Shown in pieces: positions 1 to 64,000 of a stretch of DNA of 64,000 bases; the first letter of the stretch is position 1; each line of letters starts with the position of its first letter. The notes under the pieces were generated by a model that was not told where the DNA came from, did not search any database, and saw nothing but the letters and a program-made list of their open reading frames with translations. Origin of the DNA: Lysobacter niastensis (lineage in GTDB: Bacteria > Pseudomonadota > Gammaproteobacteria > Xanthomonadales > Xanthomonadaceae); contig NZ_JADLZT010000009.1 in assembly GCF_015453285.1 (NCBI RefSeq), positions 62,001-126,000 of the forward strand. The letters are read 5' to 3'. The position numbers and the translations under genes were made by a program.

Positions 1-221
1 TGGGCATCGCCAGATTCAGCATCACGCCCGTTCGTAGCTGAGGACAGAACCTACGGAGCTTGATTTGCGCTGGCTCGCTGATCGATTCCCGGCCATGCCC
101 ATGGCAGTCACACCAGCAGGCAGTTCGTTGTAGACGCGACCAACGCCTTCGAGGTTTCTTCGTTTAGGCCACTCGCCATCGCGTGCTCCCAGAATCGCCG
201 CTTCGATCGCATGAAAGCTTG
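1..221. other. Non-coding left edge
   Basis: No convincing gene, RNA or repeat is visible here. It is the downstream side of the minus-strand regulator that follows. Confidence 0.5.
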
Positions 222-1694
222 TTACAGCAGTCCCAGCTGAGTGGCTTTCAGCGTCGCGGCGGCACGGGTTGAGCAGTCCAGCTTGCGGAATACGCTCTCA
301 ACATGTGTGCGCACGGTGCTGGGACTGATGGACAGCTTCTGCGCGACTTGCTTGTTGCTCGCGCCCAAGCTGATCCAGCGCAGGATCTCGCGCTCGCGTT
401 CCGAGAGCAGACCGGCCGATGGTGTGGCCGACGACTTGGCAGTCGTCGACCGCGGCTTGTCGACCAGGGCGCGAACGGCGTCGAGGTCGTAGCGTCCCGC
501 GGCGGCCTCAGCCTTGAGCATGTCGCCTGCGGCAGCCTCAGAGTACGCCTCGCGCCAAGGGCGCGCGGCTCGCAGCGCTACAAGCGCCGCTGCCGCGGCG
601 AGGATGCGCCCCTCCACGGGGAAGTTGGCGTCCTTCGCTTCGCGGAAGTAGCCGGAGCCATCTGGCCGCTCGTACGCGTACGACGCGACTTCCGCCTCGC
701 CGGCGAGCGAGCCGATCTGCCGCGCCGCCCGGCCAGTCCAGTACGGCGCCAAGCGAACGCGCTCCCACGACGATTCTGCGAGGCGGCCCGGTGTGTCCCA
801 GACCATGTTGGGCACTGACGCTCGCCCCATGCCGTGTATTAGCGCAGCGCGATACAGCCGCTGCTGACGCATTTCGTCCAGGCCGAGCTGACGCGCTGCA
901 TTGCGCGCCAGTTGGGCAACCTGTCGTGAGTATCCGGTCATCCAGGGCAACTTGAGATCGATCACGTCTGCCAGTATCTCCAGCGACGTCGTGCGGTCGG
1001 CAAAGTTCGCGTCCAGTGAGCAAGCGCCACTCAGCGTCGGATCGTTGTCGAGCGCCGCGAGCCATTGCCGGGCGTGCGCCAGCACTACATCGGCGAGTTC
1101 GCGCGGATACAGCACCTCGGCACGCTCGCCGATGAGACGGCACGCCTGATCGAAGCCATAGAGCCGGTTGAAGATGTCGAGGTCGCCGGCCAACGAGGCC
1201 ATGTAGACGGCCATCGGAACCTGGTCGCCGCGCAGGCCATCCGGCGCGCCCGTTCCGTCTTGGCTTTCGAACAGATGACGCAACGCAAACTCGGTGTCGT
1301 CGTCGAGGCCCAGCTGCCCCGCGATGTCGCCCGATACTTCGCAGTGGATGCGCGACAGCGAAAGGAACGCCGATCCCTTGTTACGGGTGCCGGAACGAAA
1401 GCTGCTCCCGGAGGACTGCATGGCAAGCAGTGCCTTGCGTCCACTCACGTCATCTCCGAACAACTGGGCGAACTCCGGCGCGTTCGCCGTGCAGCCGGAC
1501 CAGCGCAACAGCGCGACCGCCATGGCGCGTGAGCACGCCGCCTTGCTTGCACCCGATTCATGGGCAAGCTGCCCGGTAATCCAGGCGGCGCGTGGCGAGT
1601 GATCGGTGGGCTGCCCCATGGCGAGATCACCGACGAATGCCAGCGACCGGATCACGTCCAGCAAGGGGACGGAGGAATCGTCCACGGCCTTCAT
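222..1694 (-). CDS. Degenerate HD-GYP-like protein with C-terminal LuxR-type DNA-binding domain
   Basis: This 490-residue protein looks like a fusion of an HD-type phosphohydrolase fold to a transcription factor. Residues about 250-380 follow the HD-GYP layout, but the key motifs are altered: the expected HDIGK reads HGMGR (287-291), and the HHE..DGSGYP stretch reads YERPDGSGY (341-349). The metal-binding Asp and a His are therefore missing, and phosphodiesterase activity is unlikely. Residues about 430-488 are a clear LuxR/FixJ helix-turn-helix (SEREREIL, then NKQVAQKL and VRTHVESVFRKL). Residues 30-80 may be a further decayed helical HD-like segment. No transmembrane segment or receiver domain is seen. 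It is divergent from the exported hydrolase that follows, which it might regulate. Family assignment is good; ligand and targets are unknown. Confidence 0.8.
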   Translation of the reverse strand: MKAVDDSSVPLLDVIRSLAFVGDLAMGQPTDHSPRAAWITGQLAHESGASKAACSRAMAVALLRWSGCTANAPEFAQLFGDDVSGRKALLAMQSSGSSFRSGTRNKGSAFLSLSRIHCEVSGDIAGQLGLDDDTEFALRHLFESQDGTGAPDGLRGDQVPMAVYMASLAGDLDIFNRLYGFDQACRLIGERAEVLYPRELADVVLAHARQWLAALDNDPTLSGACSLDANFADRTTSLEILADVIDLKLPWMTGYSRQVAQLARNAARQLGLDEMRQQRLYRAALIHGMGRASVPNMVWDTPGRLAESSWERVRLAPYWTGRAARQIGSLAGEAEVASYAYERPDGSGYFREAKDANFPVEGRILAAAAALVALRAARPWREAYSEAAAGDMLKAEAAAGRYDLDAVRALVDKPRSTTAKSSATPSAGLLSEREREILRWISLGASNKQVAQKLSISPSTVRTHVESVFRKLDCSTRAAATLKATQLGLL

Positions 1695-1866
1695 TACCTC
1701 TGCACGGGGTGGAGGGGAAGTCTATCCCCGCCCTTCCCGCTCGGGCCTCGGTCATTCAACCGATGGTGCGCGCGAGGGCCCGACGGCAATCTGCGCCACA
1801 AGGCTGGATCGCCAGCCCTCCGCCGAAAGACCGACCCGCCCACTACCCGCTCCTCTGGAGAATCCC

Positions 1867-2640
1867 ATGAAACTGAAGTCGCTAGCGCTCGCTGCGGTTG
1901 CTGCCCTGTCCCTGGCCTCCACCGCTTATGCCGCCAAGCCCACCCAGGCCTCGAAGCCCGTCAAGAACGTCGTGCTCGTCCACGGCGGTTTCGTCGACGG
2001 GTCGGGCTGGCAGAAGGTCTACAACATCCTCAAGAAGGACGGTTACAACGTCAGCATCGTCCAGAACCCCACCAGTTCGCTCGCGGACGATGTCGCCGTC
2101 ACCAAGCGCGTCATTGCCCAGCAGGATGGCCCGGTCGTGCTGGTGGGACATTCCTACGGCGGCGTGGTGATCTCCGAAGCCGGCACCGATCCGAAGGTCG
2201 AGCGACTGGTCTACATCGCCGCCTTCGCGCCTGACGCCGGCGAGTCGGTGCAGACGCTGATCGCCAATCCGCCGCCGGGTGCACCGCAGCCGCCGATCCT
2301 GCCGCCGCAGGACGGGTTCCTGGCGCTTGATCGCGCGAAGTTCGCTGCTTCGTTTGCAGGCGACCTTCCGGCCGAAGAGGCAGAGTTCATGGCTGCGTCG
2401 CAGGTGCCGTGGGGCGTCGAGGCCCTCGCAGGCAAGGTCACCGTGCCGGCATGGAAGTCGAAGCCGAGCTGGTACCTCGTGGCCACCGACGACCGCATGA
2501 TCCCGCCACCGGCTCAGCAGTCGATGGCCAAGCGTGCGGGTGCGACGGTTGCCGAAGCGGCAGGCAGCCACGCTATCTACGTGTCCCAGCCTGAGGCCGT
2601 CGCCCAGCTGATCGAACGCGCGGCCCAGGGCAAGAAGTAA
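1867..2640 (+). CDS. Exported alpha/beta-fold hydrolase
   Basis: This 257-residue hydrolase starts with a Sec signal peptide (residues 1-22, ending in ASTAYA), so it should act in the periplasm or outside the cell. It has the oxyanion-hole motif VHGGF (38-42), the nucleophile elbow GHSYGG with Ser96, a late TDDRMIPP acid region and a GSHAIYVSQPEAV segment with the likely catalytic His. These are features of small esterase-like hydrolases; the substrate is not evident. The start is set by GGAG six bases upstream and by the signal peptide; the open frame continues upstream without other support. It is divergent from the HD/LuxR gene and ends at a strong terminator. Confidence 0.88.
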   Translation: MKLKSLALAAVAALSLASTAYAAKPTQASKPVKNVVLVHGGFVDGSGWQKVYNILKKDGYNVSIVQNPTSSLADDVAVTKRVIAQQDGPVVLVGHSYGGVVISEAGTDPKVERLVYIAAFAPDAGESVQTLIANPPPGAPQPPILPPQDGFLALDRAKFAASFAGDLPAEEAEFMAASQVPWGVEALAGKVTVPAWKSKPSWYLVATDDRMIPPPAQQSMAKRAGATVAEAAGSHAIYVSQPEAVAQLIERAAQGKK

Positions 2641-2663
2641 AGCACCGCGCTTCGAGCCGACCC

Positions 2664-2687
2664 AGCGCCCCGCATTTGCGGGGCGCT
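2664..2687. terminator. Bidirectional hairpin between convergent genes
   Basis: A perfect 10-bp stem (AGCGCCCCGC / GCGGGGCGCT) with an ATTT loop lies between the hydrolase and the convergent CoA-transferase gene and overlaps the latter's stop codon. There is no long T-tract. Confidence 0.7.
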
Positions 2688-4209
2688 ACGTTGCGATGGG
2701 CGGTCGCATCGTCCCGGACTCTATGAAGCGCTGGTGCCACGACAGTGCCTCGCCCAGCAGGTGCGGTGTGTGTTTGCCATAGCTTTCCCGGCATGCGCGA
2801 TCGAAGTAGTCCTGAAGCGCAGGGCGGTACGCGGGATGCGAACACGACGCGATGATGCTCCGGGCTCGCTGCTTCGGTGACAGGCCCCGCAGGTCGGCAA
2901 GCCCCTGCTCCGTCACAACCACCATGACGTCGTGTTCGGTGTGATCCACATGGCTTGCCATGGGGACGATGGTCGAGATGGCGCCGTCCTTTGCGGTACT
3001 CGGAGCCATGAACACCGACAGGTAGGCGTTGCGTGCGAAGTCGCCGCTGCCACCGATTCCGTTCATGATGCGGCTGCCGGCCACGTGCGTGGAGTTGACG
3101 TTGCCGTAGATGTCGGCCTCGATCATGCCGTTCATCGCGATGCAGCCCAACCGCCGGATTAGCTCGGGATGATTGGATATCTCCTGCGGGCGCAGCACGA
3201 TCCGCTCGCGGTAGTACTCGACGCGGGACAGGAACTCGCTGAGGCCGGAGGGGCTCAGCGCGAATGAAGTCGCCGATGCCATCCGCAGCACGCCGGTCCC
3301 GATCAGGTTCAGCATCGCGTCCTGTATGACCTCGGTGTACGCGGTCAGGTCCCGGTAGCCGGACCCGCCCAGGCCGTCGAGCACGGCATTGGCGATGTTG
3401 CCCACGCCGGACTGCAACGGCAGCAGGTTCTTCGCAAGACGCCCGCGTCTGACCTCGTGCGCCAGGAACTCCAGCAGGTGTCCGGCGATCTGCTTCGATT
3501 CTGCGTCCGGCGCCGCGAAGGGCGAGTTCCGGTCCGGGGCATCGACCTCGACCACCGCGATCACTTTGGCGGGATCACATCGAAGGTAGGGCTCGCCGAT
3601 TCGATCATCCGGATGGAGCAGCGGGATCGGCTTTCGATTCGGCGGCAATGCGGTGCCGTAGTAGACATCGTGCATGCCCTTCAGTTCGGCGGGCTGCCAT
3701 CGATTGACCTCGAGGATGACCTGCCCAGCCTGCTCGAGCCAGGTCTTGTTGTTGCCGATCGACGAGGAAGGCACAAGGCGGCCCTCCTCGTCGATATCGG
3801 TCACCTCGACTACCGCGATATCGATGTTCCCGAAATACCCGAACCATGTGTGCTGGGCGACATGGCTGAGGTGCATGTCGATGTATTCAAGCTCGCCCTC
3901 GTTGATCCGGGCTCGCAGCGTGGGATCGGACTGGTATGGCAATCGAAGCTCGATTCCGCGCGCACGCGCGAGCTCGCCATCGAGCTCTGGCGCGGTGGAA
4001 GCGCCGGTGAGGACGCGGATGCGGAACTCGTCGCCCGAGTCATTGGCCTGCTGGATGCGCGCAGCGAGCGCCTTCGGCACGGCTTTCGGGTAGCCGGCGC
4101 CCGTGAACCCGCTCATGGCCACGGTCATGCCAGGGCGGATCAACGCGGCGGCCTCTTCTGCCGACATGCGCTTCTCGCGCAGCGCTTCGTTGCGGATACG
4201 CTCGCTCAT
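2686..4209 (-). CDS. Acetyl-CoA hydrolase/transferase family protein (probable succinate:acyl-CoA CoA-transferase)
   Basis: This 507-residue protein matches the AarC/Cat1/ScpC-type family, which moves CoA between short acids such as succinate and acetate or propionate. Family hallmarks are the N-terminal GFTGAGYPKAVP segment, the TAYTEVIQDAM segment containing the Glu that forms the glutamyl-CoA intermediate, and GNVNSTHVAGSRIMNGIGG near the C terminus. A good GAGG ribosome site lies six bases before the start. The zinc alcohol dehydrogenase is 47 bp upstream on the same strand, so co-transcription is plausible. Hydrolase and transferase cannot be separated by sequence alone, but the length and motifs favour a transferase. 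Confidence 0.88.
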   Translation of the reverse strand: MSERIRNEALREKRMSAEEAAALIRPGMTVAMSGFTGAGYPKAVPKALAARIQQANDSGDEFRIRVLTGASTAPELDGELARARGIELRLPYQSDPTLRARINEGELEYIDMHLSHVAQHTWFGYFGNIDIAVVEVTDIDEEGRLVPSSSIGNNKTWLEQAGQVILEVNRWQPAELKGMHDVYYGTALPPNRKPIPLLHPDDRIGEPYLRCDPAKVIAVVEVDAPDRNSPFAAPDAESKQIAGHLLEFLAHEVRRGRLAKNLLPLQSGVGNIANAVLDGLGGSGYRDLTAYTEVIQDAMLNLIGTGVLRMASATSFALSPSGLSEFLSRVEYYRERIVLRPQEISNHPELIRRLGCIAMNGMIEADIYGNVNSTHVAGSRIMNGIGGSGDFARNAYLSVFMAPSTAKDGAISTIVPMASHVDHTEHDVMVVVTEQGLADLRGLSPKQRARSIIASCSHPAYRPALQDYFDRACRESYGKHTPHLLGEALSWHQRFIESGTMRPPIAT

Positions 4210-4256
4210 GCGCGCCTCATTTTTACCTGGCTTCTTCGCGTATTTCCGCGACCGGC

Positions 4257-5285
4257 CTAGGCCGCCATGTCGAGGACGATGCGGCCTTCGATCTCGCCTT
4301 TGCGCATGCGGTCGAAGATGTCGTTGATGTTCTCCAGCTTGTCGGCGGCAACGGTCGCGGCGACCTTGCCCTGAGCGGCGAACTCCAGCGATTCCTGCAA
4401 GTCCAGACGGGTACCGACGATCGAGCCGCGCACCGTTATGCCGTTGAGCACCATGCCGAAGATGTCCAGCGGGAAGCTGCCCGGCGGCAGGCCCACCAGC
4501 GACATCGTGCCGCGACGCCGCAACATTCCCAGCGCCTGCTCGAAGGCTTTCGGCGACACCGCGGTGACCAGCGCGCCATGCGCACCGCCGATCTCCTGCT
4601 TCAGGAACTGGGCTGGATCGGTGTTGAGTGCATTGACCGTGACGGTGGCGCCCAGGCGCCGCGCCAGGTCGAGCTTGTCGTCATCCACGTCCACCGCGGC
4701 CACGTTCAGCCCCATCGCCTTCGCATACTGCACCGCCATGTGGCCCAGGCCGCCAATGCCGGAGATGACCACCCAGTCGCCGGGGCGGGTGTCGGTCATC
4801 TTCAGGCCTTTATAGACAGTGACGCCGGCGCACAGCACCGGCGCGATCTCGACAAAACCAATGTCCTTCGGCAGGTGGCCAACGTAGCCGGCGTTGGCTA
4901 ACACGTACTGCGCAAAGCCGCCGTTGACCGAATAGCCGGTGTTGCGCTGTTGCTCGCACAACGTCTCCCAGCCCCCCAGGCAGTGTTCGCAGAAACCACA
5001 GGCCGAATACAGCCACGGAATGCCGACGCGGTCGCCTTCCTTGACGTGGCTGACGTTGGTGCCGACGGCGACCACGTGGCCCACGCCCTCGTGGCCGGGG
5101 ATGAAAGGCGGCGACGGCTTCACCGGCCAGTCGCCCTCGGCCGCGTGCAGGTCGGTGTGGCACACGCCGCAGGCCTCGATCTTCACCAATACGTCGCCGG
5201 GTCCGGGCCGCGGCACGGGAACTTCCTCGATCGCCAGAGGCTGGCCGAACGCACGCACCACCGCGGCCTTCATGGTTCTGTCCAT
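4257..5285 (-). CDS. adhP: Zinc-dependent alcohol dehydrogenase, AdhP type
   Basis: This is a 342-residue medium-chain dehydrogenase that oxidises primary alcohols such as ethanol to aldehydes with NAD. Catalytic zinc ligands are in CGVCHTD and GHEGVGHV; the structural-zinc lobe CGFCEHC...C is intact; the Rossmann motif is GIGGLGH. All are where the AdhP/ADH1 class has them. GGAG eight bases upstream supports the first Met; a second Met four residues later is a weaker alternative. It precedes the CoA-transferase gene on the same strand, which suggests alcohol or short-acid metabolism, but no aldehyde dehydrogenase is next to them. Confidence 0.9.
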
Positions 5286-5370
5286 CGCTCGATCTCCTTC
5301 GGGGGAAGGTCGGCACCGGCCACCCTACTCCGTGGCCCCTTGCCTGCCGTTGCCTTGAGCGCAACCCGGG

Positions 5371-5775
5371 TCAGTCGTATCCCCAGACCTTGAGCTGGGC
5401 CGACTGCGCTTTGCCAAGGATCTTGTATTGGACGGTCACCGACTGCAGGCGGGCCTTCATCCCCGGAGCATTCGCCGGTGCCGTTTGTCCTCCGGCCTTG
5501 ATGACACCGACATTCCGCTTCGTGTCGTCGCGGCGGTTGTCCCAGTGCAGGACGAGCGACGTGACCTCCACGTCAGCGCCTTCTACGGAGATCTTCACCT
5601 GCTTGATGTTCTTGTCCCACATGCCACCGGTGCTTTTGATTTCAGTGCTCGGGTCGGCGGCCTTCAGCGTCTGTTCGCCGAGCACGAACCATTGGTCCGC
5701 CGCAATCGCGATGCCCATGAAGGAAACGGATGCGACCACGAGCGAAGCCATCAAGGTGCGAATGTTCGATTTCAT
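5371..5775 (-). CDS. Small exported protein of unknown function
   Basis: This is a protein of about 134 residues with a Sec signal peptide (MKSNIRTLMASLVVAS... ending in GIAIA before ADQW). The mature part is rich in beta-strand-like stretches (VKISVEGADVEVTSLVLHW, LQSVTVQYKILG) and resembles short DUF2541-like periplasmic proteins, but I cannot assign it firmly. An ATG two codons upstream (5781) sits directly on the GGAG sequence, so the second ATG, with six-base spacing, is chosen. No operon partner is apparent: the alcohol dehydrogenase lies downstream after about 85 bp. Confidence 0.7.
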   Translation of the reverse strand: MKSNIRTLMASLVVASVSFMGIAIAADQWFVLGEQTLKAADPSTEIKSTGGMWDKNIKQVKISVEGADVEVTSLVLHWDNRRDDTKRNVGVIKAGGQTAPANAPGMKARLQSVTVQYKILGKAQSAQLKVWGYD

Positions 5776-6063
5776 CGACATCTCCTGATTCCAGTGACTG
5801 CCGCTGACGCCCTTCGGGAGAGCAGCGGGTGCTGTCCCCGTATATCCATCGCTGCGTTAACGCCGCGTCGGAATCACGGGTGGTGGGTCGGTTACAGAAG
5901 GTCGGCTGCGTAGTGCGGCCAATGGATTGCTCATCCATGCCAGGCGGTATCGCATTGCCAGCGGGCGTCATGACACTAGCCGTTGTAGGTGATGAGCACC
6001 GTTCCCGGATCGCCGTCAGTGGTACGCGGTTGCCCCGCGCGTGTTCGGGATTGATTCGACCCG
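5776..6063. other. Intergenic region between divergent genes
   Basis: About 290 bp separates the small exported protein from the ars operon. Promoters for both must lie here, but apart from the ArsR-type operator at its right edge I see no clear element or further gene. Confidence 0.4.
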
Positions 6064-6087
6064 ATATTTCTGCAATATTGGAAATAT
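6064..6087 (+). promoter_or_regulatory. Probable ArsR operator overlapping the arsR start
   Basis: An inverted repeat ATATTTC-N10-GAAATAT sits immediately before arsR, with a nested 8-bp palindrome (CAATATTG) between the arms. It is an AT-rich island in GC-rich DNA, and the right arm runs into the arsR ATG. ArsR/SmtB repressors bind AT-rich imperfect palindromes at their own promoters, so autoregulation is the likely role. Confidence 0.65.
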
Positions 6088-6418
6088 GGAAACGAAAGCC
6101 GCAATCGACGCCTTGAGCGCCTTGAGCCATGAATCCCGACTGGGCGCGTTCCGGCACCTGGTGCAGGCCGGTCCCGACGGACTGGCGGTCGGCGAACTCC
6201 GCGAGCGCCTCGATATCCCGCCGGCGACGTTGACCGCGCACCTCAACGTGTTGCGCGCCGCCGACCTCGTGCACGACCAGCGAGAGGGCCGCGTGATCCG
6301 CGTGCGCGCCAACTACGCGCAAATGAATGCCCTGCTCTCCTACCTGACCGAGAACTGCTGCGAGGGGGCGTCGTGCGACGTCGCTGCCGCATGCACGCCG
6401 CGCAAAGCGGCGTCCTGA
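6086..6418 (+). CDS. arsR: ArsR-family metalloid-responsive repressor
   Basis: This is a winged-helix repressor of about 110 residues, expected to release the ars operator when arsenite or antimonite binds. The DNA-recognition helix is LDIPPATLTAHLNVL. The classic CxCxxC site of the plasmid ArsR is absent; a C-terminal cluster ENCCEGASCDVAAAC offers Cys ligands instead, as in the Acidithiobacillus/Corynebacterium type of ArsR. The start is chosen at METKAAID because an operator lies directly upstream and homologues begin there; the ribosome site is weak. It heads a compact operon with arsC and an aquaporin. Confidence 0.88.
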   Translation: METKAAIDALSALSHESRLGAFRHLVQAGPDGLAVGELRERLDIPPATLTAHLNVLRAADLVHDQREGRVIRVRANYAQMNALLSYLTENCCEGASCDVAAACTPRKAAS

Positions 6419-6446
6419 AGATAAGCAATCACCATCCGGGATGACG

Positions 6447-6830
6447 ATGAAACGTGTTCTTTTTGTCTGCGTGGAGAACTCCAACCGCAGCCAGATGGCG
6501 GAGGCCTTCGCGCGCATGCACGGTGGCGATGCCATCGAGTCGCTCAGCGCCGGTTCGCGGCCATCGGGCCGGATCAACTCCAAGGCGATCCGATTCATGT
6601 CGGAACTGGGATACGACCTGACCACGCACAGTTCGAAGTCGCTCGACCAGGTCGACGGCGAGTTCGATGCCGTGATCACGATGGGCTGCGGCGACAACTG
6701 TCCGTGGGTGCCCGCGAAGCGCCGCGAGGATTGGGCCCTGCCCGACCCCCGCGACATGGACGACGATGGCTATCGCGCAGTGCGCGACGAGATCTCGTCG
6801 CGGGTGCAAGCGTTGCTGGCGACGCTGTGA
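6447..6830 (+). CDS. arsC: Arsenate reductase, low-molecular-weight phosphatase type
   Basis: This protein of about 127 residues is expected to reduce arsenate to arsenite. It has the phosphatase P-loop CVENSNR (nucleophile Cys8, Arg14), two more cysteines in MGCGDNCPW (Cys81 and Cys85) that could serve as the redox shuttle of thioredoxin-coupled ArsC, and the acid loop DWALPDP. An ordinary tyrosine phosphatase would lack the extra Cys pair. GGGA five bases upstream favours this ATG over one two codons earlier at 6441. It lies between arsR and the aquaporin gene, whose start overlaps its stop codon, so the two are probably translationally coupled. Confidence 0.85.
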   Translation: MKRVLFVCVENSNRSQMAEAFARMHGGDAIESLSAGSRPSGRINSKAIRFMSELGYDLTTHSSKSLDQVDGEFDAVITMGCGDNCPWVPAKRREDWALPDPRDMDDDGYRAVRDEISSRVQALLATL

Positions 6831-7537
6831 TGCCGTTGGCGCGCCGGCTGCTTGCCGAATTCGTGGGCACGGCCCTGCTGCTGGCCACGGTGGTCGGCTC
6901 GGGAATCATGGGCGTCGCGCTGTCGGGCGGCAATGACGGCATCGCGTTGCTGGCCAATGCCGCCGCGACCGCCGGTGCGCTGTACGTGCTGATCGTGTTG
7001 TTCGGGCCCGTCTCTGGTGCGCATTTCAATCCCGTCGTGACGCTGGCGATGCGCATGCGTGGCGAGATCGGCAAGCGCGAAGCCATCGCCTATGTCGTGG
7101 TCCAGGCAGTGGCTGCGATCGCGGGCGTGTTGCTGGCGCACGGGATGTTCGACCTGCCGCTGCTGCAGCCGGGCACGCACGCGCGCACCGGCATGGCGCA
7201 ATGGCTCAGTGAGGCCGTCGCCACGTTCGGACTGCTGCTGACGATCCTGCTGGGAATGCGCCATCGCCCGGCGGCGGTGCCGGCACTGGTAGCCGCGTAC
7301 ATCTTCGCCGCGTACTGGTTCACCGCCAGCACATCGTTCGCCAATCCCGCAGTCACGCTGGCCCGCTCGCTGACGCAGACCTTCGCCGGCATACGGCCTG
7401 TCGACGTGCCGGGTTTCGTGCTGGCGCAAGTGCTCGGCATGCTGGCCGGATACGCGATCGCCACGCTGCTCGCGCCGGATGCACGCACGCAACCGGGCGA
7501 GGAACCGCCTGCAGTGTCAGCGAAGGATCCTGCCTAG
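6830..7537 (+). CDS. MIP-family channel in the ars operon (AqpS-like)
   Basis: This 235-residue aquaporin/glyceroporin has about six membrane helices and the two half-helix boxes: NPV (67-69, in GAHFNPVVT) and NPA (172-174, in FANPAVTLAR). The first box is altered from NPA to NPV. The ATG overlaps the arsC stop by one base. An aquaglyceroporin in an ars operon is known from Sinorhizobium meliloti (AqpS), where it replaces a pump and lets arsenite leave down its gradient. No arsB or acr3 gene is present here, which supports the same role. The C-terminal 25 residues are polar and unconserved-looking. Confidence 0.85.
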   Translation: MPLARRLLAEFVGTALLLATVVGSGIMGVALSGGNDGIALLANAAATAGALYVLIVLFGPVSGAHFNPVVTLAMRMRGEIGKREAIAYVVVQAVAAIAGVLLAHGMFDLPLLQPGTHARTGMAQWLSEAVATFGLLLTILLGMRHRPAAVPALVAAYIFAAYWFTASTSFANPAVTLARSLTQTFAGIRPVDVPGFVLAQVLGMLAGYAIATLLAPDARTQPGEEPPAVSAKDPA

Positions 7538-7546
7538 CGGCAGTGC

Positions 7547-7756
7547 CTATTCCTCGAGGGTGAATCCAACCTTCAAGGTGACCTGCCAGTGAGCGACCTT
7601 CCCGTTCTCGACGTGGCCGCGCGTGCCCGTCACTTCGAACCAGCGGATATCGCGGACCGTCTTGGAGGCGCGCTCGATCGCCGTGCGAATGGCGTCGTCG
7701 CAGCCGGTGGGCGATGAACCGGTGAGTTCCAGCGTTTTGTAGACGTGATGGGTCAT
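7547..7756 (-). CDS. Dodecin, flavin-binding storage protein
   Basis: This 69-residue protein matches the dodecin family, small proteins that form hollow dodecamers and hold FMN or related flavins to buffer and protect them. Typical features are the MTxHVYKxLELTGSS start, the [23 protein letters not shown] helix-strand unit, and the [19 protein letters not shown] end with the Trp (W36) that stacks on flavin. It is a single-gene unit convergent with the ars operon (9 bp between stop codons). Confidence 0.92.
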
Positions 7757-7850
7757 GGTCCTGATCTCCGTGTGTTGGGGCCAGCCGGCGCGTTTGATCG
7801 GAAGGCCGGCGGGTTGCCCTCGCCGGCCTCTGGTTGCATCTGGTCAGTGG

Positions 7851-8387
7851 TTACTTGGCTGGAGCGCTGCCCGGCGGGAAGTCCGCGAACATCTTGTCGA
7901 TCCCGGCCTGGACCGTGGCGTTGATCTTCTCCTGCGAGCTCGGAATGGTGTCCGAGGCCGTGCCACGCCAGATCGCCTGTTTGGTCTTCGTGTCGAACAT
8001 GTCGACCACCAGCGTGCCGACGTTGTACGTCCTCACCGTCGTGGTGGCGCTGCCCATGCCCCAGCCACCGCCCCAGCGATAACCGCCCCAGGCGGGACCG
8101 CTGTAAAACGTGTCGAGGGTCTGCTGCTGTTGCGTGGCCACGTGTGCGGCGACACCGACATCGGCGTTCGGCGACTGCGTCCAGCCCTTGGACTGCAACT
8201 TCGCATCGATGGCCGCAACGATGCGCTGCTGGGCCAGCGGCGATGCGCCTTCCGGCTTGGACAACCAGGTGTAGGTGCGGTAATTGCCGAACTGCGCGCT
8301 CGGATCGTGGTCGGTGTTGACCGTCGGCGAACTGGCGCAGCCGGCCAGCACCGCCGTGAGTACGAGGCCTAGAGCAAGAGATTTCAT
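7851..8387 (-). CDS. DUF4136-family outer-membrane lipoprotein
   Basis: This is a 178-residue lipoprotein with signal peptide and lipobox LAGC (Cys17), so it should be lipidated and sorted to the outer membrane. The mature part fits DUF4136: an early FGNYRTYTW motif, ...QQRIVAAIDAKLQSKGW, a Gly/Trp-rich centre, and VDMFDTKTKQAIWRGTA followed by a C-terminal helix. GGGAGG five bases upstream fixes the start. Function is unknown in the family. It lies downstream of the Gly-rich/C39 operon on the same strand, but 187 bp away. Confidence 0.85.
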   Translation of the reverse strand: MKSLALGLVLTAVLAGCASSPTVNTDHDPSAQFGNYRTYTWLSKPEGASPLAQQRIVAAIDAKLQSKGWTQSPNADVGVAAHVATQQQQTLDTFYSGPAWGGYRWGGGWGMGSATTTVRTYNVGTLVVDMFDTKTKQAIWRGTASDTIPSSQEKINATVQAGIDKMFADFPPGSAPAK

Positions 8388-8574
8388 GGAGCCTCCCTGG
8401 AATGTCGTGGGTGGATTTCGCGCGGGACGCAGGTCCTGCCGCCGCAGTTCGCGCCTGACTCGCGGTCTAGTGGATAACGCGGAATGCAGGGCGAAATAGC
8501 CCCCGGTGGCGTGAAGCACGCGTGAAGCAAGTCGCCGTCTTCCGCGAGCGGATTCCCCTTGTTCCCGGCACCGC

Positions 8575-9915
8575 TCAGAACGAGATCGGGACGCGCGCCG
8601 TCAGGGTCAGGTCCGGCGTATCGCGAGTCAGGCCGGCGCCCACCGCTACGTTGAGCGACACCTTGTCGTTGAAGCGGTAGGTGCCGCCGAGCAACAACGT
8701 GCCAAGCGTGAGCCGCACGGCGCCTGGTGCGTCCTGCCCGTTCTGTTCGGCCGGCGCGATGACACTCTGGTCGTAGCCGATGCTGATCGATGCCTTCTCG
8801 TTGAGCGCCAGGCCAAGGCCGAGATTGATTCCCCAGATGTCGCCCGCCTTCACGTCGCCGATCGATTCCTTCACCCCGTCGACCAGTGTCCGCGTGACGT
8901 TGTCGCGTTCGAAGTTGTAGAGATAGCTGAAGCTGCCGAAGAACACGACCGGGTCGGACGGATACAGCCAGGTCACGCCGGTCTGCATCGATTCGAAACC
9001 GGTACCGGTCGGCAGTTCCACAGGAAGTCCGGTGCCGGTCGTGTTGGCGACGCAGCGCGTGATGCAGTCGGTGACGACCTCGAACAGGTCCTTGCCGGTG
9101 CGGCTCTTGTAGCGCAGCCAGCCGATGTAGAACGCCTTGTCAGGGCCGCCGCGGTTGATCTGGTAACGGGCCGTTGCCTCGACGTCGCCCAGGCCATGCC
9201 CGTCGGCGGTGAATACGTTGTCGACCGCGGTGCCGGTGAAGATCTCGCGGCTGACGGTATCGCCGTTGAGATAAACGTACGGCACCTTCGCTTCGAGTTC
9301 GAAGCGGTTGGTGAAGCCGTAGCGGCCGGTGATCGTCGCGATGCCCGACGTGGTCTTGACCTGGCGCACGTCGATCAGGCCGATCAGCAGGGCTGGAATG
9401 ATCGTGAAGCCGACCAGCGCGACGCGGTCGTTCGACGAATAGCCGTATTGCAACGACGGTTCGAGGATGAACTTGCCTTTCGGCGTCAGCACGCCCGGCT
9501 GATCGAAGATCTGCGCGACTTCAGGGGGACGCGAGGCTTCCACCGGCGCTTGGCCGACGGGTTGCGGCTTGTCCTGCTGCGCGATGTTGCGTACCACCGC
9601 GGGCGAGCCCTGCTGGCCCACCGCAGGCACCACCGCGACGGGGGCCGCGCCCGCGCCACGCTCGGCATCCAGGCGCTCATCGTTCAGTGCCTGCTGCAGC
9701 TGCTGCACGCTCTGTTCCTGCTGCGCCAGCGCCTGGCGCAGCTCCTCGAGGCGCCGCGTCTGTGCGTTGATCTCGCGCTGCATGGCATCGAGCCGGTCGC
9801 CGCTGGCCGAAGGCGGCGGTGGCGAGGACGGCTCCTGCGCGTGGACCACCCCGGCCGTGGCGAGCCACAGGCAGGAAACCAGAGTCAGGGGACGAGTCAT
9901 CGGCGAGGTCTTCAT
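8575..9915 (-). CDS. FapF-like outer-membrane channel (coiled coil plus beta-barrel)
   Basis: This 446-residue protein has a Sec signal peptide (1-26, ending VVHA), a Pro-rich linker, a heptad-rich coiled coil at about 40-85 (DRLDAMQREINAQ...LEELRQALAQQEQ), a disordered linker, then a long beta-barrel domain from about 140 ending in Phe, the usual outer-membrane insertion signal. Barrel motifs include FILEPSLQYGYSSND and ARVPISF. This order is that of Pseudomonas FapF, the trimeric pore that secretes Fap amyloid subunits through a coiled-coil gate. The barrel also resembles the broad phenol-MetA-type family. It is the last gene of the five-gene operon. A channel for the Gly-rich protein is inferred. 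Confidence 0.75.
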   Translation of the reverse strand: MKTSPMTRPLTLVSCLWLATAGVVHAQEPSSPPPPSASGDRLDAMQREINAQTRRLEELRQALAQQEQSVQQLQQALNDERLDAERGAGAAPVAVVPAVGQQGSPAVVRNIAQQDKPQPVGQAPVEASRPPEVAQIFDQPGVLTPKGKFILEPSLQYGYSSNDRVALVGFTIIPALLIGLIDVRQVKTTSGIATITGRYGFTNRFELEAKVPYVYLNGDTVSREIFTGTAVDNVFTADGHGLGDVEATARYQINRGGPDKAFYIGWLRYKSRTGKDLFEVVTDCITRCVANTTGTGLPVELPTGTGFESMQTGVTWLYPSDPVVFFGSFSYLYNFERDNVTRTLVDGVKESIGDVKAGDIWGINLGLGLALNEKASISIGYDQSVIAPAEQNGQDAPGAVRLTLGTLLLGGTYRFNDKVSLNVAVGAGLTRDTPDLTLTARVPISF

Positions 9916-9954
9916 GCGATGTCCTTCGTGAAGAGAACGCGCTGCGATTCGGAT

Positions 9955-10461
9955 TCAGGGTAGCCGCGTGGCGGTGACGATGGCGTCGCGCATCGCCGCC
10001 TGTGCGCTCATCTCCTGGAAGAGGCCGAGCGTATCGACCCCGATGTTCAAGGTCGTGACGGCCCGAATATCCTGACCGTCGAGGGTGTTCTGGATGACGA
10101 CGCCCTGCAGGCCGCCCGCAGGCTCGAAATGGTTGCCCGGACCGATCTGGATCAGCATGCCTTCCTTGAACCGGGCCAGTTCGGTGGCCTGCTCCGTCGT
10201 CATGCGGGCGATGTCGGGAATGTTCACGCGCGTAGTCGCGAGCAGTTCGCCGTTGACCATGACGACGCGTTCGATGCCGAAGGAAAGCGTCATGCCGGAG
10301 GGTGTGTCGAAACCGCCTCGCAGCGAATCGAGCCGCTCGGGATCGACCGGCTTCCATTCCGGCCCGAATCCGGAATCCGGAAGCTCCTGCCCTGCACCGG
10401 CCATGGGCAACATGGCGGCAGCCAGCAGCAGTACAACGGCGATCGTTCGCGGCGTGTCCAT
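9955..10461 (-). CDS. Exported protein with double-glycine motif, candidate C39 substrate or assembly factor
   Basis: This is a 168-residue protein of no recognised family. It has a Sec signal peptide (1-24, ending MAGAG), then ERLDSLRGG with the two glycines at 49-50, then a beta-rich mature region. Its C-terminal third contains VVIQNTLDGQDIRAVTTLNIGV, here described in parts: VVIQNT at 121-126 and TLNIGV at 137-142. The same pieces occur near the end of the other double-glycine protein in this operon. Hydrophobic residues at -4, -7 and -12 before the GG match the double-glycine leader pattern cut by C39 peptidases. It starts 10 bp after the peptidase stop codon. Confidence 0.72.
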   Translation of the reverse strand: MDTPRTIAVVLLLAAAMLPMAGAGQELPDSGFGPEWKPVDPERLDSLRGGFDTPSGMTLSFGIERVVMVNGELLATTRVNIPDIARMTTEQATELARFKEGMLIQIGPGNHFEPAGGLQGVVIQNTLDGQDIRAVTTLNIGVDTLGLFQEMSAQAAMRDAIVTATRLP

Positions 10462-10471
10462 GTCCGGCTGC

Positions 10472-11164
10472 TCAGATGTCGCCCGGCCTGCGCCTGGGCG
10501 TGACGATGTTGTAGAGGCTGTCGCGCGCGATGCCGACATCCAGCGGCGCCGGCGGCGCGGTGCCCCAGTCGCGCGGCTGGTTGAAGCGCGCCAGTTCGCG
10601 GCGGTTATGCACGACGAACAGCACGCGGTTGTCCCACAGCTTCTCGAACCGCGACAACGGCATGGCTCGGGTGCCACGCGCAGGATCGCCGAGCAGCACG
10701 CGTCCGTTGCGCAGTCCTTTGACCACCACGAAATGGCGATATCCGCGGTCGTTGAGCAGAACGATCGCCGGCACGCCTTCTTCCGCCAGCTTGTGCACCG
10801 GCAATTCGAAGCCGTCGGCGGCAAACCCGTGGGACTGCAGGTAGCGCCGGATGTCGAGCAGTGAAAATCCTTCGCGTCTTATCTTGGCCTGGTCGCCATT
10901 GGCGTACATCTGCGTGAAGACATCCACCTCGGAGACCGGAATCCCGTACTGGTAGGTCAGCAGCGTGGCCGTGGCCGCCGAGCCGCAACTGAAGTCGTAC
11001 TGCTGCGGCACCGTGGTGCGGAAGCGTGCCTCCTTCACGCTGACGACGCGGACGCGGTAATCGCCACCGGGCGGCACCCGCACATCCACCGTTCCCGCGT
11101 GCACGGACGCGCTGGCGAGCGCCAGCGCCACCAGCATGTGCAGGAGCCTGCGCGCGCGCGTCAT
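10472..11164 (-). CDS. Sec-exported C39-family cysteine peptidase (FapD-like)
   Basis: This 230-residue protein has a signal peptide (1-23, ending SVHA) and a peptidase C39 domain. The catalytic Cys60 is in QQYDFSCGSAATATLL, His144 in GYRHFVVVKG, and Asp160 in LLGDPARG. C39 peptidases usually sit at the N terminus of bacteriocin ABC exporters and cut double-glycine leaders in the cytoplasm; this one is free-standing and exported, as FapD is in the Pseudomonas amyloid operon. Its start overlaps the stop of the upstream double-glycine protein (ATGA). Processing of its two neighbours in the periplasm is inferred from the motif match. Confidence 0.87.
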   Translation of the reverse strand: MTRARRLLHMLVALALASASVHAGTVDVRVPPGGDYRVRVVSVKEARFRTTVPQQYDFSCGSAATATLLTYQYGIPVSEVDVFTQMYANGDQAKIRREGFSLLDIRRYLQSHGFAADGFELPVHKLAEEGVPAIVLLNDRGYRHFVVVKGLRNGRVLLGDPARGTRAMPLSRFEKLWDNRVLFVVHNRRELARFNQPRDWGTAPPAPLDVGIARDSLYNIVTPRRRPGDI

Positions 11165-11580
11165 GGCGAAGGCGGCGGTGCGAACTGCACGTTGACGATC
11201 ATCGCGTTCTGGATCAACACGTTCGCACCGGTGTTCTGGATCACCGTGGAGATGCCATTCGCGTTGGCGAACGATCCCGCATCGACATTGTTGTGGCCGG
11301 TGACGACGTGGTCGGCGGTGTTGTCCTGCACGTTGCCGTTCACCAGGATGTCGTTCTCGACGGTGTCGGCACCGCCGCGCAGCGATTCGAGTGCTTCGAG
11401 TGCGATTGGATTTCCCAGCCCTGCATCCGCGGAAACCAGCGCTCCCGACGATGCTCCTTCAGTGTCGATCCCAGGCGGCTGCAGCCATGCCGGATCACCA
11501 GGTTCGGCCGCAAACGCGACTCCCGAGGGAATCGCCAGTGCGAAGAAAAACGCGCTGAGTATTGTGTGATGAGCTCGCAT
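11161..11580 (-). CDS. Small exported double-glycine protein with Asn/Val-rich beta region
   Basis: This is a 139-residue protein of no recognised family. It has a Sec signal peptide (1-25), a linker, then ALEALESLRGG with glycines at 69-70, followed by an Asn-rich, strand-like mature part (NGNVQDNTADHVVTG, VIQNT at 113-117, VLIQNAMIVNVQF at the end). The motif before GG is nearly the same as in the other small protein (LxSLRGG in both). The C-terminal QN/IQ pattern also matches the end of the Gly-rich protein. The ATG with seven-base spacing to GGAG is chosen; one two codons earlier is too close. Likely a secreted subunit or nucleator; inferred. Confidence 0.75.
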   Translation of the reverse strand: MRAHHTILSAFFFALAIPSGVAFAAEPGDPAWLQPPGIDTEGASSGALVSADAGLGNPIALEALESLRGGADTVENDILVNGNVQDNTADHVVTGHNNVDAGSFANANGISTVIQNTGANVLIQNAMIVNVQFAPPPSP

Positions 11581-11636
11581 GGTCATGCTCCTTCGCCATG
11601 CGTTCCCGGTGCGCGTGCGGTCACCCGCGCGGAAAG

Positions 11637-11713
11637 CTCCCTGCCGGCGGAGGCTCCGGCAGGGAGTTCCAACACGCGCACGACATGCCACAGGCGAACG
11701 CCCGTGGCATGTC
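11637..11713 (-). terminator. Two strong hairpins after the Gly-rich gene
   Basis: The gap between the first and second genes of the operon holds two perfect inverted repeats. The first transcribed is GACATGCCAC/GTGGCATGTC with a nested GGCG/CGCC stem (11682-11713), starting 12 bp past the Gly-rich stop codon. The second is an 11-bp stem CTCCCTGCCGG/CCGGCAGGGAG (11637-11666). No clear U-tract follows, so partial termination or 3'-end protection of the first gene's mRNA is more likely than a full stop. Confidence 0.6.
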
Positions 11714-11725
11714 GAGGGAGCGCGT

Positions 11726-12871
11726 TTATGGGCCTACGGTCAGGTTGGCCTGCACGGTGACACCCTGCTGGATCAGGGAGGCGATGCCGCTGTTCTGCGC
11801 CGCCACCATGATGCCGGCCGCCGACTGCCCAACGCTGGTCATGCTGCTGGACATGTCGAAGGTGCCTGCGTCGTTCGCCACCGATCCACCGGATCCACCC
11901 GATCCGCCGGTGCCGTCGCCGCCATTGCCGCCGGTGCCGTCGCCGCCAGTCCCGCCGGCGCCGTCGCCACCGTTGCCACCGGTCGAGGCCAGTGTGCCGC
12001 CTGCGCCGCCGCTGGAGGCGCTATTGCCACCTGTCGCGCTGCCACCGGTCCCACCGGAACCGGAGCCGCCATCACCCGCGGTCGCGGCGACTGAGCCGCC
12101 ACTGCCTGCGGTCGACGTGCTCGCTCCTGCCGTGGCCGAGGCGGACCCCGTCGACCCCGCACCGCCAGTGCCGGACCCGGCACCGCCTGTGGAGTCGCCT
12201 TCCTCGCTTTCTGACGATGCCCCGCCTGCGCCGGCCGCTGCGCCGCCAAGCGCAACATCGGCCGCAATCGCGGCGCCGCCATCACCGGATGCATCACCGC
12301 CGTCGGCCCCCGTGCCGCCGGCACCACCGCCGGCACCACCATCGCCGCTGTCGCCGGTGCCGCCGCTGGCCAGGCCGCCGTCACCGGAGGCCGACCCGCC
12401 ATAGCCACCGCTGGCGCTGCCATCACCGCCGGCGCCGCCGTCCCCGCCACCGCCCGCACCTGCGTTGCCCGATCCACCGGACCCGGCATTGCCAGCACCG
12501 CCGGCCGCGCCATTGGCACTGCCGTTGTTGGTAGCGATGTTGCCGATGTTGGTGACGCTCAGCCCTGTCACGGATCCTTCAAGCGTGGTCGAAGCCACGA
12601 TGGAAGAATTGCTGGTGTTGAACGTTGACGTGGCTGTCGCTGTTCCGCCGTTGTTCGCGGCAGCAGCACCGTTATCGGCAGCGTTATCGCCGGTGCTGTT
12701 GTCGGAGTTGTCGCTGTTATCGGAGTTGTCGCTGTTGTCGGAATTGTCCGCGGCGGTAAAGGTGTCATCACCTTCGCCGCCATCACCGTTGGTCTGCTGT
12801 GCCCAGGCCTGGCTGCCGAACCCAAGGCCAATGAGCACTGCCGTTGTGATCAAGCTTCTACGAATGCGCAT
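11726..12871 (-). CDS. Long exported Gly/Ser/Ala/Asp-rich low-complexity protein
   Basis: This is a 381-residue protein with a signal peptide (1-24, ending SQAWA). Four parts follow: an acidic (DNS)n tract; a short beta-like block (residues about 65-115, e.g. SIVASTTLEGSVTG, VTNIGNIATNNGS); about 200 residues of GGxGG-type low-complexity sequence; and a C-terminal block with NDAGTFDMSSSMTSVG and QNSGIASLIQQGVTVQANL. The C-terminal block aligns by eye with the ends of both double-glycine proteins. An AAGGAG site fixes the start; the open frame runs 83 codons further upstream without support. As first gene and lowest-complexity product, it is the best candidate for the main secreted subunit. 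Function is inferred. Confidence 0.8.
   Translation of the reverse strand: MRIRRSLITTAVLIGLGFGSQAWAQQTNGDGGEGDDTFTAADNSDNSDNSDNSDNSDNSTGDNAADNGAAAANNGGTATATSTFNTSNSSIVASTTLEGSVTGLSVTNIGNIATNNGSANGAAGGAGNAGSGGSGNAGAGGGGDGGAGGDGSASGGYGGSASGDGGLASGGTGDSGDGGAGGGAGGTGADGGDASGDGGAAIAADVALGGAAAGAGGASSESEEGDSTGGAGSGTGGAGSTGSASATAGASTSTAGSGGSVAATAGDGGSGSGGTGGSATGGNSASSGGAGGTLASTGGNGGDGAGGTGGDGTGGNGGDGTGGSGGSGGSVANDAGTFDMSSSMTSVGQSAAGIMVAAQNSGIASLIQQGVTVQANLTVGP
12702..12749 (-). repeat. 18-bp tandem repeat encoding the Asp-Asn-Ser tract
   Basis: Two and two-thirds copies of an 18-bp unit (on the plus strand TCGGAGTTGTCGCTGTTA or G) encode six-residue NSDNSD blocks at the N terminus of the mature Gly-rich protein. 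Copies differ by single bases. Such in-frame repeats can change in number by slippage without breaking the gene. Confidence 0.75.
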
Positions 12872-13303
12872 TTGTTTTCTCCTTTTGCACCGCGACGTCC
12901 CGGGGGAGGCATCGGTCGGTGCACTGGTATCCACGCAACTGCGATGCCAACGACTCTTCACGGGCGCTAAGCGGTTGTTTGGAAAGACAAACGGCAGCTG
13001 ACGCAAAGCGTCAGTACGGCATTCAGCAGCGTTCGGTACGCCGCATGCGCGTGCTTGTTTCAGAATCGATAACGTGCCCATGCGCTGACTGGGCGCGTGG
13101 GCAGTGGCACTCGCGTGCAAGTGATTGATGCTGCTGGCCGGAAAGGGACGAAGCCCGATTCAGTCCGACGTTACGCAGGTGAAACGAAGTCTTTCCCTGC
13201 CCTATTACATCGGGTGCACCCGGTTGTGCTTTCAACCGTTTGCAGCAGTGTGCTGATGCAACTTATGCGTTGCGGGAGGGTAACGCTTTGAGTTTCTGAA
13301 CAA
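12872..13303. promoter_or_regulatory. Upstream region of the Gly-rich operon with a 17-bp palindrome
   Basis: This 430-bp gap between rarA and the Gly-rich operon must hold the operon promoter. A perfect inverted repeat CTGACGC-AAA-GCGTCAG at 12998-13014, about 130 bp before the Gly-rich start, is a candidate operator. An AAGGAG ribosome site adjoins the gene. No clear sigma-70 boxes, Clp/Crp-like site or other gene was found. Confidence 0.45.
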
Positions 13304-14677
13304 TCATGCCTCATCACCACTCACGCCAACGTCACCTCGTGCCGCGTCGCGAGCGGAGCGTAGGCGGTCGAGCTTTTCCTTGAGCTTGATCTCCAGGCCG
13401 CGGCCCACGGGCTCGTAATACACGCGCTCGCCCATCGCATCCGGAAAGCCAGTCTGGCCGAGTGCGACACCACCTTCTGCATCATGGTCGTACTGATAGC
13501 CCTTGGAATACCCAAGCTGCTTCATCAGTCGCGTCGGTGCATTGCGCAGATGCAGCGGCACATCCTGGGTGCCGTACTCGCGGACATCGCGTCGAGCAGC
13601 GTTGTAGGCGTTGTAGGCGGCATTGGACTTCGCCGTGCTGGCCAGGTAGATCGTCAGCTGAGCAAGCGCCAGCTCGCCCTCGGGACTGCCGAGACGGTCA
13701 AAGGTGTCCCATGCGTCGATCGCCATCTGCAGGGCGCGAGGGTCGGCCAAGCCGATGTCCTCGACCGCCATGCGGGTGAGGCGTCGCGCCAGGTAATGCG
13801 GATCGCAACCGCCGTCGAGCATCCGCGCCAGCCAGTACACCGCGGCATCGGGATTGGAGCTGCGAACGGACTTGTGCAGCGCCGATATCTGGTCGTAGAA
13901 CTGCTCGCCACCCTTGTCGAAGCGGCGCGTACGATCCGCGAGCACCTGCGCGAGCGTCGCGGCGGTGATCTCTCCGTCCTCGCCTTCGGCCAGCTCCGCG
14001 GCGATTTCGAGCAGCGTCAACCCGCGGCGCACGTCGCCGTCGGCAGCGCGGGCGATCTCGGCCAGCGATTCGTCGGCCACGCGCAGGCCACGCGTCCCGA
14101 GTCCGCGTTCCTCGTCGGCCAGTGCCAGCCTGAGGGCGGACTGGATGTCGTCGGCGGACACCGCCTCCATGACGTGCACGCGGCAGCGCGACAGCAATGC
14201 CGAATTGAGTTCGAACGAGGGGTTCTCGGTGGTCGCACCGATGAAGATGATCGTGCCGCGCTCGATGTGCGGCAGGAACGCATCCTGTTGCGTCTTGTTG
14301 AAGCGGTGGACCTCGTCGACGAACAGCACGGTGCGCACGCCCTCGGCGAAGCGCTGAGCCGCCTCGGCCAGCACCTGTCGAACCTCGGGCAAGCCGGACA
14401 GCACCGCCGAGATGGCCTGGAACTCCGCGTGCGCGTACCTGGCCAGCAGCAATGCCAGCGTGGTCTTCCCGCAACCGGGCGGCCCCCACAGCACCATCGA
14501 ATGCACGCGCCCCGATTCGATCGCACGGCGCAGCGCCGACTTCGGCGCCAGCAGTCGGCGCTGCCCGACCATCTCGTCGAGGGTGCGCGGCCGCATGCGC
14601 TCGGCGAGCGGCCGCAAGGCGTCGTTATCGACGCTCAGCAGGTCGTTGTCGGGGACGTTGCGGCGGGATCGGCTCAC
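13304..14677 (-). CDS. rarA: Replication-associated recombination protein A (AAA+ ATPase)
   Basis: This 457-residue AAA+ protein of the RarA/MgsA/WRNIP1 family acts at stalled replication forks. The Walker A motif is GPPGCGKTT, Walker B is VLFVDEVHRF, sensor 1 is FIGATTENPSFELN, and the C-terminal tetramerisation region has the family's YNAYNAARRDV and PLHLRNAPTRLMK stretches. Length is normal. It is the last gene of a minus-strand run ftsK-lolA-rarA, a conserved order in gammaproteobacteria, 47 bp after lolA. Confidence 0.96.
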   Translation of the reverse strand: MSRSRRNVPDNDLLSVDNDALRPLAERMRPRTLDEMVGQRRLLAPKSALRRAIESGRVHSMVLWGPPGCGKTTLALLLARYAHAEFQAISAVLSGLPEVRQVLAEAAQRFAEGVRTVLFVDEVHRFNKTQQDAFLPHIERGTIIFIGATTENPSFELNSALLSRCRVHVMEAVSADDIQSALRLALADEERGLGTRGLRVADESLAEIARAADGDVRRGLTLLEIAAELAEGEDGEITAATLAQVLADRTRRFDKGGEQFYDQISALHKSVRSSNPDAAVYWLARMLDGGCDPHYLARRLTRMAVEDIGLADPRALQMAIDAWDTFDRLGSPEGELALAQLTIYLASTAKSNAAYNAYNAARRDVREYGTQDVPLHLRNAPTRLMKQLGYSKGYQYDHDAEGGVALGQTGFPDAMGERVYYEPVGRGLEIKLKEKLDRLRSARDAARGDVGVSGDEA

Positions 14678-14724
14678 ATGCCGATTCTAGCTTGCAGGCA
14701 AAGCCCCACGGCGCGACCGAAGGC

Positions 14725-15351
14725 TCAACCCTCGCCGCCGATCACGTCCACGCCCTTGGGCGGGGTGTACTTGAACTTGTCGGGTGCGAAAGCGGGATTG
14801 CGCTTCCAGTCGCTGAAACCGATCTCGGTCTTCTGGCCCAGCACATCGACCACCTGCATGCGCACCAGGCCGCCCTTCCCGAATCCAAGCAGCGCGCTGC
14901 GGAAGCTTGCGTCGTCCTGCTTCTTCGGCGTCAGCTGCAGCCAGTTGAGCCCATCGCGCGCGCCGACGTCCTTGACGTTGAACTGCGCGTCGAGCTTGCC
15001 CGGATCGATCAGCGCGGACAGCGGGCTGTTCTGCTCTTCGATACCTTGCGGGCGCACGGTGACCTGCTGCAGGTCGGGGTCGTAGACCCATACCTTCTTG
15101 CCGTCGGCGACGATCAGTTGCGGGTACGGCTTGGTGTACTCCCACCGGAACAGGCGAGGCGCCGACAGCGCCACCTGGCCGGTGGAGTTTTCCTTGAGCT
15201 TGCCCTGCGGGTCGAACACCTTCTGGGTAAAGCGGCCATCCAGGCCCTTCAGTCCCTGGGTGAAGGCGTTGAGGTCGTCGCGCGCACCGGCCCAGGCCGG
15301 CAGGGTCAACAACAGCGCGGCCAGAGCGCCGGCTATACGGAATGCACGCAT
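14725..15351 (-). CDS. lolA: Outer-membrane lipoprotein carrier protein LolA
   Basis: This 208-residue periplasmic carrier takes lipoproteins from the LolCDE complex to LolB. It has a signal peptide (1-20, ending LPAWA) and LolA features: GRFTQKVFDPQGKLKENSTGQ, PRLFRWEYTKPYPQLIVADGKKVWVYDPDLQQVTV (the strand core, here split across residues about 65-100), and TPPKGVDVIGG at the end. The start is placed at MRAFRIAG because the signal peptide begins there; an upstream in-frame Met lacks support. It sits between ftsK and rarA. Confidence 0.95.
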   Translation of the reverse strand: MRAFRIAGALAALLLTLPAWAGARDDLNAFTQGLKGLDGRFTQKVFDPQGKLKENSTGQVALSAPRLFRWEYTKPYPQLIVADGKKVWVYDPDLQQVTVRPQGIEEQNSPLSALIDPGKLDAQFNVKDVGARDGLNWLQLTPKKQDDASFRSALLGFGKGGLVRMQVVDVLGQKTEIGFSDWKRNPAFAPDKFKYTPPKGVDVIGGEG

Positions 15352-15418
15352 GGAAAACTCCAATCGATCGTTGGCGGCGAGTGTGCCGCGCATTGGCTGA
15401 ACAGGCTTGTAGCCCGCC

Positions 15419-17770
15419 CTATTTCGGTGGCGGCGGTGCCAGCACGCTGCGGTCGCCGTTGTGTTCCGGCGCAGTGACTATCCCCGCGGCTTCCATCGCC
15501 TCGATCAGGCGCGCTGCGCGGTTGTAGCCGATCTTGAGGCGACGCTGCACGCCCGAGATCGAGGCGCGCCGCGTTTCGGTGACGATGCGCACGGCTTCGT
15601 CGTAGAGCGGATCGGACTCGTCGCCGCCACCACCCGATTCCGGCAGGCCGGTTGCGCCCACCACGACGCCATCGCCCAGTGCCTGCACTTCGTCGAGCAC
15701 GCCCTCGATGTAATCGGGGCCGCCGCCGACCTGCTTGAGATGCTCGACGACGCGATGCACTTCCTCGTCGCTGACGAAGGCGCCGTGCACGCGCTCCGGC
15801 ATCGCCGTGCCGGGCGGCAGGTACAGCATGTCGCCGTGGCCGAGCAGCGTTTCCGCGCCGGACTGGTCGAGGATGGTGCGGGAGTCGATCTTGCTCGACA
15901 CCTGGAATGCGATGCGCGTGGGGATGTTGGCCTTGATCAGGCCGGTGATCACGTCGACCGACGGACGCTGCGTGGCCAGGATCAGATGGATGCCGGCGGC
16001 GCGCGCCTTCTGCGCCAGTCGCGCGATCAGCTCTTCGACCTTCTTGCCGACGATCATCATCATGTCGGCGAATTCGTCGATGAAGATGACGATGAACGGC
16101 AGCGTTTCCAGTGGACGCGGAGCCTCACCGAGTTCCGCGTTCGGCTTGAACAGCGGGTCCATCATCGGCTGACCCGCCTCTTCGGCGTCCTTCACTTTCT
16201 TGTTGAAGCCGGCCAGGTTGCGCACGCCCACCGCCGACATCAGCTTGTAGCGCCGCTCCATCTCCGCCACGCACCAGCGCAAGCCGTTGGCGGCTTCCTT
16301 CATGTCGGTCACGACCGGCGCCAGCAGATGCGGAATGCCCTGGTAGACCGAGAGCTCCAGCATCTTCGGGTCGATCATCAGCATCCGCAGGTCCTTCGCG
16401 GAAGCCTTGTACAGCAGCGACAGCACCATCGCGTTGACCGCGACGGACTTGCCCGAACCGGTGGTGCCGGCGACCAGCAGATGCGGCATGCGCGCCAGGT
16501 CGGCCACGGTTGGACGGCCGGCGATGTCCTTGCCCAGCGCCAGTGTCAGCGGGCTGGTGGACTTGTCGTATTCCTTCGAACGCAGCAGCTCGGACAGGAA
16601 GATCATCTCGCGCGAGGTGTTCGGCGTTTCCAGGCCGATCACCGACTTGCCCGGGATCACGTCGACGACGCGCACCGACTTCACCGACAGGCCGCGCGCG
16701 ATGTCCTTGTCGAGCGAGCTGATCTGGCTGACCTTCACGCCCGGCGCGGGTTCCAGCTCGAAGCGCGTGATCACGGGGCCGGGATAGGCACCGACCACCT
16801 GCGCATCGATGCGGAAATCCTTGAGCTTGAACTCGATCTGCCGCGACAGCGTCTCCAGCGTCTCTTCGCTGTAGCCCTTGGGTTGCGGCTTGGGGTCGTC
16901 GAGTAGCGCCAGCGGCGGAATGCCGGTGCCGTCGCCGGTGTGGAACAGCGGGATCTGCGTTTCGCGCTTGGCGCGGTCGCTCTTCTCGACGACCGGCGCC
17001 GGTGGCGGCTCGATCCTGACCGGCGCACGCTTGGCGCGCAGCTCGGTGTCGACCTTGCGTGCTTCTTCGCGTTCCTCGCGGAACGCGCGCGTCTGCTGCC
17101 ACTCGGTGGCCTGCTGGCTGCCGCGGCGGAACACCTTGCTCAGCAGCGGACCCAGCGCCAGCGTCCACTGGCCAATCTTGTCCATCACCGTCAGCCAGGA
17201 CAGGCCGGTGGCGAGCGTGACCGAGATCAGCAGCAGCGCGAGCAGGAACAGGTTGCCGCCCACCGGGCCGAAGCCGCTATAGAGCGACTTGCCGACGAGC
17301 TGACCGAGGATGCCGCCGCTGCGGGCCGAGAAGTCGGCGGCGGGGCCGACGCGCAGTTCCAGCAGGCCGGTGGCCGACACCAGGAATCCGACGATGCCGA
17401 CCAGACGCAGCGCGGGACCGAGGTCGACGTCTCCATCGCCATCGCTGTCCATGCCGAACAGCGCGATCCAGGCGATTGCGCCCAGCATCAGCGGCAGCAG
17501 GAAGGCGACGTAGCCGCACAGGTACAGCAGCACGTCGGCGGTCCAGGCCCCTACCCGGCCACCGACGTTGTGGAGCGGCGCGGTGATCGAACCGGAATGC
17601 GACCAGCCCGGGTCCTGGGGCGAGAAGGTGACGAGACTCGCCAGCAGATACAGCAGCAGCGGCGCGATCAGGATCAGCGCGATGTCGCGCATCAGCCGCT
17701 GACGGCGCGGCGACGGCGGGAGTTTCTCCGCCTTGAGTTTCTTCCGGCTTGCCGCGGGTGCCTGCGCCAC
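15419..17770 (-). CDS. ftsK: DNA translocase FtsK
   Basis: This 783-residue protein pumps DNA at the division septum and activates XerCD recombination at dif. The N-terminal part has four or five membrane helices (about 25-210), followed by a short linker, the motor domain with Walker A GTTGSGKS and Walker [14 protein letters not shown], and a C-terminal gamma winged helix ([24 protein letters not shown]) that reads KOPS sites. The linker is short compared with the 1,300-residue E. coli protein, as is usual in this family of bacteria. It is the first gene of ftsK-lolA-rarA. Confidence 0.97.
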
Positions 17771-17819
17771 CGTGATGTTCTGCCTCAGCTACTTACCGTT
17801 AGTTATTGAATATACGGCG

Positions 17820-17980
17820 AAACCCTGCCAGATGACAGGGTTTCGGCGTACATCACATTACCAGCCCCACACGGCTCGTCCTACCCAGCCCCCTGAGTCA
17901 GGGGGCGATCCGTGCCGAAGGCGCGAATGGGGGGTACGAAGAGCGTGGCAGGGCCCAAGGTTTGCACGGCAAACCTTGGG
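17820..17980. repeat. Cluster of three perfect hairpins between ald and ftsK
   Basis: The 232-bp gap holds AAACCCTG/CAGGGTTT (17820-17843), a near-continuous palindrome GCCCCCTGA-G-TCAGGGGGC (17888-17906) and CCCAAGGTTTGC-ACG-GCAAACCTTGGG (17954-17980). The last lies 23 bp beyond the ald stop codon and may end its transcript; none has a clear U-tract. They may be part of a dispersed REP-like family. Confidence 0.55.
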
Positions 17981-18002
17981 GTAATCCCTGGCGAGGACTG
18001 GA

Positions 18003-19070
18003 TTACAGCTGCATGCCCTGCAGGGCCGGGTGCACCAGCTTGCCGCCCTCGACATTGATGCCGCGGACCAGCGCCTGGTTCTCGCGCCAGTTGCCCGAAG
18101 CCAGCTTGTTGACCCACGGCAGGATCGCCGCGCAGATCGCCTGCGAGCTGGTCTGCGGCACGGCGCCCGGCATGTTGGTCACGCAGAAGTGGGTCACGCC
18201 CTCTTCAACGTAGGTCGGCTCCTTCCAGGTGGTCGGACGCGAGGTTTCGAAGCAGCCGCCCTGGTCGATCGAGATGTCGACGACGACGCTGCCCGGCTCC
18301 ATCGCCTTGAGCATGTCGCGGGTCAGCACGTGCGGAGCCTTGGCGCCCGTCACCAGCACCGCGCCGACGACCAGGTCGGCCGAGGCGACTTCGCGCGCGA
18401 CGACGTCGGCATACGGGTACAGCGTGGTGACGTTGTTGCCCAGGGCCATCATCTCGTCCATGCGGTCCTGGCGCATTTCGAACACGACCACGTTCGAGCC
18501 GCCGGCTGCGGCCAGTTGCGCCGAGGCGCTACCCGCCTTGCCGGCGCCGAACACGACGACCTTGCCGCGCTCGGTCGACGGCAGGCCGCCGAGCAGCTTG
18601 CCCTTGCCGCCTTCCGGCTGGTGCAGCAGGTGCGTACCGACCTGCACGGCGATCTTGCCGGCGATGACCGACATCGGAGCCAGCAGCGGCAGGTCGCCGT
18701 TCGGCAGTTCGACGGTCTCGAACGCCACGCCGGTCAGGCCGATGTCGAGCAGCTTCTTGGTCAGCACGGGCTCTGCGGCCAGGTGCAGGTAGCAGAACAG
18801 CAGGTGATCCTTGCGCAGGTGCTTGAGGTCGCCTTCGATCGGCTCCTTCACCTTCACGATCAGCTCGCCCTTCTCGTACAGCGACGCCGCATCGGGGGCG
18901 ATCTTCACGCCAAGCTGCGTGTACTGCTCGTCCTTGAAGCCAGACTTGATGCCTGCATCCTTCTCGATCCAGACCTCATGGCCACGCTTGACCAGGTCGC
19001 CGGCCGCGGCCGGAACGAGCGCAACGCGCCCTTCAAGAGTCTTGGTTTCCTTGGGAACGCCGATCCGCAT
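18003..19070 (-). CDS. ald: Alanine dehydrogenase
   Basis: This enzyme of about 355 residues interconverts L-alanine and pyruvate plus ammonia with NAD. The start motif MRIGVPKETKTLEGRVALVP is typical. The Arg and Lys that bind pyruvate, the NAD-binding segment VVFGAGKAGSASAQLA, and the C-terminal THFCVTNMPGAVPQTSS are all present. AAGG eight bases before the ATG supports the start; the frame extends upstream without reason. It is a single-gene unit, divergent from trxB and upstream of ftsK behind a set of hairpins. Confidence 0.95.
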   Translation of the reverse strand: MRIGVPKETKTLEGRVALVPAAAGDLVKRGHEVWIEKDAGIKSGFKDEQYTQLGVKIAPDAASLYEKGELIVKVKEPIEGDLKHLRKDHLLFCYLHLAAEPVLTKKLLDIGLTGVAFETVELPNGDLPLLAPMSVIAGKIAVQVGTHLLHQPEGGKGKLLGGLPSTERGKVVVFGAGKAGSASAQLAAAGGSNVVVFEMRQDRMDEMMALGNNVTTLYPYADVVAREVASADLVVGAVLVTGAKAPHVLTRDMLKAMEPGSVVVDISIDQGGCFETSRPTTWKEPTYVEEGVTHFCVTNMPGAVPQTSSQAICAAILPWVNKLASGNWRENQALVRGINVEGGKLVHPALQGMQL

Positions 19071-19094
19071 ATCTCTACCTTCAGGATTTTGTGA

Positions 19095-20297
<1,203 letters not shown>

Positions 20298-20314
20298 GGC
20301 GGGAACGCACCTTC

Positions 20315-20746
20315 GTGGAAATCCGCGCCAACCTGCAGGACAACCTGCCCAGCAGCGACCTGGCGCGGATCCACGATTACCTGTCCCGCGAGTCCTACTG
20401 GGCCGCGGGCATCCCGCTCGACACGCTGCACCGCGCCCTGCGGCACTCGATCTGCTACGGCGGCTACCTCAACGGCGAACTCATCGCCTTCGCCCGTTCG
20501 ATCACGGACCAGGCGACGTTCGCCTATCTTGCCGACGTGTTCGTACTCGAGCCGCATCGCGGCTACGGCCATGGCCGCGCGATCGTGGCCGCCCTCATGG
20601 CGGACGAACGGCTGCAAGGACTGCGTCGCTGGCATCTGGTGACGAGGGACATGCAGAAGCTCTATGCCGGACTGGATTTCACGGAGCTGACCCAGCCCGA
20701 GCTACATATGCAGAAGCACGATCCCGACGTCTACCGACGCGGCTGA
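20315..20746 (+). CDS. GNAT-family acetyltransferase
   Basis: This is a GNAT acyltransferase of about 143 residues. The acetyl-CoA loop HRGYGHGRAIV follows the strand TFAYLADVFVLEP, as in the family. The start is uncertain: GTG (used here) or TTG at 20294, which would overlap the trxB stop; no ATG fits. The substrate is unknown. It lies between trxB and a FemAB-like gene, with one base to the latter, so the three are likely one transcript. Confidence 0.75.
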   Translation: MEIRANLQDNLPSSDLARIHDYLSRESYWAAGIPLDTLHRALRHSICYGGYLNGELIAFARSITDQATFAYLADVFVLEPHRGYGHGRAIVAALMADERLQGLRRWHLVTRDMQKLYAGLDFTELTQPELHMQKHDPDVYRRG

Positions 20747-20747
20747 C

Positions 20748-21875
20748 ATGGCAACTGCGCGCATCGTCGAATCGCTCGCGGAGATACCGGCCGGAGCCTG
20801 GGATGCACTGCACGACGGCCGTAATCCTTTCATCACCCATGCCTTCCTCTCCGGCCTGGAGCAACACGGCTGCCTGCGCGAACGCTGGGGCTGGACGCCT
20901 CGCCATCTCACGCTGTGGGAAGGCGACGACCTGATCGCCGCGGCCCCCGCATACCTGAAGGAGAACTCGCACGGCGAGTTCGTGTTCGATCATGCGTGGG
21001 CGCATGCCTATGCGCAGCATGGACTCGACTATTTCCCCAAGTGGCTGTGCGCCGTGCCCTACTCGCCGGTAACCGGTCCTCGCCTGCTGGCGCGCGATGG
21101 CAGTCACCGCAGGGCATTGGCGGATGTCATGACCGGCCTGTGCGAGCGCAACGGCCTGTCGTCGGTGCACGTCAATTTCCACGACGACGAGGACGAAGCG
21201 GCATTCGACGACGAATGGCTGGCGCGCATCGACGTGCAATACCACTGGCGCAACGATCGCGGCTGGAAGAGCTTCGACGATTACCTGGCGGCGTTCGACC
21301 ACAAACATCGCAAGAACATCCGTCAGGAGCGCGCCAAGGCGGCCCGCGCCGGCATCGGGTTCCGCATCGTCGACGGCGCCCAGGCCACGGAAGAAGATCT
21401 CGCCGCCATGCACGGGTTCTATCTCGAGACGTTTGCCGCGTACGGCAACCATCCGGCGCTGACCCTCGAGTTCCTGCAGCACCTGGCCGCGACGATGCCA
21501 TCGGCGCTGGTGCTGTTTCTGGCAATGCGCGATGGCCAGCCGATCGCCGGCGCCCTGTGCCTGCGCGGCGGCGATACCCTGTACGGCCGCTATTGGGGTG
21601 CTAGCGAGACCCTGCCCGGCCTGCACTTCGAGACCTGCTATTACCAGGGCGTGGAGTACTGCCTGCGCCATGGCCTCACCCGCTTCGAACCCGGCGCACA
21701 GGGCGAGCACAAGCTGGCACGTGGTTTCATGCCCGCCATCGTGCGCAGCCGCCACTGGATCGCCCACGAAGGATTCCGTGCCGCGCTGAAGATCTGGTGC
21801 GCCCAGGAATCGGCATCGATCCGACAGTACGCGGCCACGTTGTCCGCGCACTCGCCATTCAAGGCATCGGCATGA
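20748..21875 (+). CDS. FemAB-like acyltransferase (DUF482 family)
   Basis: This 375-residue protein of the DUF482/FemAB-like family has the two-GNAT-fold layout expected for enzymes that transfer an amino-acyl or acyl group. Typical stretches are NPFITHAFLSGLEQHG near the start, DYFPKWLCAVPYSPVTGPRLL, HKHRKNIRQERAKA in the middle and RFEPGAQGEHKLARGF near the end. Its stop codon overlaps the aat start (ATGA), so coupled translation is likely. Aat also transfers amino acids from charged tRNA, which makes the pairing suggestive, but the substrate is not known. Confidence 0.85.
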   Translation: MATARIVESLAEIPAGAWDALHDGRNPFITHAFLSGLEQHGCLRERWGWTPRHLTLWEGDDLIAAAPAYLKENSHGEFVFDHAWAHAYAQHGLDYFPKWLCAVPYSPVTGPRLLARDGSHRRALADVMTGLCERNGLSSVHVNFHDDEDEAAFDDEWLARIDVQYHWRNDRGWKSFDDYLAAFDHKHRKNIRQERAKAARAGIGFRIVDGAQATEEDLAAMHGFYLETFAAYGNHPALTLEFLQHLAATMPSALVLFLAMRDGQPIAGALCLRGGDTLYGRYWGASETLPGLHFETCYYQGVEYCLRHGLTRFEPGAQGEHKLARGFMPAIVRSRHWIAHEGFRAALKIWCAQESASIRQYAATLSAHSPFKASA

Positions 21876-22624
21876 GTGCGATGCCCACCCTGCTCTCGCC
21901 AGACCCGGCGTCTCCATTTCCGCCGGTGGAACAGGCGCTGCGCCATCCCGACGGCTTGCTCGCCGTCGGAGGCGATCTGTCGCCGACGCGCCTGCTCAAT
22001 GCCTACCGGCACGGCATCTTTCCCTGGTACTCCAGAGGCCAGCCGATCCTCTGGTGGAGTCCCGACCCGCGCGCCGTATTCCGTACTGACGGCGTCCTTC
22101 TTGGCTCCCGGTTCCGCCGCAGGCTGCGCAGCAGCGACTGGGTAGTCCGTGCCGACACCGCCTTCGCCGAAGTGATCGACGCCTGCGCGCACACGCCGAG
22201 ACCGGGGCAGCGCGGTACCTGGATCACGAAGGAAATGATTGCCGCCTACATGCGCATGCATGCCCTCGGCCATGCGCACTCCTTCGAGGTGCTCTCGGGG
22301 AACCGGCTGGTCGGCGGGATCTACGGCGTCGCGGTGGGGCGGGTATTTTTTGGCGAGAGCATGTTCAGCGTCGAATCGGGTGGCTCCAAGGTCGCGCTGG
22401 CGGCCCTCGCCCGCCATCTGCACGAGTGGGGCTGGCCGCTGGTCGACGCCCAGGTTGAGAACGAGCACCTGATGAGCCTTGGCGCGGAGCTCTGGCCGCG
22501 GCACCGCTTCAAGGGCGCGGTGGAAACGCTGGGTGCCCAGCCCGGATTGCCGGGGCCGTGGGCGGATCGCGTCGGCGACTGGCCCGCCCACCGGCTCGCG
22601 GAGGCCGCGGGCGGGGGCCCGTAA
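21872..22624 (+). CDS. aat: Leucyl/phenylalanyl-tRNA--protein transferase
   Basis: This is a 250-residue cytoplasmic enzyme that adds Leu or Phe to proteins with N-terminal Lys or Arg, marking them for ClpS-ClpAP in the N-end rule pathway. It has family signatures [25 protein letters not shown], the FGESMFS motif and [17 protein letters not shown]. The first ATG overlaps the previous stop; a second Met is three codons later. clpA and clpS, the other parts of this pathway, lie just beyond infA on the opposite strand. Confidence 0.96.
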
Positions 22625-22733
22625 AGGGCGGGTTAACCGATTTTTTGCACCCGAGGCACCCGCATGGCAAAATGCTGGGCTTCGTCCCTCGCCTTATTCC
22701 AAGGTCAGGGCACACAGAGATTCCAGGAACCTC

Positions 22734-22952
22734 ATGGCAAAAGACGATGTGATCGAATTCGAGGGCACGGTGGCGGAAACCCTTCCGAACACCATGTTCC
22801 GGGTGCGCCTCGAAAACGGGCACGAAATCATTGCCCACATCTCCGGCCGCATGCGGAAGAACTACATCCGCATCCTGACCGGCGATAAGGTGAAGGTCGA
22901 GATGACCCCCTACGACCTGACCAAGGGTCGCATCACTTACCGCATGAAGTAA
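22734..22952 (+). CDS. infA: Translation initiation factor IF-1
   Basis: This 72-residue protein is a single OB-fold, typical IF-1: [45 protein letters not shown] and [16 protein letters not shown]. It binds the ribosomal A site during initiation. It has its own 109-bp upstream gap after aat and ends before a strong terminator. Confidence 0.98.
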
Positions 22953-22971
22953 CAGCAGTAAGTCATTGACG

Positions 22972-22998
22972 AAAAAGGCGGCCATCGGCCGCCTTTTT
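22972..22998 (+). terminator. Intrinsic terminator between infA and clpA
   Basis: A perfect 12-bp stem AAAAAGGCGGCC/GGCCGCCTTTTT with a three-base loop. A-tract and T-tract on either side let it work for both convergent genes. Confidence 0.93.
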
Positions 22999-23044
22999 GT
23001 TTGCCGCTACTACCGGGAGGCTCGCCGCCTCCCGGCCGCATGGA

Positions 23045-25327
<2,283 letters not shown>

Positions 25328-25361
25328 GGGGCTGAAGCCTCCGGAAAGCTACTGCTGTCCT

Positions 25362-25389
25362 AGATGGGGACGCGCACCGGCATTTCCAT
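25362..25389 (-). promoter_or_regulatory. Candidate sigma-32 promoter for clpA
   Basis: On the minus strand, -35 ATGGAAA (5 of 7 to CTTGAAA), a 13-base spacer, then -10 CCCCATCT, which fits CCCCATNT fully. Transcription would begin about 25-30 bases before the clpA ATG. Confidence 0.55.
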
Positions 25390-25463
25390 GCCGACCCTCA
25401 TTGGACCTGCGGGGACGGCACCGGTTCCTCTGCTCACTGACAAGGACGTCGTCAGCGATGGAT

Positions 25464-25784
25464 TTAGGCCTTTTCCATCGTGCACAGCAAGGGGTGCTGG
25501 TGGAGCCTTGAAAATTCGTTCACCTGGGCGACCTTGGATTCGGCCACCTCACGGGTGAAGACCCCGCAGACGCCGCGGCCGCGGGTATGCACGTGAAGCA
25601 TGATCTGCGTGGCCTTCTCGGCGTTCATGGTGAAGAAGCGCATCAGCACCTCGACCACGAAGTCCATGGGGGTGTAGTCGTCGTTCAGCAGCAGGACGGA
25701 GTACAGGGGTGGCCGGGCGACCTCCGGCTTGCCGGTTTCAACCAATACGCCGTGGTTATGTTCTGGGTTGTTCTGTTTTGCCAT
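25464..25784 (-). CDS. clpS: ClpS adaptor protein
   Basis: This 106-residue adaptor delivers N-end-rule substrates to ClpAP. It has the core [20 protein letters not shown] (Asn/Asp pocket residues included) and [21 protein letters not shown]. No ribosome-binding site precedes the ATG; instead a TATAAT box ends six bases before it, so the mRNA probably starts at the ATG itself. The frame continues upstream without support. It is followed by clpA and is functionally tied to the nearby aat. Confidence 0.96.
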
Positions 25785-25790
25785 GGGTGA

Positions 25791-25796
25791 ATTATA
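25791..25796 (-). promoter_or_regulatory. TATAAT box for a leaderless clpS transcript
   Basis: A perfect -10 hexamer on the minus strand ends six bases before the clpS ATG. The -35 region (18 bp upstream, ACGACC) is weak. With a start site six or seven bases after the box, transcription begins at or next to the ATG. Confidence 0.55.
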
Positions 25797-25874
25797 GGGT
25801 GCACGGTCCGGACGGGTCGTGGACGGCCGTGCGCGGCGCTGCAACAATGCGGGATGTTTCGTTTGGGCTGGATC

Positions 25875-26390
25875 ATGCGCCTGCGTTTGCTGCTCACCCC
25901 TCCGCTGCTGGCCACCGCCCTGCTTCCTTTCGCCGCAGTGGCTGCGGAAGACGCCATGTCGGCCGGAACACAGCGTTCTGCCGGCGCAGCCACCACCATC
26001 GCGCAGCAACTGGACTCGCTGGGCTACAGGTACGAGCGCGACAAGACGGGCGACTATCAGCTGACCTTCCGGCTCGATGACGAGCGCACCCAGCTCGTCT
26101 ACGTCCTTGCCGGCGTCGAGGAGTTCGGCACCCACCGCATCCGGGAAATATGGGCCCCGGCATACCGGGCACCCGATGGCGGGATCCCCGCAGATGTCGC
26201 CAACCGGCTGCTCGAAGACAGCCAGTCGAGCAAACTCGGCAGTTGGGTCAAACAGGGCGACATGGCGGTCTTCGTCGTGAAGATTCCGGCCGACGCTTCC
26301 ACGCAGCAGCTCGACGACGCGATCGATGCGGCCACGCGCAGCGCCGACCAGATGGAAGCCGCATTGACCCCGGACAAGGACGAGTTCTGA
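25875..26390 (+). CDS. Exported YbjN-like protein
   Basis: This protein of about 171 residues has a signal peptide ([23 protein letters not shown]) and a mature domain resembling the YbjN fold: [39 protein letters not shown], here in pieces at residues about 45-85, then a long helix with [17 protein letters not shown] and a closing [11 protein letters not shown] strand. YbjN proteins are linked to motility and fimbriation regulation in Escherichia, but this exported version is not characterised. The alternative start at 25854 would add seven residues. It is one base from nudJ, divergent from clpS. Confidence 0.7.
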
Positions 26391-26391
26391 G

Positions 26392-26871
26392 ATGAGCTAT
26401 CGGGAAGGACGTTTCTGGCAGCCCGACGTCACCGTCGCGACGGTGGTGGTCGACGGCGGACGCCTGTTGATGGTCGAGGAGTCGGTCGGCGGCCGCCTGG
26501 TGCTGAACCAGCCTGCGGGCCATCTCGAACCCGACGAAACACTGATCGAGGCTGCGCTTCGCGAGACCCGCGAGGAAACGGGCTGGGAGGTGCGGCTGAC
26601 CGCCTTCGTCGGTGCCTACCAGTGGAAGGCGCCACTCAACGGCGACGGCACGGGCGGCCGTCACTACCTGCGCTTCGCGTTTGCCGCCGAGCCACTCCAT
26701 CACGACCCTGCACGCCCGCTCGACGAGGGAATCGTCCAGGCGCTGTGGATGACGCCGAGCGAGCTCCAGGCCGCCCAGGCGCGGCACCGCAGCCCTCTGG
26801 TGTGGCGCGTGGCAGCGGACTTCCTGGCCGGACGCCGGCAGCCGCTGGAGCTGATCCAGCACCTGCCATGA
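26392..26871 (+). CDS. nudJ: Nudix hydrolase, NudJ-like
   Basis: This 159-residue hydrolase has the full Nudix box in [23 protein letters not shown], with the catalytic glutamates in REUxEE form. NudJ is a thiamine pyrophosphate and nucleoside di/triphosphatase that lies directly upstream of mnmA in many gammaproteobacteria, as here. It begins one base after the upstream stop codon and ends 31 bp before mnmA. Confidence 0.9.
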
Positions 26872-26902
26872 AGCCCGTACCCGCCGTGAGCGCATCCCGG
26901 CC

Positions 26903-28021
26903 ATGACATCGCCGCGCACCATCGTCGGCATGTCCGGGGGCGTCGACTCGTCCGTTGCGGCGTTGCGGCTGCGCGACGCCGGCGAGCCGATCGCCGGCCT
27001 TTTCATGCAGAACTGGGCCGACGACGGAAGCGGCGACTGCCGCGCCGAGGACGACCGCCGCGATGCCGTCGCGGTCAGCGGCAGACTCGGCATTCCGATC
27101 CATTTCCGCGACTTCTCGCAGGCGTACTGGGACGGCGTGTTCGAACACTTCCTCGCCGAGTATGCAGCCGGCCGCACGCCCAACCCGGATGTGCTGTGCA
27201 ACCGCGAGATCAAGTTCAAATACTTCCTTGATGCGGCTCATCAGCTTGGCGCGCAGTTCATTGCGACCGGCCATTACGCGCGCGTCGCCGAGGTGGGCGG
27301 TCGCCATCGGCTGCTGCGTGCAGTCGACCGCAGCAAGGACCAGAGCTACTTCCTGCACCAGCTCGGCCAGGCGCAGCTGGCATCGACGAAGTTCCCGCTC
27401 GGCGAACTGCTCAAGCGCGACGTGCGGCAGATGGCGCTTGAAGCCGGCCTGCCCACCGCAGCCAAGAAGGACTCCACCGGCATCTGCTTCATCGGTGAGC
27501 GCGACTTCCGTGAGTTCCTCGGGCGTTACCTGCCTGCCCGTCAGGGCGAGATGCGGACGCCCGACGGCCATGCGATCGGCCAGCACCCCGGCGTGTTCTA
27601 CTTCACGCTGGGACAGCGCGAAGGTCTGAACATCGGCGGCGTGCGCGGCTTCGAGGCGGCGCCGTGGTACGTGGTCGGCAAGGATGTCGCGCGCAATGTG
27701 CTGTATGTCGACCAGGGGGCGGACAGCCCGTGGTTGCAATCGGAGATGCTCTGGTCGGAGACCGCCCATTGGATCGACGGCGCGCCGCCGGCGGCCCGGT
27801 TCTCCTGCACCGCACAGACCCGCTACCGCCAGGCCGACGAAACCTGTGAAGTGACGGTCCAGGACGATGGACGACTGGAAGTCCGCTTCTCCCGCCCCCA
27901 ACGTGCAGTCACGCCCGGACAGTCGCTGGTCCTCTACGACGGCGAGGTCTGCCTTGGCGGCGCCGTGATCGCGGCCACCGACGCTCCGTTGGAACTGCGT
28001 CTGCGGAACGACGCAGCGTAA
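26903..28021 (+). CDS. mnmA: tRNA-specific 2-thiouridylase MnmA
   Basis: This 372-residue enzyme thiolates U34 of Lys, Glu and Gln tRNAs. It has the PP-loop [10 protein letters not shown], the first catalytic Cys in [12 protein letters not shown], the second in [12 protein letters not shown], and the C-terminal barrel region ([13 protein letters not shown]). It sits in the conserved nudJ-mnmA-hflD order. The ribosome site is weak, consistent with coupling to upstream genes. Confidence 0.97.
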
Positions 28022-28088
28022 AAACCCGATTCGAACCACCCGATCCATTGGGCGTTCCGCACGGAAGCGCCACCACTTCAGGCAGAGC

Positions 28089-28712
28089 ATGAACGACAAG
28101 CGAGTCAACCCGATGCACGAGCGCACCCTGGCGCTGGCCGGGCTGGTCCAGGCACTGGCCCAGGTGCGCCGCGTCGCGGACACCGGCCAGGCCAATGCCG
28201 CCATTCTGACCACGGCGATGGACTCGGTGTTCCGGATCGATGCCTCGTCACCCGCCGACGTTTACGGCGGCATCGAGGCGCTGCGCCCCGGCTTGACGCT
28301 GCTGCGCGACTACTTCGGCAACCAGGCACGCGACGAGCAGTTGCCGCGCCTCGCGTTAGCCGTGCTCCAACTGGAACGCCGCTTCGTCCGCGAGGATGCG
28401 ATGGCGGAGCGGGTGCAGGCCGGTATCCGCGCACAGTCCGGCGAGGCCCTGCGCCTCGGCAGCAGCCACCCCGACGTCCTGGCCACCCTTGGCAGCCTGT
28501 ATTCGGAAACACTCAGCCACCTGCGCCCGCGCGTCCTCGTGCAGGGCAATCCGCACTACCTCGGGCAAGCCACCGTCGTTTCGGAAGTCCGCGCGATCCT
28601 GCTCGCCGCCGTTCGTTCGGCGGTGTTGTGGCGCCAGCTGGGCGGCAGCCTTTGGGACCTGGTCCTGCGACGTCGCGACATGCTTGCCGCGATCCAGGGC
28701 CACCTGGGCTGA
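28089..28712 (+). CDS. hflD: High frequency lysogenization protein HflD homologue
   Basis: This is a 207-residue, mostly helical, peripheral membrane protein of the HflD family. Typical are the start [35 protein letters not shown], and the C-terminal [18 protein letters not shown]. In E. coli HflD affects lambda CII; its everyday role is unclear. It lies 67 bp after mnmA. A second Met, eight codons in, is a possible alternative start. Confidence 0.93.
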
Positions 28713-28731
28713 GGTCGCCCAGCAATCTCGC

Positions 28732-28866
28732 TCAGCCGGAGAACGCTCCCGGCCAACCGCTGCCACCGCTCTGGGCCCATGCCCACGCAACGGCTGCAAT
28801 CAGCGCCAGTGCGAGCATCCAACGCAACGTCTGTTCGACCCGGTCCCGGGTTTTGTGCGTCTTCAT
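28732..28866 (-). CDS. Small single-helix membrane protein
   Basis: This is a possible 44-residue protein, MKTHKTRDRVEQTL followed by the membrane helix MLALALIAAVAWAWA and a short Gly/Ser/Pro tail. A G-rich ribosome site (GGGGGGA) lies five to ten bases before the ATG. It converges on hflD. No family is recognised, and a protein this short cannot be confirmed from sequence alone. Confidence 0.45.
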   Translation of the reverse strand: MKTHKTRDRVEQTLRWMLALALIAAVAWAWAQSGGSGWPGAFSG

Positions 28867-28983
28867 GTTGTCCCCCCTGCAGCGTGCATCTAACGCCAGT
28901 ACACATTGCAAGTCTGCGATTACTGTCACGCACTGAGCGCACGACGTCGGCCATCGCGCAGGACGATGACAACGAACACAAAA

Positions 28984-29010
28984 AAAAACCCCGGCCAGGC
29001 CGGGGTTTTT
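28984..29010 (-). terminator. Intrinsic terminator of acnB
   Basis: A stem AAAAACCCCGGCC/GGCCGGGGTTTTT (13 bp) with a minimal loop. On the minus strand it is followed by nine T residues, ending acnB transcripts about 80 bp after the stop codon. Confidence 0.93.
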
Positions 29011-29090
29011 GTTGCCGCCGATTCAGAATCGAATGATTCGGAGCCGGCGTTCAAGAGTGAAACATCCCTGCATGATTCAGGATCGCAACA

Positions 29091-31676
29091 TCACGCAGCG
29101 ACCGTATCCGCGACCTGCTTGTAGTCCTCGATCTGGTCGAAGTTCATGTAGCGGTAGATCTCGGCGCCCTTGGCGTTGATCACGCCGATATCCGCCATGT
29201 ACTCCTCACGCGTCGGGATGCGACCCAGGCGCGAGCAGATCGCAGCGAGCTCCGCCGAGCCCAGGTACACGTTGGTGTTGCGGCCGAGGCGGTTCGGGAA
29301 GTTGCGGGTGCTGGTCGAGAACACCGTCGCGCCCTCGCGCGCCTGCGCCTGGTTGCCCATGCACAGCGAGCAGCCCGGCATCTCCATGCGCGCGCCGGCG
29401 GTGCCGAACGTGCCGTAGTGGCCTTCCTTGGTCAGCTCGGAAGCATCCATCTTGGTCGGCGGCGCGACCCACAGTCGCGTCGGGATGTCGCGCTTGCCTT
29501 CCAGCAGCTTGGCGGCGGCACGGAAGTGGCCGATGTTGGTCATGCACGAGCCGATGAACACTTCGTCGATGACCGCGCCGGCGACGTCGGACAGCGTCTT
29601 CACATCGTCCGGATCGTTCGGGCAGGCCAGGATCGGCTCGACGATTTCGTTGAGGTCGATCTCGATGACCGCGGCGTACTCCGCGTCGGCATCGCCTTCC
29701 AGCAACTGCGGGTTGGCCAGCCAGGCTTCCATCGCCTTGATGCGGCGCGCCAGCGAGCGCGGATCGGCATAACCCTCGGCGATCATCCACTTCAGCAGCG
29801 TGATGTTGCTGGTGAGGTATTCGATGATCGGTGCCTGGTCGAGCTTGACCGTGCAGCCTGCGGCCGAACGCTCGGCCGAGGCGTCGGACAGTTCGAACGC
29901 CTGCTCCACCTTCAGCTGCGGCAGGCCTTCGATTTCGAGGATGCGGCCGGAGAAGATGTTCTTCTTGCCCTGCTTGGCGACGGTCAGCAGGCCCTGCTTG
30001 ATGGCAGCCAGCGGGATCGCGTTGACGAGATCGCGCAGGGTCACGCCCGGCTGCATCTCGCCCTTGAAGCGCACCAGCACCGACTCCGGCATGTCCAGCG
30101 GCATCACGCCGGTGGCCGCGGCGAACGCGACCAGGCCGGAGCCGGCCGGGAACGAGATGCCCACCGGGAAGCGGGTGTGCGAGTCGCCGCCGGTACCCAC
30201 GGTGTCGGGCAGCAGCATGCGGTTGAGCCAAGAGTGAATGACGCCGTCGCCCGGACGCAGCGAAATGCCGCCACGGTTGGAGATGAACTCCGGCAGCGTG
30301 TGGTGCGTTTTCACGTCCACCGGCTTCGGATAGGCGGCCGTGTGGCAGAACGACTGCATGACGAGGTCGGCCGAGAAGCCCAGGCAAGCCAGGTCCTTCA
30401 GCTCGTCGCGGGTCATCGGGCCGGTCGTATCCTGCGAGCCGACCGAGGTCATCTTCGGCTCGCAATAGGTACCCGGGCGCACGCCCTCACCTTCCGGCAG
30501 ACCGCAGGCGCGGCCGACCATCTTCTGCGCGAGCGAGTAGCCCTTGCCGGTGTCGGCCGGGTTCTGCGGCAGGCGGAACAGCGTCGACGGCGCCAGGCCC
30601 AGGGCCTCGCGCGCCTTGGCGGTCAGGCCACGGCCGACGATCAGCGGAATGCGGCCGCCAGCACGGACTTCATCCAGCAGCACGTCGGACTTCAGCGCGA
30701 ACTCGGCGATCACTTCGCCATTCTTCAGCGCCTTGCCGTCGTACGGACGCAGCTCGACGACGTCGCCCATGTTCATCTGCGACACGTCCAGTTCGATCGG
30801 CAGTGCGCCGGCGTCTTCCATCGTGTTGTAGAAGATCGGGGCGATCTTGGAGCCCAGGCACACGCCGCCGAAGCGCTTGTTCGGAATGAACGGAATGTCC
30901 TCGCCGGTGAACCACAGCACCGAGTTGGTGGCGGACTTGCGCGAGGAACCGGTGCCGACCACGTCGCCGACGTAAGCGACGAGATGGCCCTTGGCCTTCA
31001 GCGACTCGATGAAGGCGACCGGGCCGCGCTTGCCGTCCTCTTCCGGCTCGATGCCGTCGCGCTTGTTCTTGAGCATCGCCAGCGCGTGCAGCGGGATGTC
31101 CGGGCGCGTGGTCGCGTCGGGGGCCGGCGACAGGTCGTCGGTGTTGGTTTCGCCGGTCACCTTGAAGACGGTGATGGTCAGGCTCTCCGGCACTTCCGGA
31201 CGGCTGGTGAACCACTCGGCATCCGCCCAGCTCTGCAGCACGGCCTTGGCGTTGGCATTGCCCTGCCCGGCCTTCTCCTGCACGTCGTGGAAGGCGTCGA
31301 ACATCAGCAGGGTCTTCTTCAGCGCATCGGCGGCGATCGCGCCAACGGCGTCGTCGTCGAGCAGCTCGACCAGCGGATGGATGTTGTAACCGCCGAGCAT
31401 GGTGCCGAGCAGTTCGGTCGCGCGCTCACGGCTGATCAGCGCGTTCTTCTCGGTGCCGAAGGCGACCGCAGCCAGGTAGGAGGCCTTGACCTTGGCAGCG
31501 TCGTCGACGCCGGCCGGCACGCGGTTGGTGATGAGATCGACCAGGAATGCTTCTTCGCCTGCCGGCGGGTTCTTCAGCAGCTCGATGACATCAGCGGTCT
31601 GCTGGGCGGTCAGCGGCAGCGGCGGAATGCCCAGCGCGGCGCGCTCGGCAACGTGTTGGCGGTAGCTGGAGAGCAT
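29091..31676 (-). CDS. acnB: Aconitate hydratase B
   Basis: This 861-residue TCA-cycle enzyme converts citrate to isocitrate and probably also 2-methyl-cis-aconitate. The layout is AcnB type: an N-terminal helical HEAT-like domain, the swivel domain moved to the front, and C-terminal cluster ligands in GSCMTNIGH and [10 protein letters not shown]. The start [19 protein letters not shown] is typical of AcnB; the frame is open further upstream but not conserved. It is divergent from acnA. Confidence 0.97.
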
Positions 31677-32065
31677 GAAGATTCCCGTCGAAGTGAAGCG
31701 GAGAGACACCGAACCGCACTGCACTACCGCCGGCGAGGTATCGCTATCCGGCGTGCAGCGGGTTTGGCAGGGAGTTGCCAGTGCGCGGGAGCCCCCTGAA
31801 GGGCGTCCCGACAACCGCGTATTTTGCCCGGAATGGCGTTTTCGGGCAATGCGCATTCACCCGTTTCACCTAACTCCGGCAAGGGTTTACGCGCGCCCGT
31901 GGAACGTTCCGGGCCGATACTGGACCAAGGTCTGCACGCTACCTGAATACGATGGAGCGATAATCGCCGGACCGCGCCACGGAACTCCGCGGCGCCCGCC
32001 ATCGAGCCCGCCGCGCCCCCGTCCGCGGAGAGCACGCCAGCCACATTGCACAGGAGCCATCCCCC
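31677..32065. promoter_or_regulatory. Divergent promoter region of acnB and acnA
   Basis: This 389-bp gap must carry both promoters. A GATAAT box at 31959-31964 could serve acnA, but its -35 is poor. AGGAG at 32051-32055 is a plausible ribosome site for acnA. No further gene is seen. Confidence 0.4.
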
Positions 32066-34822
32066 ATGTCCGACTCCTTCTCCACGCGCCGCCAGCTCGA
32101 CGTCAACGGACGCCGCCTCACTTACTACAGCCTGCCGGCCCTGGGTGAGCGCTTCGACATCAGCAAGCTGCCGTACTCGATGAAGATCCTCCTCGAGAAC
32201 CTGCTGCGCCACGAAGACGGCGGAATGACGGTAGGTCGCGAGCACATCGAGGCGGTCGCACAGTGGGACGCCGCGAAGGAGCCCGACACCGAGATCGCCT
32301 TCATGCCGGCGCGCGTGGTGCTGCAGGACTTCACCGGCGTGCCGTGCGTGGTCGACTTGGCGGCGATGCGCGATGCGGTGACGCGCCTGGGCGGCAGCCC
32401 GAAGCAGATCAACCCGCTGATTCCCTCCGAACTCGTGATCGACCACTCGGTGCAGGTCGACGTGTTCGGACGGGCGGACGCACTCGACCTCAACGGCAAG
32501 ATCGAGTTCGAACGCAACAAGGAGCGCTACAGCTTCCTGCGCTGGGGCCAGAAGGCATTCGACAACTTTAAGGTGGTACCGCCGAACACCGGCATCGTGC
32601 ATCAGGTGAACCTGGAACATCTGGCCCGCGTCGTCGTTGAGCGCGAAGTCGAAGGAACGCTGCTGGCGTTCCCCGACACCGTGTTCGGCACCGACAGCCA
32701 CACCACGATGATCAACGGCATCGGCGTGCTCGGCTGGGGCGTGGGCGGCATCGAGGCCGAGGCGGCCATGCTCGGCCAGCCGTCCTCCATGCTGATTCCA
32801 CAAGTGGTTGGCTTCAAGCTCACCGGCAGACTGCCCGAGGGCTCCACCGCCACCGACCTGGTGCTGACCGTCACGCAGATGCTTCGTGCGTTGGGCGTGG
32901 TCGGCAAGTTCGTCGAGTTCTACGGCGACGGCCTGCAGCACCTGCCACTGGCCGACCGCGCCACGATCGCCAACATGGCGCCGGAGTACGGCGCGACCTG
33001 CGGCATCTTCCCCATCGACGCCGAAGCGCTGAACTACCTGCGGCTTTCCGGTCGCAGCAGCGAGCAGATCGCGCTGGTCGAGGCCTATGCCAAGGCGCAG
33101 GGACTGTGGCACGAGCCCAACTCCCCACATGCCACCTACTCCGCCACGCTGGCGCTGGACCTGGGCGACGTGAAGCCTTCACTCGCCGGCCCCAAGCGTC
33201 CGCAGGACCGCGTGCTGCTGGAAGGCGTGCAGGAGAACTTCCACAAGAACCTCGAAGGCCTGACCGCCAACCGCAAGCCGCGCAAGGAATCGCTGGAGCG
33301 CCTGGCCGGCGAAGGCGGCGCGCAGCCGCAGGCCGAACACCTCGCCGCGAAGCCGCGCTCCAAGATCCGCATCCAGGACCAGGATGCCGACCTGACCGAC
33401 GGCTCGGTCGTCATCGCCGCGATCACCTCGTGCACCAACACCTCCAATCCCGCGGTGATGCTCGGCGCCGGACTGGTCGCGCGCAACGCGGTCAAGCTGG
33501 GGCTGAAGGCCAAGCCGTGGGTGAAGACCTCACTCGGGCCGGGCTCGCTGGTGGTGACCGACTACCTCAAGAAGGCCGGCGTGCTCGAGGACCTGGAGAA
33601 GCTCGGCTTCTACGTCGTCGGCTACGGCTGCACCACATGCATCGGCAACTCGGGCCCGCTGCCCGACGAAGTGTCCAAGGGCATCGCCGAGAACGAACTG
33701 GTGGTCGCCTCGGTGCTTTCCGGCAATCGCAACTTCGAAGGCCGCGTGCATCCCGAGGTCAAGATGAACTACCTGGCCTCGCCGCCGCTGGTGGTGGCGT
33801 ACGCACTGGCAGGCACGGTCGACATCGACCTCACCAGCGAACCAGTCGGCCACACGGCAGACGGGAAAGACGTGTACCTGCGCGACCTCTGGCCGAGCAA
33901 CAAGGAGATCGGCGACATCATCTCCGCGACCGTCGGACCGGAACTGTTCGCCCAGAACTACGCCGACGTGTTCAAGGGCGATACGCGCTGGAACCGGATC
34001 GCATCACCGGAAGGCGAGTCGTTCCATTGGGAGGGTTCTTCGACCTACATCAAGAACCCGCCCTATTTCGACGGCATGACCATGCACGTGGGGTCCATCC
34101 AGGACGTGGAGAACGCACGCGTGATGGGCGTGTTCGGCGACTCGATCACCACCGACCACATCTCCCCGGCGGGCAACATCAAGAAGGATTCGCCGGCCGG
34201 ACGGTTCCTGATCGAGCGCGGAGTGCAACCGGTCGACTTCAACAGCTACGGCAGCCGCCGCGGCAACGACGATGTGATGGTGCGCGGCACCTTCGCCAAC
34301 ATCCGCATCAAGAACCTGATGCTGGGCGGCGAGGAAGGCGGCAACACGATCTACCACGGCCCGCACGGAGCCACCGAGAAGATGTCGATCTACGACGCGG
34401 CGATGCGTTACAAGGCCGACGGCGTACCGCTGGTGGTGTTTGCGGGCAAGGAATACGGCACCGGTTCCTCGCGCGACTGGGCGGCCAAGGGCACCAACCT
34501 GCTGGGCGTGAAGGCGGTGGTCGCAGAGAGCTTCGAACGGATCCACCGCTCCAACCTGGTCGGCATGGGCGTGCTGCCGCTGCAGTTCAAGGATGGAGAG
34601 AACGCGCAGAAGCTGGGGCTCGACGGCTCGGAAACGATCAGTGTCACCGGCCTGCAGGACGGCGCCGCCAAAACCGCCCTAGTCGTGGCGACGCGCGCCG
34701 ACGGCAGCTCCAGGGAGTTCGAGGTCAAGGTGTTGCTGCTTACGCCCAAGGAAGTGGAGTACTTCCGCCACGGCGGCATCCTGCATTACGTGCTGCGCCA
34801 GCTCGCCTCGAAGAAAGCTTGA
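32066..34822 (+). CDS. acnA: Aconitate hydratase A (RpfA equivalent)
   Basis: This 918-residue monomeric aconitase has 4Fe-4S ligands in AAITSCTNTSNP and GYGCTTCIGNSGPL, and active-site motifs FGTDSHTTMINGIGV and GSSRDWAAKG. In Xanthomonas campestris the gene at this place, next to rpfB, was named rpfA because its loss lowers extracellular enzyme production. The last codons and the following terminator are repeated downstream in 151-bp units, so the C terminus (QLASKKA) may be a recent product of that duplication; the third copy encodes QLASRKAA. Confidence 0.96.
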   Translation: MSDSFSTRRQLDVNGRRLTYYSLPALGERFDISKLPYSMKILLENLLRHEDGGMTVGREHIEAVAQWDAAKEPDTEIAFMPARVVLQDFTGVPCVVDLAAMRDAVTRLGGSPKQINPLIPSELVIDHSVQVDVFGRADALDLNGKIEFERNKERYSFLRWGQKAFDNFKVVPPNTGIVHQVNLEHLARVVVEREVEGTLLAFPDTVFGTDSHTTMINGIGVLGWGVGGIEAEAAMLGQPSSMLIPQVVGFKLTGRLPEGSTATDLVLTVTQMLRALGVVGKFVEFYGDGLQHLPLADRATIANMAPEYGATCGIFPIDAEALNYLRLSGRSSEQIALVEAYAKAQGLWHEPNSPHATYSATLALDLGDVKPSLAGPKRPQDRVLLEGVQENFHKNLEGLTANRKPRKESLERLAGEGGAQPQAEHLAAKPRSKIRIQDQDADLTDGSVVIAAITSCTNTSNPAVMLGAGLVARNAVKLGLKAKPWVKTSLGPGSLVVTDYLKKAGVLEDLEKLGFYVVGYGCTTCIGNSGPLPDEVSKGIAENELVVASVLSGNRNFEGRVHPEVKMNYLASPPLVVAYALAGTVDIDLTSEPVGHTADGKDVYLRDLWPSNKEIGDIISATVGPELFAQNYADVFKGDTRWNRIASPEGESFHWEGSSTYIKNPPYFDGMTMHVGSIQDVENARVMGVFGDSITTDHISPAGNIKKDSPAGRFLIERGVQPVDFNSYGSRRGNDDVMVRGTFANIRIKNLMLGGEEGGNTIYHGPHGATEKMSIYDAAMRYKADGVPLVVFAGKEYGTGSSRDWAAKGTNLLGVKAVVAESFERIHRSNLVGMGVLPLQFKDGENAQKLGLDGSETISVTGLQDGAAKTALVVATRADGSSREFEVKVLLLTPKEVEYFRHGGILHYVLRQLASKKA

Positions 34823-34846
34823 CCGCTCCGGGACGGGCGTAAGCCC

Positions 34847-34869
34847 CGCCCGCCGCATTGCGGCGGGCG
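34847..34869 (+). terminator. Hairpin after acnA, copy 1
   Basis: CGCCCGCCGC-ATT-GCGGCGGGCG, a 10-bp perfect stem 25 bases after the acnA stop. An identical copy lies 151 bp downstream. Confidence 0.7.
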
Positions 34870-34997
34870 TTCGGAACGGCCGCGCGGCAGTGCCACGCAA
34901 GCGGCCGTCCCTCACCCACCACGGCGGCATCCTGCATTACGTGCTGCGCCAACTCGCCTCGAAGAAAGCTTGATCGCTCCGGGACGGACGGAAGCCC

Positions 34998-35020
34998 TGC
35001 CCGCCGCATTGCGGCGGGCG
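34998..35020 (+). terminator. Hairpin, copy 2 (duplicated)
   Basis: The same stem as in copy 1, carried by the second repeat unit. Confidence 0.6.
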
Positions 35021-35151
35021 TTCGGAACGGCCGCGCGGCAGTGCCGCGCAAGCGGCCGTCCCTCACCCACCACGGCGGCATCCTGCATTACGTGCTGCGC
35101 CAGCTCGCCTCGAGAAAGGCCGCCTGACGGCACCGGATCGAGCGGAAGCCC

Positions 35152-35176
35152 CGCCCTCGCGCATCGCGCGAGGGCG
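35152..35176. terminator. Third hairpin, between acnA repeats and the lipoprotein gene
   Basis: CGCCCTCGCGC-ATC-GCGCGAGGGCG, an 11-bp stem of different sequence but equal position after the third repeat's stop codon. It may be the original acnA terminator and also serves the convergent lipoprotein gene. Confidence 0.65.
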
Positions 35177-35191
35177 TTCGCCAGGCGCGCG

Positions 35192-35657
35192 CTATCGGGC
35201 AGGCCCGAGCGCCGGTGTCCAGCGAATGCTGGTCAGATGCCAGTCGCCGTCTTCCGCGCCAGCCGCTCTCGATCTCGTAGAGCTGCGCGGAATCCGGCAG
35301 GAATCGGCCCGACCCGCCGGTCAGGGCTGCGGTGAACCTCACCGTGGCGTGCCCATCTCGCAGCACGATCTCCTGCGGTCCTGCCCGCACGCCGACGTCC
35401 CGGTGCTGCAGGAACAGGACCTGCGCCATGCGCCGTGCCTGCTCCCGGTCGAGGCCATCCGGACCGACGAAGTCCTTGGCGAGGTAGCCCTGCAACGCCC
35501 CTGGGTCTCGTTGCTCAACGCTCGCCTGCAGCCCGGCAAGCGTCTCGCGCAGCCGCTGCTCAGGCGGGGTTCGCGCGCATCCCGCGAGCACGAGCCCGAA
35601 CAGGGCCAACGCCAGCGCAAACGAAACCGCCCTGGTGCCCGTTGAAGATTTCCGCAT
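35192..35657 (-). pseudogene. Frameshifted lipoprotein gene, NTF2-like
   Basis: A lipoprotein with lipobox LAGC (Cys27) and an NTF2/SnoaL-like fold by eye (VEQRDPGALQGYLAKDFVG, HATVRFTAALTG, QLYEIESGWR). Good Shine-Dalgarno GGAGG supports the start. After codon 134 the frame runs on to 35088 through the acnA repeats with an unlikely Arg-rich tail. Removing one base in the CC at about 35254-35255 restores EDGDWHLTSIRW and a stop at 35192, the ending one expects. Either a real one-base insertion or a sequencing error. Confidence 0.7.
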
Positions 35658-35834
35658 GCGTTCCTCCGCGACGAAGGGCGCATGCTGACATGGATTTCCG
35701 CCGCGGTCCGTGCACCTCGCCTGCCCCTGGGCCGCCTTGCCAGCCCCTAGTGCCTATGCTCCAATCCGGGAAAGACCGTACGCCTGCGCATTTGGCAGTG
35801 CGGCGATCACCGCGGCATGACAGAGGGGAGCGCG

Positions 35835-37517
35835 ATGAGTTTTGAACGTCCGTGGCTTGCGCAGTATCCGGCCGGCGTACCGGCCCAGATCGATGTCGAC
35901 GAGTATCCATCCATTGTGTCGGTTCTCGAGAACGCGATCGGCAAGTACCGCGACCGTCCCGCCTTCGCCAACCTCGGCAAGGTCCTGACGTATGCCGAGG
36001 CGGACCGCCTGAGCGCCCAGTTCGCGGCCTACCTGCTGGGCGAGCTCAAGCTGAAGAAGGGCGATCGCGTCGCGATCATGATGCCCAACTGTCTGCAGTA
36101 CCCGATCGCGACGTTCGGCATCCTGCGTGCCGGCCTGACCGTGGTGAACACCAACCCGATGTACACGGCACGCGAGCTGAAGCATCAGCTCGTCGACTCC
36201 GGCGCCAGCGCGCTGCTCGTCCTCGACAACTTCGGCCACACCGTCCAGGAAGTCATCGCCGACACGCAGGTCAAGCAGGTCATTACCACCGGTCTGGGCG
36301 ACATGCTCGGCATGCCGAAGGGCGCCATCGTTAACTTCGTCCTGAAGTACGTGAAGAAGATGGTGCCGGACTACAACATCGCCGGCACGATCCGCTTCAA
36401 GGACGCGCTGACGCTCGGCCAGATGCACAAGCTGCCCGAGATCGAGATCGGCCCGGAGGACATCGCGTTCCTGCAGTACACCGGTGGCACCACGGGCGTG
36501 GCCAAGGGCGCGATGCTGACTCATCGCAACCTCGTCGCGAACATGCAGCAGGCCTCGGCGTGGATCGGCACCAACGTGAAGTACGGTGAGGAAATCATCA
36601 TCACCGCGCTGCCGCTGTACCACATCTTCGCGTTGACGGCGAACGGCCTGGTCTTCATGAAGTTCGGCGGCCTCAACTACATGATCACCAACCCGCGCGA
36701 CATGCCCGGGTTCGTGAAGGAACTGAAGAAGGTTCCCTTCACCGCGATCACCGGCGTCAACACGCTGTTCAACGGCCTGCTCAACACGCCCGGCTTCGAC
36801 CAGATCGATTTCTCGCGCCTGCACCTGACGCTTGGCGGCGGTATGGCAGTGCAGCGTTCGGTTGCCGAGCGCTGGAAGCAGGCCACCGGCACCACGCTGG
36901 TCGAGGCCTACGGCCTGACCGAGACTTCGCCCGCGGCCTGCATCAATCCGATGGACCTGGCCGACTACAATGGCGCCATCGGCCTGCCGATCCCCTCGAC
37001 CGACGCCTGCCTGAAGGACGAGAACGGCAACACGCTGACCGGCATCGGCGAGGTCGGTGAGCTGTGCATCAAGGGCCCGCAGGTGATGAAGGGCTACTGG
37101 CGCCGCCCCGAGGAAACCGCCAACGTCCTCGACGCCGACGGCTGGCTGCATACGGGCGACATGGCCCGTATGGATGAAAACGGCTTCTTCTACATCGTCG
37201 ACCGCAAGAAGGACATGATCCTGGTCTCGGGCTTCAACGTGTACCCGAACGAGGTCGAGGACGTCATCGCGATGATGCCGGGCGTGCTGGAAGTGGCCGC
37301 GGTCGGCGTGGCCGACGACAAATCCGGCGAGGCGGTCAAGGTCGTGATTGTCAAGAAGGACCCGGCGTTGACCGCCGAGCAGGTCAAAGCCCACGCCCGC
37401 GAGCACCTGACCGGCTACAAGCACCCGCGCTACGTCGAGTTCCGGACCGAGTTGCCGAAGACCAATGTCGGCAAGATCCTGCGCCGCGAGCTTCGCGACA
37501 ACCCTGCCGGCGCTTGA
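35835..37517 (+). CDS. rpfB: RpfB, long-chain fatty acyl-CoA ligase of the DSF cluster
   Basis: This 560-residue FadD-type ligase activates free fatty acids with CoA and ATP. In Xanthomonas RpfB clears the DSF signal by this reaction and can replace FadD. The AMP-binding motif is YTGGTTGVAKGAMLTHRN; further motifs are EAYGLTETSP, GWLHTGD and the C-terminal Lys in NVGKILRRELR. The start at MSFERPW follows a GAGGGGAG site; a Met six codons earlier is weaker. It is followed by a terminator, then rpfF. Confidence 0.95.
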   Translation: MSFERPWLAQYPAGVPAQIDVDEYPSIVSVLENAIGKYRDRPAFANLGKVLTYAEADRLSAQFAAYLLGELKLKKGDRVAIMMPNCLQYPIATFGILRAGLTVVNTNPMYTARELKHQLVDSGASALLVLDNFGHTVQEVIADTQVKQVITTGLGDMLGMPKGAIVNFVLKYVKKMVPDYNIAGTIRFKDALTLGQMHKLPEIEIGPEDIAFLQYTGGTTGVAKGAMLTHRNLVANMQQASAWIGTNVKYGEEIIITALPLYHIFALTANGLVFMKFGGLNYMITNPRDMPGFVKELKKVPFTAITGVNTLFNGLLNTPGFDQIDFSRLHLTLGGGMAVQRSVAERWKQATGTTLVEAYGLTETSPAACINPMDLADYNGAIGLPIPSTDACLKDENGNTLTGIGEVGELCIKGPQVMKGYWRRPEETANVLDADGWLHTGDMARMDENGFFYIVDRKKDMILVSGFNVYPNEVEDVIAMMPGVLEVAAVGVADDKSGEAVKVVIVKKDPALTAEQVKAHAREHLTGYKHPRYVEFRTELPKTNVGKILRRELRDNPAGA

Positions 37518-37541
37518 GGTTCCACCCGGCAAACCGCCCCG

Positions 37542-37567
37542 AAAGCCCCTCCTCCGGAGGGGCTTTT
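37542..37567 (+). terminator. Intrinsic terminator between rpfB and rpfF
   Basis: An 11-bp stem AAAGCCCCTCC/GGAGGGGCTTT with a three-base loop and a following T run, 25 bp after the rpfB stop. rpfF would then need its own promoter; TTTGCG-N16-TAGCAT (37570-37597) is a weak candidate. Confidence 0.85.
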
Positions 37568-37674
37568 CCTTTGCGGCCTTGAAAGCGGGTGTAGCATCGA
37601 AATGTGGGCCACATCACGCCGTCCGCCACGCCCACCCCTTCCTGCCTGCGGGCGGCACAGCCGGGGACTGTCAA

Positions 37675-38544
37675 ATGAGCACCATCGAGAAGCTGCACCG
37701 CACGCGTAACTATTCGACCCTGCGCGTCGAGTCTGATCCTGCGGGCGATACACATTGGATGTATATGCACGACGACATCGGTCATGGGGTCCGGCCGTGT
37801 TTCCGTACCGAACTCATGGACGACATGTGGAGCTTCCTCTCGTCGATCACGCTGCGCGAAAGCCAGCGCCAGCCTGGCCGACTGCGTCACGTGGTCCTCG
37901 GTTCCGCAGCCTCCGCCGCTTTTAACCTCGGCGGCGACCTTGACCTGTTCTCGAAGCTGATCCGCTCGAACAACCGCGAACAACTGCTCGCCTATGCGCG
38001 CCGCTGCATCGACGGCGTCTACCACCTGCACAACGGCCTCGGCGGCGACGTTCGCACGATCGCGCTGGTCCAGGGCGATGCGCTGGGCGGCGGTCTCGAG
38101 CTCGCACTGTCGTGCCACACGATCGTCGCCGAAGAAGGCGTGGACATGGGCCTTCCGGAGGTGCTGTTCGGCCTGTTCCCGGGCATGGGCGCCTATTCGT
38201 TCCTGTGCAAGCGCGTCTCGCCGCAGCAGGCCGAAAAGCTGATCCTCGAAGGCACGATCCTCACCAGCGACGAAATGCACCGCATGGGCATCGTCGACGT
38301 GCTCGTGCCCAAGGGCGAGGGCGAGGCCGCCGTGCAGGAACTGATCCGCCAGCAGCAGCGTTCGCCGTACGCGCATCTGGCCATGAACGCCGTGCGCGGC
38401 ATTGCCCAGCCGGTCGGCTACGACGAACTGATGGGCATCACCGAAGTGTGGGTCGATACCGCACTGGCATTGGGTGAGAAGTCGCTGCGCACGATGGAAC
38501 GGATCGTCAAGGCACAATCGCGTCGTTCGGCCATGGCCGCCTGA
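37675..38544 (+). CDS. rpfF: RpfF, DSF synthase (enoyl-CoA hydratase family)
   Basis: This 289-residue crotonase-fold enzyme makes the diffusible signal factor cis-11-methyl-2-dodecenoic acid from acyl-ACP by dehydration and thioesterase steps. Both catalytic glutamates are present: Glu142 in GGGLELALSC and Glu162 in GLPEVLFG, matching Glu141 and Glu161 in X. campestris. The oxyanion motif is AAFNLGGDLDLF. Length equals the Xanthomonas protein. It converges on rpfC, as in the known cluster. Confidence 0.97.
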   Translation: MSTIEKLHRTRNYSTLRVESDPAGDTHWMYMHDDIGHGVRPCFRTELMDDMWSFLSSITLRESQRQPGRLRHVVLGSAASAAFNLGGDLDLFSKLIRSNNREQLLAYARRCIDGVYHLHNGLGGDVRTIALVQGDALGGGLELALSCHTIVAEEGVDMGLPEVLFGLFPGMGAYSFLCKRVSPQQAEKLILEGTILTSDEMHRMGIVDVLVPKGEGEAAVQELIRQQQRSPYAHLAMNAVRGIAQPVGYDELMGITEVWVDTALALGEKSLRTMERIVKAQSRRSAMAA

Positions 38545-38553
38545 TGGGTCCGC

Positions 38554-38574
38554 GCGGGCCGGTCTCCGGCCCGC
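38554..38574. terminator. Hairpin between convergent rpfF and rpfC
   Basis: A 9-bp perfect stem GCGGGCCGG/CCGGCCCGC with a TCT loop in the 33-bp gap; no T-tract. Confidence 0.6.
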
Positions 38575-38577
38575 CCC

Positions 38578-40767
38578 TCAGGAAGAGCGCTCGTCGCCGC
38601 CGCGGGCCTTGCGTGCCCGTTCGCGCGCTTCGAGCGCCGCCTTGCCCTGTGCCAGGCGTTCGTTCAGGCCACCCAGGCGCTGCCGCCATTCGCGTGCGAC
38701 CTGCCAGTCCGGCAGGCGCATCAGCTCGCCGCTGACGGCAGCGAGCTTGATCAGGCCGAGGTTGCTCGACACGCCCTTGAGCGCATGCGCCTGTTCGCGC
38801 ACCCGCTCCCAATCTTCCCGCTCGCCCGCTTCCATTAGCGCGGTGACGCAGCCGTCGGCGTCGCGCAGGCATTGCGCGATGAACTCGCGTTCGAAGCCAT
38901 CGCCCATACCCAGCGCGCCCAGTTCGTCGAGAACCGACGGATCGAACGTGCCATCGCTGACCGGCAAGTCGCTGCGCGCCGTGGAGACTATCGGCGCGGC
39001 ACTGCGTCCCTTCGACGCGATTTCGGCCAGCGTGTCCAGCAGGCGCGTGGTCGACACCGGCTTCGCCATGAAGGCGCGCGCTCCGGCCTGCTCGCAGGCA
39101 CCGATCGATTCGGGCGTGACGTCGGCGCTCAGCACGATGACCGGAGTCCTGCGGCTGCTGCCCGCCTCCATCACCCGCAATTGCTTGAGCAGGTCCAGGC
39201 CGCTCACGCCTGGCATGTGCAGGTCGGCGATCACGGCGTCGTAATCCGAGGCCTCAATGGCGTTGAGCACTTCTTCACCGCCGTCCACGCAGACCGCGCG
39301 GTGTCCCGCCTTCTGCAGCAGCCGCTGCAGCACCATGCGGTTGGCGGCGTGGTCGTCGGCGACCAGGATCTGCAGGCTGCGCACGCGTGCGCGATGGCGC
39401 AGGAACGGGTCGGAGAAGGCAATGACGTTCTCAGGCCCCTCGCCCGCTGCGGCCAGCGTAGCCGGCTTGTCCGACGCCGCGGGCCTGACGGCCGGTTCCG
39501 GGCGTTGTTCGGCGCGCTGGAAGGGCAACTCGACCCAGAAGCGGCTGCCACGCTGCTCGGTGCTCTCGAAACCGATGCTGCCGCCCATGGCCTCGGTGAG
39601 GCCCTTGGCGATCGTCGTGCCCAGGCCCGTACCGCCATAGCGCCGGGCCAGGCTGACGTCGGCCTGCTCGAACGCCTCGAACAGACGCGTCTGCACCGAC
39701 ATCGGGATGCCGATGCCGGTATCGGTGACGGTGAAGCGCAGGCGGACGCGGTCGTGCTCCTGGCGGGCGATAGCCACGTCCAGGCGGACCGAACCATGGT
39801 CGGTGAACTTCACCGCATTGCCGGCCAGGTTGATCAGCACCTGGCGCAGGTGCACCACGTCGCCGAGCAGTCGTTCCGGCACGTCGCCGGCCACCTGTAT
39901 GTCGTAGCGCAGCTGCTTCGCCCTGGCCTGCGGCTGCAGGATCAGCCCGATGCCCTGCACCAGCTCACGCGGCGAGAACTCCACCATGTTGAGCTTGAGC
40001 TTGCCCGCCTCGATGGCGGAGATGTCCAGCACGTCCTCGACCAGGGCCAGCAGGCTGCGCGTGGACGCCTGGATCGTGTTGAGGCATTCGCGCTGTTCAG
40101 CATCCAGCCGCGTGGTGGCCAGCAGCTCGGACATGCCGGCCAGGCCGTTGAGCGGCGTGCGGAACTCGTGGCTCATGTTGGCCAGGAACCGGCTCTTGGC
40201 CTCGTTGGCGCGGCGCGCCTCGTCGGTCGCGCGCGTCAGTGCGCGCAGCAGGCCGGACAGGTAGAACGGAATCGCGACCAGGCCGATCAGCAGACCGACC
40301 GCGAGCACGCGGTTGCGGATCCAGTAGTCGTTGAGCTCGATGACGGCGCCGAAGCTGATGAAAGCCATCGCGACGGCGCCGTTGAGATAGTTGTTGCCGT
40401 AACGCAGGCCGTTGCCGACCGTCACCCACATCAGGATCACGTAGACCCACGCGAGCGGCTCGCCCATGTGGACCATGGCCAGTCCCATCAGGCCGTAATC
40501 CGACAACATGCCGATGACGCGCCGCACGTGCGACTTGCCCGGCGAGGCGAAGATCCAGACGATCAGCACCATGCCGACGGTGAAGCCGAACTCCACCATG
40601 TGCAGGACGTTGGCGTACTCCGCGCGAGGCAGGTTGCCGCCGGCGCCGCGCACCAGCATGTAGATGAGCACCACCAGCAGCACGGCGATGCGGACGAACG
40701 CCTGGCCGTGTTCGCTGTCCCCGCGCTGGGCCAGCGTGTGGCGCATCCAGGACAGGGCCTGTTTCAT
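38578..40767 (-). CDS. rpfC: RpfC, hybrid sensor histidine kinase for DSF
   Basis: This 729-residue kinase senses DSF and passes phosphate to RpfG; it also restrains RpfF. In order: a short N-terminal input segment with Asp17-Ser18-Glu19 and Gln22, positions reported to matter for DSF sensing in X. campestris RpfC; about five membrane helices (25-175); a dimerisation domain with His200 in NMSHEFRTP; an ATPase ([22 protein letters not shown]); a receiver domain with the Asp in DLHMPGVSG; and a C-terminal HPt domain with [11 protein letters not shown]. It starts five bases after the rpfG stop. The frame runs open into rpfG but in a different frame from it. Confidence 0.96.
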
Positions 40768-40772
40768 GGAGC

Positions 40773-41831
40773 CTATTCCATACCCGGACGGGTCGATCCG
40801 GCTGAATAGCGCTGGCAGATCTCCTCCAGCCGGACCCGGCCGCGGATCAACGCGTCGACACAGCGCGGATCGAACAACCGGCCGCGCTGCGCGTACAGGT
40901 AGCCCAGGGCCGCATCCATGTCCCAGGCCTTCTTGTACGGGCGCGGCGAAAGCAGCGCGTCGAACACGTCGGCCACCGCCACGATCCGCGCTTCCAGCGG
41001 GATTTCCTCGCCAACCAGCCCGTCCGGATAGCCGCTGCCGTCGTAACGCTCGTGGTGGCGCAGCGCGATCACCGCGCCGGCCTGGATGAAGCGGTTCTGG
41101 CTGCCACTGAGCAGCTCGTGCCCGATCCGGGGATGGCGCCGCATCACCGCGGTCTCTTCCTCGGTCAACGGGCCGGCCTTCATCAGCACGGCATCGGGAA
41201 TCGCGATCTTGCCGATGTCGTGCAGCGGCGCGGACATCTCGATCATCCGCACTTCGTCTTCGAACATGCCGAGCTGTTCGGCGATCAGTCCGGCGACGTG
41301 CGCCATGCGTTCGAGGTAGGCGCTGGTGCCGGTGTCGCGGTACTCGATCGCGCGGGCCAGTCGCGACAGCGTCTCGCGCTCGCGTTCCTCGACCTCGTGC
41401 ATGCTCGACAGCAGGCGTTGTTCCAGCGACAGCGCACGCTGCTTCACGTTCTCGGACTGCTGGCGCAACTGCAGCAGGTTGCGGCAACGCGCGCGCAGTT
41501 CGCGCGGGCGCACCGGCTTGACCAGGAAGTCGATGACGCCTGCATCGAGCGCCGCCTGGCGAACCGGTTCGTCGCCGACCACGGTCACCAGGATGATCGG
41601 AATGTCGCGATGCAACGGCAGGCGGCGGAAACGCCGGGCGAACTCGAGGCCGTCGATGCCCGGCATGCGGTAGTCGAGCAGCAGCAGGTCCGGCTGGTTC
41701 GATTCGCACCATGACAGCGCATTGCCGGGCTCGCCGAAGTCGTGCACGGCAAGCTCGGGCGCGATGTCCTCGATGATGTGGCGCAGCATCGTGCGCGCCG
41801 AGGTTTGATCATCGACGATGACTACGTTCAC
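40773..41831 (-). CDS. rpfG: RpfG, HD-GYP response regulator
   Basis: This 352-residue regulator degrades cyclic di-GMP when phosphorylated by RpfC, which in Xanthomonas turns on extracellular enzymes and disperses biofilm. The receiver domain has Asp53 in [13 protein letters not shown]; the HD-GYP domain has HDIGK (204-208) and [14 protein letters not shown] with all metal and GYP residues. It is first of the rpfG-rpfC pair; rpfH, which lies between them in X. campestris, is absent. Confidence 0.97.
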
Positions 41832-41926
41832 GCTTGCATCCGCATGGGGGCCACCCCCTCAGTGGCTTCTGGCAGCAGGATACCCTGCCTTACCGTCGCT
41901 GGGGGACGATCCAGCCCGGCAGCCCC

Positions 41927-43447
<1,521 letters not shown>

Positions 43448-43470
43448 GGTCGTGGTGGGTTCGGTGGGTC

Positions 43471-43557
43471 GTCATCCCCGCAAGCGCGGGGATCCAGTGT
43501 CTTAGGTACTGCGCTCGGAAGCAAAGGCGCCTGGTCCCCGCCTTCGCGGGGATGAAA
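43471..43557. repeat. REP-like paired hairpins between prfB and lysS
   Basis: Two hairpins (ATCCCCGC-AAGC-GCGGGGAT and TCCCCGC-CTTC-GCGGGGA) flank about 40 bp, and the outer arms GTCATCCCCGC and GCGGGGATGAA form a larger inverted repeat. This is the form of a bacterial interspersed mosaic element. It resembles REP-like sequences common in this family of bacteria. Confidence 0.7.
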
Positions 43558-43569
43558 GGGGCAGCAGCC

Positions 43570-44698
43570 TCAAATAGCGTCGGCGCGTTTCGAACCGGCT
43601 TCCAGGCCGGATTTCAGGCTGGCCTCGACAAACTCGTCGAGATCGCCGTCGAGCACCTTCTGCGTGTCGCTGCGCTCGATGCCGGTGCGCAGGTCCTTGA
43701 TGCGGCTCTGGTCCAGCACGTAGTTGCGGATCTGGCTGCCCCAGCCGATGTCGGACTTGGTCGCCTCGACCGCGTCGCGCTCGGCGTTGCGCTTCTGGAT
43801 TTCCAGTTCGTAGAGCTTGGCGGCCAGCATCTTCATCGCGTTGTCGCGGTTCTGGTGCTGGCTGCGTCCGGTCTGGCAGGCCACGACGATTCCGGTCGGC
43901 ACGTGGGTGATACGTACCGCCGACTCCGTCTTGTTGACGTGCTGGCCACCGGCACCAGAGGAGCGGTAGACGTCCGTGCGCAGGTCGGCCGGGTTGATGT
44001 CGATGTCGATATTGTCATCAACTTCCGGCGATACGAACACCGAGGTGAAACTGGTATGGCGACGGTTGTCGGAGTCGAACGGCGATTTGCGCACCAGGCG
44101 ATGCACGCCGGTCTCGGTCTTGAGCCAGCCGTAGGCGAAGTCGCCCTCGACCCGCAACGTGGCCGATTTGATGCCGGCGACGTCGCCGCCGCTGACTTCC
44201 ATCAGCTCGGTCTTCCAGCCGCGCGATTCGCACCAGCGCAGGTACATGCGCAGCAGGATCTCGGCCCAGTCCTGGGCCTCCGTACCGCCGGCGCCCGCCT
44301 GGATGTCGACGAAGGCATTGGACGGGTCCATCTTGCCGGAGAACATGCGGCGGAATTCGAGCTTCTCGACTTCCTTGGCGTAGCGCTCGACGTCTTCGAC
44401 CACGGCCAGCGCGGTGGACTCGTCATCCTCCATCTCGGCCAGTTCCAGCAGTTCGCCGGCGCCGACCAGGCCATCGGTGAGGTTGCGGATGCCGTCGACC
44501 ACCTTCTCCAGCGAGGAACGCTCACGCCCCAGACCCTGGGCACGCTCGGAGTCGTTCCAGATGTCGGGGCTTTCGAGTTCGCGGTTTACTTCTTCGAGAC
44601 GTTCGACTTTGGCGTCGTAGTCAAAGGTACCCCCTGAGCGCATCCAGCCGGCCACGGAGGTCGGCGATGCGCTGGCGGGCGGGATTGAGTTCGATCAT
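43570..44698 (-). CDS. prfB: Peptide chain release factor 2 with programmed +1 frameshift
   Basis: RF2 releases finished proteins at UGA and UAA. The gene begins at ATG 44698 ([14 protein letters not shown]), reads 25 codons to CTT, meets an in-frame TGA, then shifts +1 to [12 protein letters not shown], giving about 375 residues. Domain 3 has GGQ (GAGGQHVNK) and the stop-reading SPF loop (KSPFDSDN). Calling the gene from the downstream Met at 44655 would miss the true N terminus and the regulation. Confidence 0.95.
44620..44635 (-). promoter_or_regulatory. prfB recoding site
   Basis: On the minus strand AGGGGGTACCTTTGAC: an internal Shine-Dalgarno-like AGGGGG, three bases, then CTT-TGA-C. 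This matches the known prfB signal almost exactly. Low RF2 lets the ribosome slip past TGA, so RF2 controls its own synthesis. Confidence 0.95.
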
Positions 44699-44772
44699 GT
44701 CCGGTGTGATGGCTCAAGGAAACCGGAGAGTCTAACAAACCGTCCGCAACAGCGCCCCGCCCTTGCCTTTGG

Positions 44773-45402
44773 TCAGCCGAACTTGAACAGCCCCGGCCGC
44801 CAGCCGCCCGTATAGCTGGTGCTTGGAGCGCCATAGCCGCTGCTGCTGCCATAACCGGTGCCGAAGCCGGAACCGGCTTCGCGGCCACCACGGCGCCGAC
44901 GCATGCGTTCCTGCAGTTCCTCGCGGCGGCTGTCCAGCCAGTCGGCGCGACCGACGGCTTCGGGCTTCAGTCCGCGCCGTTCGGCCTCGCCCTGACGGTA
45001 TTCGATGAAATCGGCGTAGGCGTCGATCTCGTGGCGCAACTCGCGTGCGCACAGCTCGATCATGATCGCGTCGTCGAGGAAACCCAGCACCGGCACGTGG
45101 TCCGGGATGGCATCGCCCGGCACCGAGAAATAGGTGAGCGCCGAACGCACATGCTGTGCATCGTCCTCCGACAGCGCCCACCCTTCGTCGCGGATCATCG
45201 CGATCAGCGTGTCCAGCATCAGCAGGCGGTCCTTCACGAACTGCGGCGGGTTGCTCTTCTGCGCCGTTTCCAGCAGTTCGATGGCGCCCTGCACGACTTC
45301 CTGGTTGGACTTGCCTTCGGCCATGTCCCGCGCCTTGCCCATGGCGCGACTGAAGTGCTCGAGATCCTTGTCGGTCAGCTCAAAGTTGATGGTCAGTGGC
45401 AT
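44773..45402 (-). CDS. YkvA/DUF1232-family protein with Gly-rich tail
   Basis: This 209-residue protein has the DUF1232 helix pair in its middle (ALTYFSVPGDAIPDHVPVLGFLDDAIMIELC), usually a small membrane-associated segment. The N-terminal half is helical and acidic. The last 35 residues are Gly/Ser/Tyr-rich (GFGTGYGSSSGYGAPS) after an Arg-rich stretch (ERMRRRRGGRE), and look disordered. Function is unknown. It lies between recJ and prfB on the same strand. Confidence 0.85.
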   Translation of the reverse strand: MPLTINFELTDKDLEHFSRAMGKARDMAEGKSNQEVVQGAIELLETAQKSNPPQFVKDRLLMLDTLIAMIRDEGWALSEDDAQHVRSALTYFSVPGDAIPDHVPVLGFLDDAIMIELCARELRHEIDAYADFIEYRQGEAERRGLKPEAVGRADWLDSRREELQERMRRRRGGREAGSGFGTGYGSSSGYGAPSTSYTGGWRPGLFKFG

Positions 45403-45477
45403 GACGCGCGGCTCCGGGACGGGGAATCCATTCAGCCTAGGTCCGCGCTCGTTGAATTCGCGTCAACGCCGCCGCTG

Positions 45478-47193
45478 TCAGCAGGGCTCGCGATGGGTCA
45501 CCACCAGTTGCACCGCGGCGCCGCCGCGATAGTCGTCGGGCTCCAGCCGGTAGGCGATACGGACCCGTCCGGGCGGCGCCTCGCCCGTCCAGCCACCAAA
45601 TTCGATGGCGTTGAGGCGCAGGCCCGCGTAGCCCAGTTCCAGCTTCAGGTGGCGCTCGCCGACCACGCGCCAGCCCAGCACCGCGAACTCGCCGTCGAAC
45701 TGCGGCTCGGGGAATCCCTGCCCCCACGGCCCGCCATCGCGCAGCGCCTCGGCGCTGGCACGGTCGAACTCGCCCGCGGCCAGCTCACCGTCGCTCAGCA
45801 CGTCGGCCTGCAGCAGCTCTGGAGTCAGCGCGGCCGCCGCGACCTGGCGGAAGGCTTCGGCGAAGGCTGGAAACGCCTCGGCGGCCAAGGACATGCCGGC
45901 CGCCATCGCATGACCGCCGAAGCGCTCGATCAGCTCCGGATGGCGTGCAGCCACGTCGGCCAGGGCATCGCGAATGTGGAAGCCGGGGATCGAGCGCGCC
46001 GAACCGCGCAGCACCTGGCTGCCGGGCTCCGCCGGCGCGAACGCGATCACTGGCCGGTGCAGCCGCTCTTTCATCTTCGACGCGACCAGGCCAACCACGC
46101 CCGGGTGCCATTCCGGATCGAACAGGCAAACGGCGGCCGGAGCGGCGCCGTCGGCCAGGGCCACCCGCGACAGGGCCAGTTCGGCCTCGTCGGTCATCTG
46201 CTGCTGCACTGCCCGGCGCTCGCCGTTGATCTCGTTGAGCGTCGCGGCGATGTCGCGGGCCTGGCCGAAATCGTCGGTCAGCAGGCACTCGATGCCGAGC
46301 GCCATGTCTTCCAGGCGCCCGGCAGCATTGAGCCGAGGCCCGATCGCATAGCCGATGTCGCTGGCGGACAGGCGCCGCGCATCGCGCTGCGAGACTTCGA
46401 TCAGCGCACGCAGGCCAGCGCAGCCCTGACCCGCGCGCAGCCGGCGCAATCCCGCCGCGACCAGGGCGCGGTTGTTGGCGTCCAGCGGAACCAGATCGGC
46501 CACCGTGCCGACGGCGACCAGGTCCAGCAGCACCGACAGGTCCGGCCCGGCATCGCCAAACGCGCCCTTTTCGCGCAGTCGGCGTCGCAACGCCAACAGC
46601 ACGTAGAACATCACGCCGACGCCGGCCAATACCTTGCTCGGGAATCGGTCACCGCGCAGGTTCGGATCGACGATGGCATCGGCTGGCGGCAACTGTTCGC
46701 CCGGCAGGTGGTGATCGGTCACCAGCACCTGCCAGCCAAGCGCCTTGGCGGCCGCGATACCGGCGTGGCAGGCGATACCGTGATCGACGGTTACCAGCAG
46801 GTCCGGTTTCAGCGCGGCCAACTCATCGACCAGTGCCGGCGACAGACCGTAGCCATGAACGATGCGGTTGGGCACCGCGTGCGACACGCGCCGCGCACCG
46901 AGCATGCGCAGACCGCGCACGCCGACGGCGCAGGCGGTAGCGCCATCACAATCGAAATCGCCGACGACGACGATATGCCGATCCTGCGCGATGGCCTCGA
47001 TCAGCAACGCCGTGGCGTCGTCGAGACCGCCCAGTTCGTCCGGTGGAAGAAGATTCGCCAGTCTCGGCTGCGCCTGTTCGATGCTGGTCGCACCACGCGC
47101 GGCGTACAACCGGCGTAGCAGCGCAGGCATGCCTTCGGGCCACTGCCCCTGGTCGCCGGCTTCGCGCCGCCGCAGCCTCGCGAGCGGTTTCAT
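45478..47193 (-). CDS. recJ: Single-stranded-DNA exonuclease RecJ
   Basis: This 571-residue 5'-3' exonuclease acts in recombination and mismatch repair. The DHH-family motifs are in order: VVGDFDCDGATA (I), TVDHGI and VTDHHLPG (II-III), then GPRLNAAGRLED and the DHHA1 motif RFGGHAMAAGMSL. Its start overlaps the stop codon of the upstream rpfE-like gene by four bases (ATGA). Length is normal. Confidence 0.97.
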   Translation of the reverse strand: MKPLARLRRREAGDQGQWPEGMPALLRRLYAARGATSIEQAQPRLANLLPPDELGGLDDATALLIEAIAQDRHIVVVGDFDCDGATACAVGVRGLRMLGARRVSHAVPNRIVHGYGLSPALVDELAALKPDLLVTVDHGIACHAGIAAAKALGWQVLVTDHHLPGEQLPPADAIVDPNLRGDRFPSKVLAGVGVMFYVLLALRRRLREKGAFGDAGPDLSVLLDLVAVGTVADLVPLDANNRALVAAGLRRLRAGQGCAGLRALIEVSQRDARRLSASDIGYAIGPRLNAAGRLEDMALGIECLLTDDFGQARDIAATLNEINGERRAVQQQMTDEAELALSRVALADGAAPAAVCLFDPEWHPGVVGLVASKMKERLHRPVIAFAPAEPGSQVLRGSARSIPGFHIRDALADVAARHPELIERFGGHAMAAGMSLAAEAFPAFAEAFRQVAAAALTPELLQADVLSDGELAAGEFDRASAEALRDGGPWGQGFPEPQFDGEFAVLGWRVVGERHLKLELGYAGLRLNAIEFGGWTGEAPPGRVRIAYRLEPDDYRGGAAVQLVVTHREPC

Positions 47194-48152
47194 GCGCCAT
47201 CACCTTCGGTGGCAGTCGCGGTTGCATTCACGAAGGAACGCAAGGGCCGGCGCCAGAACCGCCAGCGCTGGCTCCGGTTCACGCGATAGAGCGCGCCGTC
47301 GCCGAAATCGAAATGGAGGTCGTCGGTCTCGCGGCGGTCCATCGACGCAAGTGCGGGCGCGAACCAGTCGCGCTCCAGCACCGAGAGGTCGCGCGCATCG
47401 CGCAGGTCGAACACCGCATCGCCAGCGGCCTTACGCCATTGCACGGGGCGCGGCGTGGCGCTCGCTTTCGTCAGCGATGCCAGCGCTGCAACGGCCTCGT
47501 CGTCGCTTGCGACCTCGCTGAAACGGGTCGTCACGTGGTCCGGCAGCTTGCCGGCGCCCCAGAACCACAGCGAGTTGACGGGTGCCTGCCCTGCCGCCAC
47601 GCGCCGCGCGTTGAGCGGATGGTTGTGCAGCACCACCTGTGCCTCGCTGAGCAGCGCACGCCAGCGTCGGCCCTGCTCGCCTTCCGGCAGGTGGTCGAAC
47701 AGATCGGCGCCGAGCGCCTGCTCGGGCGGCACGAAATCGGGCAGCTTCGCGCCCTCGGGCATACGCAGGTACCAGCGCGATGGATCCGGTGCGTCGATTG
47801 GAAACCCGGTGTCGCCGAACAGCGGCTTCAACGGCCGCAACAGCGCATCGGCATCGGTCGCGCTCAATCCCAACGCGCGGCCGTACGAAAGCAACCGCGC
47901 GCCGTTGATGTCGGGCTGGATGTAGGCCGGATCCGCGCGCAGCCACGTCGCATGCGCGGCGTCACCCGCATCGCGCTGGCGTGCCGCAGCCGCGACAGGC
48001 CAACCGCGCGGCAACACGTCGAGCACGCGAGCAAGCTGCTCGCCGTCGCGATGGGCGAAATCGGCGCGGGCCAATGCGCGACCCGTCGCCTCGGACAGTC
48101 GTTGCCCGCCGAAACGCGATCGGGCCGGCAGGAGCAGCGTGGCGGACGCCAT
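47190..48152 (-). CDS. rpfE: RpfE-like protein (phosphoglycerate-mutase-related)
   Basis: This 320-residue protein lies between greA and recJ, where rpfE is found in Xanthomonas. It resembles proteins annotated as cofactor-independent phosphoglycerate mutase-related; NSLWFWGAGKLP and WYLRMPEGAKLPDF are its most distinct stretches. No full catalytic set of the mutase family is visible. It is three bases from greA and overlaps recJ, so all are one transcript. The rpfE name is from position and general resemblance. Confidence 0.72.
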   Translation of the reverse strand: MASATLLLPARSRFGGQRLSEATGRALARADFAHRDGEQLARVLDVLPRGWPVAAAARQRDAGDAAHATWLRADPAYIQPDINGARLLSYGRALGLSATDADALLRPLKPLFGDTGFPIDAPDPSRWYLRMPEGAKLPDFVPPEQALGADLFDHLPEGEQGRRWRALLSEAQVVLHNHPLNARRVAAGQAPVNSLWFWGAGKLPDHVTTRFSEVASDDEAVAALASLTKASATPRPVQWRKAAGDAVFDLRDARDLSVLERDWFAPALASMDRRETDDLHFDFGDGALYRVNRSQRWRFWRRPLRSFVNATATATEGDGA

Positions 48153-48155
48153 GGC

Positions 48156-48632
48156 TCAGCCGTTGTAACTGACGCCGACGATCTCGTACTCGCGAATGCC
48201 GCCGGGCGCCTCGATGGTGATGCTGTCGCCCTCGTGCTTGCCGATCAGTGCCCGCGCCACCGGCGACGAAATCGCGATCAGGCCCTGCTTGATGTCGGCC
48301 TCGAGGTCGCCCACGATCTGGTAGGTCCGCTCTTCCTCGCTCTCCATGTCGGCCAGGTCGACCGTCGCGCCGAACACGACGCGCGATCCTGCGTTGAGCG
48401 AAGACACATCGATGACCTGGGCATGCGACAGCTCGGCTTCGAGCTGCTTGATCCGGCCTTCGATGAAGCCCTGTTGCTCACGTGCAGCGTGGTACTCGGC
48501 GTTCTCCTTGAGGTCGCCGTGCGCACGCGCTTCGGCGATCGCGTTGATCACCGCCGGGCGCTTGACCGACTTCAGCTCTTCCAGTTCGGCGCGCAGACGC
48601 TGCGCGCCCTTCATGGTTATGGGTGCTCGCAT
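48156..48632 (-). CDS. greA: Transcription elongation factor GreA
   Basis: This 158-residue factor rescues backtracked RNA polymerase by stimulating transcript cleavage. It has the N-terminal coiled coil with the tip acids ([28 protein letters not shown]) and a C-terminal FKBP-like domain ([26 protein letters not shown]). The start [17 protein letters not shown] agrees with the family (usual MxxxPMTxxG); upstream frame is ignored. It begins about 160 bp after carB. Confidence 0.96.
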
Positions 48633-48748
48633 TGCAATACATCCTCGTGCCGGCATGGGCCAGCGCAAATCATCTCGGGTACGGCCGACCCTCCGCCTTG
48701 AAGGCACGGGGCCGACACTCAGGTCGGATTGTGCACGGAAGCCGGCAA

Positions 48749-48777
48749 GCCGTCATTCCCGTCCGGGGAATGACGGC
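48749..48777. terminator. Hairpin after carB
   Basis: A 12-bp perfect stem GCCGTCATTCCC/GGGAATGACGGC with a five-base loop between carB and greA. Its GTCATTCCC arm resembles dispersed REP-like repeats; it may end carB transcripts. Confidence 0.65.
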
Positions 48778-48791
48778 ACGCTGGGCGGGCT

Positions 48792-52058
<3,267 letters not shown>

Positions 52059-52059
52059 G

Positions 52060-53181
52060 TCAGCGGTTCTCCATCAGCGCAACGAAGCGGTCGAAGAGTG
52101 GGGATACATCGTGCGGGCCAGGACTCGCTTCCGGGTGACCCTGGAAGCTGAAGGCCGGCGCATCGGTCAGGGCGATGCCCTGGTTGCTGCCGTCGAACAG
52201 CGAGCGGTGCGTCACGCGCACGTTGCCCGGCAGCGTGGCCTCGTCGACCGCGAAGCCGTGGTTCTGCGAGGTGATCATCACGCGGCCGCTGTCGAGGTCC
52301 TGCACCGGGTGGTTGGCACCGTGGTGGCCGAACTTCATCTTCAGCGTCTTCGCGCCCGAGGCCAGGCCAAGCAGCTGGTGGCCCAGGCAGATGCCGAAGG
52401 TCGGGATCTTCGCGGCGATGAACTCGCGGATCGCGGCGATCGCGTAATCGCAGGGTTCCGGGTCGCCGGGTCCGTTGGACAGGAACACGCCATCGGGCTT
52501 CAGCGCGAACACGTCGGCGGCCGGGGTCTGGGCCGGCACCACCGTCAGACGGCAGCCGCGCTCGGCGAGCATGCGCAGGATGTTGTGCTTGACGCCGTAG
52601 TCGTAGGCCACGACATGGAACTTCGGTTCGGCGTGCACGAACTCGTTGCGATCCAGGTCAAGCTGGCCGTCGCGCCACTCGTAGCGCTCGCGCGTGCAGA
52701 CTTCCTTGGCCAGGTCCATGCCCTTCAGGCCCGGGAACTTGCGCGCGGCTTCCAGCGCCTTGGCGACGTCGATCTCGCCAGCCATCAGCGCGCCGTTCTG
52801 GGCGCCGCGATCGCGCAGCAGGCGGGTCAGCTTGCGGGTGTCGATGTCGGCGATGGCGACGATGCCGCGGGCCTTGAGCCACTCCGGCAGCGAAACCTGA
52901 CTGCGCCAGCTGCTCGGGCGGCGCGGCACGTCGCGCACGATCAGGCCGGCGGCCCAAGCCTGCTTGGCTTCGTCGTCCTGGTCGGTGCAGCCGGTGTTGC
53001 CGACATGCGGATAGGTCAGGGTCACCAGCTGGCGGGCGTACGAGGGATCGGTGAGGATCTCCTGGTAGCCGGTGATGGCGGTGTTGAATACGACTTCGCC
53101 GACCGAAAGGCCGGGCGCGCCTACGGAAACGCCCTCGAAGATGGTGCCGTCTTCGAGTGCGAGGATTGCGGGATGGGTCAC
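52060..53181 (-). CDS. carA: Carbamoyl-phosphate synthase small subunit
   Basis: This 373-residue glutaminase subunit supplies ammonia to CarB. The class I amidotransferase domain has the catalytic Cys in [13 protein letters not shown] and the His/Glu pair near the end ([13 protein letters not shown]). The N-terminal CarA domain starts with [17 protein letters not shown]. It begins the carAB operon about 200 bp after dapB; a small hairpin (CCCGG/CCGGG with a T5 loop on the minus strand) lies in its leader. Confidence 0.98.
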
Positions 53182-53380
53182 GGGGGTCGCCTTTGCTGCC
53201 GGGGGGTGCTGACCCCTTCCTTGTCGCGCAGACCCCGGAAAAACCGGGTTGCAGCAAAACGCGGACGCGGTGCGGGACCGGTCCGTCGAAAAGGGGTTCA
53301 GGCGAGCAGCGATTCTAGCGGGGAGACCGGGGTAACGCCAGCCTCAATTCAGCCTTTTTGGGCCGGATGAGGCCACGTGT

Positions 53381-54103
53381 TCAGGACAGCAGGTCCCGCA
53401 AACGGTAGCTGCCGGGCGCCCTGCGGGCGAGCCTGACTGCGGCATGCAGCGCGCCACGCGCGAAGATGTCGCGGTTGGTAGCTCGGTGATTGAGCTCGAT
53501 ACGCTCGCCCAGTGTGGTGAACTGGACAAAGTGCTCGCCGACGATGTCGCCGGCTCGCAGCGACTGGTAGCGAGGTTGCGCCCCGCCCTGCTCCGCGCTG
53601 GCGCCCAATGCGAGCGCCGTTCCGGAGGGCGCGTCCTTCTTGTGCACGTGGTGCGATTCGACGATGTCGCAGTCCCAGCCCGGCAGCGCGGCGGCCGCCC
53701 GTTCGACCAGCTCGCTGAGCACCGCCACGCCGAGGCTGAAGTTCGCCGCCCACAACAGCGGGATGCGCGTCGATGCGGCTGCCATCGCATCGCGCTGCGC
53801 GACCTCCAGTCCGGTAGTGCCGGACACCAGCGCGGCGCCGCGTTCGGCGCAGAGCTGCAGGATCGCGTCGAAACCCTCGGGCAGGCTGAAATCGATCGCT
53901 GCATCGAACTCGGGCGCGCCCGCCAACTCGGACACGGCGAAATGCGCGACCCCCTCGACCACGCGTTGTGCCGGCTGCGAGCGGGAAACGGCCGCTACGA
54001 CGACGATATCGTCGCGCTCCTCGGCGAGGCGCAGCAGCGCCTGGCCCATGCGCCCGGAGGCGCCGTGGATGAGGATTCGGATGGGCTGAGGGGCTTCGTT
54101 CAT
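53381..54103 (-). CDS. dapB: 4-hydroxy-tetrahydrodipicolinate reductase
   Basis: This 240-residue enzyme of the lysine and meso-diaminopimelate path has the nucleotide-binding motif IHGASGRMGQAL, the active-site SHHVHKKDAPSGTAL with the catalytic His and Lys, and NFSLGVAVL. It lies upstream of carAB, the order usual in this bacterial family and elsewhere. Confidence 0.97.
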   Translation of the reverse strand: MNEAPQPIRILIHGASGRMGQALLRLAEERDDIVVVAAVSRSQPAQRVVEGVAHFAVSELAGAPEFDAAIDFSLPEGFDAILQLCAERGAALVSGTTGLEVAQRDAMAAASTRIPLLWAANFSLGVAVLSELVERAAAALPGWDCDIVESHHVHKKDAPSGTALALGASAEQGGAQPRYQSLRAGDIVGEHFVQFTTLGERIELNHRATNRDIFARGALHAAVRLARRAPGSYRLRDLLS

Positions 54104-54192
54104 GCGCGAAGGCTAATCGCGCACGCCGCAGCCGACAAGTTCACGCATCCGGCGTGCACGCGTCGCATCGTTGCAACCCCTTCACTTCGCGA

Positions 54193-56373
54193 TCAGGCGA
54201 TACCGACCGCCGCGACTTCGGCTTCCTTCTTCAGGCGCCCCAGCACCTGGTGCATCGCATCCTCGAAGACGTTGTCGCCTTCGCGCAACTGCACGCGGCC
54301 GAGTTTCGCCAGCGCCGCCAATTCTTCCGCGGAAGCCACCAGCAGGCGGATGCCGCGACGGTTGACGAACAGTAGCCTCGCGGAAATCGGGCTGACCCAT
54401 GAGACCTTGGCGGGCTCCGTACGACCGGTTTCCGACGTCAGCTGCACCCAGGTGCCCACCTGCAACGCGCGCATGCGCTCGGCCATGACCGGGTCGTAAT
54501 CGAGACGATCGTTGCCTCCCACCACCGACAACAGCGGCTCGGGCGGCGCCACCGCGTCCGTCTGCATGGGACGCTCGGGCAGTTGCGCTGCGCTGGCGGA
54601 CGCATCGTCGCCGGCCACCAGCTGCTCGAGCGTGCGTTGCATGGTTCCCAGTGCACTGTCGGCGGAATCGCCGATGCAACCGGAACTCGCCATGATGGTC
54701 TGCAGCACGGCGCGATCCACCGCGGGCTGACGTTCCAACGGGACGCCCAGCTCCGCCATGTCGTAGGCCGCCAACAGGCCCGCAACGGCGTGCAGCGCTT
54801 CGCCGTAGCGCGGCGATTCCCTGCCTTCGCGCAGGATCACCTGGGTCAGGTGATGGCCTACGAAATGCGTCACGAAATCGTCGAGCGCCGGCGGCAGGCG
54901 GCGGTCGCCGCGGCAGTTTTGCAGGTCTGCGTTGGCATCGGCACGCGCCTGCTCCAGCCGCTCGCGGCCGCGCTGAGATTCGGCGGCGCGTTTCTCGGCA
55001 AGCTCCACGCGCTTGCGGTGCTGCGCCATGAAGGCGCGCAACTCACCCTCGAGCGTGTCGAAGATCGCGATGTCTTCGTTGAACTCGGTGACGAGGCGAT
55101 CGATCGTGGCATCGACGCGATCGAGAAGCTCGCGCTCCTGCGGCCCATCGCCGTGGTTGCCTTCGCAGGCTTCGGCGACCGCATTGAGCAGGCGCCTTGC
55201 CGGATGTCCCTTGTACAGGAACATGCGCCGATCCTTCACTGCCACCTTCACGTAGGGCACCAGCAGGCGGCCGATCTTGCGGCGTACGTCCGGCTCGAAA
55301 TCCCTTTCGTCCAGCAGTACGTCGAACAGCATGCCGACCAGATCGAGCGCGTCTTCGTCCGGATTCGAAAGCAGTACCCGCTCGCCTCCGAGGCCGAGCC
55401 GGCGCGCGCTGGACAACACCTCGCTGCGAAGCTGCTCGGCCAGGGACTGGCGGCTGTCGCCGATGGCCATGTCCAGGCTGCGCGGCGGATCGTTCTGCAG
55501 CAGCGAGAGCACCGACATCATCTCGACTTCGCGCAGGCGCGGGGCATCCGCGGCCACGGGCGCGGCGGGCGAGCCGGTGACGCGCGTGCGCCAGGACTGC
55601 AGCAGTCCGACGAGGCTGGAGAAGAGGGTCTGATCGCCTGCGGCCGGCGCCGCATCCGAGGCGGCATGGGCTTCGACCGGAGCTCCGTGCGCGGCCGGCG
55701 CGGGAGCGGGCGCAGGCGGTGCAACAGGCGTCACCGGGTCCAGTCGCGGCAGCACGCCGGCCGCGGCGAGGCGCTCGTTGGCGCGGTCGTAGACCGTCTT
55801 GAGTGTGTTGCCGAGTTCGCGCTCGAAGAACTTGAAGAGCGCGATGTGGACGCTCGGGGGCAGTTCGGTACCGATCACCGAGCCACGCATGGCGACGGCG
55901 ATCGATGCCGGGCTGACCGGGTTGTCGGCGGGCGTGATCGCGGGGCGTTCCAGCAACACCGCGAGCCGCGCTTCCAGGCGCTTCAGCGCCTGGCTGTGCA
56001 GTCGGGTCAGCCCGTCGATCATCTGCTCGTCGGCCAACTGCTGTTCGAGCGTGTCCTCGTCGACCAGGCTGAGCTCGACGGAGCCCGCCTTCATGGTCGG
56101 CAGCAGGCCGGAAGCGCGCCGGAACCCGTCGATCATGCCGCGTTCGAAGCGCTGCGCCAGCTGCGGCCGGACCCGGCGCAGGTCGCGCAGGGCCGTGAGC
56201 TCCGCCCCCTCGCCGCCCGTGCTGCTGCGGTCGAACAGGTAGTCGTCGACGCGGCGCAGGGCCGACTCTAGTGCGGGGACGAGCTGTTCGAGGGATATCT
56301 GCTGCAGTCCGGAGAGCAGCAGGCTTGGATCCCGTGCCCCCAGCGTCGGCGATTCTTGCAGGGTAATGGTCAT
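54193..56373 (-). CDS. DUF1631-family protein
   Basis: This 726-residue cytoplasmic protein belongs to DUF1631, sometimes mislabelled thymidine phosphorylase. It is mostly helical; residues about 200-265 are a Pro/Ala linker (PVAPPAPAPAPAAHGAP), the middle has a charged helix (VELAEKRAAESQRGRERLEQARADA), and the last 100 residues form a PilZ-like beta domain (GTWVQLTSETGRTEPAKVSW, LFVNRRGIRLLVA). A cyclic-di-GMP link is possible but the canonical RxxxR motif is not evident. It is downstream of dnaJ on the same strand, 158 bp away. Confidence 0.87.
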   Translation of the reverse strand: MTITLQESPTLGARDPSLLLSGLQQISLEQLVPALESALRRVDDYLFDRSSTGGEGAELTALRDLRRVRPQLAQRFERGMIDGFRRASGLLPTMKAGSVELSLVDEDTLEQQLADEQMIDGLTRLHSQALKRLEARLAVLLERPAITPADNPVSPASIAVAMRGSVIGTELPPSVHIALFKFFERELGNTLKTVYDRANERLAAAGVLPRLDPVTPVAPPAPAPAPAAHGAPVEAHAASDAAPAAGDQTLFSSLVGLLQSWRTRVTGSPAAPVAADAPRLREVEMMSVLSLLQNDPPRSLDMAIGDSRQSLAEQLRSEVLSSARRLGLGGERVLLSNPDEDALDLVGMLFDVLLDERDFEPDVRRKIGRLLVPYVKVAVKDRRMFLYKGHPARRLLNAVAEACEGNHGDGPQERELLDRVDATIDRLVTEFNEDIAIFDTLEGELRAFMAQHRKRVELAEKRAAESQRGRERLEQARADANADLQNCRGDRRLPPALDDFVTHFVGHHLTQVILREGRESPRYGEALHAVAGLLAAYDMAELGVPLERQPAVDRAVLQTIMASSGCIGDSADSALGTMQRTLEQLVAGDDASASAAQLPERPMQTDAVAPPEPLLSVVGGNDRLDYDPVMAERMRALQVGTWVQLTSETGRTEPAKVSWVSPISARLLFVNRRGIRLLVASAEELAALAKLGRVQLREGDNVFEDAMHQVLGRLKKEAEVAAVGIA

Positions 56374-56531
56374 GAGCGGCGCGCAGTACGTCCGCGGTCA
56401 TGGTAGCGAGGAGGCCCCGCAGTAATGATTGATGGCCGTCAAGGTTGCCTTGCCGACCATCCGCCGCAAATGCGCCGTTCGTCGCCCCAGGATGTCACCC
56501 GGTGGTGACGCAATGCGTCACCCTCCGCGAA

Positions 56532-57647
56532 TCACGACGTCATGCGATCCCAGAATCCCTTGACGCCGTCGAGGAACGTCGACGAGCGCGGCGAATGACG
56601 GCGCGCACCGTCACCGACGAACGTCGCCTCGAACTTCTCCAGAAGGTCTCGCTGTTCAGGGGTGAGGTTGACCGGCGTTTCCACCACGACACGGCAATAG
56701 AGGTCACCCGGTGCGCGGCTGCGCACCGACTTGACGCCCTTGTCGCGCAGGCGGAACAGCTTTCCGCTCTGGGTCTCGGACGGGATGCGCAGTTCGACCT
56801 CGCCACCCAGCGTGGGCACGCGGATGACGTCACCCAGTGCGGCCTGGGATATGCGGACCGGCACTTCGCAATGCAGGTCGTCGCCGTCGCGCTGGAAGAT
56901 ATCGTGCTCGCGCACACGCACTTCGACATAGAGATCGCCCGGTGGTGAGCCGGCCGGACCGGCCTCGCCTTCGCCCGCCAGCCGGATGCGGTCGCCGTTG
57001 TCGACGCCGGCCGGGATCTTGACCTGCAGCGTCTTGGTGCGCTCGACACGCCCCTGTCCATGGCAATCGCTGCACGGGTTCTGGATGGTCTTGCCGCGCC
57101 CGCCGCAATGCGGGCAGGCCTGCTGCATCGAGAAGATGCCGCGCTGGAATCGCACCTGGCCACGGCCGTGGCAGGTGTCGCAGGTTTCGAGCTTGCCATC
57201 TGCCGAGCCGCTGCCGTGGCAGGTATCGCACTCGTCGAGCGTGGGGATCTCGATCTGCTTCTCGATGCCACCGACCGCCTCTTCCAGGGACAGCTCCATG
57301 ACGTAACCGATGTCGGCGCCGCGGCGCGGACCGCGTGCGGCACCGCCACCGAAGATGTTGCCGAAGATGTCGCCGAAGATGTCGCCCATGTCGGCGTAGC
57401 CGCCGCCACCGCCCATGCCGTGCTCGAACGCGGCATGGCCGTGCTGGTCGTAGGCGCGGCGCTTGCCGTTGTCGGAAAGGACCTCGTAGGCCTCCTTGCA
57501 TTCCTTGAACGAGGCCTCGGCGGCCGCATCGCCCGGGTTGCGGTCGGGGTGGTACTTCATCGCGCAGCGGCGATAGGCCTTCTTCAGGTCTTCTTCGCTG
57601 GCGTCGCGGGCAACGCCCAGGACTTCGTAGTAATCGCGCTTGCTCAT
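56532..57647 (-). CDS. dnaJ: Chaperone DnaJ
   Basis: This 371-residue Hsp40 has a J domain with HPD ([11 protein letters not shown]), a Gly-rich linker ([20 protein letters not shown]), four CxxCxGxG zinc repeats ([32 protein letters not shown]) and the C-terminal client-binding domain. It is separated from dnaK by 109 bp with a strong terminator, so it may be expressed at a lower level or from its own weak promoter. Confidence 0.98.
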
Positions 57648-57698
57648 GGAGCCTGGATTCGGGATGCGGTGTTCGGAAAGGGAACGATGTCGGGATGG

Positions 57699-57733
57699 AA
57701 AAACGGGATCCGGATGATCTCATCCGGATCCCG
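57699..57733 (-). terminator. Terminator between dnaK and dnaJ
   Basis: A 14-bp perfect stem CGGGATCCGGATGA/TCATCCGGATCCCG with a tiny loop, followed on the minus strand by TTTTT. Strong enough to stop much of the dnaK transcript before dnaJ. Confidence 0.85.
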
Positions 57734-57756
57734 CATTCCTGGTCCGAATCCCGTGC

Positions 57757-59682
57757 TTACTTCTTGTCGTCCTTGACTTCGGTGAACTCGGCATCGACGA
57801 CGTCGTCGGCCTTGCCACCGCTGGCGGCGCCCGCTGCGCCGGCACCGGCATCGGCGCCCGGCTGGCCGGCCGAGGCTGCGGCGAACAGCGACTGCGCGGC
57901 CTCCTCCAGCGCACGCGACTTGGCCTCGATCTGGGCCTTGTCGTCGCCGCGCATCGCGGTCTCGAGTTCGGCGATCGCACCTTCAGCGCGGCCGATCACG
58001 TCGCCCGACACCTTGTCGCCGCTGTCCTTGATCGCGCCGCGCGCCGTGTGGATCAACGCGTCGGCGTGGTTGCGGGCCTGCACCAGCTCGTGGAACTTCT
58101 GGTCTTCCTCGCGGTGCGACTCGGCGTCGGCGACCATCTTGGCGATCTCGTCCTCGGACAGGCCCGAGCCGGCCTTGATCTCGACCTTCTGCTCCTTGCC
58201 GGTCTTCTTGTCCTTGGCCGACACGTGCAGGATGCCGTTGGCGTCGATGTCGAAGGACACCTCGATCTGCGGCATGCCGCGCGGCGACGCGTCGATGCCG
58301 GTCAGGTCGAAGCGGGCCAGCGACTTGTTGTAACGGGCCTGCTCGCGCTCACCCTGCAGCACGTGCACGGTCACGGCCGACTGGTTGTCCTCGGCGGTGG
58401 AGAACACCTGCGAGGCCTTGGTCGGGATCGTGGTGTTCTTCTCGATGATCTTGGTCATCACGCCGCCCAGGGTCTCGATGCCCAGGCTCAGCGGGGTCAC
58501 GTCGAGCAGCAGCACATCCTTGACGTCGCCCTGCAGCACGCCGCCCTGGATCGCCGCGCCGACAGCCACGGCCTCGTCCGGGTTGACGTCCTTGCGCGGC
58601 TCCTTGCCGAAGAACTCGGTGACTGCCTGCTGCACCTTCGGCATGCGGGTCTGGCCACCGACCAGGATCACCTCGCTGATGTCGCTGGCACGCTGGCCGG
58701 CGTCGTTAAGCGCGATGCGGCACGGCTCGATCGTCCGCTTGATCAGGTCCTCGACCAGCGACTCGAGCTTGGCGCGGGTGAGCTTGATGTTCAGGTGCTT
58801 CGGGCCCGAGGCATCCGCCGTCACGTACGGCAGGTTCACTTCGGTCTGCTGGGCGCTGGACAGTTCGATCTTGGCGCGCTCGGCCGCGTCCTTCAGGCGC
58901 TGCAGGGCCAGCGGATCCTTGCGCAGGTCGATGCCCTGGTCCTTGTTGAACTCATCGACGAGATAGTCGATGACGCGCTTGTCGAAGTCCTCGCCACCGA
59001 GGAAGGTGTCGCCGTTGGTCGACAGCACCTCGACCTGCATCTCGCCGTCGACCGAAGCGATCTCGATGATGGACACGTCGAAGGTGCCGCCGCCGAGGTC
59101 GTACACGGCGACCTTGCGGTCTCCGCCCTTCTTGTCCATGCCGTAGGCCAGCGCGGCCGCGGTCGGCTCGTTGATGATGCGCTTGACGTCGAGACCGGCG
59201 ATCTTGCCGGCGTCCTTGGTCGCCTGGCGCTGGCTGTCGTTGAAGTACGCCGGCACGGTGATGACCGCCTCGGTGACGGTCTCGCCGAGATACGCCTCGG
59301 CGGTCTTCTTCATCTTGGCCAGCACTTCGGCCGAGATCTGCTGCGGCGCCATCTTCTTGCTGTCCGCGGTTTCGACCCAGGCGTCGCCGTTCTCGTGCTG
59401 CGTGATCTTGTACGGAACCAGGCCGATGTCCTTCTGGACCTCGGCGTCGGTGAACTTGCGGCCGATCAGGCGCTTCACCGCATAGAAGGTGTTCTTCGGA
59501 TTGGTGACGGCCTGGCGCTTGGCCGAGGCGCCGACCAGCACTTCGCCGTCCTTGGTGAACGCCACGATCGAAGGCGTGGTGCGGTCGCCTTCGGAGTTCT
59601 CGATGACGCGCGCCTTGCCGCCTTCCATGATCGCCACGCACGAGTTCGTCGTGCCGAGGTCGATGCCGATGATCTTGCCCAT
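57757..59682 (-). CDS. dnaK: Chaperone DnaK (Hsp70)
   Basis: This 641-residue Hsp70 has the ATPase signature [17 protein letters not shown], phosphate motifs [13 protein letters not shown] and [14 protein letters not shown], a substrate-binding domain ([15 protein letters not shown]) and a C-terminal lid ending in the disordered [20 protein letters not shown] tail. GGGAG upstream fixes the start. A sigma-32-type promoter lies between grpE and dnaK. Confidence 0.98.
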
Positions 59683-59742
59683 GATGCTGCTCCCTCTCTG
59701 ATGCTTGAATTCGTTGGGGCGGCCGTGCCGCCGATGTCCGCT

Positions 59743-59771
59743 ATCTGGGGGGCCTTCGCCCCGGGTTCAAG
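59743..59771 (-). promoter_or_regulatory. Sigma-32 (heat-shock) promoter for dnaK
   Basis: On the minus strand -35 CTTGAAC, a 14-base spacer, -10 CCCCAGAT. Six of seven and seven of eight bases fit CTTGAAA and CCCCATNT. It lies about 60 bp before the dnaK ATG. Confidence 0.8.
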
Positions 59772-59790
59772 GCGGTGAAGCCCAAGGGCG

Positions 59791-60303
59791 TCAGTCGTGC
59801 CTGGCGACCACGACCAGCGCCGGACGCAGCAGGCGCTCGTTCAGCAGCCAGCCCTTCTGGAAGACCTGGACCACGTCGCCCGGCGCGTGGGTCGCGCTTT
59901 CGACCATGCTCATCGCCTGATGATGCTCGGGGTTGAACGGCTGGCCGACCGGATCGACCGCGACCAGGCCGTTGTCGCCGGCAACTTTCATCAGCTGCTT
60001 CAGGGTCAGCTCCATGCCCTCGCGCAGGTGCTGGGCCGTGTCGGCCTGCACGGCCAGACCGGCTTCCAGGCTGTCGATCACCGGCAATAGTCCACCGAGC
60101 AGGCGCTCGTTGGCGAACTTGCGCGCCATCTCGACGTCGCGGGCCATGCGCTTGCGCTGGTTTTCGAGGTCGGCGCGTTCGCGCAGCGATTCCTCGCGCA
60201 GTTGCGTCAACTCGGCCTGGGCAGCTTCGAGCTGGGCTGCGAGCGTGGTGCCGGCATCGGTCTCTGCCACGCCGGGGGTGTCGTTCTGGTCGATATTGGT
60301 CAT
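59791..60303 (-). CDS. grpE: Nucleotide exchange factor GrpE
   Basis: This 170-residue factor releases ADP from DnaK. It has an acidic, disordered N terminus, a long coiled coil ([32 protein letters not shown], residues about 25-60), and the beta-wing end with [23 protein letters not shown] eight bases upstream supports the start. It is between hrcA and dnaK with its own heat-shock promoter. Confidence 0.97.
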
Positions 60304-60361
60304 GCCTGCTCCGTCCCTGCGCCGAATGCGCGAAAACTGCGCCTGATGCGCAACAGGGCAG

Positions 60362-60389
60362 CAATGGGGCCGCCGGACGGGGTTTCAAG
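60362..60389 (-). promoter_or_regulatory. Sigma-32 (heat-shock) promoter for grpE
   Basis: On the minus strand -35 CTTGAAA (perfect), a 13-base spacer, -10 CCCCATTG (seven of eight with N free). It lies in the hrcA-grpE gap, about 60 bp before the grpE ATG. Confidence 0.85.
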
Positions 60390-60439
60390 CCGATCTGGAT
60401 GTGCCGGCCATCGAGGCCGGCCGGTGCGACCGGTAGTTG

Positions 60440-61483
60440 CTACTCGGAGTGGATCGCCGCCCCCAGGGCATCGGCGGCGGCCTGCACCACCGGGATCACG
60501 TGTTCATAAGCCATGCGGCTGGGCCCGATCACCCCGAGCACGCCCAGCACCTGACCGCCGGCCCCGTAGGGAGCCGTGACCAGCGACATGCCTTCCAATG
60601 GCGCCAGGCCGGTCTCCTCGCCGATGAAGATGCGCACGCCCGGCGCCTGCACCGTGCGCTCTAGCAACTGCAGGATTTCGCGCTTGCGGGCAAAGGCCTC
60701 GAACAGCTCGCGCAGCCGGTCTAGGTCGGACAGGTCCTGCACGCCGATCAGGCGGGTCTGGCCGGCCAGGACCATGTCGTCCTGCCCGGGCGTCAGCAAC
60801 TGCTCGGCCAGTTCGACCGATTGCGTCAGCAGCCGCTGCATCTCGCTCTGGGCGCTCCTCAAGTCATGCAGCAGCGTGGCGCGGATGTCGGCCAGCGTGC
60901 GTCCGGCGAAATGGGCGTTCAGGTAATTGGCGACGCGCTCGAGCTCGCTGGCCTCGTAGGGACGACGCACCTGCAGGATCCGGTTCTGCACGTCGTTGTC
61001 GGCGAACACCAGGATCGCCAGCACGCGCTGGGTATCCAGCGGCACGAAGTCGATGCGGCGGAACGCGAACTGCTCGCGCTTCGGCACGCTGACCACGCCG
61101 ACGAAATGGGTCATCGCCGACAGCAGCTCCGACGCACTGCCGAGCAGCGCCTGCGTGCCGGAGCCGGCCGGCAGTTCATGGCGCAGGCGCGCGACCTCGC
61201 TATCGGGTAGCGGCCGCACCTGCAGCAGCGAGTCGACAAACAGCCGATAGCCCTGGGCGGTCGGGATGCGGCCGGCCGAACTGTGGGGCGCGCTCAGCAA
61301 CCCGGCGTCCTCCAGGTCGGCGAGGATGTTGCGGACGGTCGCCGAGCTGACGTCCAGACCGGAATAGCGCACCAGGGTCTGGGAGCCCACCGGCTCACCG
61401 CTATGGATGTAGCGTCCGATCAGAGTGCGCAGCAACTGGCGCGCGCGGGGGTCGAGGGAGGGATCGGAGGACCGGCGATTCAT
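60440..61483 (-). CDS. hrcA: Heat-inducible transcription repressor HrcA
   Basis: This 347-residue repressor binds CIRCE sites, commonly before groESL. It has an N-terminal winged helix (ARQLLRTLIGRYIHSGEPVGSQTL, VRNILADLEDAGLL) and a GAF-like core. The start is placed at MNRRSSDPS; an in-frame Met 12 codons upstream is less supported. No CIRCE repeat was seen in this window, so its main target is probably elsewhere. It heads hrcA-grpE-dnaK-dnaJ, divergent from recN. Confidence 0.96.
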   Translation of the reverse strand: MNRRSSDPSLDPRARQLLRTLIGRYIHSGEPVGSQTLVRYSGLDVSSATVRNILADLEDAGLLSAPHSSAGRIPTAQGYRLFVDSLLQVRPLPDSEVARLRHELPAGSGTQALLGSASELLSAMTHFVGVVSVPKREQFAFRRIDFVPLDTQRVLAILVFADNDVQNRILQVRRPYEASELERVANYLNAHFAGRTLADIRATLLHDLRSAQSEMQRLLTQSVELAEQLLTPGQDDMVLAGQTRLIGVQDLSDLDRLRELFEAFARKREILQLLERTVQAPGVRIFIGEETGLAPLEGMSLVTAPYGAGGQVLGVLGVIGPSRMAYEHVIPVVQAAADALGAAIHSE

Positions 61484-61535
61484 GCCTGCGGTATAAGCCG
61501 CCGCCGCCGCAGGATGCAAGCGATGCCGTCACGTT

Positions 61536-61565
61536 GTTCATACAGGCATGGTTCGTACAGGCATG
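61536..61565. repeat. 15-bp tandem repeat in the hrcA-recN gap
   Basis: Two adjacent copies of GTTC(A/G)TACAGGCATG differing by one base, in the divergent promoter region. Whether it has a role is unknown. Confidence 0.7.
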
Positions 61566-61649
61566 GACCGGCCACCACACCCGGTCTCAGGCCGCGAGAC
61601 GCGAAGCGACTATCAAGCCGCCACCAACACAAGGCACAATCGCGACCCG

Positions 61650-63317
61650 ATGCTCGCGCACCTTTCCCTCAAGCACTTTGCCGTCGTCAGCGCCGCCGAA
61701 CTGAGCTTCGGTCCCGGCCTGACAGTCATTTCCGGTGAGACCGGCGCCGGCAAGTCGTTGCTGGTCGACGCCCTCGGCCTGATCTCGGGACTGCGCGCCG
61801 ACAGCGGCGTGGTCCGGCACGGCGCCGACCGGGCCGAACTGGTCGCCGAGTTCACCCTCGATGACGTACCGCAGGCACGTGCCTGGCTGCACGAGAACGA
61901 GCTGGACGAGGAAGAGGCCTGCCAGATCCGCCGGGTGATCCGCGCCGACGGCGGGTCCCGTGCCTGGGTCAACGGCCGCCCGGTGACGCTGGGCCAGCTC
62001 GCGGAGCTGGCCGCGCAGCTGGTCGAGATCCACGGCCAGCACGAACACCAGGCCCTGCTCTCCAGAACCAGCCAGCTGGCGCTGCTCGATGCGTTCGGAC
62101 GCACCGAAGCCGAGCGCCGGCAGGTCGAGTCCGCCGCTGCCCTCTGGGCCGCGCTGCTCGCGGAGCGCGATGCCCTGCAGGAACGCGGCGACGTCTCCGA
62201 CCGCATCGACTGGCTGCAGCACCAGCACGGCGAGCTCGACCGCGAGGCGCTGGAACCCGATGCCATCGCCCGCCTCCAGGCCGACCATCGCCGTCACGCC
62301 CATGCCGCCGGACTGATCGCCGCCTGCGACAACGCTTTCGCCCGTCTGGGCGGCGAAGAGGGTCCGTCCCTTTCGCGCAGCCTGCAGCAGGTGCGCGGTG
62401 AACTGCAGCGCGTGGCCGAGCACGAGCCGCAGCTCAACGACGTCGATGCCATGCTCGACAACGCCGCCATCCAGATCGACGAAGCGCTGGCCCTGCTCGA
62501 CCGCGTGCGCAGCGACCTCGACCTTGACCCGTCCGCCTTCGACGCCATCGAACGCCAGCTCGGTCGAGTCCACGAACTCGCGCGCAAGCATCGCGTGACG
62601 CCGGAGCAGCTCGCGGCGCAGCGCGACGCCATCGCCGCCGAACTGGAAACCCTGCGCAGCGCCGGGGTGCGCCTCGGACGCCTGGAAGGCGAAATCGCCG
62701 AAGCCCGCCAGGCCTGGCGTGAGGCGGCGGACGTACTCGGCCACGCGCGCCGCGAAGCCGCCGCTCGCCTCGCCTCCGGGACCACCGCCCTGATCGCCGA
62801 ACTGGGCATGGGCGGCGGCCGCTTCGACGTGGCGATCGAGCCGCTCGAAGCAGATCGCCCTGACCCGCAGGGCGGCGAGCGCGTCGAGTTCCTGGTCGCG
62901 GCCAATCCCGGCCAGCCGGCGCGTGCGCTGCGCAAGGTGGCCTCCGGTGGTGAACTGTCGCGCATCTCGCTGGCGATCGAAGTCGCCGCACTCGGACTGG
63001 ATGCAGTGCCGACGATGGTGTTCGACGAAGTCGATACCGGCATCGGCGGCGCCGTCGCCGAGATCGTCGGCCAGAAGCTGCGCGCACTCGGCGCCAGCCG
63101 TCAGGTGCTGTGCGTGACCCATCTTCCGCAGGTCGCCGCGCAGGGCCATTCGCACTACCGCGTCAGCAAGACCGCCAGCGAGGGCGTGACCCAGAGCGCG
63201 GTGCAGTCGCTCGACGCGAAGCAGCGCGAGGAGGAACTGGCGCGGATGCTCGGTGGCGTCGAACTGACCCGCGAGGCGCGCGCCGCGGCCAAGCGTCTGC
63301 TGGCCGACGTGGACTAG
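61650..63317 (+). CDS. recN: DNA repair protein RecN
   Basis: This 555-residue SMC-like protein aids double-strand break repair. The Walker A motif is GETGAGKSLL, a long coiled-coil middle follows (residues about 155-360), then the ABC signature KVASGGELSRISLA and Walker B TMVFDEVDTGIGG. No ribosome site is seen; CACAAT ten bases upstream may be a -10 box giving a very short leader. Divergent from hrcA. Confidence 0.97.
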   Translation: MLAHLSLKHFAVVSAAELSFGPGLTVISGETGAGKSLLVDALGLISGLRADSGVVRHGADRAELVAEFTLDDVPQARAWLHENELDEEEACQIRRVIRADGGSRAWVNGRPVTLGQLAELAAQLVEIHGQHEHQALLSRTSQLALLDAFGRTEAERRQVESAAALWAALLAERDALQERGDVSDRIDWLQHQHGELDREALEPDAIARLQADHRRHAHAAGLIAACDNAFARLGGEEGPSLSRSLQQVRGELQRVAEHEPQLNDVDAMLDNAAIQIDEALALLDRVRSDLDLDPSAFDAIERQLGRVHELARKHRVTPEQLAAQRDAIAAELETLRSAGVRLGRLEGEIAEARQAWREAADVLGHARREAAARLASGTTALIAELGMGGGRFDVAIEPLEADRPDPQGGERVEFLVAANPGQPARALRKVASGGELSRISLAIEVAALGLDAVPTMVFDEVDTGIGGAVAEIVGQKLRALGASRQVLCVTHLPQVAAQGHSHYRVSKTASEGVTQSAVQSLDAKQREEELARMLGGVELTREARAAAKRLLADVD

Positions 63318-63382
63318 CCGCAGCCCGGCAACTCGATCATCCCGCGCGCTGCGGCGCGTTCATCGACGTCGTCGCGGATGCT

Positions 63383-63790
63383 TTATCGCGGCGCCTTCTT
63401 GCGCACGTAGAGCACCAGCGAGTGCTCTTCGATCTGGTAGCCGTGCTTCTCGGCGATCTTGCGCTGCAGCTCCTCGATCTCGGTGCTCTCGAACTCGATG
63501 ATCTTGCCGGTGTCGATGTCGACCATGTGGTCGTGGTGATGACCACGGTCCAGCTCGTACACGGACTGGCCACCCTCGAAGTTGTGCTTGAGCACCAGCC
63601 CGGCGGCCTCGAACTGCGTCAGCACGCGATACACGGTGGCCAGGCCGATGTCTTCGCCGTGCTCGAGCAGGTGCCGATAGATGTCCTCGGCCGTCATGTG
63701 GCGCGGCTTGGACTGCTCCAGCAGGTCCAGGATGCGCAGGCGCGGGTGCGTGACCTTGAGTCCGGCCTTGCGCAGGTCTTCAGATTCCAT
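63383..63790 (-). CDS. fur: Ferric uptake regulator Fur
   Basis: This 135-residue iron-responsive repressor has the winged-helix domain (LKVTHPRLRILDLLEQSKPRHMTAEDIYRHL), the metal site in GHHHDHMVDIDTG and the helix EELQRKIAEKHGYQIEEHSL. The CxxC structural zinc motif of E. coli Fur is not evident. It is divergent from bamE/omlA, the arrangement known from Xanthomonas. It is convergent with recN. Confidence 0.97.
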   Translation of the reverse strand: MESEDLRKAGLKVTHPRLRILDLLEQSKPRHMTAEDIYRHLLEHGEDIGLATVYRVLTQFEAAGLVLKHNFEGGQSVYELDRGHHHDHMVDIDTGKIIEFESTEIEELQRKIAEKHGYQIEEHSLVLYVRKKAPR

Positions 63791-63960
63791 CGGGGCTCCC
63801 TGCTCTTGGGCTGATGCGGTTTCGGACGGGCAACCGAGGCCTCGGGGCCGAACACCTGGTGAACGCGGTCCAGCCGGTGGCGGCGGTTCCTGCGCTTCGT
63901 GGGCTTGGCCTTCAGTGTATCATCGGCCCGTTAATCTCCCATCCGCGGTCGCGCCATCCG

Positions 63961-64000
63961 ATGCCCAAGCACTCGATGCACAAGCTCCTGCTCGTCATTT
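63961..64000 (+). CDS. bamE: Start of outer-membrane assembly lipoprotein BamE (OmlA), cut by the window edge
   Basis: Only 13 codons are present (MPKHSMHKLLLVI), looking like the start of a signal peptide. The call rests on position: divergent from fur, where omlA/bamE lies in Xanthomonas. The lipobox and mature part are outside the window; a second ATG five codons in is possible. Confidence 0.6.
   Translation, partial: MPKHSMHKLLLVI

Follow-up and report, generated by a model that had tools for sequence, protein, structure and literature searches.

A five-gene cassette of Lysobacter niastensis that resembles the Fap secretion pathway and carries a putative Gly-rich major subunit

We analyzed a 64,000-nucleotide stretch of Lysobacter niastensis DNA (the window; contig NZ_JADLZT010000009.1, positions 62,001 to 126,000). 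Five genes lie on its minus strand within positions 8575-12871 (Table 1), at the places and in the tight array that the original prediction had given; from the Gly-rich gene to the barrel gene, the spacing is 139 bp, a 4 bp overlap, 10 bp and 39 bp. No sixth gene was found between the Gly-rich gene and rarA/mgsA, and promoter and terminator scans gave nothing above shuffles. A Pfam scan of eight neighboring proteins detected no ABC exporter or membrane-fusion protein, in agreement with the original prediction.

Table 1. Features of the cassette, with positions in the window (Sec-like export signals and the coiled coil were assigned by eye)
Feature	Position	Strand	Remarks
Gly-rich exported protein, proposed major secreted subunit	11726..12871	-	381 aa; no NCBIfam/Pfam model; order: Sec-like signal, Asn/Ser-rich stretch, conserved N-terminal stretch, Gly-rich tract, conserved C-terminal module
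Gly-rich tract, residues 118-331	11879..12520	-	95/214 residues Gly, most others A/S/T/D
C-terminal module of Gly-rich protein, residues 334-381	11729..11872	-	one copy; profile kinship to the small protein's module
Small exported double-glycine protein	11161..11586	-	141 aa; proposed minor subunit or nucleator, predicted C39 substrate
LESLRGG motif, small protein residues 66-72	11371..11391	-	predicted cut after second Gly
Fap-repeat-like C-terminal module, small protein residues ~99-135	11182..11292	-	
Exported C39 peptidase, FapD-like	10472..11164	-	Cys60, His144, Asp160, Gln54
Second exported double-glycine protein, probable remote FapE homologue	9955..10461	-	168 aa; predicted C39 substrate
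LDSLRGG motif, FapE-like protein residues 44-50	10312..10332	-	predicted cut after second Gly
FapF-like outer-membrane barrel	8575..9915	-	446 aa; N-terminal coiled coil

The peptidase and the barrel had been likened to FapD and FapF, and both counterparts were recovered. The C39 peptidase matched the NCBIfam FapD model at E = 1.7e-40 (138.7 bits; cut-off 330), and the barrel matched FapF at E = 4.9e-44 (150.8 bits; cut-off 700) over model positions 21-420 of 420. Among solved structures, the sole match of the barrel was FapF (5O67; E = 4.8e-25, 315-residue match). Neither window protein reached the NCBIfam equivalog cut-offs; these are narrow, because L043, a locus of the canonical side described below, misses them too. 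The catalytic Cys60, His144 and Asp160 were located as predicted and, together with Gln54, are invariant in 41/41 homologues. Matches to the NCBIfam models FilB (peptidase, E = 1.1e-34) and FilC (C-terminal part of the barrel, E = 1.2e-9), which describe a "putative pilus system", the Fil system of Acinetobacter, were weaker than those to Fap. The peptidase also matched the C39 domain of peptidase-containing ABC exporters, and in Pfam the barrel gave weak matches, below threshold, to Phenol_MetA_deg and autotransporter barrels. No relatives of the peptidase were found in viral contigs.

The present cassette type was found in 41 of the 197 genomes of the family; 15 of these 41 also contain a second, approximately 40%-identical FapD-like copy, whose locus was examined directly in nine of the 15. 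Synteny was assessed using tblastn with the low-complexity filter off and E up to 0.01. In 41/41 family loci, the peptidase sits between the small and FapE-position proteins; the barrel accompanies it in 40/41 (the remaining locus stops at a contig end) and the Gly-rich protein in 37/41; in the four loci without a Gly-rich BLAST match, the upstream protein still has the same C-terminal module at its end. The synteny that the original prediction had proposed as a check was thus present. The same gene set occurs in 80 named loci, many of them betaproteobacterial, with the peptidase in 80/80, the FapE-like protein in 78/80 and the barrel in 76/80, the missing members falling in loci shorter than 7 kb. 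The barrel gene lies on the opposite strand in 18 of these 76 loci, yet near the peptidase trio, and a module-bearing protein is located upstream in 79/80 (the contig start truncates the remaining locus). The cassette is real and widespread, and the co-occurrence of its genes is more than chance.

For comparison, 18 of the 49 matches at approximately 40% identity were sampled as canonical-side loci, a class assigned on family models in L043 alone, a FapE alignment in 11/18 and a barrel match in 18/18. Small, FapE-position and Gly-rich proteins of the present type were not found in these 18 loci using tblastn. Small-protein matches in 14/18 canonical-side loci were discarded because uncurated iterative profiles had been polluted by overlapping frames, and the protein families were assembled anew from ORFs placed by BLAST. 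We built a tree from 63 peptidases: 16 from the 41 family loci, 16 from the 80 named loci, 14 from 13 distant loci and 17 from the canonical side, one of whose 18 loci was left out as no ORF was found. A long branch (support 100/99) separates the 17 canonical-side rows from the remaining 46; inner placements are unsure because the distant rows have long branches.

The C39 leader consensus has L at -7, a hydrophobic residue at -4 and GG at -2/-1. LxxxRGG motifs fitting this consensus, with the -4 hydrophobic residue in most rows but not all, lie behind the Sec-like signal in 41/41 small and 41/41 FapE-like proteins of the family loci. The motif was also present in 75/80 small proteins (five deviate) and 78/78 FapE-like proteins of the named loci. 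Besides Met1, the motif's L, R, G and G are the sole invariant residues ahead of the conserved part in both alignments, the FapE-like one comprising 40/41 rows (the window and 39/40 relatives, with L037 dropped), and the segments following the motif are conserved in both. Among 14 distant copies from 13 loci, RGG was read in three small proteins but in all 14 FapE-like proteins. Because LxxxRGG is a C39 leader signature and is placed in exported proteins, both double-glycine proteins are likely substrates of the peptidase. A substrate role for these proteins was absent from the original prediction.

Judged by profile alignment, the second double-glycine protein is probably a remote FapE homologue. 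Its family scored 48.1 against the FapE profile, compared with 23.6 for the best of 60 shuffles, and in 29/29 sampled rows (28 distinct) of canonical FapE, L/MxxxxG[K/R][Y/F] lines up with the FapE-like motif. The NCBIfam FapE model was unmatched by the window protein and listed by 0/40 FapE-like family members.

The Gly-rich tract differs in sequence and length between genomes. Its glycine periodicity is weak, strongest at 3 (0.24); therefore, we claim no fold for the tract. LxxxRGG was absent from the first 130 residues in 36/36 homologues read, window included, and FapB and FapC models were listed by 0/34 Gly-rich proteins; two short or cut proteins (L070 and L081) were left out of the Gly-rich alignment A6. 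No library model recognized the proposed major subunit, and in this respect the original prediction was supported. Single-sequence BLAST related the small protein to the Gly-rich protein at E = 0.03 and gave no match between the small and FapE-like proteins, and profile comparison related the C-terminal modules of the small and Gly-rich proteins at 91% and E = 1.1e-6. The module occurs as a single copy in the Gly-rich and small proteins of the window, in 36/36 Gly-rich and 41/41 small proteins of the family and in 79/79 named upstream proteins. A protein with four tandem N/Q-rich module copies occupies the Gly-rich slot of two distant loci; in a further distant locus, L213, no module-bearing protein was found upstream.

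We compared these modules with the canonical repeats. The score of the small-protein module against the FapB repeat profile was reached by 0/60 shuffles, suggesting that this module resembles the FapB repeat; the FapB model was listed by 8/41 small proteins at E up to 10 (best 3.7e-4). Against FapC, the small-protein module was not above shuffles (13/60 reach the score). The four-copy repeats were likewise above shuffles against FapB (0/60) and not against FapC (11/60) or FapE (3/60), and the Gly-rich module alone stayed within shuffles against FapB (7/60), FapC (53/60) and FapE (60/60). Against full canonical alignments, the small-protein family reached probabilities of 24% for FapB, 2% for FapC and 32% for FapE, and structure models were of low confidence (pLDDT 63.6 and 43.6). 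The original statement that no FapA/B/C-type protein is recognized stands as far as the window proteins were searched with models; it does not extend to remote family kinship, as the small-protein module resembles the FapB repeat and the family of the second double-glycine protein shows a profile alignment with FapE.

The cassette shares with the Pseudomonas Fap system (FapA-F) an exported C39 peptidase, a FapF-type barrel, a FapE-position protein after the peptidase and a small module-bearing subunit before it. FapF itself combines a coiled coil with a 12-strand trimeric barrel. The cassette differs in lacking a sixth gene where FapA would lie (the protein in that position in L043 matched no model, so a FapA elsewhere would escape recognition), in one module copy each in the Gly-rich and small proteins in place of multi-repeat N/Q-rich FapC/FapB, in LxxxRGG sites in two proteins and in a short FapE-like protein. 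Peptidase-containing ABC exporters of double-glycine peptides share the C39 domain and the leader signature; unlike in those exporters, the peptidase here is free, has its own export signal and lacks an ABC domain, and its candidate substrates bear Sec-like signals. In curli (CsgA-G), unfolded subunits leave via a dedicated outer-membrane pore, an export route similar in outline, and that system is not known to include a C39 peptidase; NCBIfam and Pfam searches matched no Csg model to the cassette proteins.

The cassette might be a diverged canonical fap operon, in which FapC, its linker expanded, corresponds to the Gly-rich protein and FapB to the small protein, the rest are FapD, FapE and FapF, and fapA was lost. 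The gene order, similar to fap(BC)DEF, and the likeness of the small-protein module to FapB favor this reading; in the text available from PMC3792158, fapA is missing in 6/16 genera with known fap operons, and FapC linkers vary greatly in length according to the accessible portion of PMC12392863. However, the 15 genomes holding both types indicate that the present cassette is not merely a local form of the fap operon. The long branch in the peptidase tree, the lack of a multi-repeat FapC in the window, the absence of the three accessory proteins from the canonical-side loci and a FapE-model match in just two of nine searched genomes with the present type also argue against it, and we regard such an origin as rather unlikely.

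We also considered a bacteriocin or signaling-peptide system, in which the C39 enzyme matures small double-glycine peptides released through the barrel. The leader spacing of LxxxRGG and the similarity of the peptidase to peptidase-ABC exporters are consistent with this, but Sec-like signals on all parts, the missing ABC exporter among the neighbors, the conservation of the parts after the motif and the module-bearing protein upstream in 79/80 named and 41/41 family loci make it very improbable. A third reading, in which the barrel serves as a Phenol_MetA_deg (COG4313-like) uptake channel beside unrelated surface proteins, is less credible still and hardly to be expected: the barrel's sub-threshold Pfam matches are outweighed by the full-length FapF match, and the barrel stays near the trio even when its gene is inverted. 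A barrel of unrelated family in genes that do not stay together, the outcome named as contrary to the original prediction, did not arise.

We conclude that the cassette and the Pseudomonas Fap amyloid pathway are probably sister systems, the cassette having a Gly-rich protein as its major subunit; this reading is based on the families, synteny, motif conservation and related module seen in the sequences. Sec would carry all five proteins into the periplasm, where the FapD-like peptidase may cut the small and FapE-like proteins after LxxxRGG, removing a short pro-region behind the Sec signal and licensing passage through the FapF-like barrel. The Gly-rich protein, without a cut site, would exit intact as the major extracellular subunit, and the small protein, via its related C-terminal module, may nucleate or anchor it in a fiber or matrix of possibly amyloid character. 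More tentatively, and with clear doubt, we propose that Fap-type secretion was repurposed for a Gly-rich silk-like or polyglycine-helix fiber, non-amyloid along its length, with one amyloid-like C-terminal module joining it to a nucleator with a related module, and that FapD-type enzymes are generally periplasmic maturases reading one code, L-x-x-x-R-G-[G/K/R]-[F/Y], in FapE-type proteins.

The FapD substrate was "yet to be determined" in 2018, as worded in the available text of PMC6173800, and FapD "is thought to" process FapE and FapF in the section at hand of a 2025 review (PMC12822426). A cassette with likely cut sites for its own protease makes this question testable: conservation of the candidate site across dozens of genomes, together with a matching motif in sampled canonical FapE, means that it can be addressed by point mutation. 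A GTDB-wide survey with Fap models gives just three genomes with two fap clusters in its accessible text (PMC12392863); as 15 of the 197 family genomes carry the present type and a second FapD-like copy, a common branch of the family seems to have escaped those models. Literature searches of open main texts turned up no description of the present cassette that we recognized. If the Gly-rich protein forms a fiber, an amyloid-type machine would be exporting a new kind of material.

All five genes of the predicted set were located together on one strand, and no ABC exporter or membrane-fusion gene was found among the eight neighbouring proteins scanned, as had been claimed. The downstream arsR-containing cluster resembles an arsenic gene cluster that includes an aquaglyceroporin; its phosphatase is presumably arsC-like.

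Positions of the cassette, its neighbours and features of the distant loci
Feature	Sequence	Position	Strand
Five-gene cassette	Window	8575-12871	minus
rarA/mgsA, lolA, ftsK	Window	upstream of cassette	same as cassette
DUF4136 protein, dodecin, arsR / low-molecular-weight phosphatase / MIP channel cluster	Window	downstream of cassette	
arsR-like regulator, low-molecular-weight phosphatase, MIP channel, side by side	Window	6041-7537	
Four tandem N/Q-rich repeats, gene in Gly-rich slot	Distant locus L207	3869-4804	
Four tandem N/Q-rich repeats, gene in Gly-rich slot	Distant locus L209	3934-4863	
Four tandem N/Q-rich repeats, second gene of this kind, downstream	Distant locus L209	7355-8344	
Small protein, peptidase and FapE-like trio duplicated in tandem, one barrel	Distant locus L213	2921-7370	

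The original prediction likened the peptidase to FapD and the barrel to FapF, and model searches agreed. The peptidase matched NCBIfam FapD (E 1.7e-40), Pfam C39 (5.9e-21) and NCBIfam FilB (1.1e-34); the barrel matched NCBIfam FapF (4.9e-44, model positions 21-420 of 420), and solved FapF chains matched its residues 131-445 (E 4.8e-25). The Gly-rich, small and FapE-like proteins of the window matched no NCBIfam model at E 1, and a Pfam scan of the three gave a single insignificant match, in one protein.

A peptidase match was present in 79/197 genomes of the family, which is inferred to be Lysobacteraceae. The stronger matches split by identity into 41 at 65-100% (one copy per genome, the window's own included) and 49 at 39-46%; both groups occurred together in 15 genomes, and weak matches alone in 4. 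The window's genome carries one peptidase copy, that of the cassette, and the FapE model had no match there. We compared the loci of all 40 others of the 65-100% group and 18 of the 49 in the 39-46% group. The expected synteny was borne out by tblastn in the 65-100% group (small and FapE-like proteins 41/41, barrel 40/41, Gly-rich protein 37/41), and the upstream protein still has the common module in the four loci without a Gly-rich match. At the 18 loci of the 39-46% group, tblastn found the barrel in all (23-30% identity) and the small, FapE-like and Gly-rich proteins in none. L043, a locus of this group, gave matches to FapB, FapC, FapC, FapD, FapE and FapF, all under curated cut-offs; its first gene matched no model. 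In an unrooted tree of 63 selected peptidases, a long branch (100/99) separated 17 canonical-side rows, all of this one family, from 46 cassette-type rows, with some long branches unsure.

Beyond the family, the small-protein profile was found in 20/200 order, 13/369 class and 14/398 phylum genomes, each sample including the window's genome. A genome-collection scan gave 505 stretches coding for small-protein relatives, and we analysed the best 80, which covered Lysobacter, Pseudoxanthomonas, Luteimonas, Dyella, Cupriavidus, Ralstonia, Massilia, Duganella, Variovorax, Rhodoferax, Steroidobacter and others. Among these 80, the peptidase was present in 80, the FapE-like protein in 78 and the barrel in 76; loci without one of the latter two were all under 7 kb. 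A protein ending in one copy of the module lay upstream in 79/80, the 80th locus starting at a contig end, and 76 of these 79 contained at least 20% Gly; that of locus L113 is Thr/Asn-rich with 9% Gly. The FapE model matched in 2/9 genomes searched from these loci. The barrel gene was on the opposite strand, yet still nearby, in 18/76 loci; these include L113, L122, L146, L152 and L160, and the records are labelled as betaproteobacteria, e.g., Rhodoferax, Polaromonas, Variovorax and Ralstonia.

The small-protein module resembled the FapB repeat (0/60 shuffles reached its score), and 8/41 small proteins listed the FapB model, at E up to 10. It joined strongly with the N/Q-rich repeats of the four-copy subunits from two distant loci (96.5%, 1e-9); one of these three subunits matched the FapB model at 1.6e-4 and the others at 0.02-0.08. 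The Gly-rich module joined the small-protein module at 91% and the repeats of the four-copy subunits at 81% (1.2e-5), and was not above shuffles against canonical FapB, FapC or FapE.

Classical C39 leaders have L at -7, a hydrophobic residue at -4 and GG at -2/-1. In each double-glycine protein, an N-terminus judged Sec-like by eye is followed by a spacer that varies and by LxxxRGG, the predicted cut site. This motif was present in 41/41 small and 41/41 FapE-like proteins of the 65-100% group, and in 0/36 Gly-rich proteins within the first 130 residues. The only invariant columns were M1, L66, R70, G71 and G72 ahead of position 84 in the small-protein alignment, and M1, L44, R48, G49 and G50 ahead of position 56 in the FapE-like alignment (40 rows). 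Among the best 80 of 505 loci, LxxxRGG occurred in 75/80 small proteins (exceptions SGG in three, RGA or HAG) and 78/78 FapE-like proteins. Of 14 distant copies at 13 loci, read by eye, RGG was retained in 14 FapE-like and 3 small proteins, the other small proteins having RGM, RGT, RGR, RGQ, RAK, RAM or SGR.

The FapE-like and small families were related by profile comparison (97%, 1.7e-10), whereas their single sequences gave no alignment. Profile alignment of the FapE-like family with FapE spanned 103 columns and scored 48.1, whereas none of 60 shuffles exceeded 23.6; with a narrower FapE set it spanned only 34 columns around the motif. All 29 rows sampled from canonical FapE, of which 28 are distinct, carried L/MxxxxG[K/R][Y/F], and 21 of the 29 had RG[K/R]; this motif lies in register with that of the FapE-like proteins. 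That FapE is a FapD substrate is an already existing hypothesis. In the accessible text of Rouse et al., FapC secretion needs the active Cys of FapD, whose target stayed unclear, and the first ~70 residues of FapE gave no peptides (PMC5557850).

Dueholm and colleagues, in the text available, considered FapD and FapF likely members of larger families (PMC3792158), and the accessible part of a 2018 review places fapD-fapF pairs in five additional phyla (PMC6173800); thus, peptidase-barrel pairs outside fap were already known. We found no description of the cassette, nor of its motif or Gly-rich subunit, in the published literature searched, as far as its text was accessible. Canonical Fap has multi-repeat FapB/FapC, whereas the cassette is without such a subunit, and we therefore do not class it as canonical Fap. 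The cassette is probably a sister system of Fap that works like Fap, and, judging from sequence, it probably has a new type of major subunit together with readable candidate protease sites.
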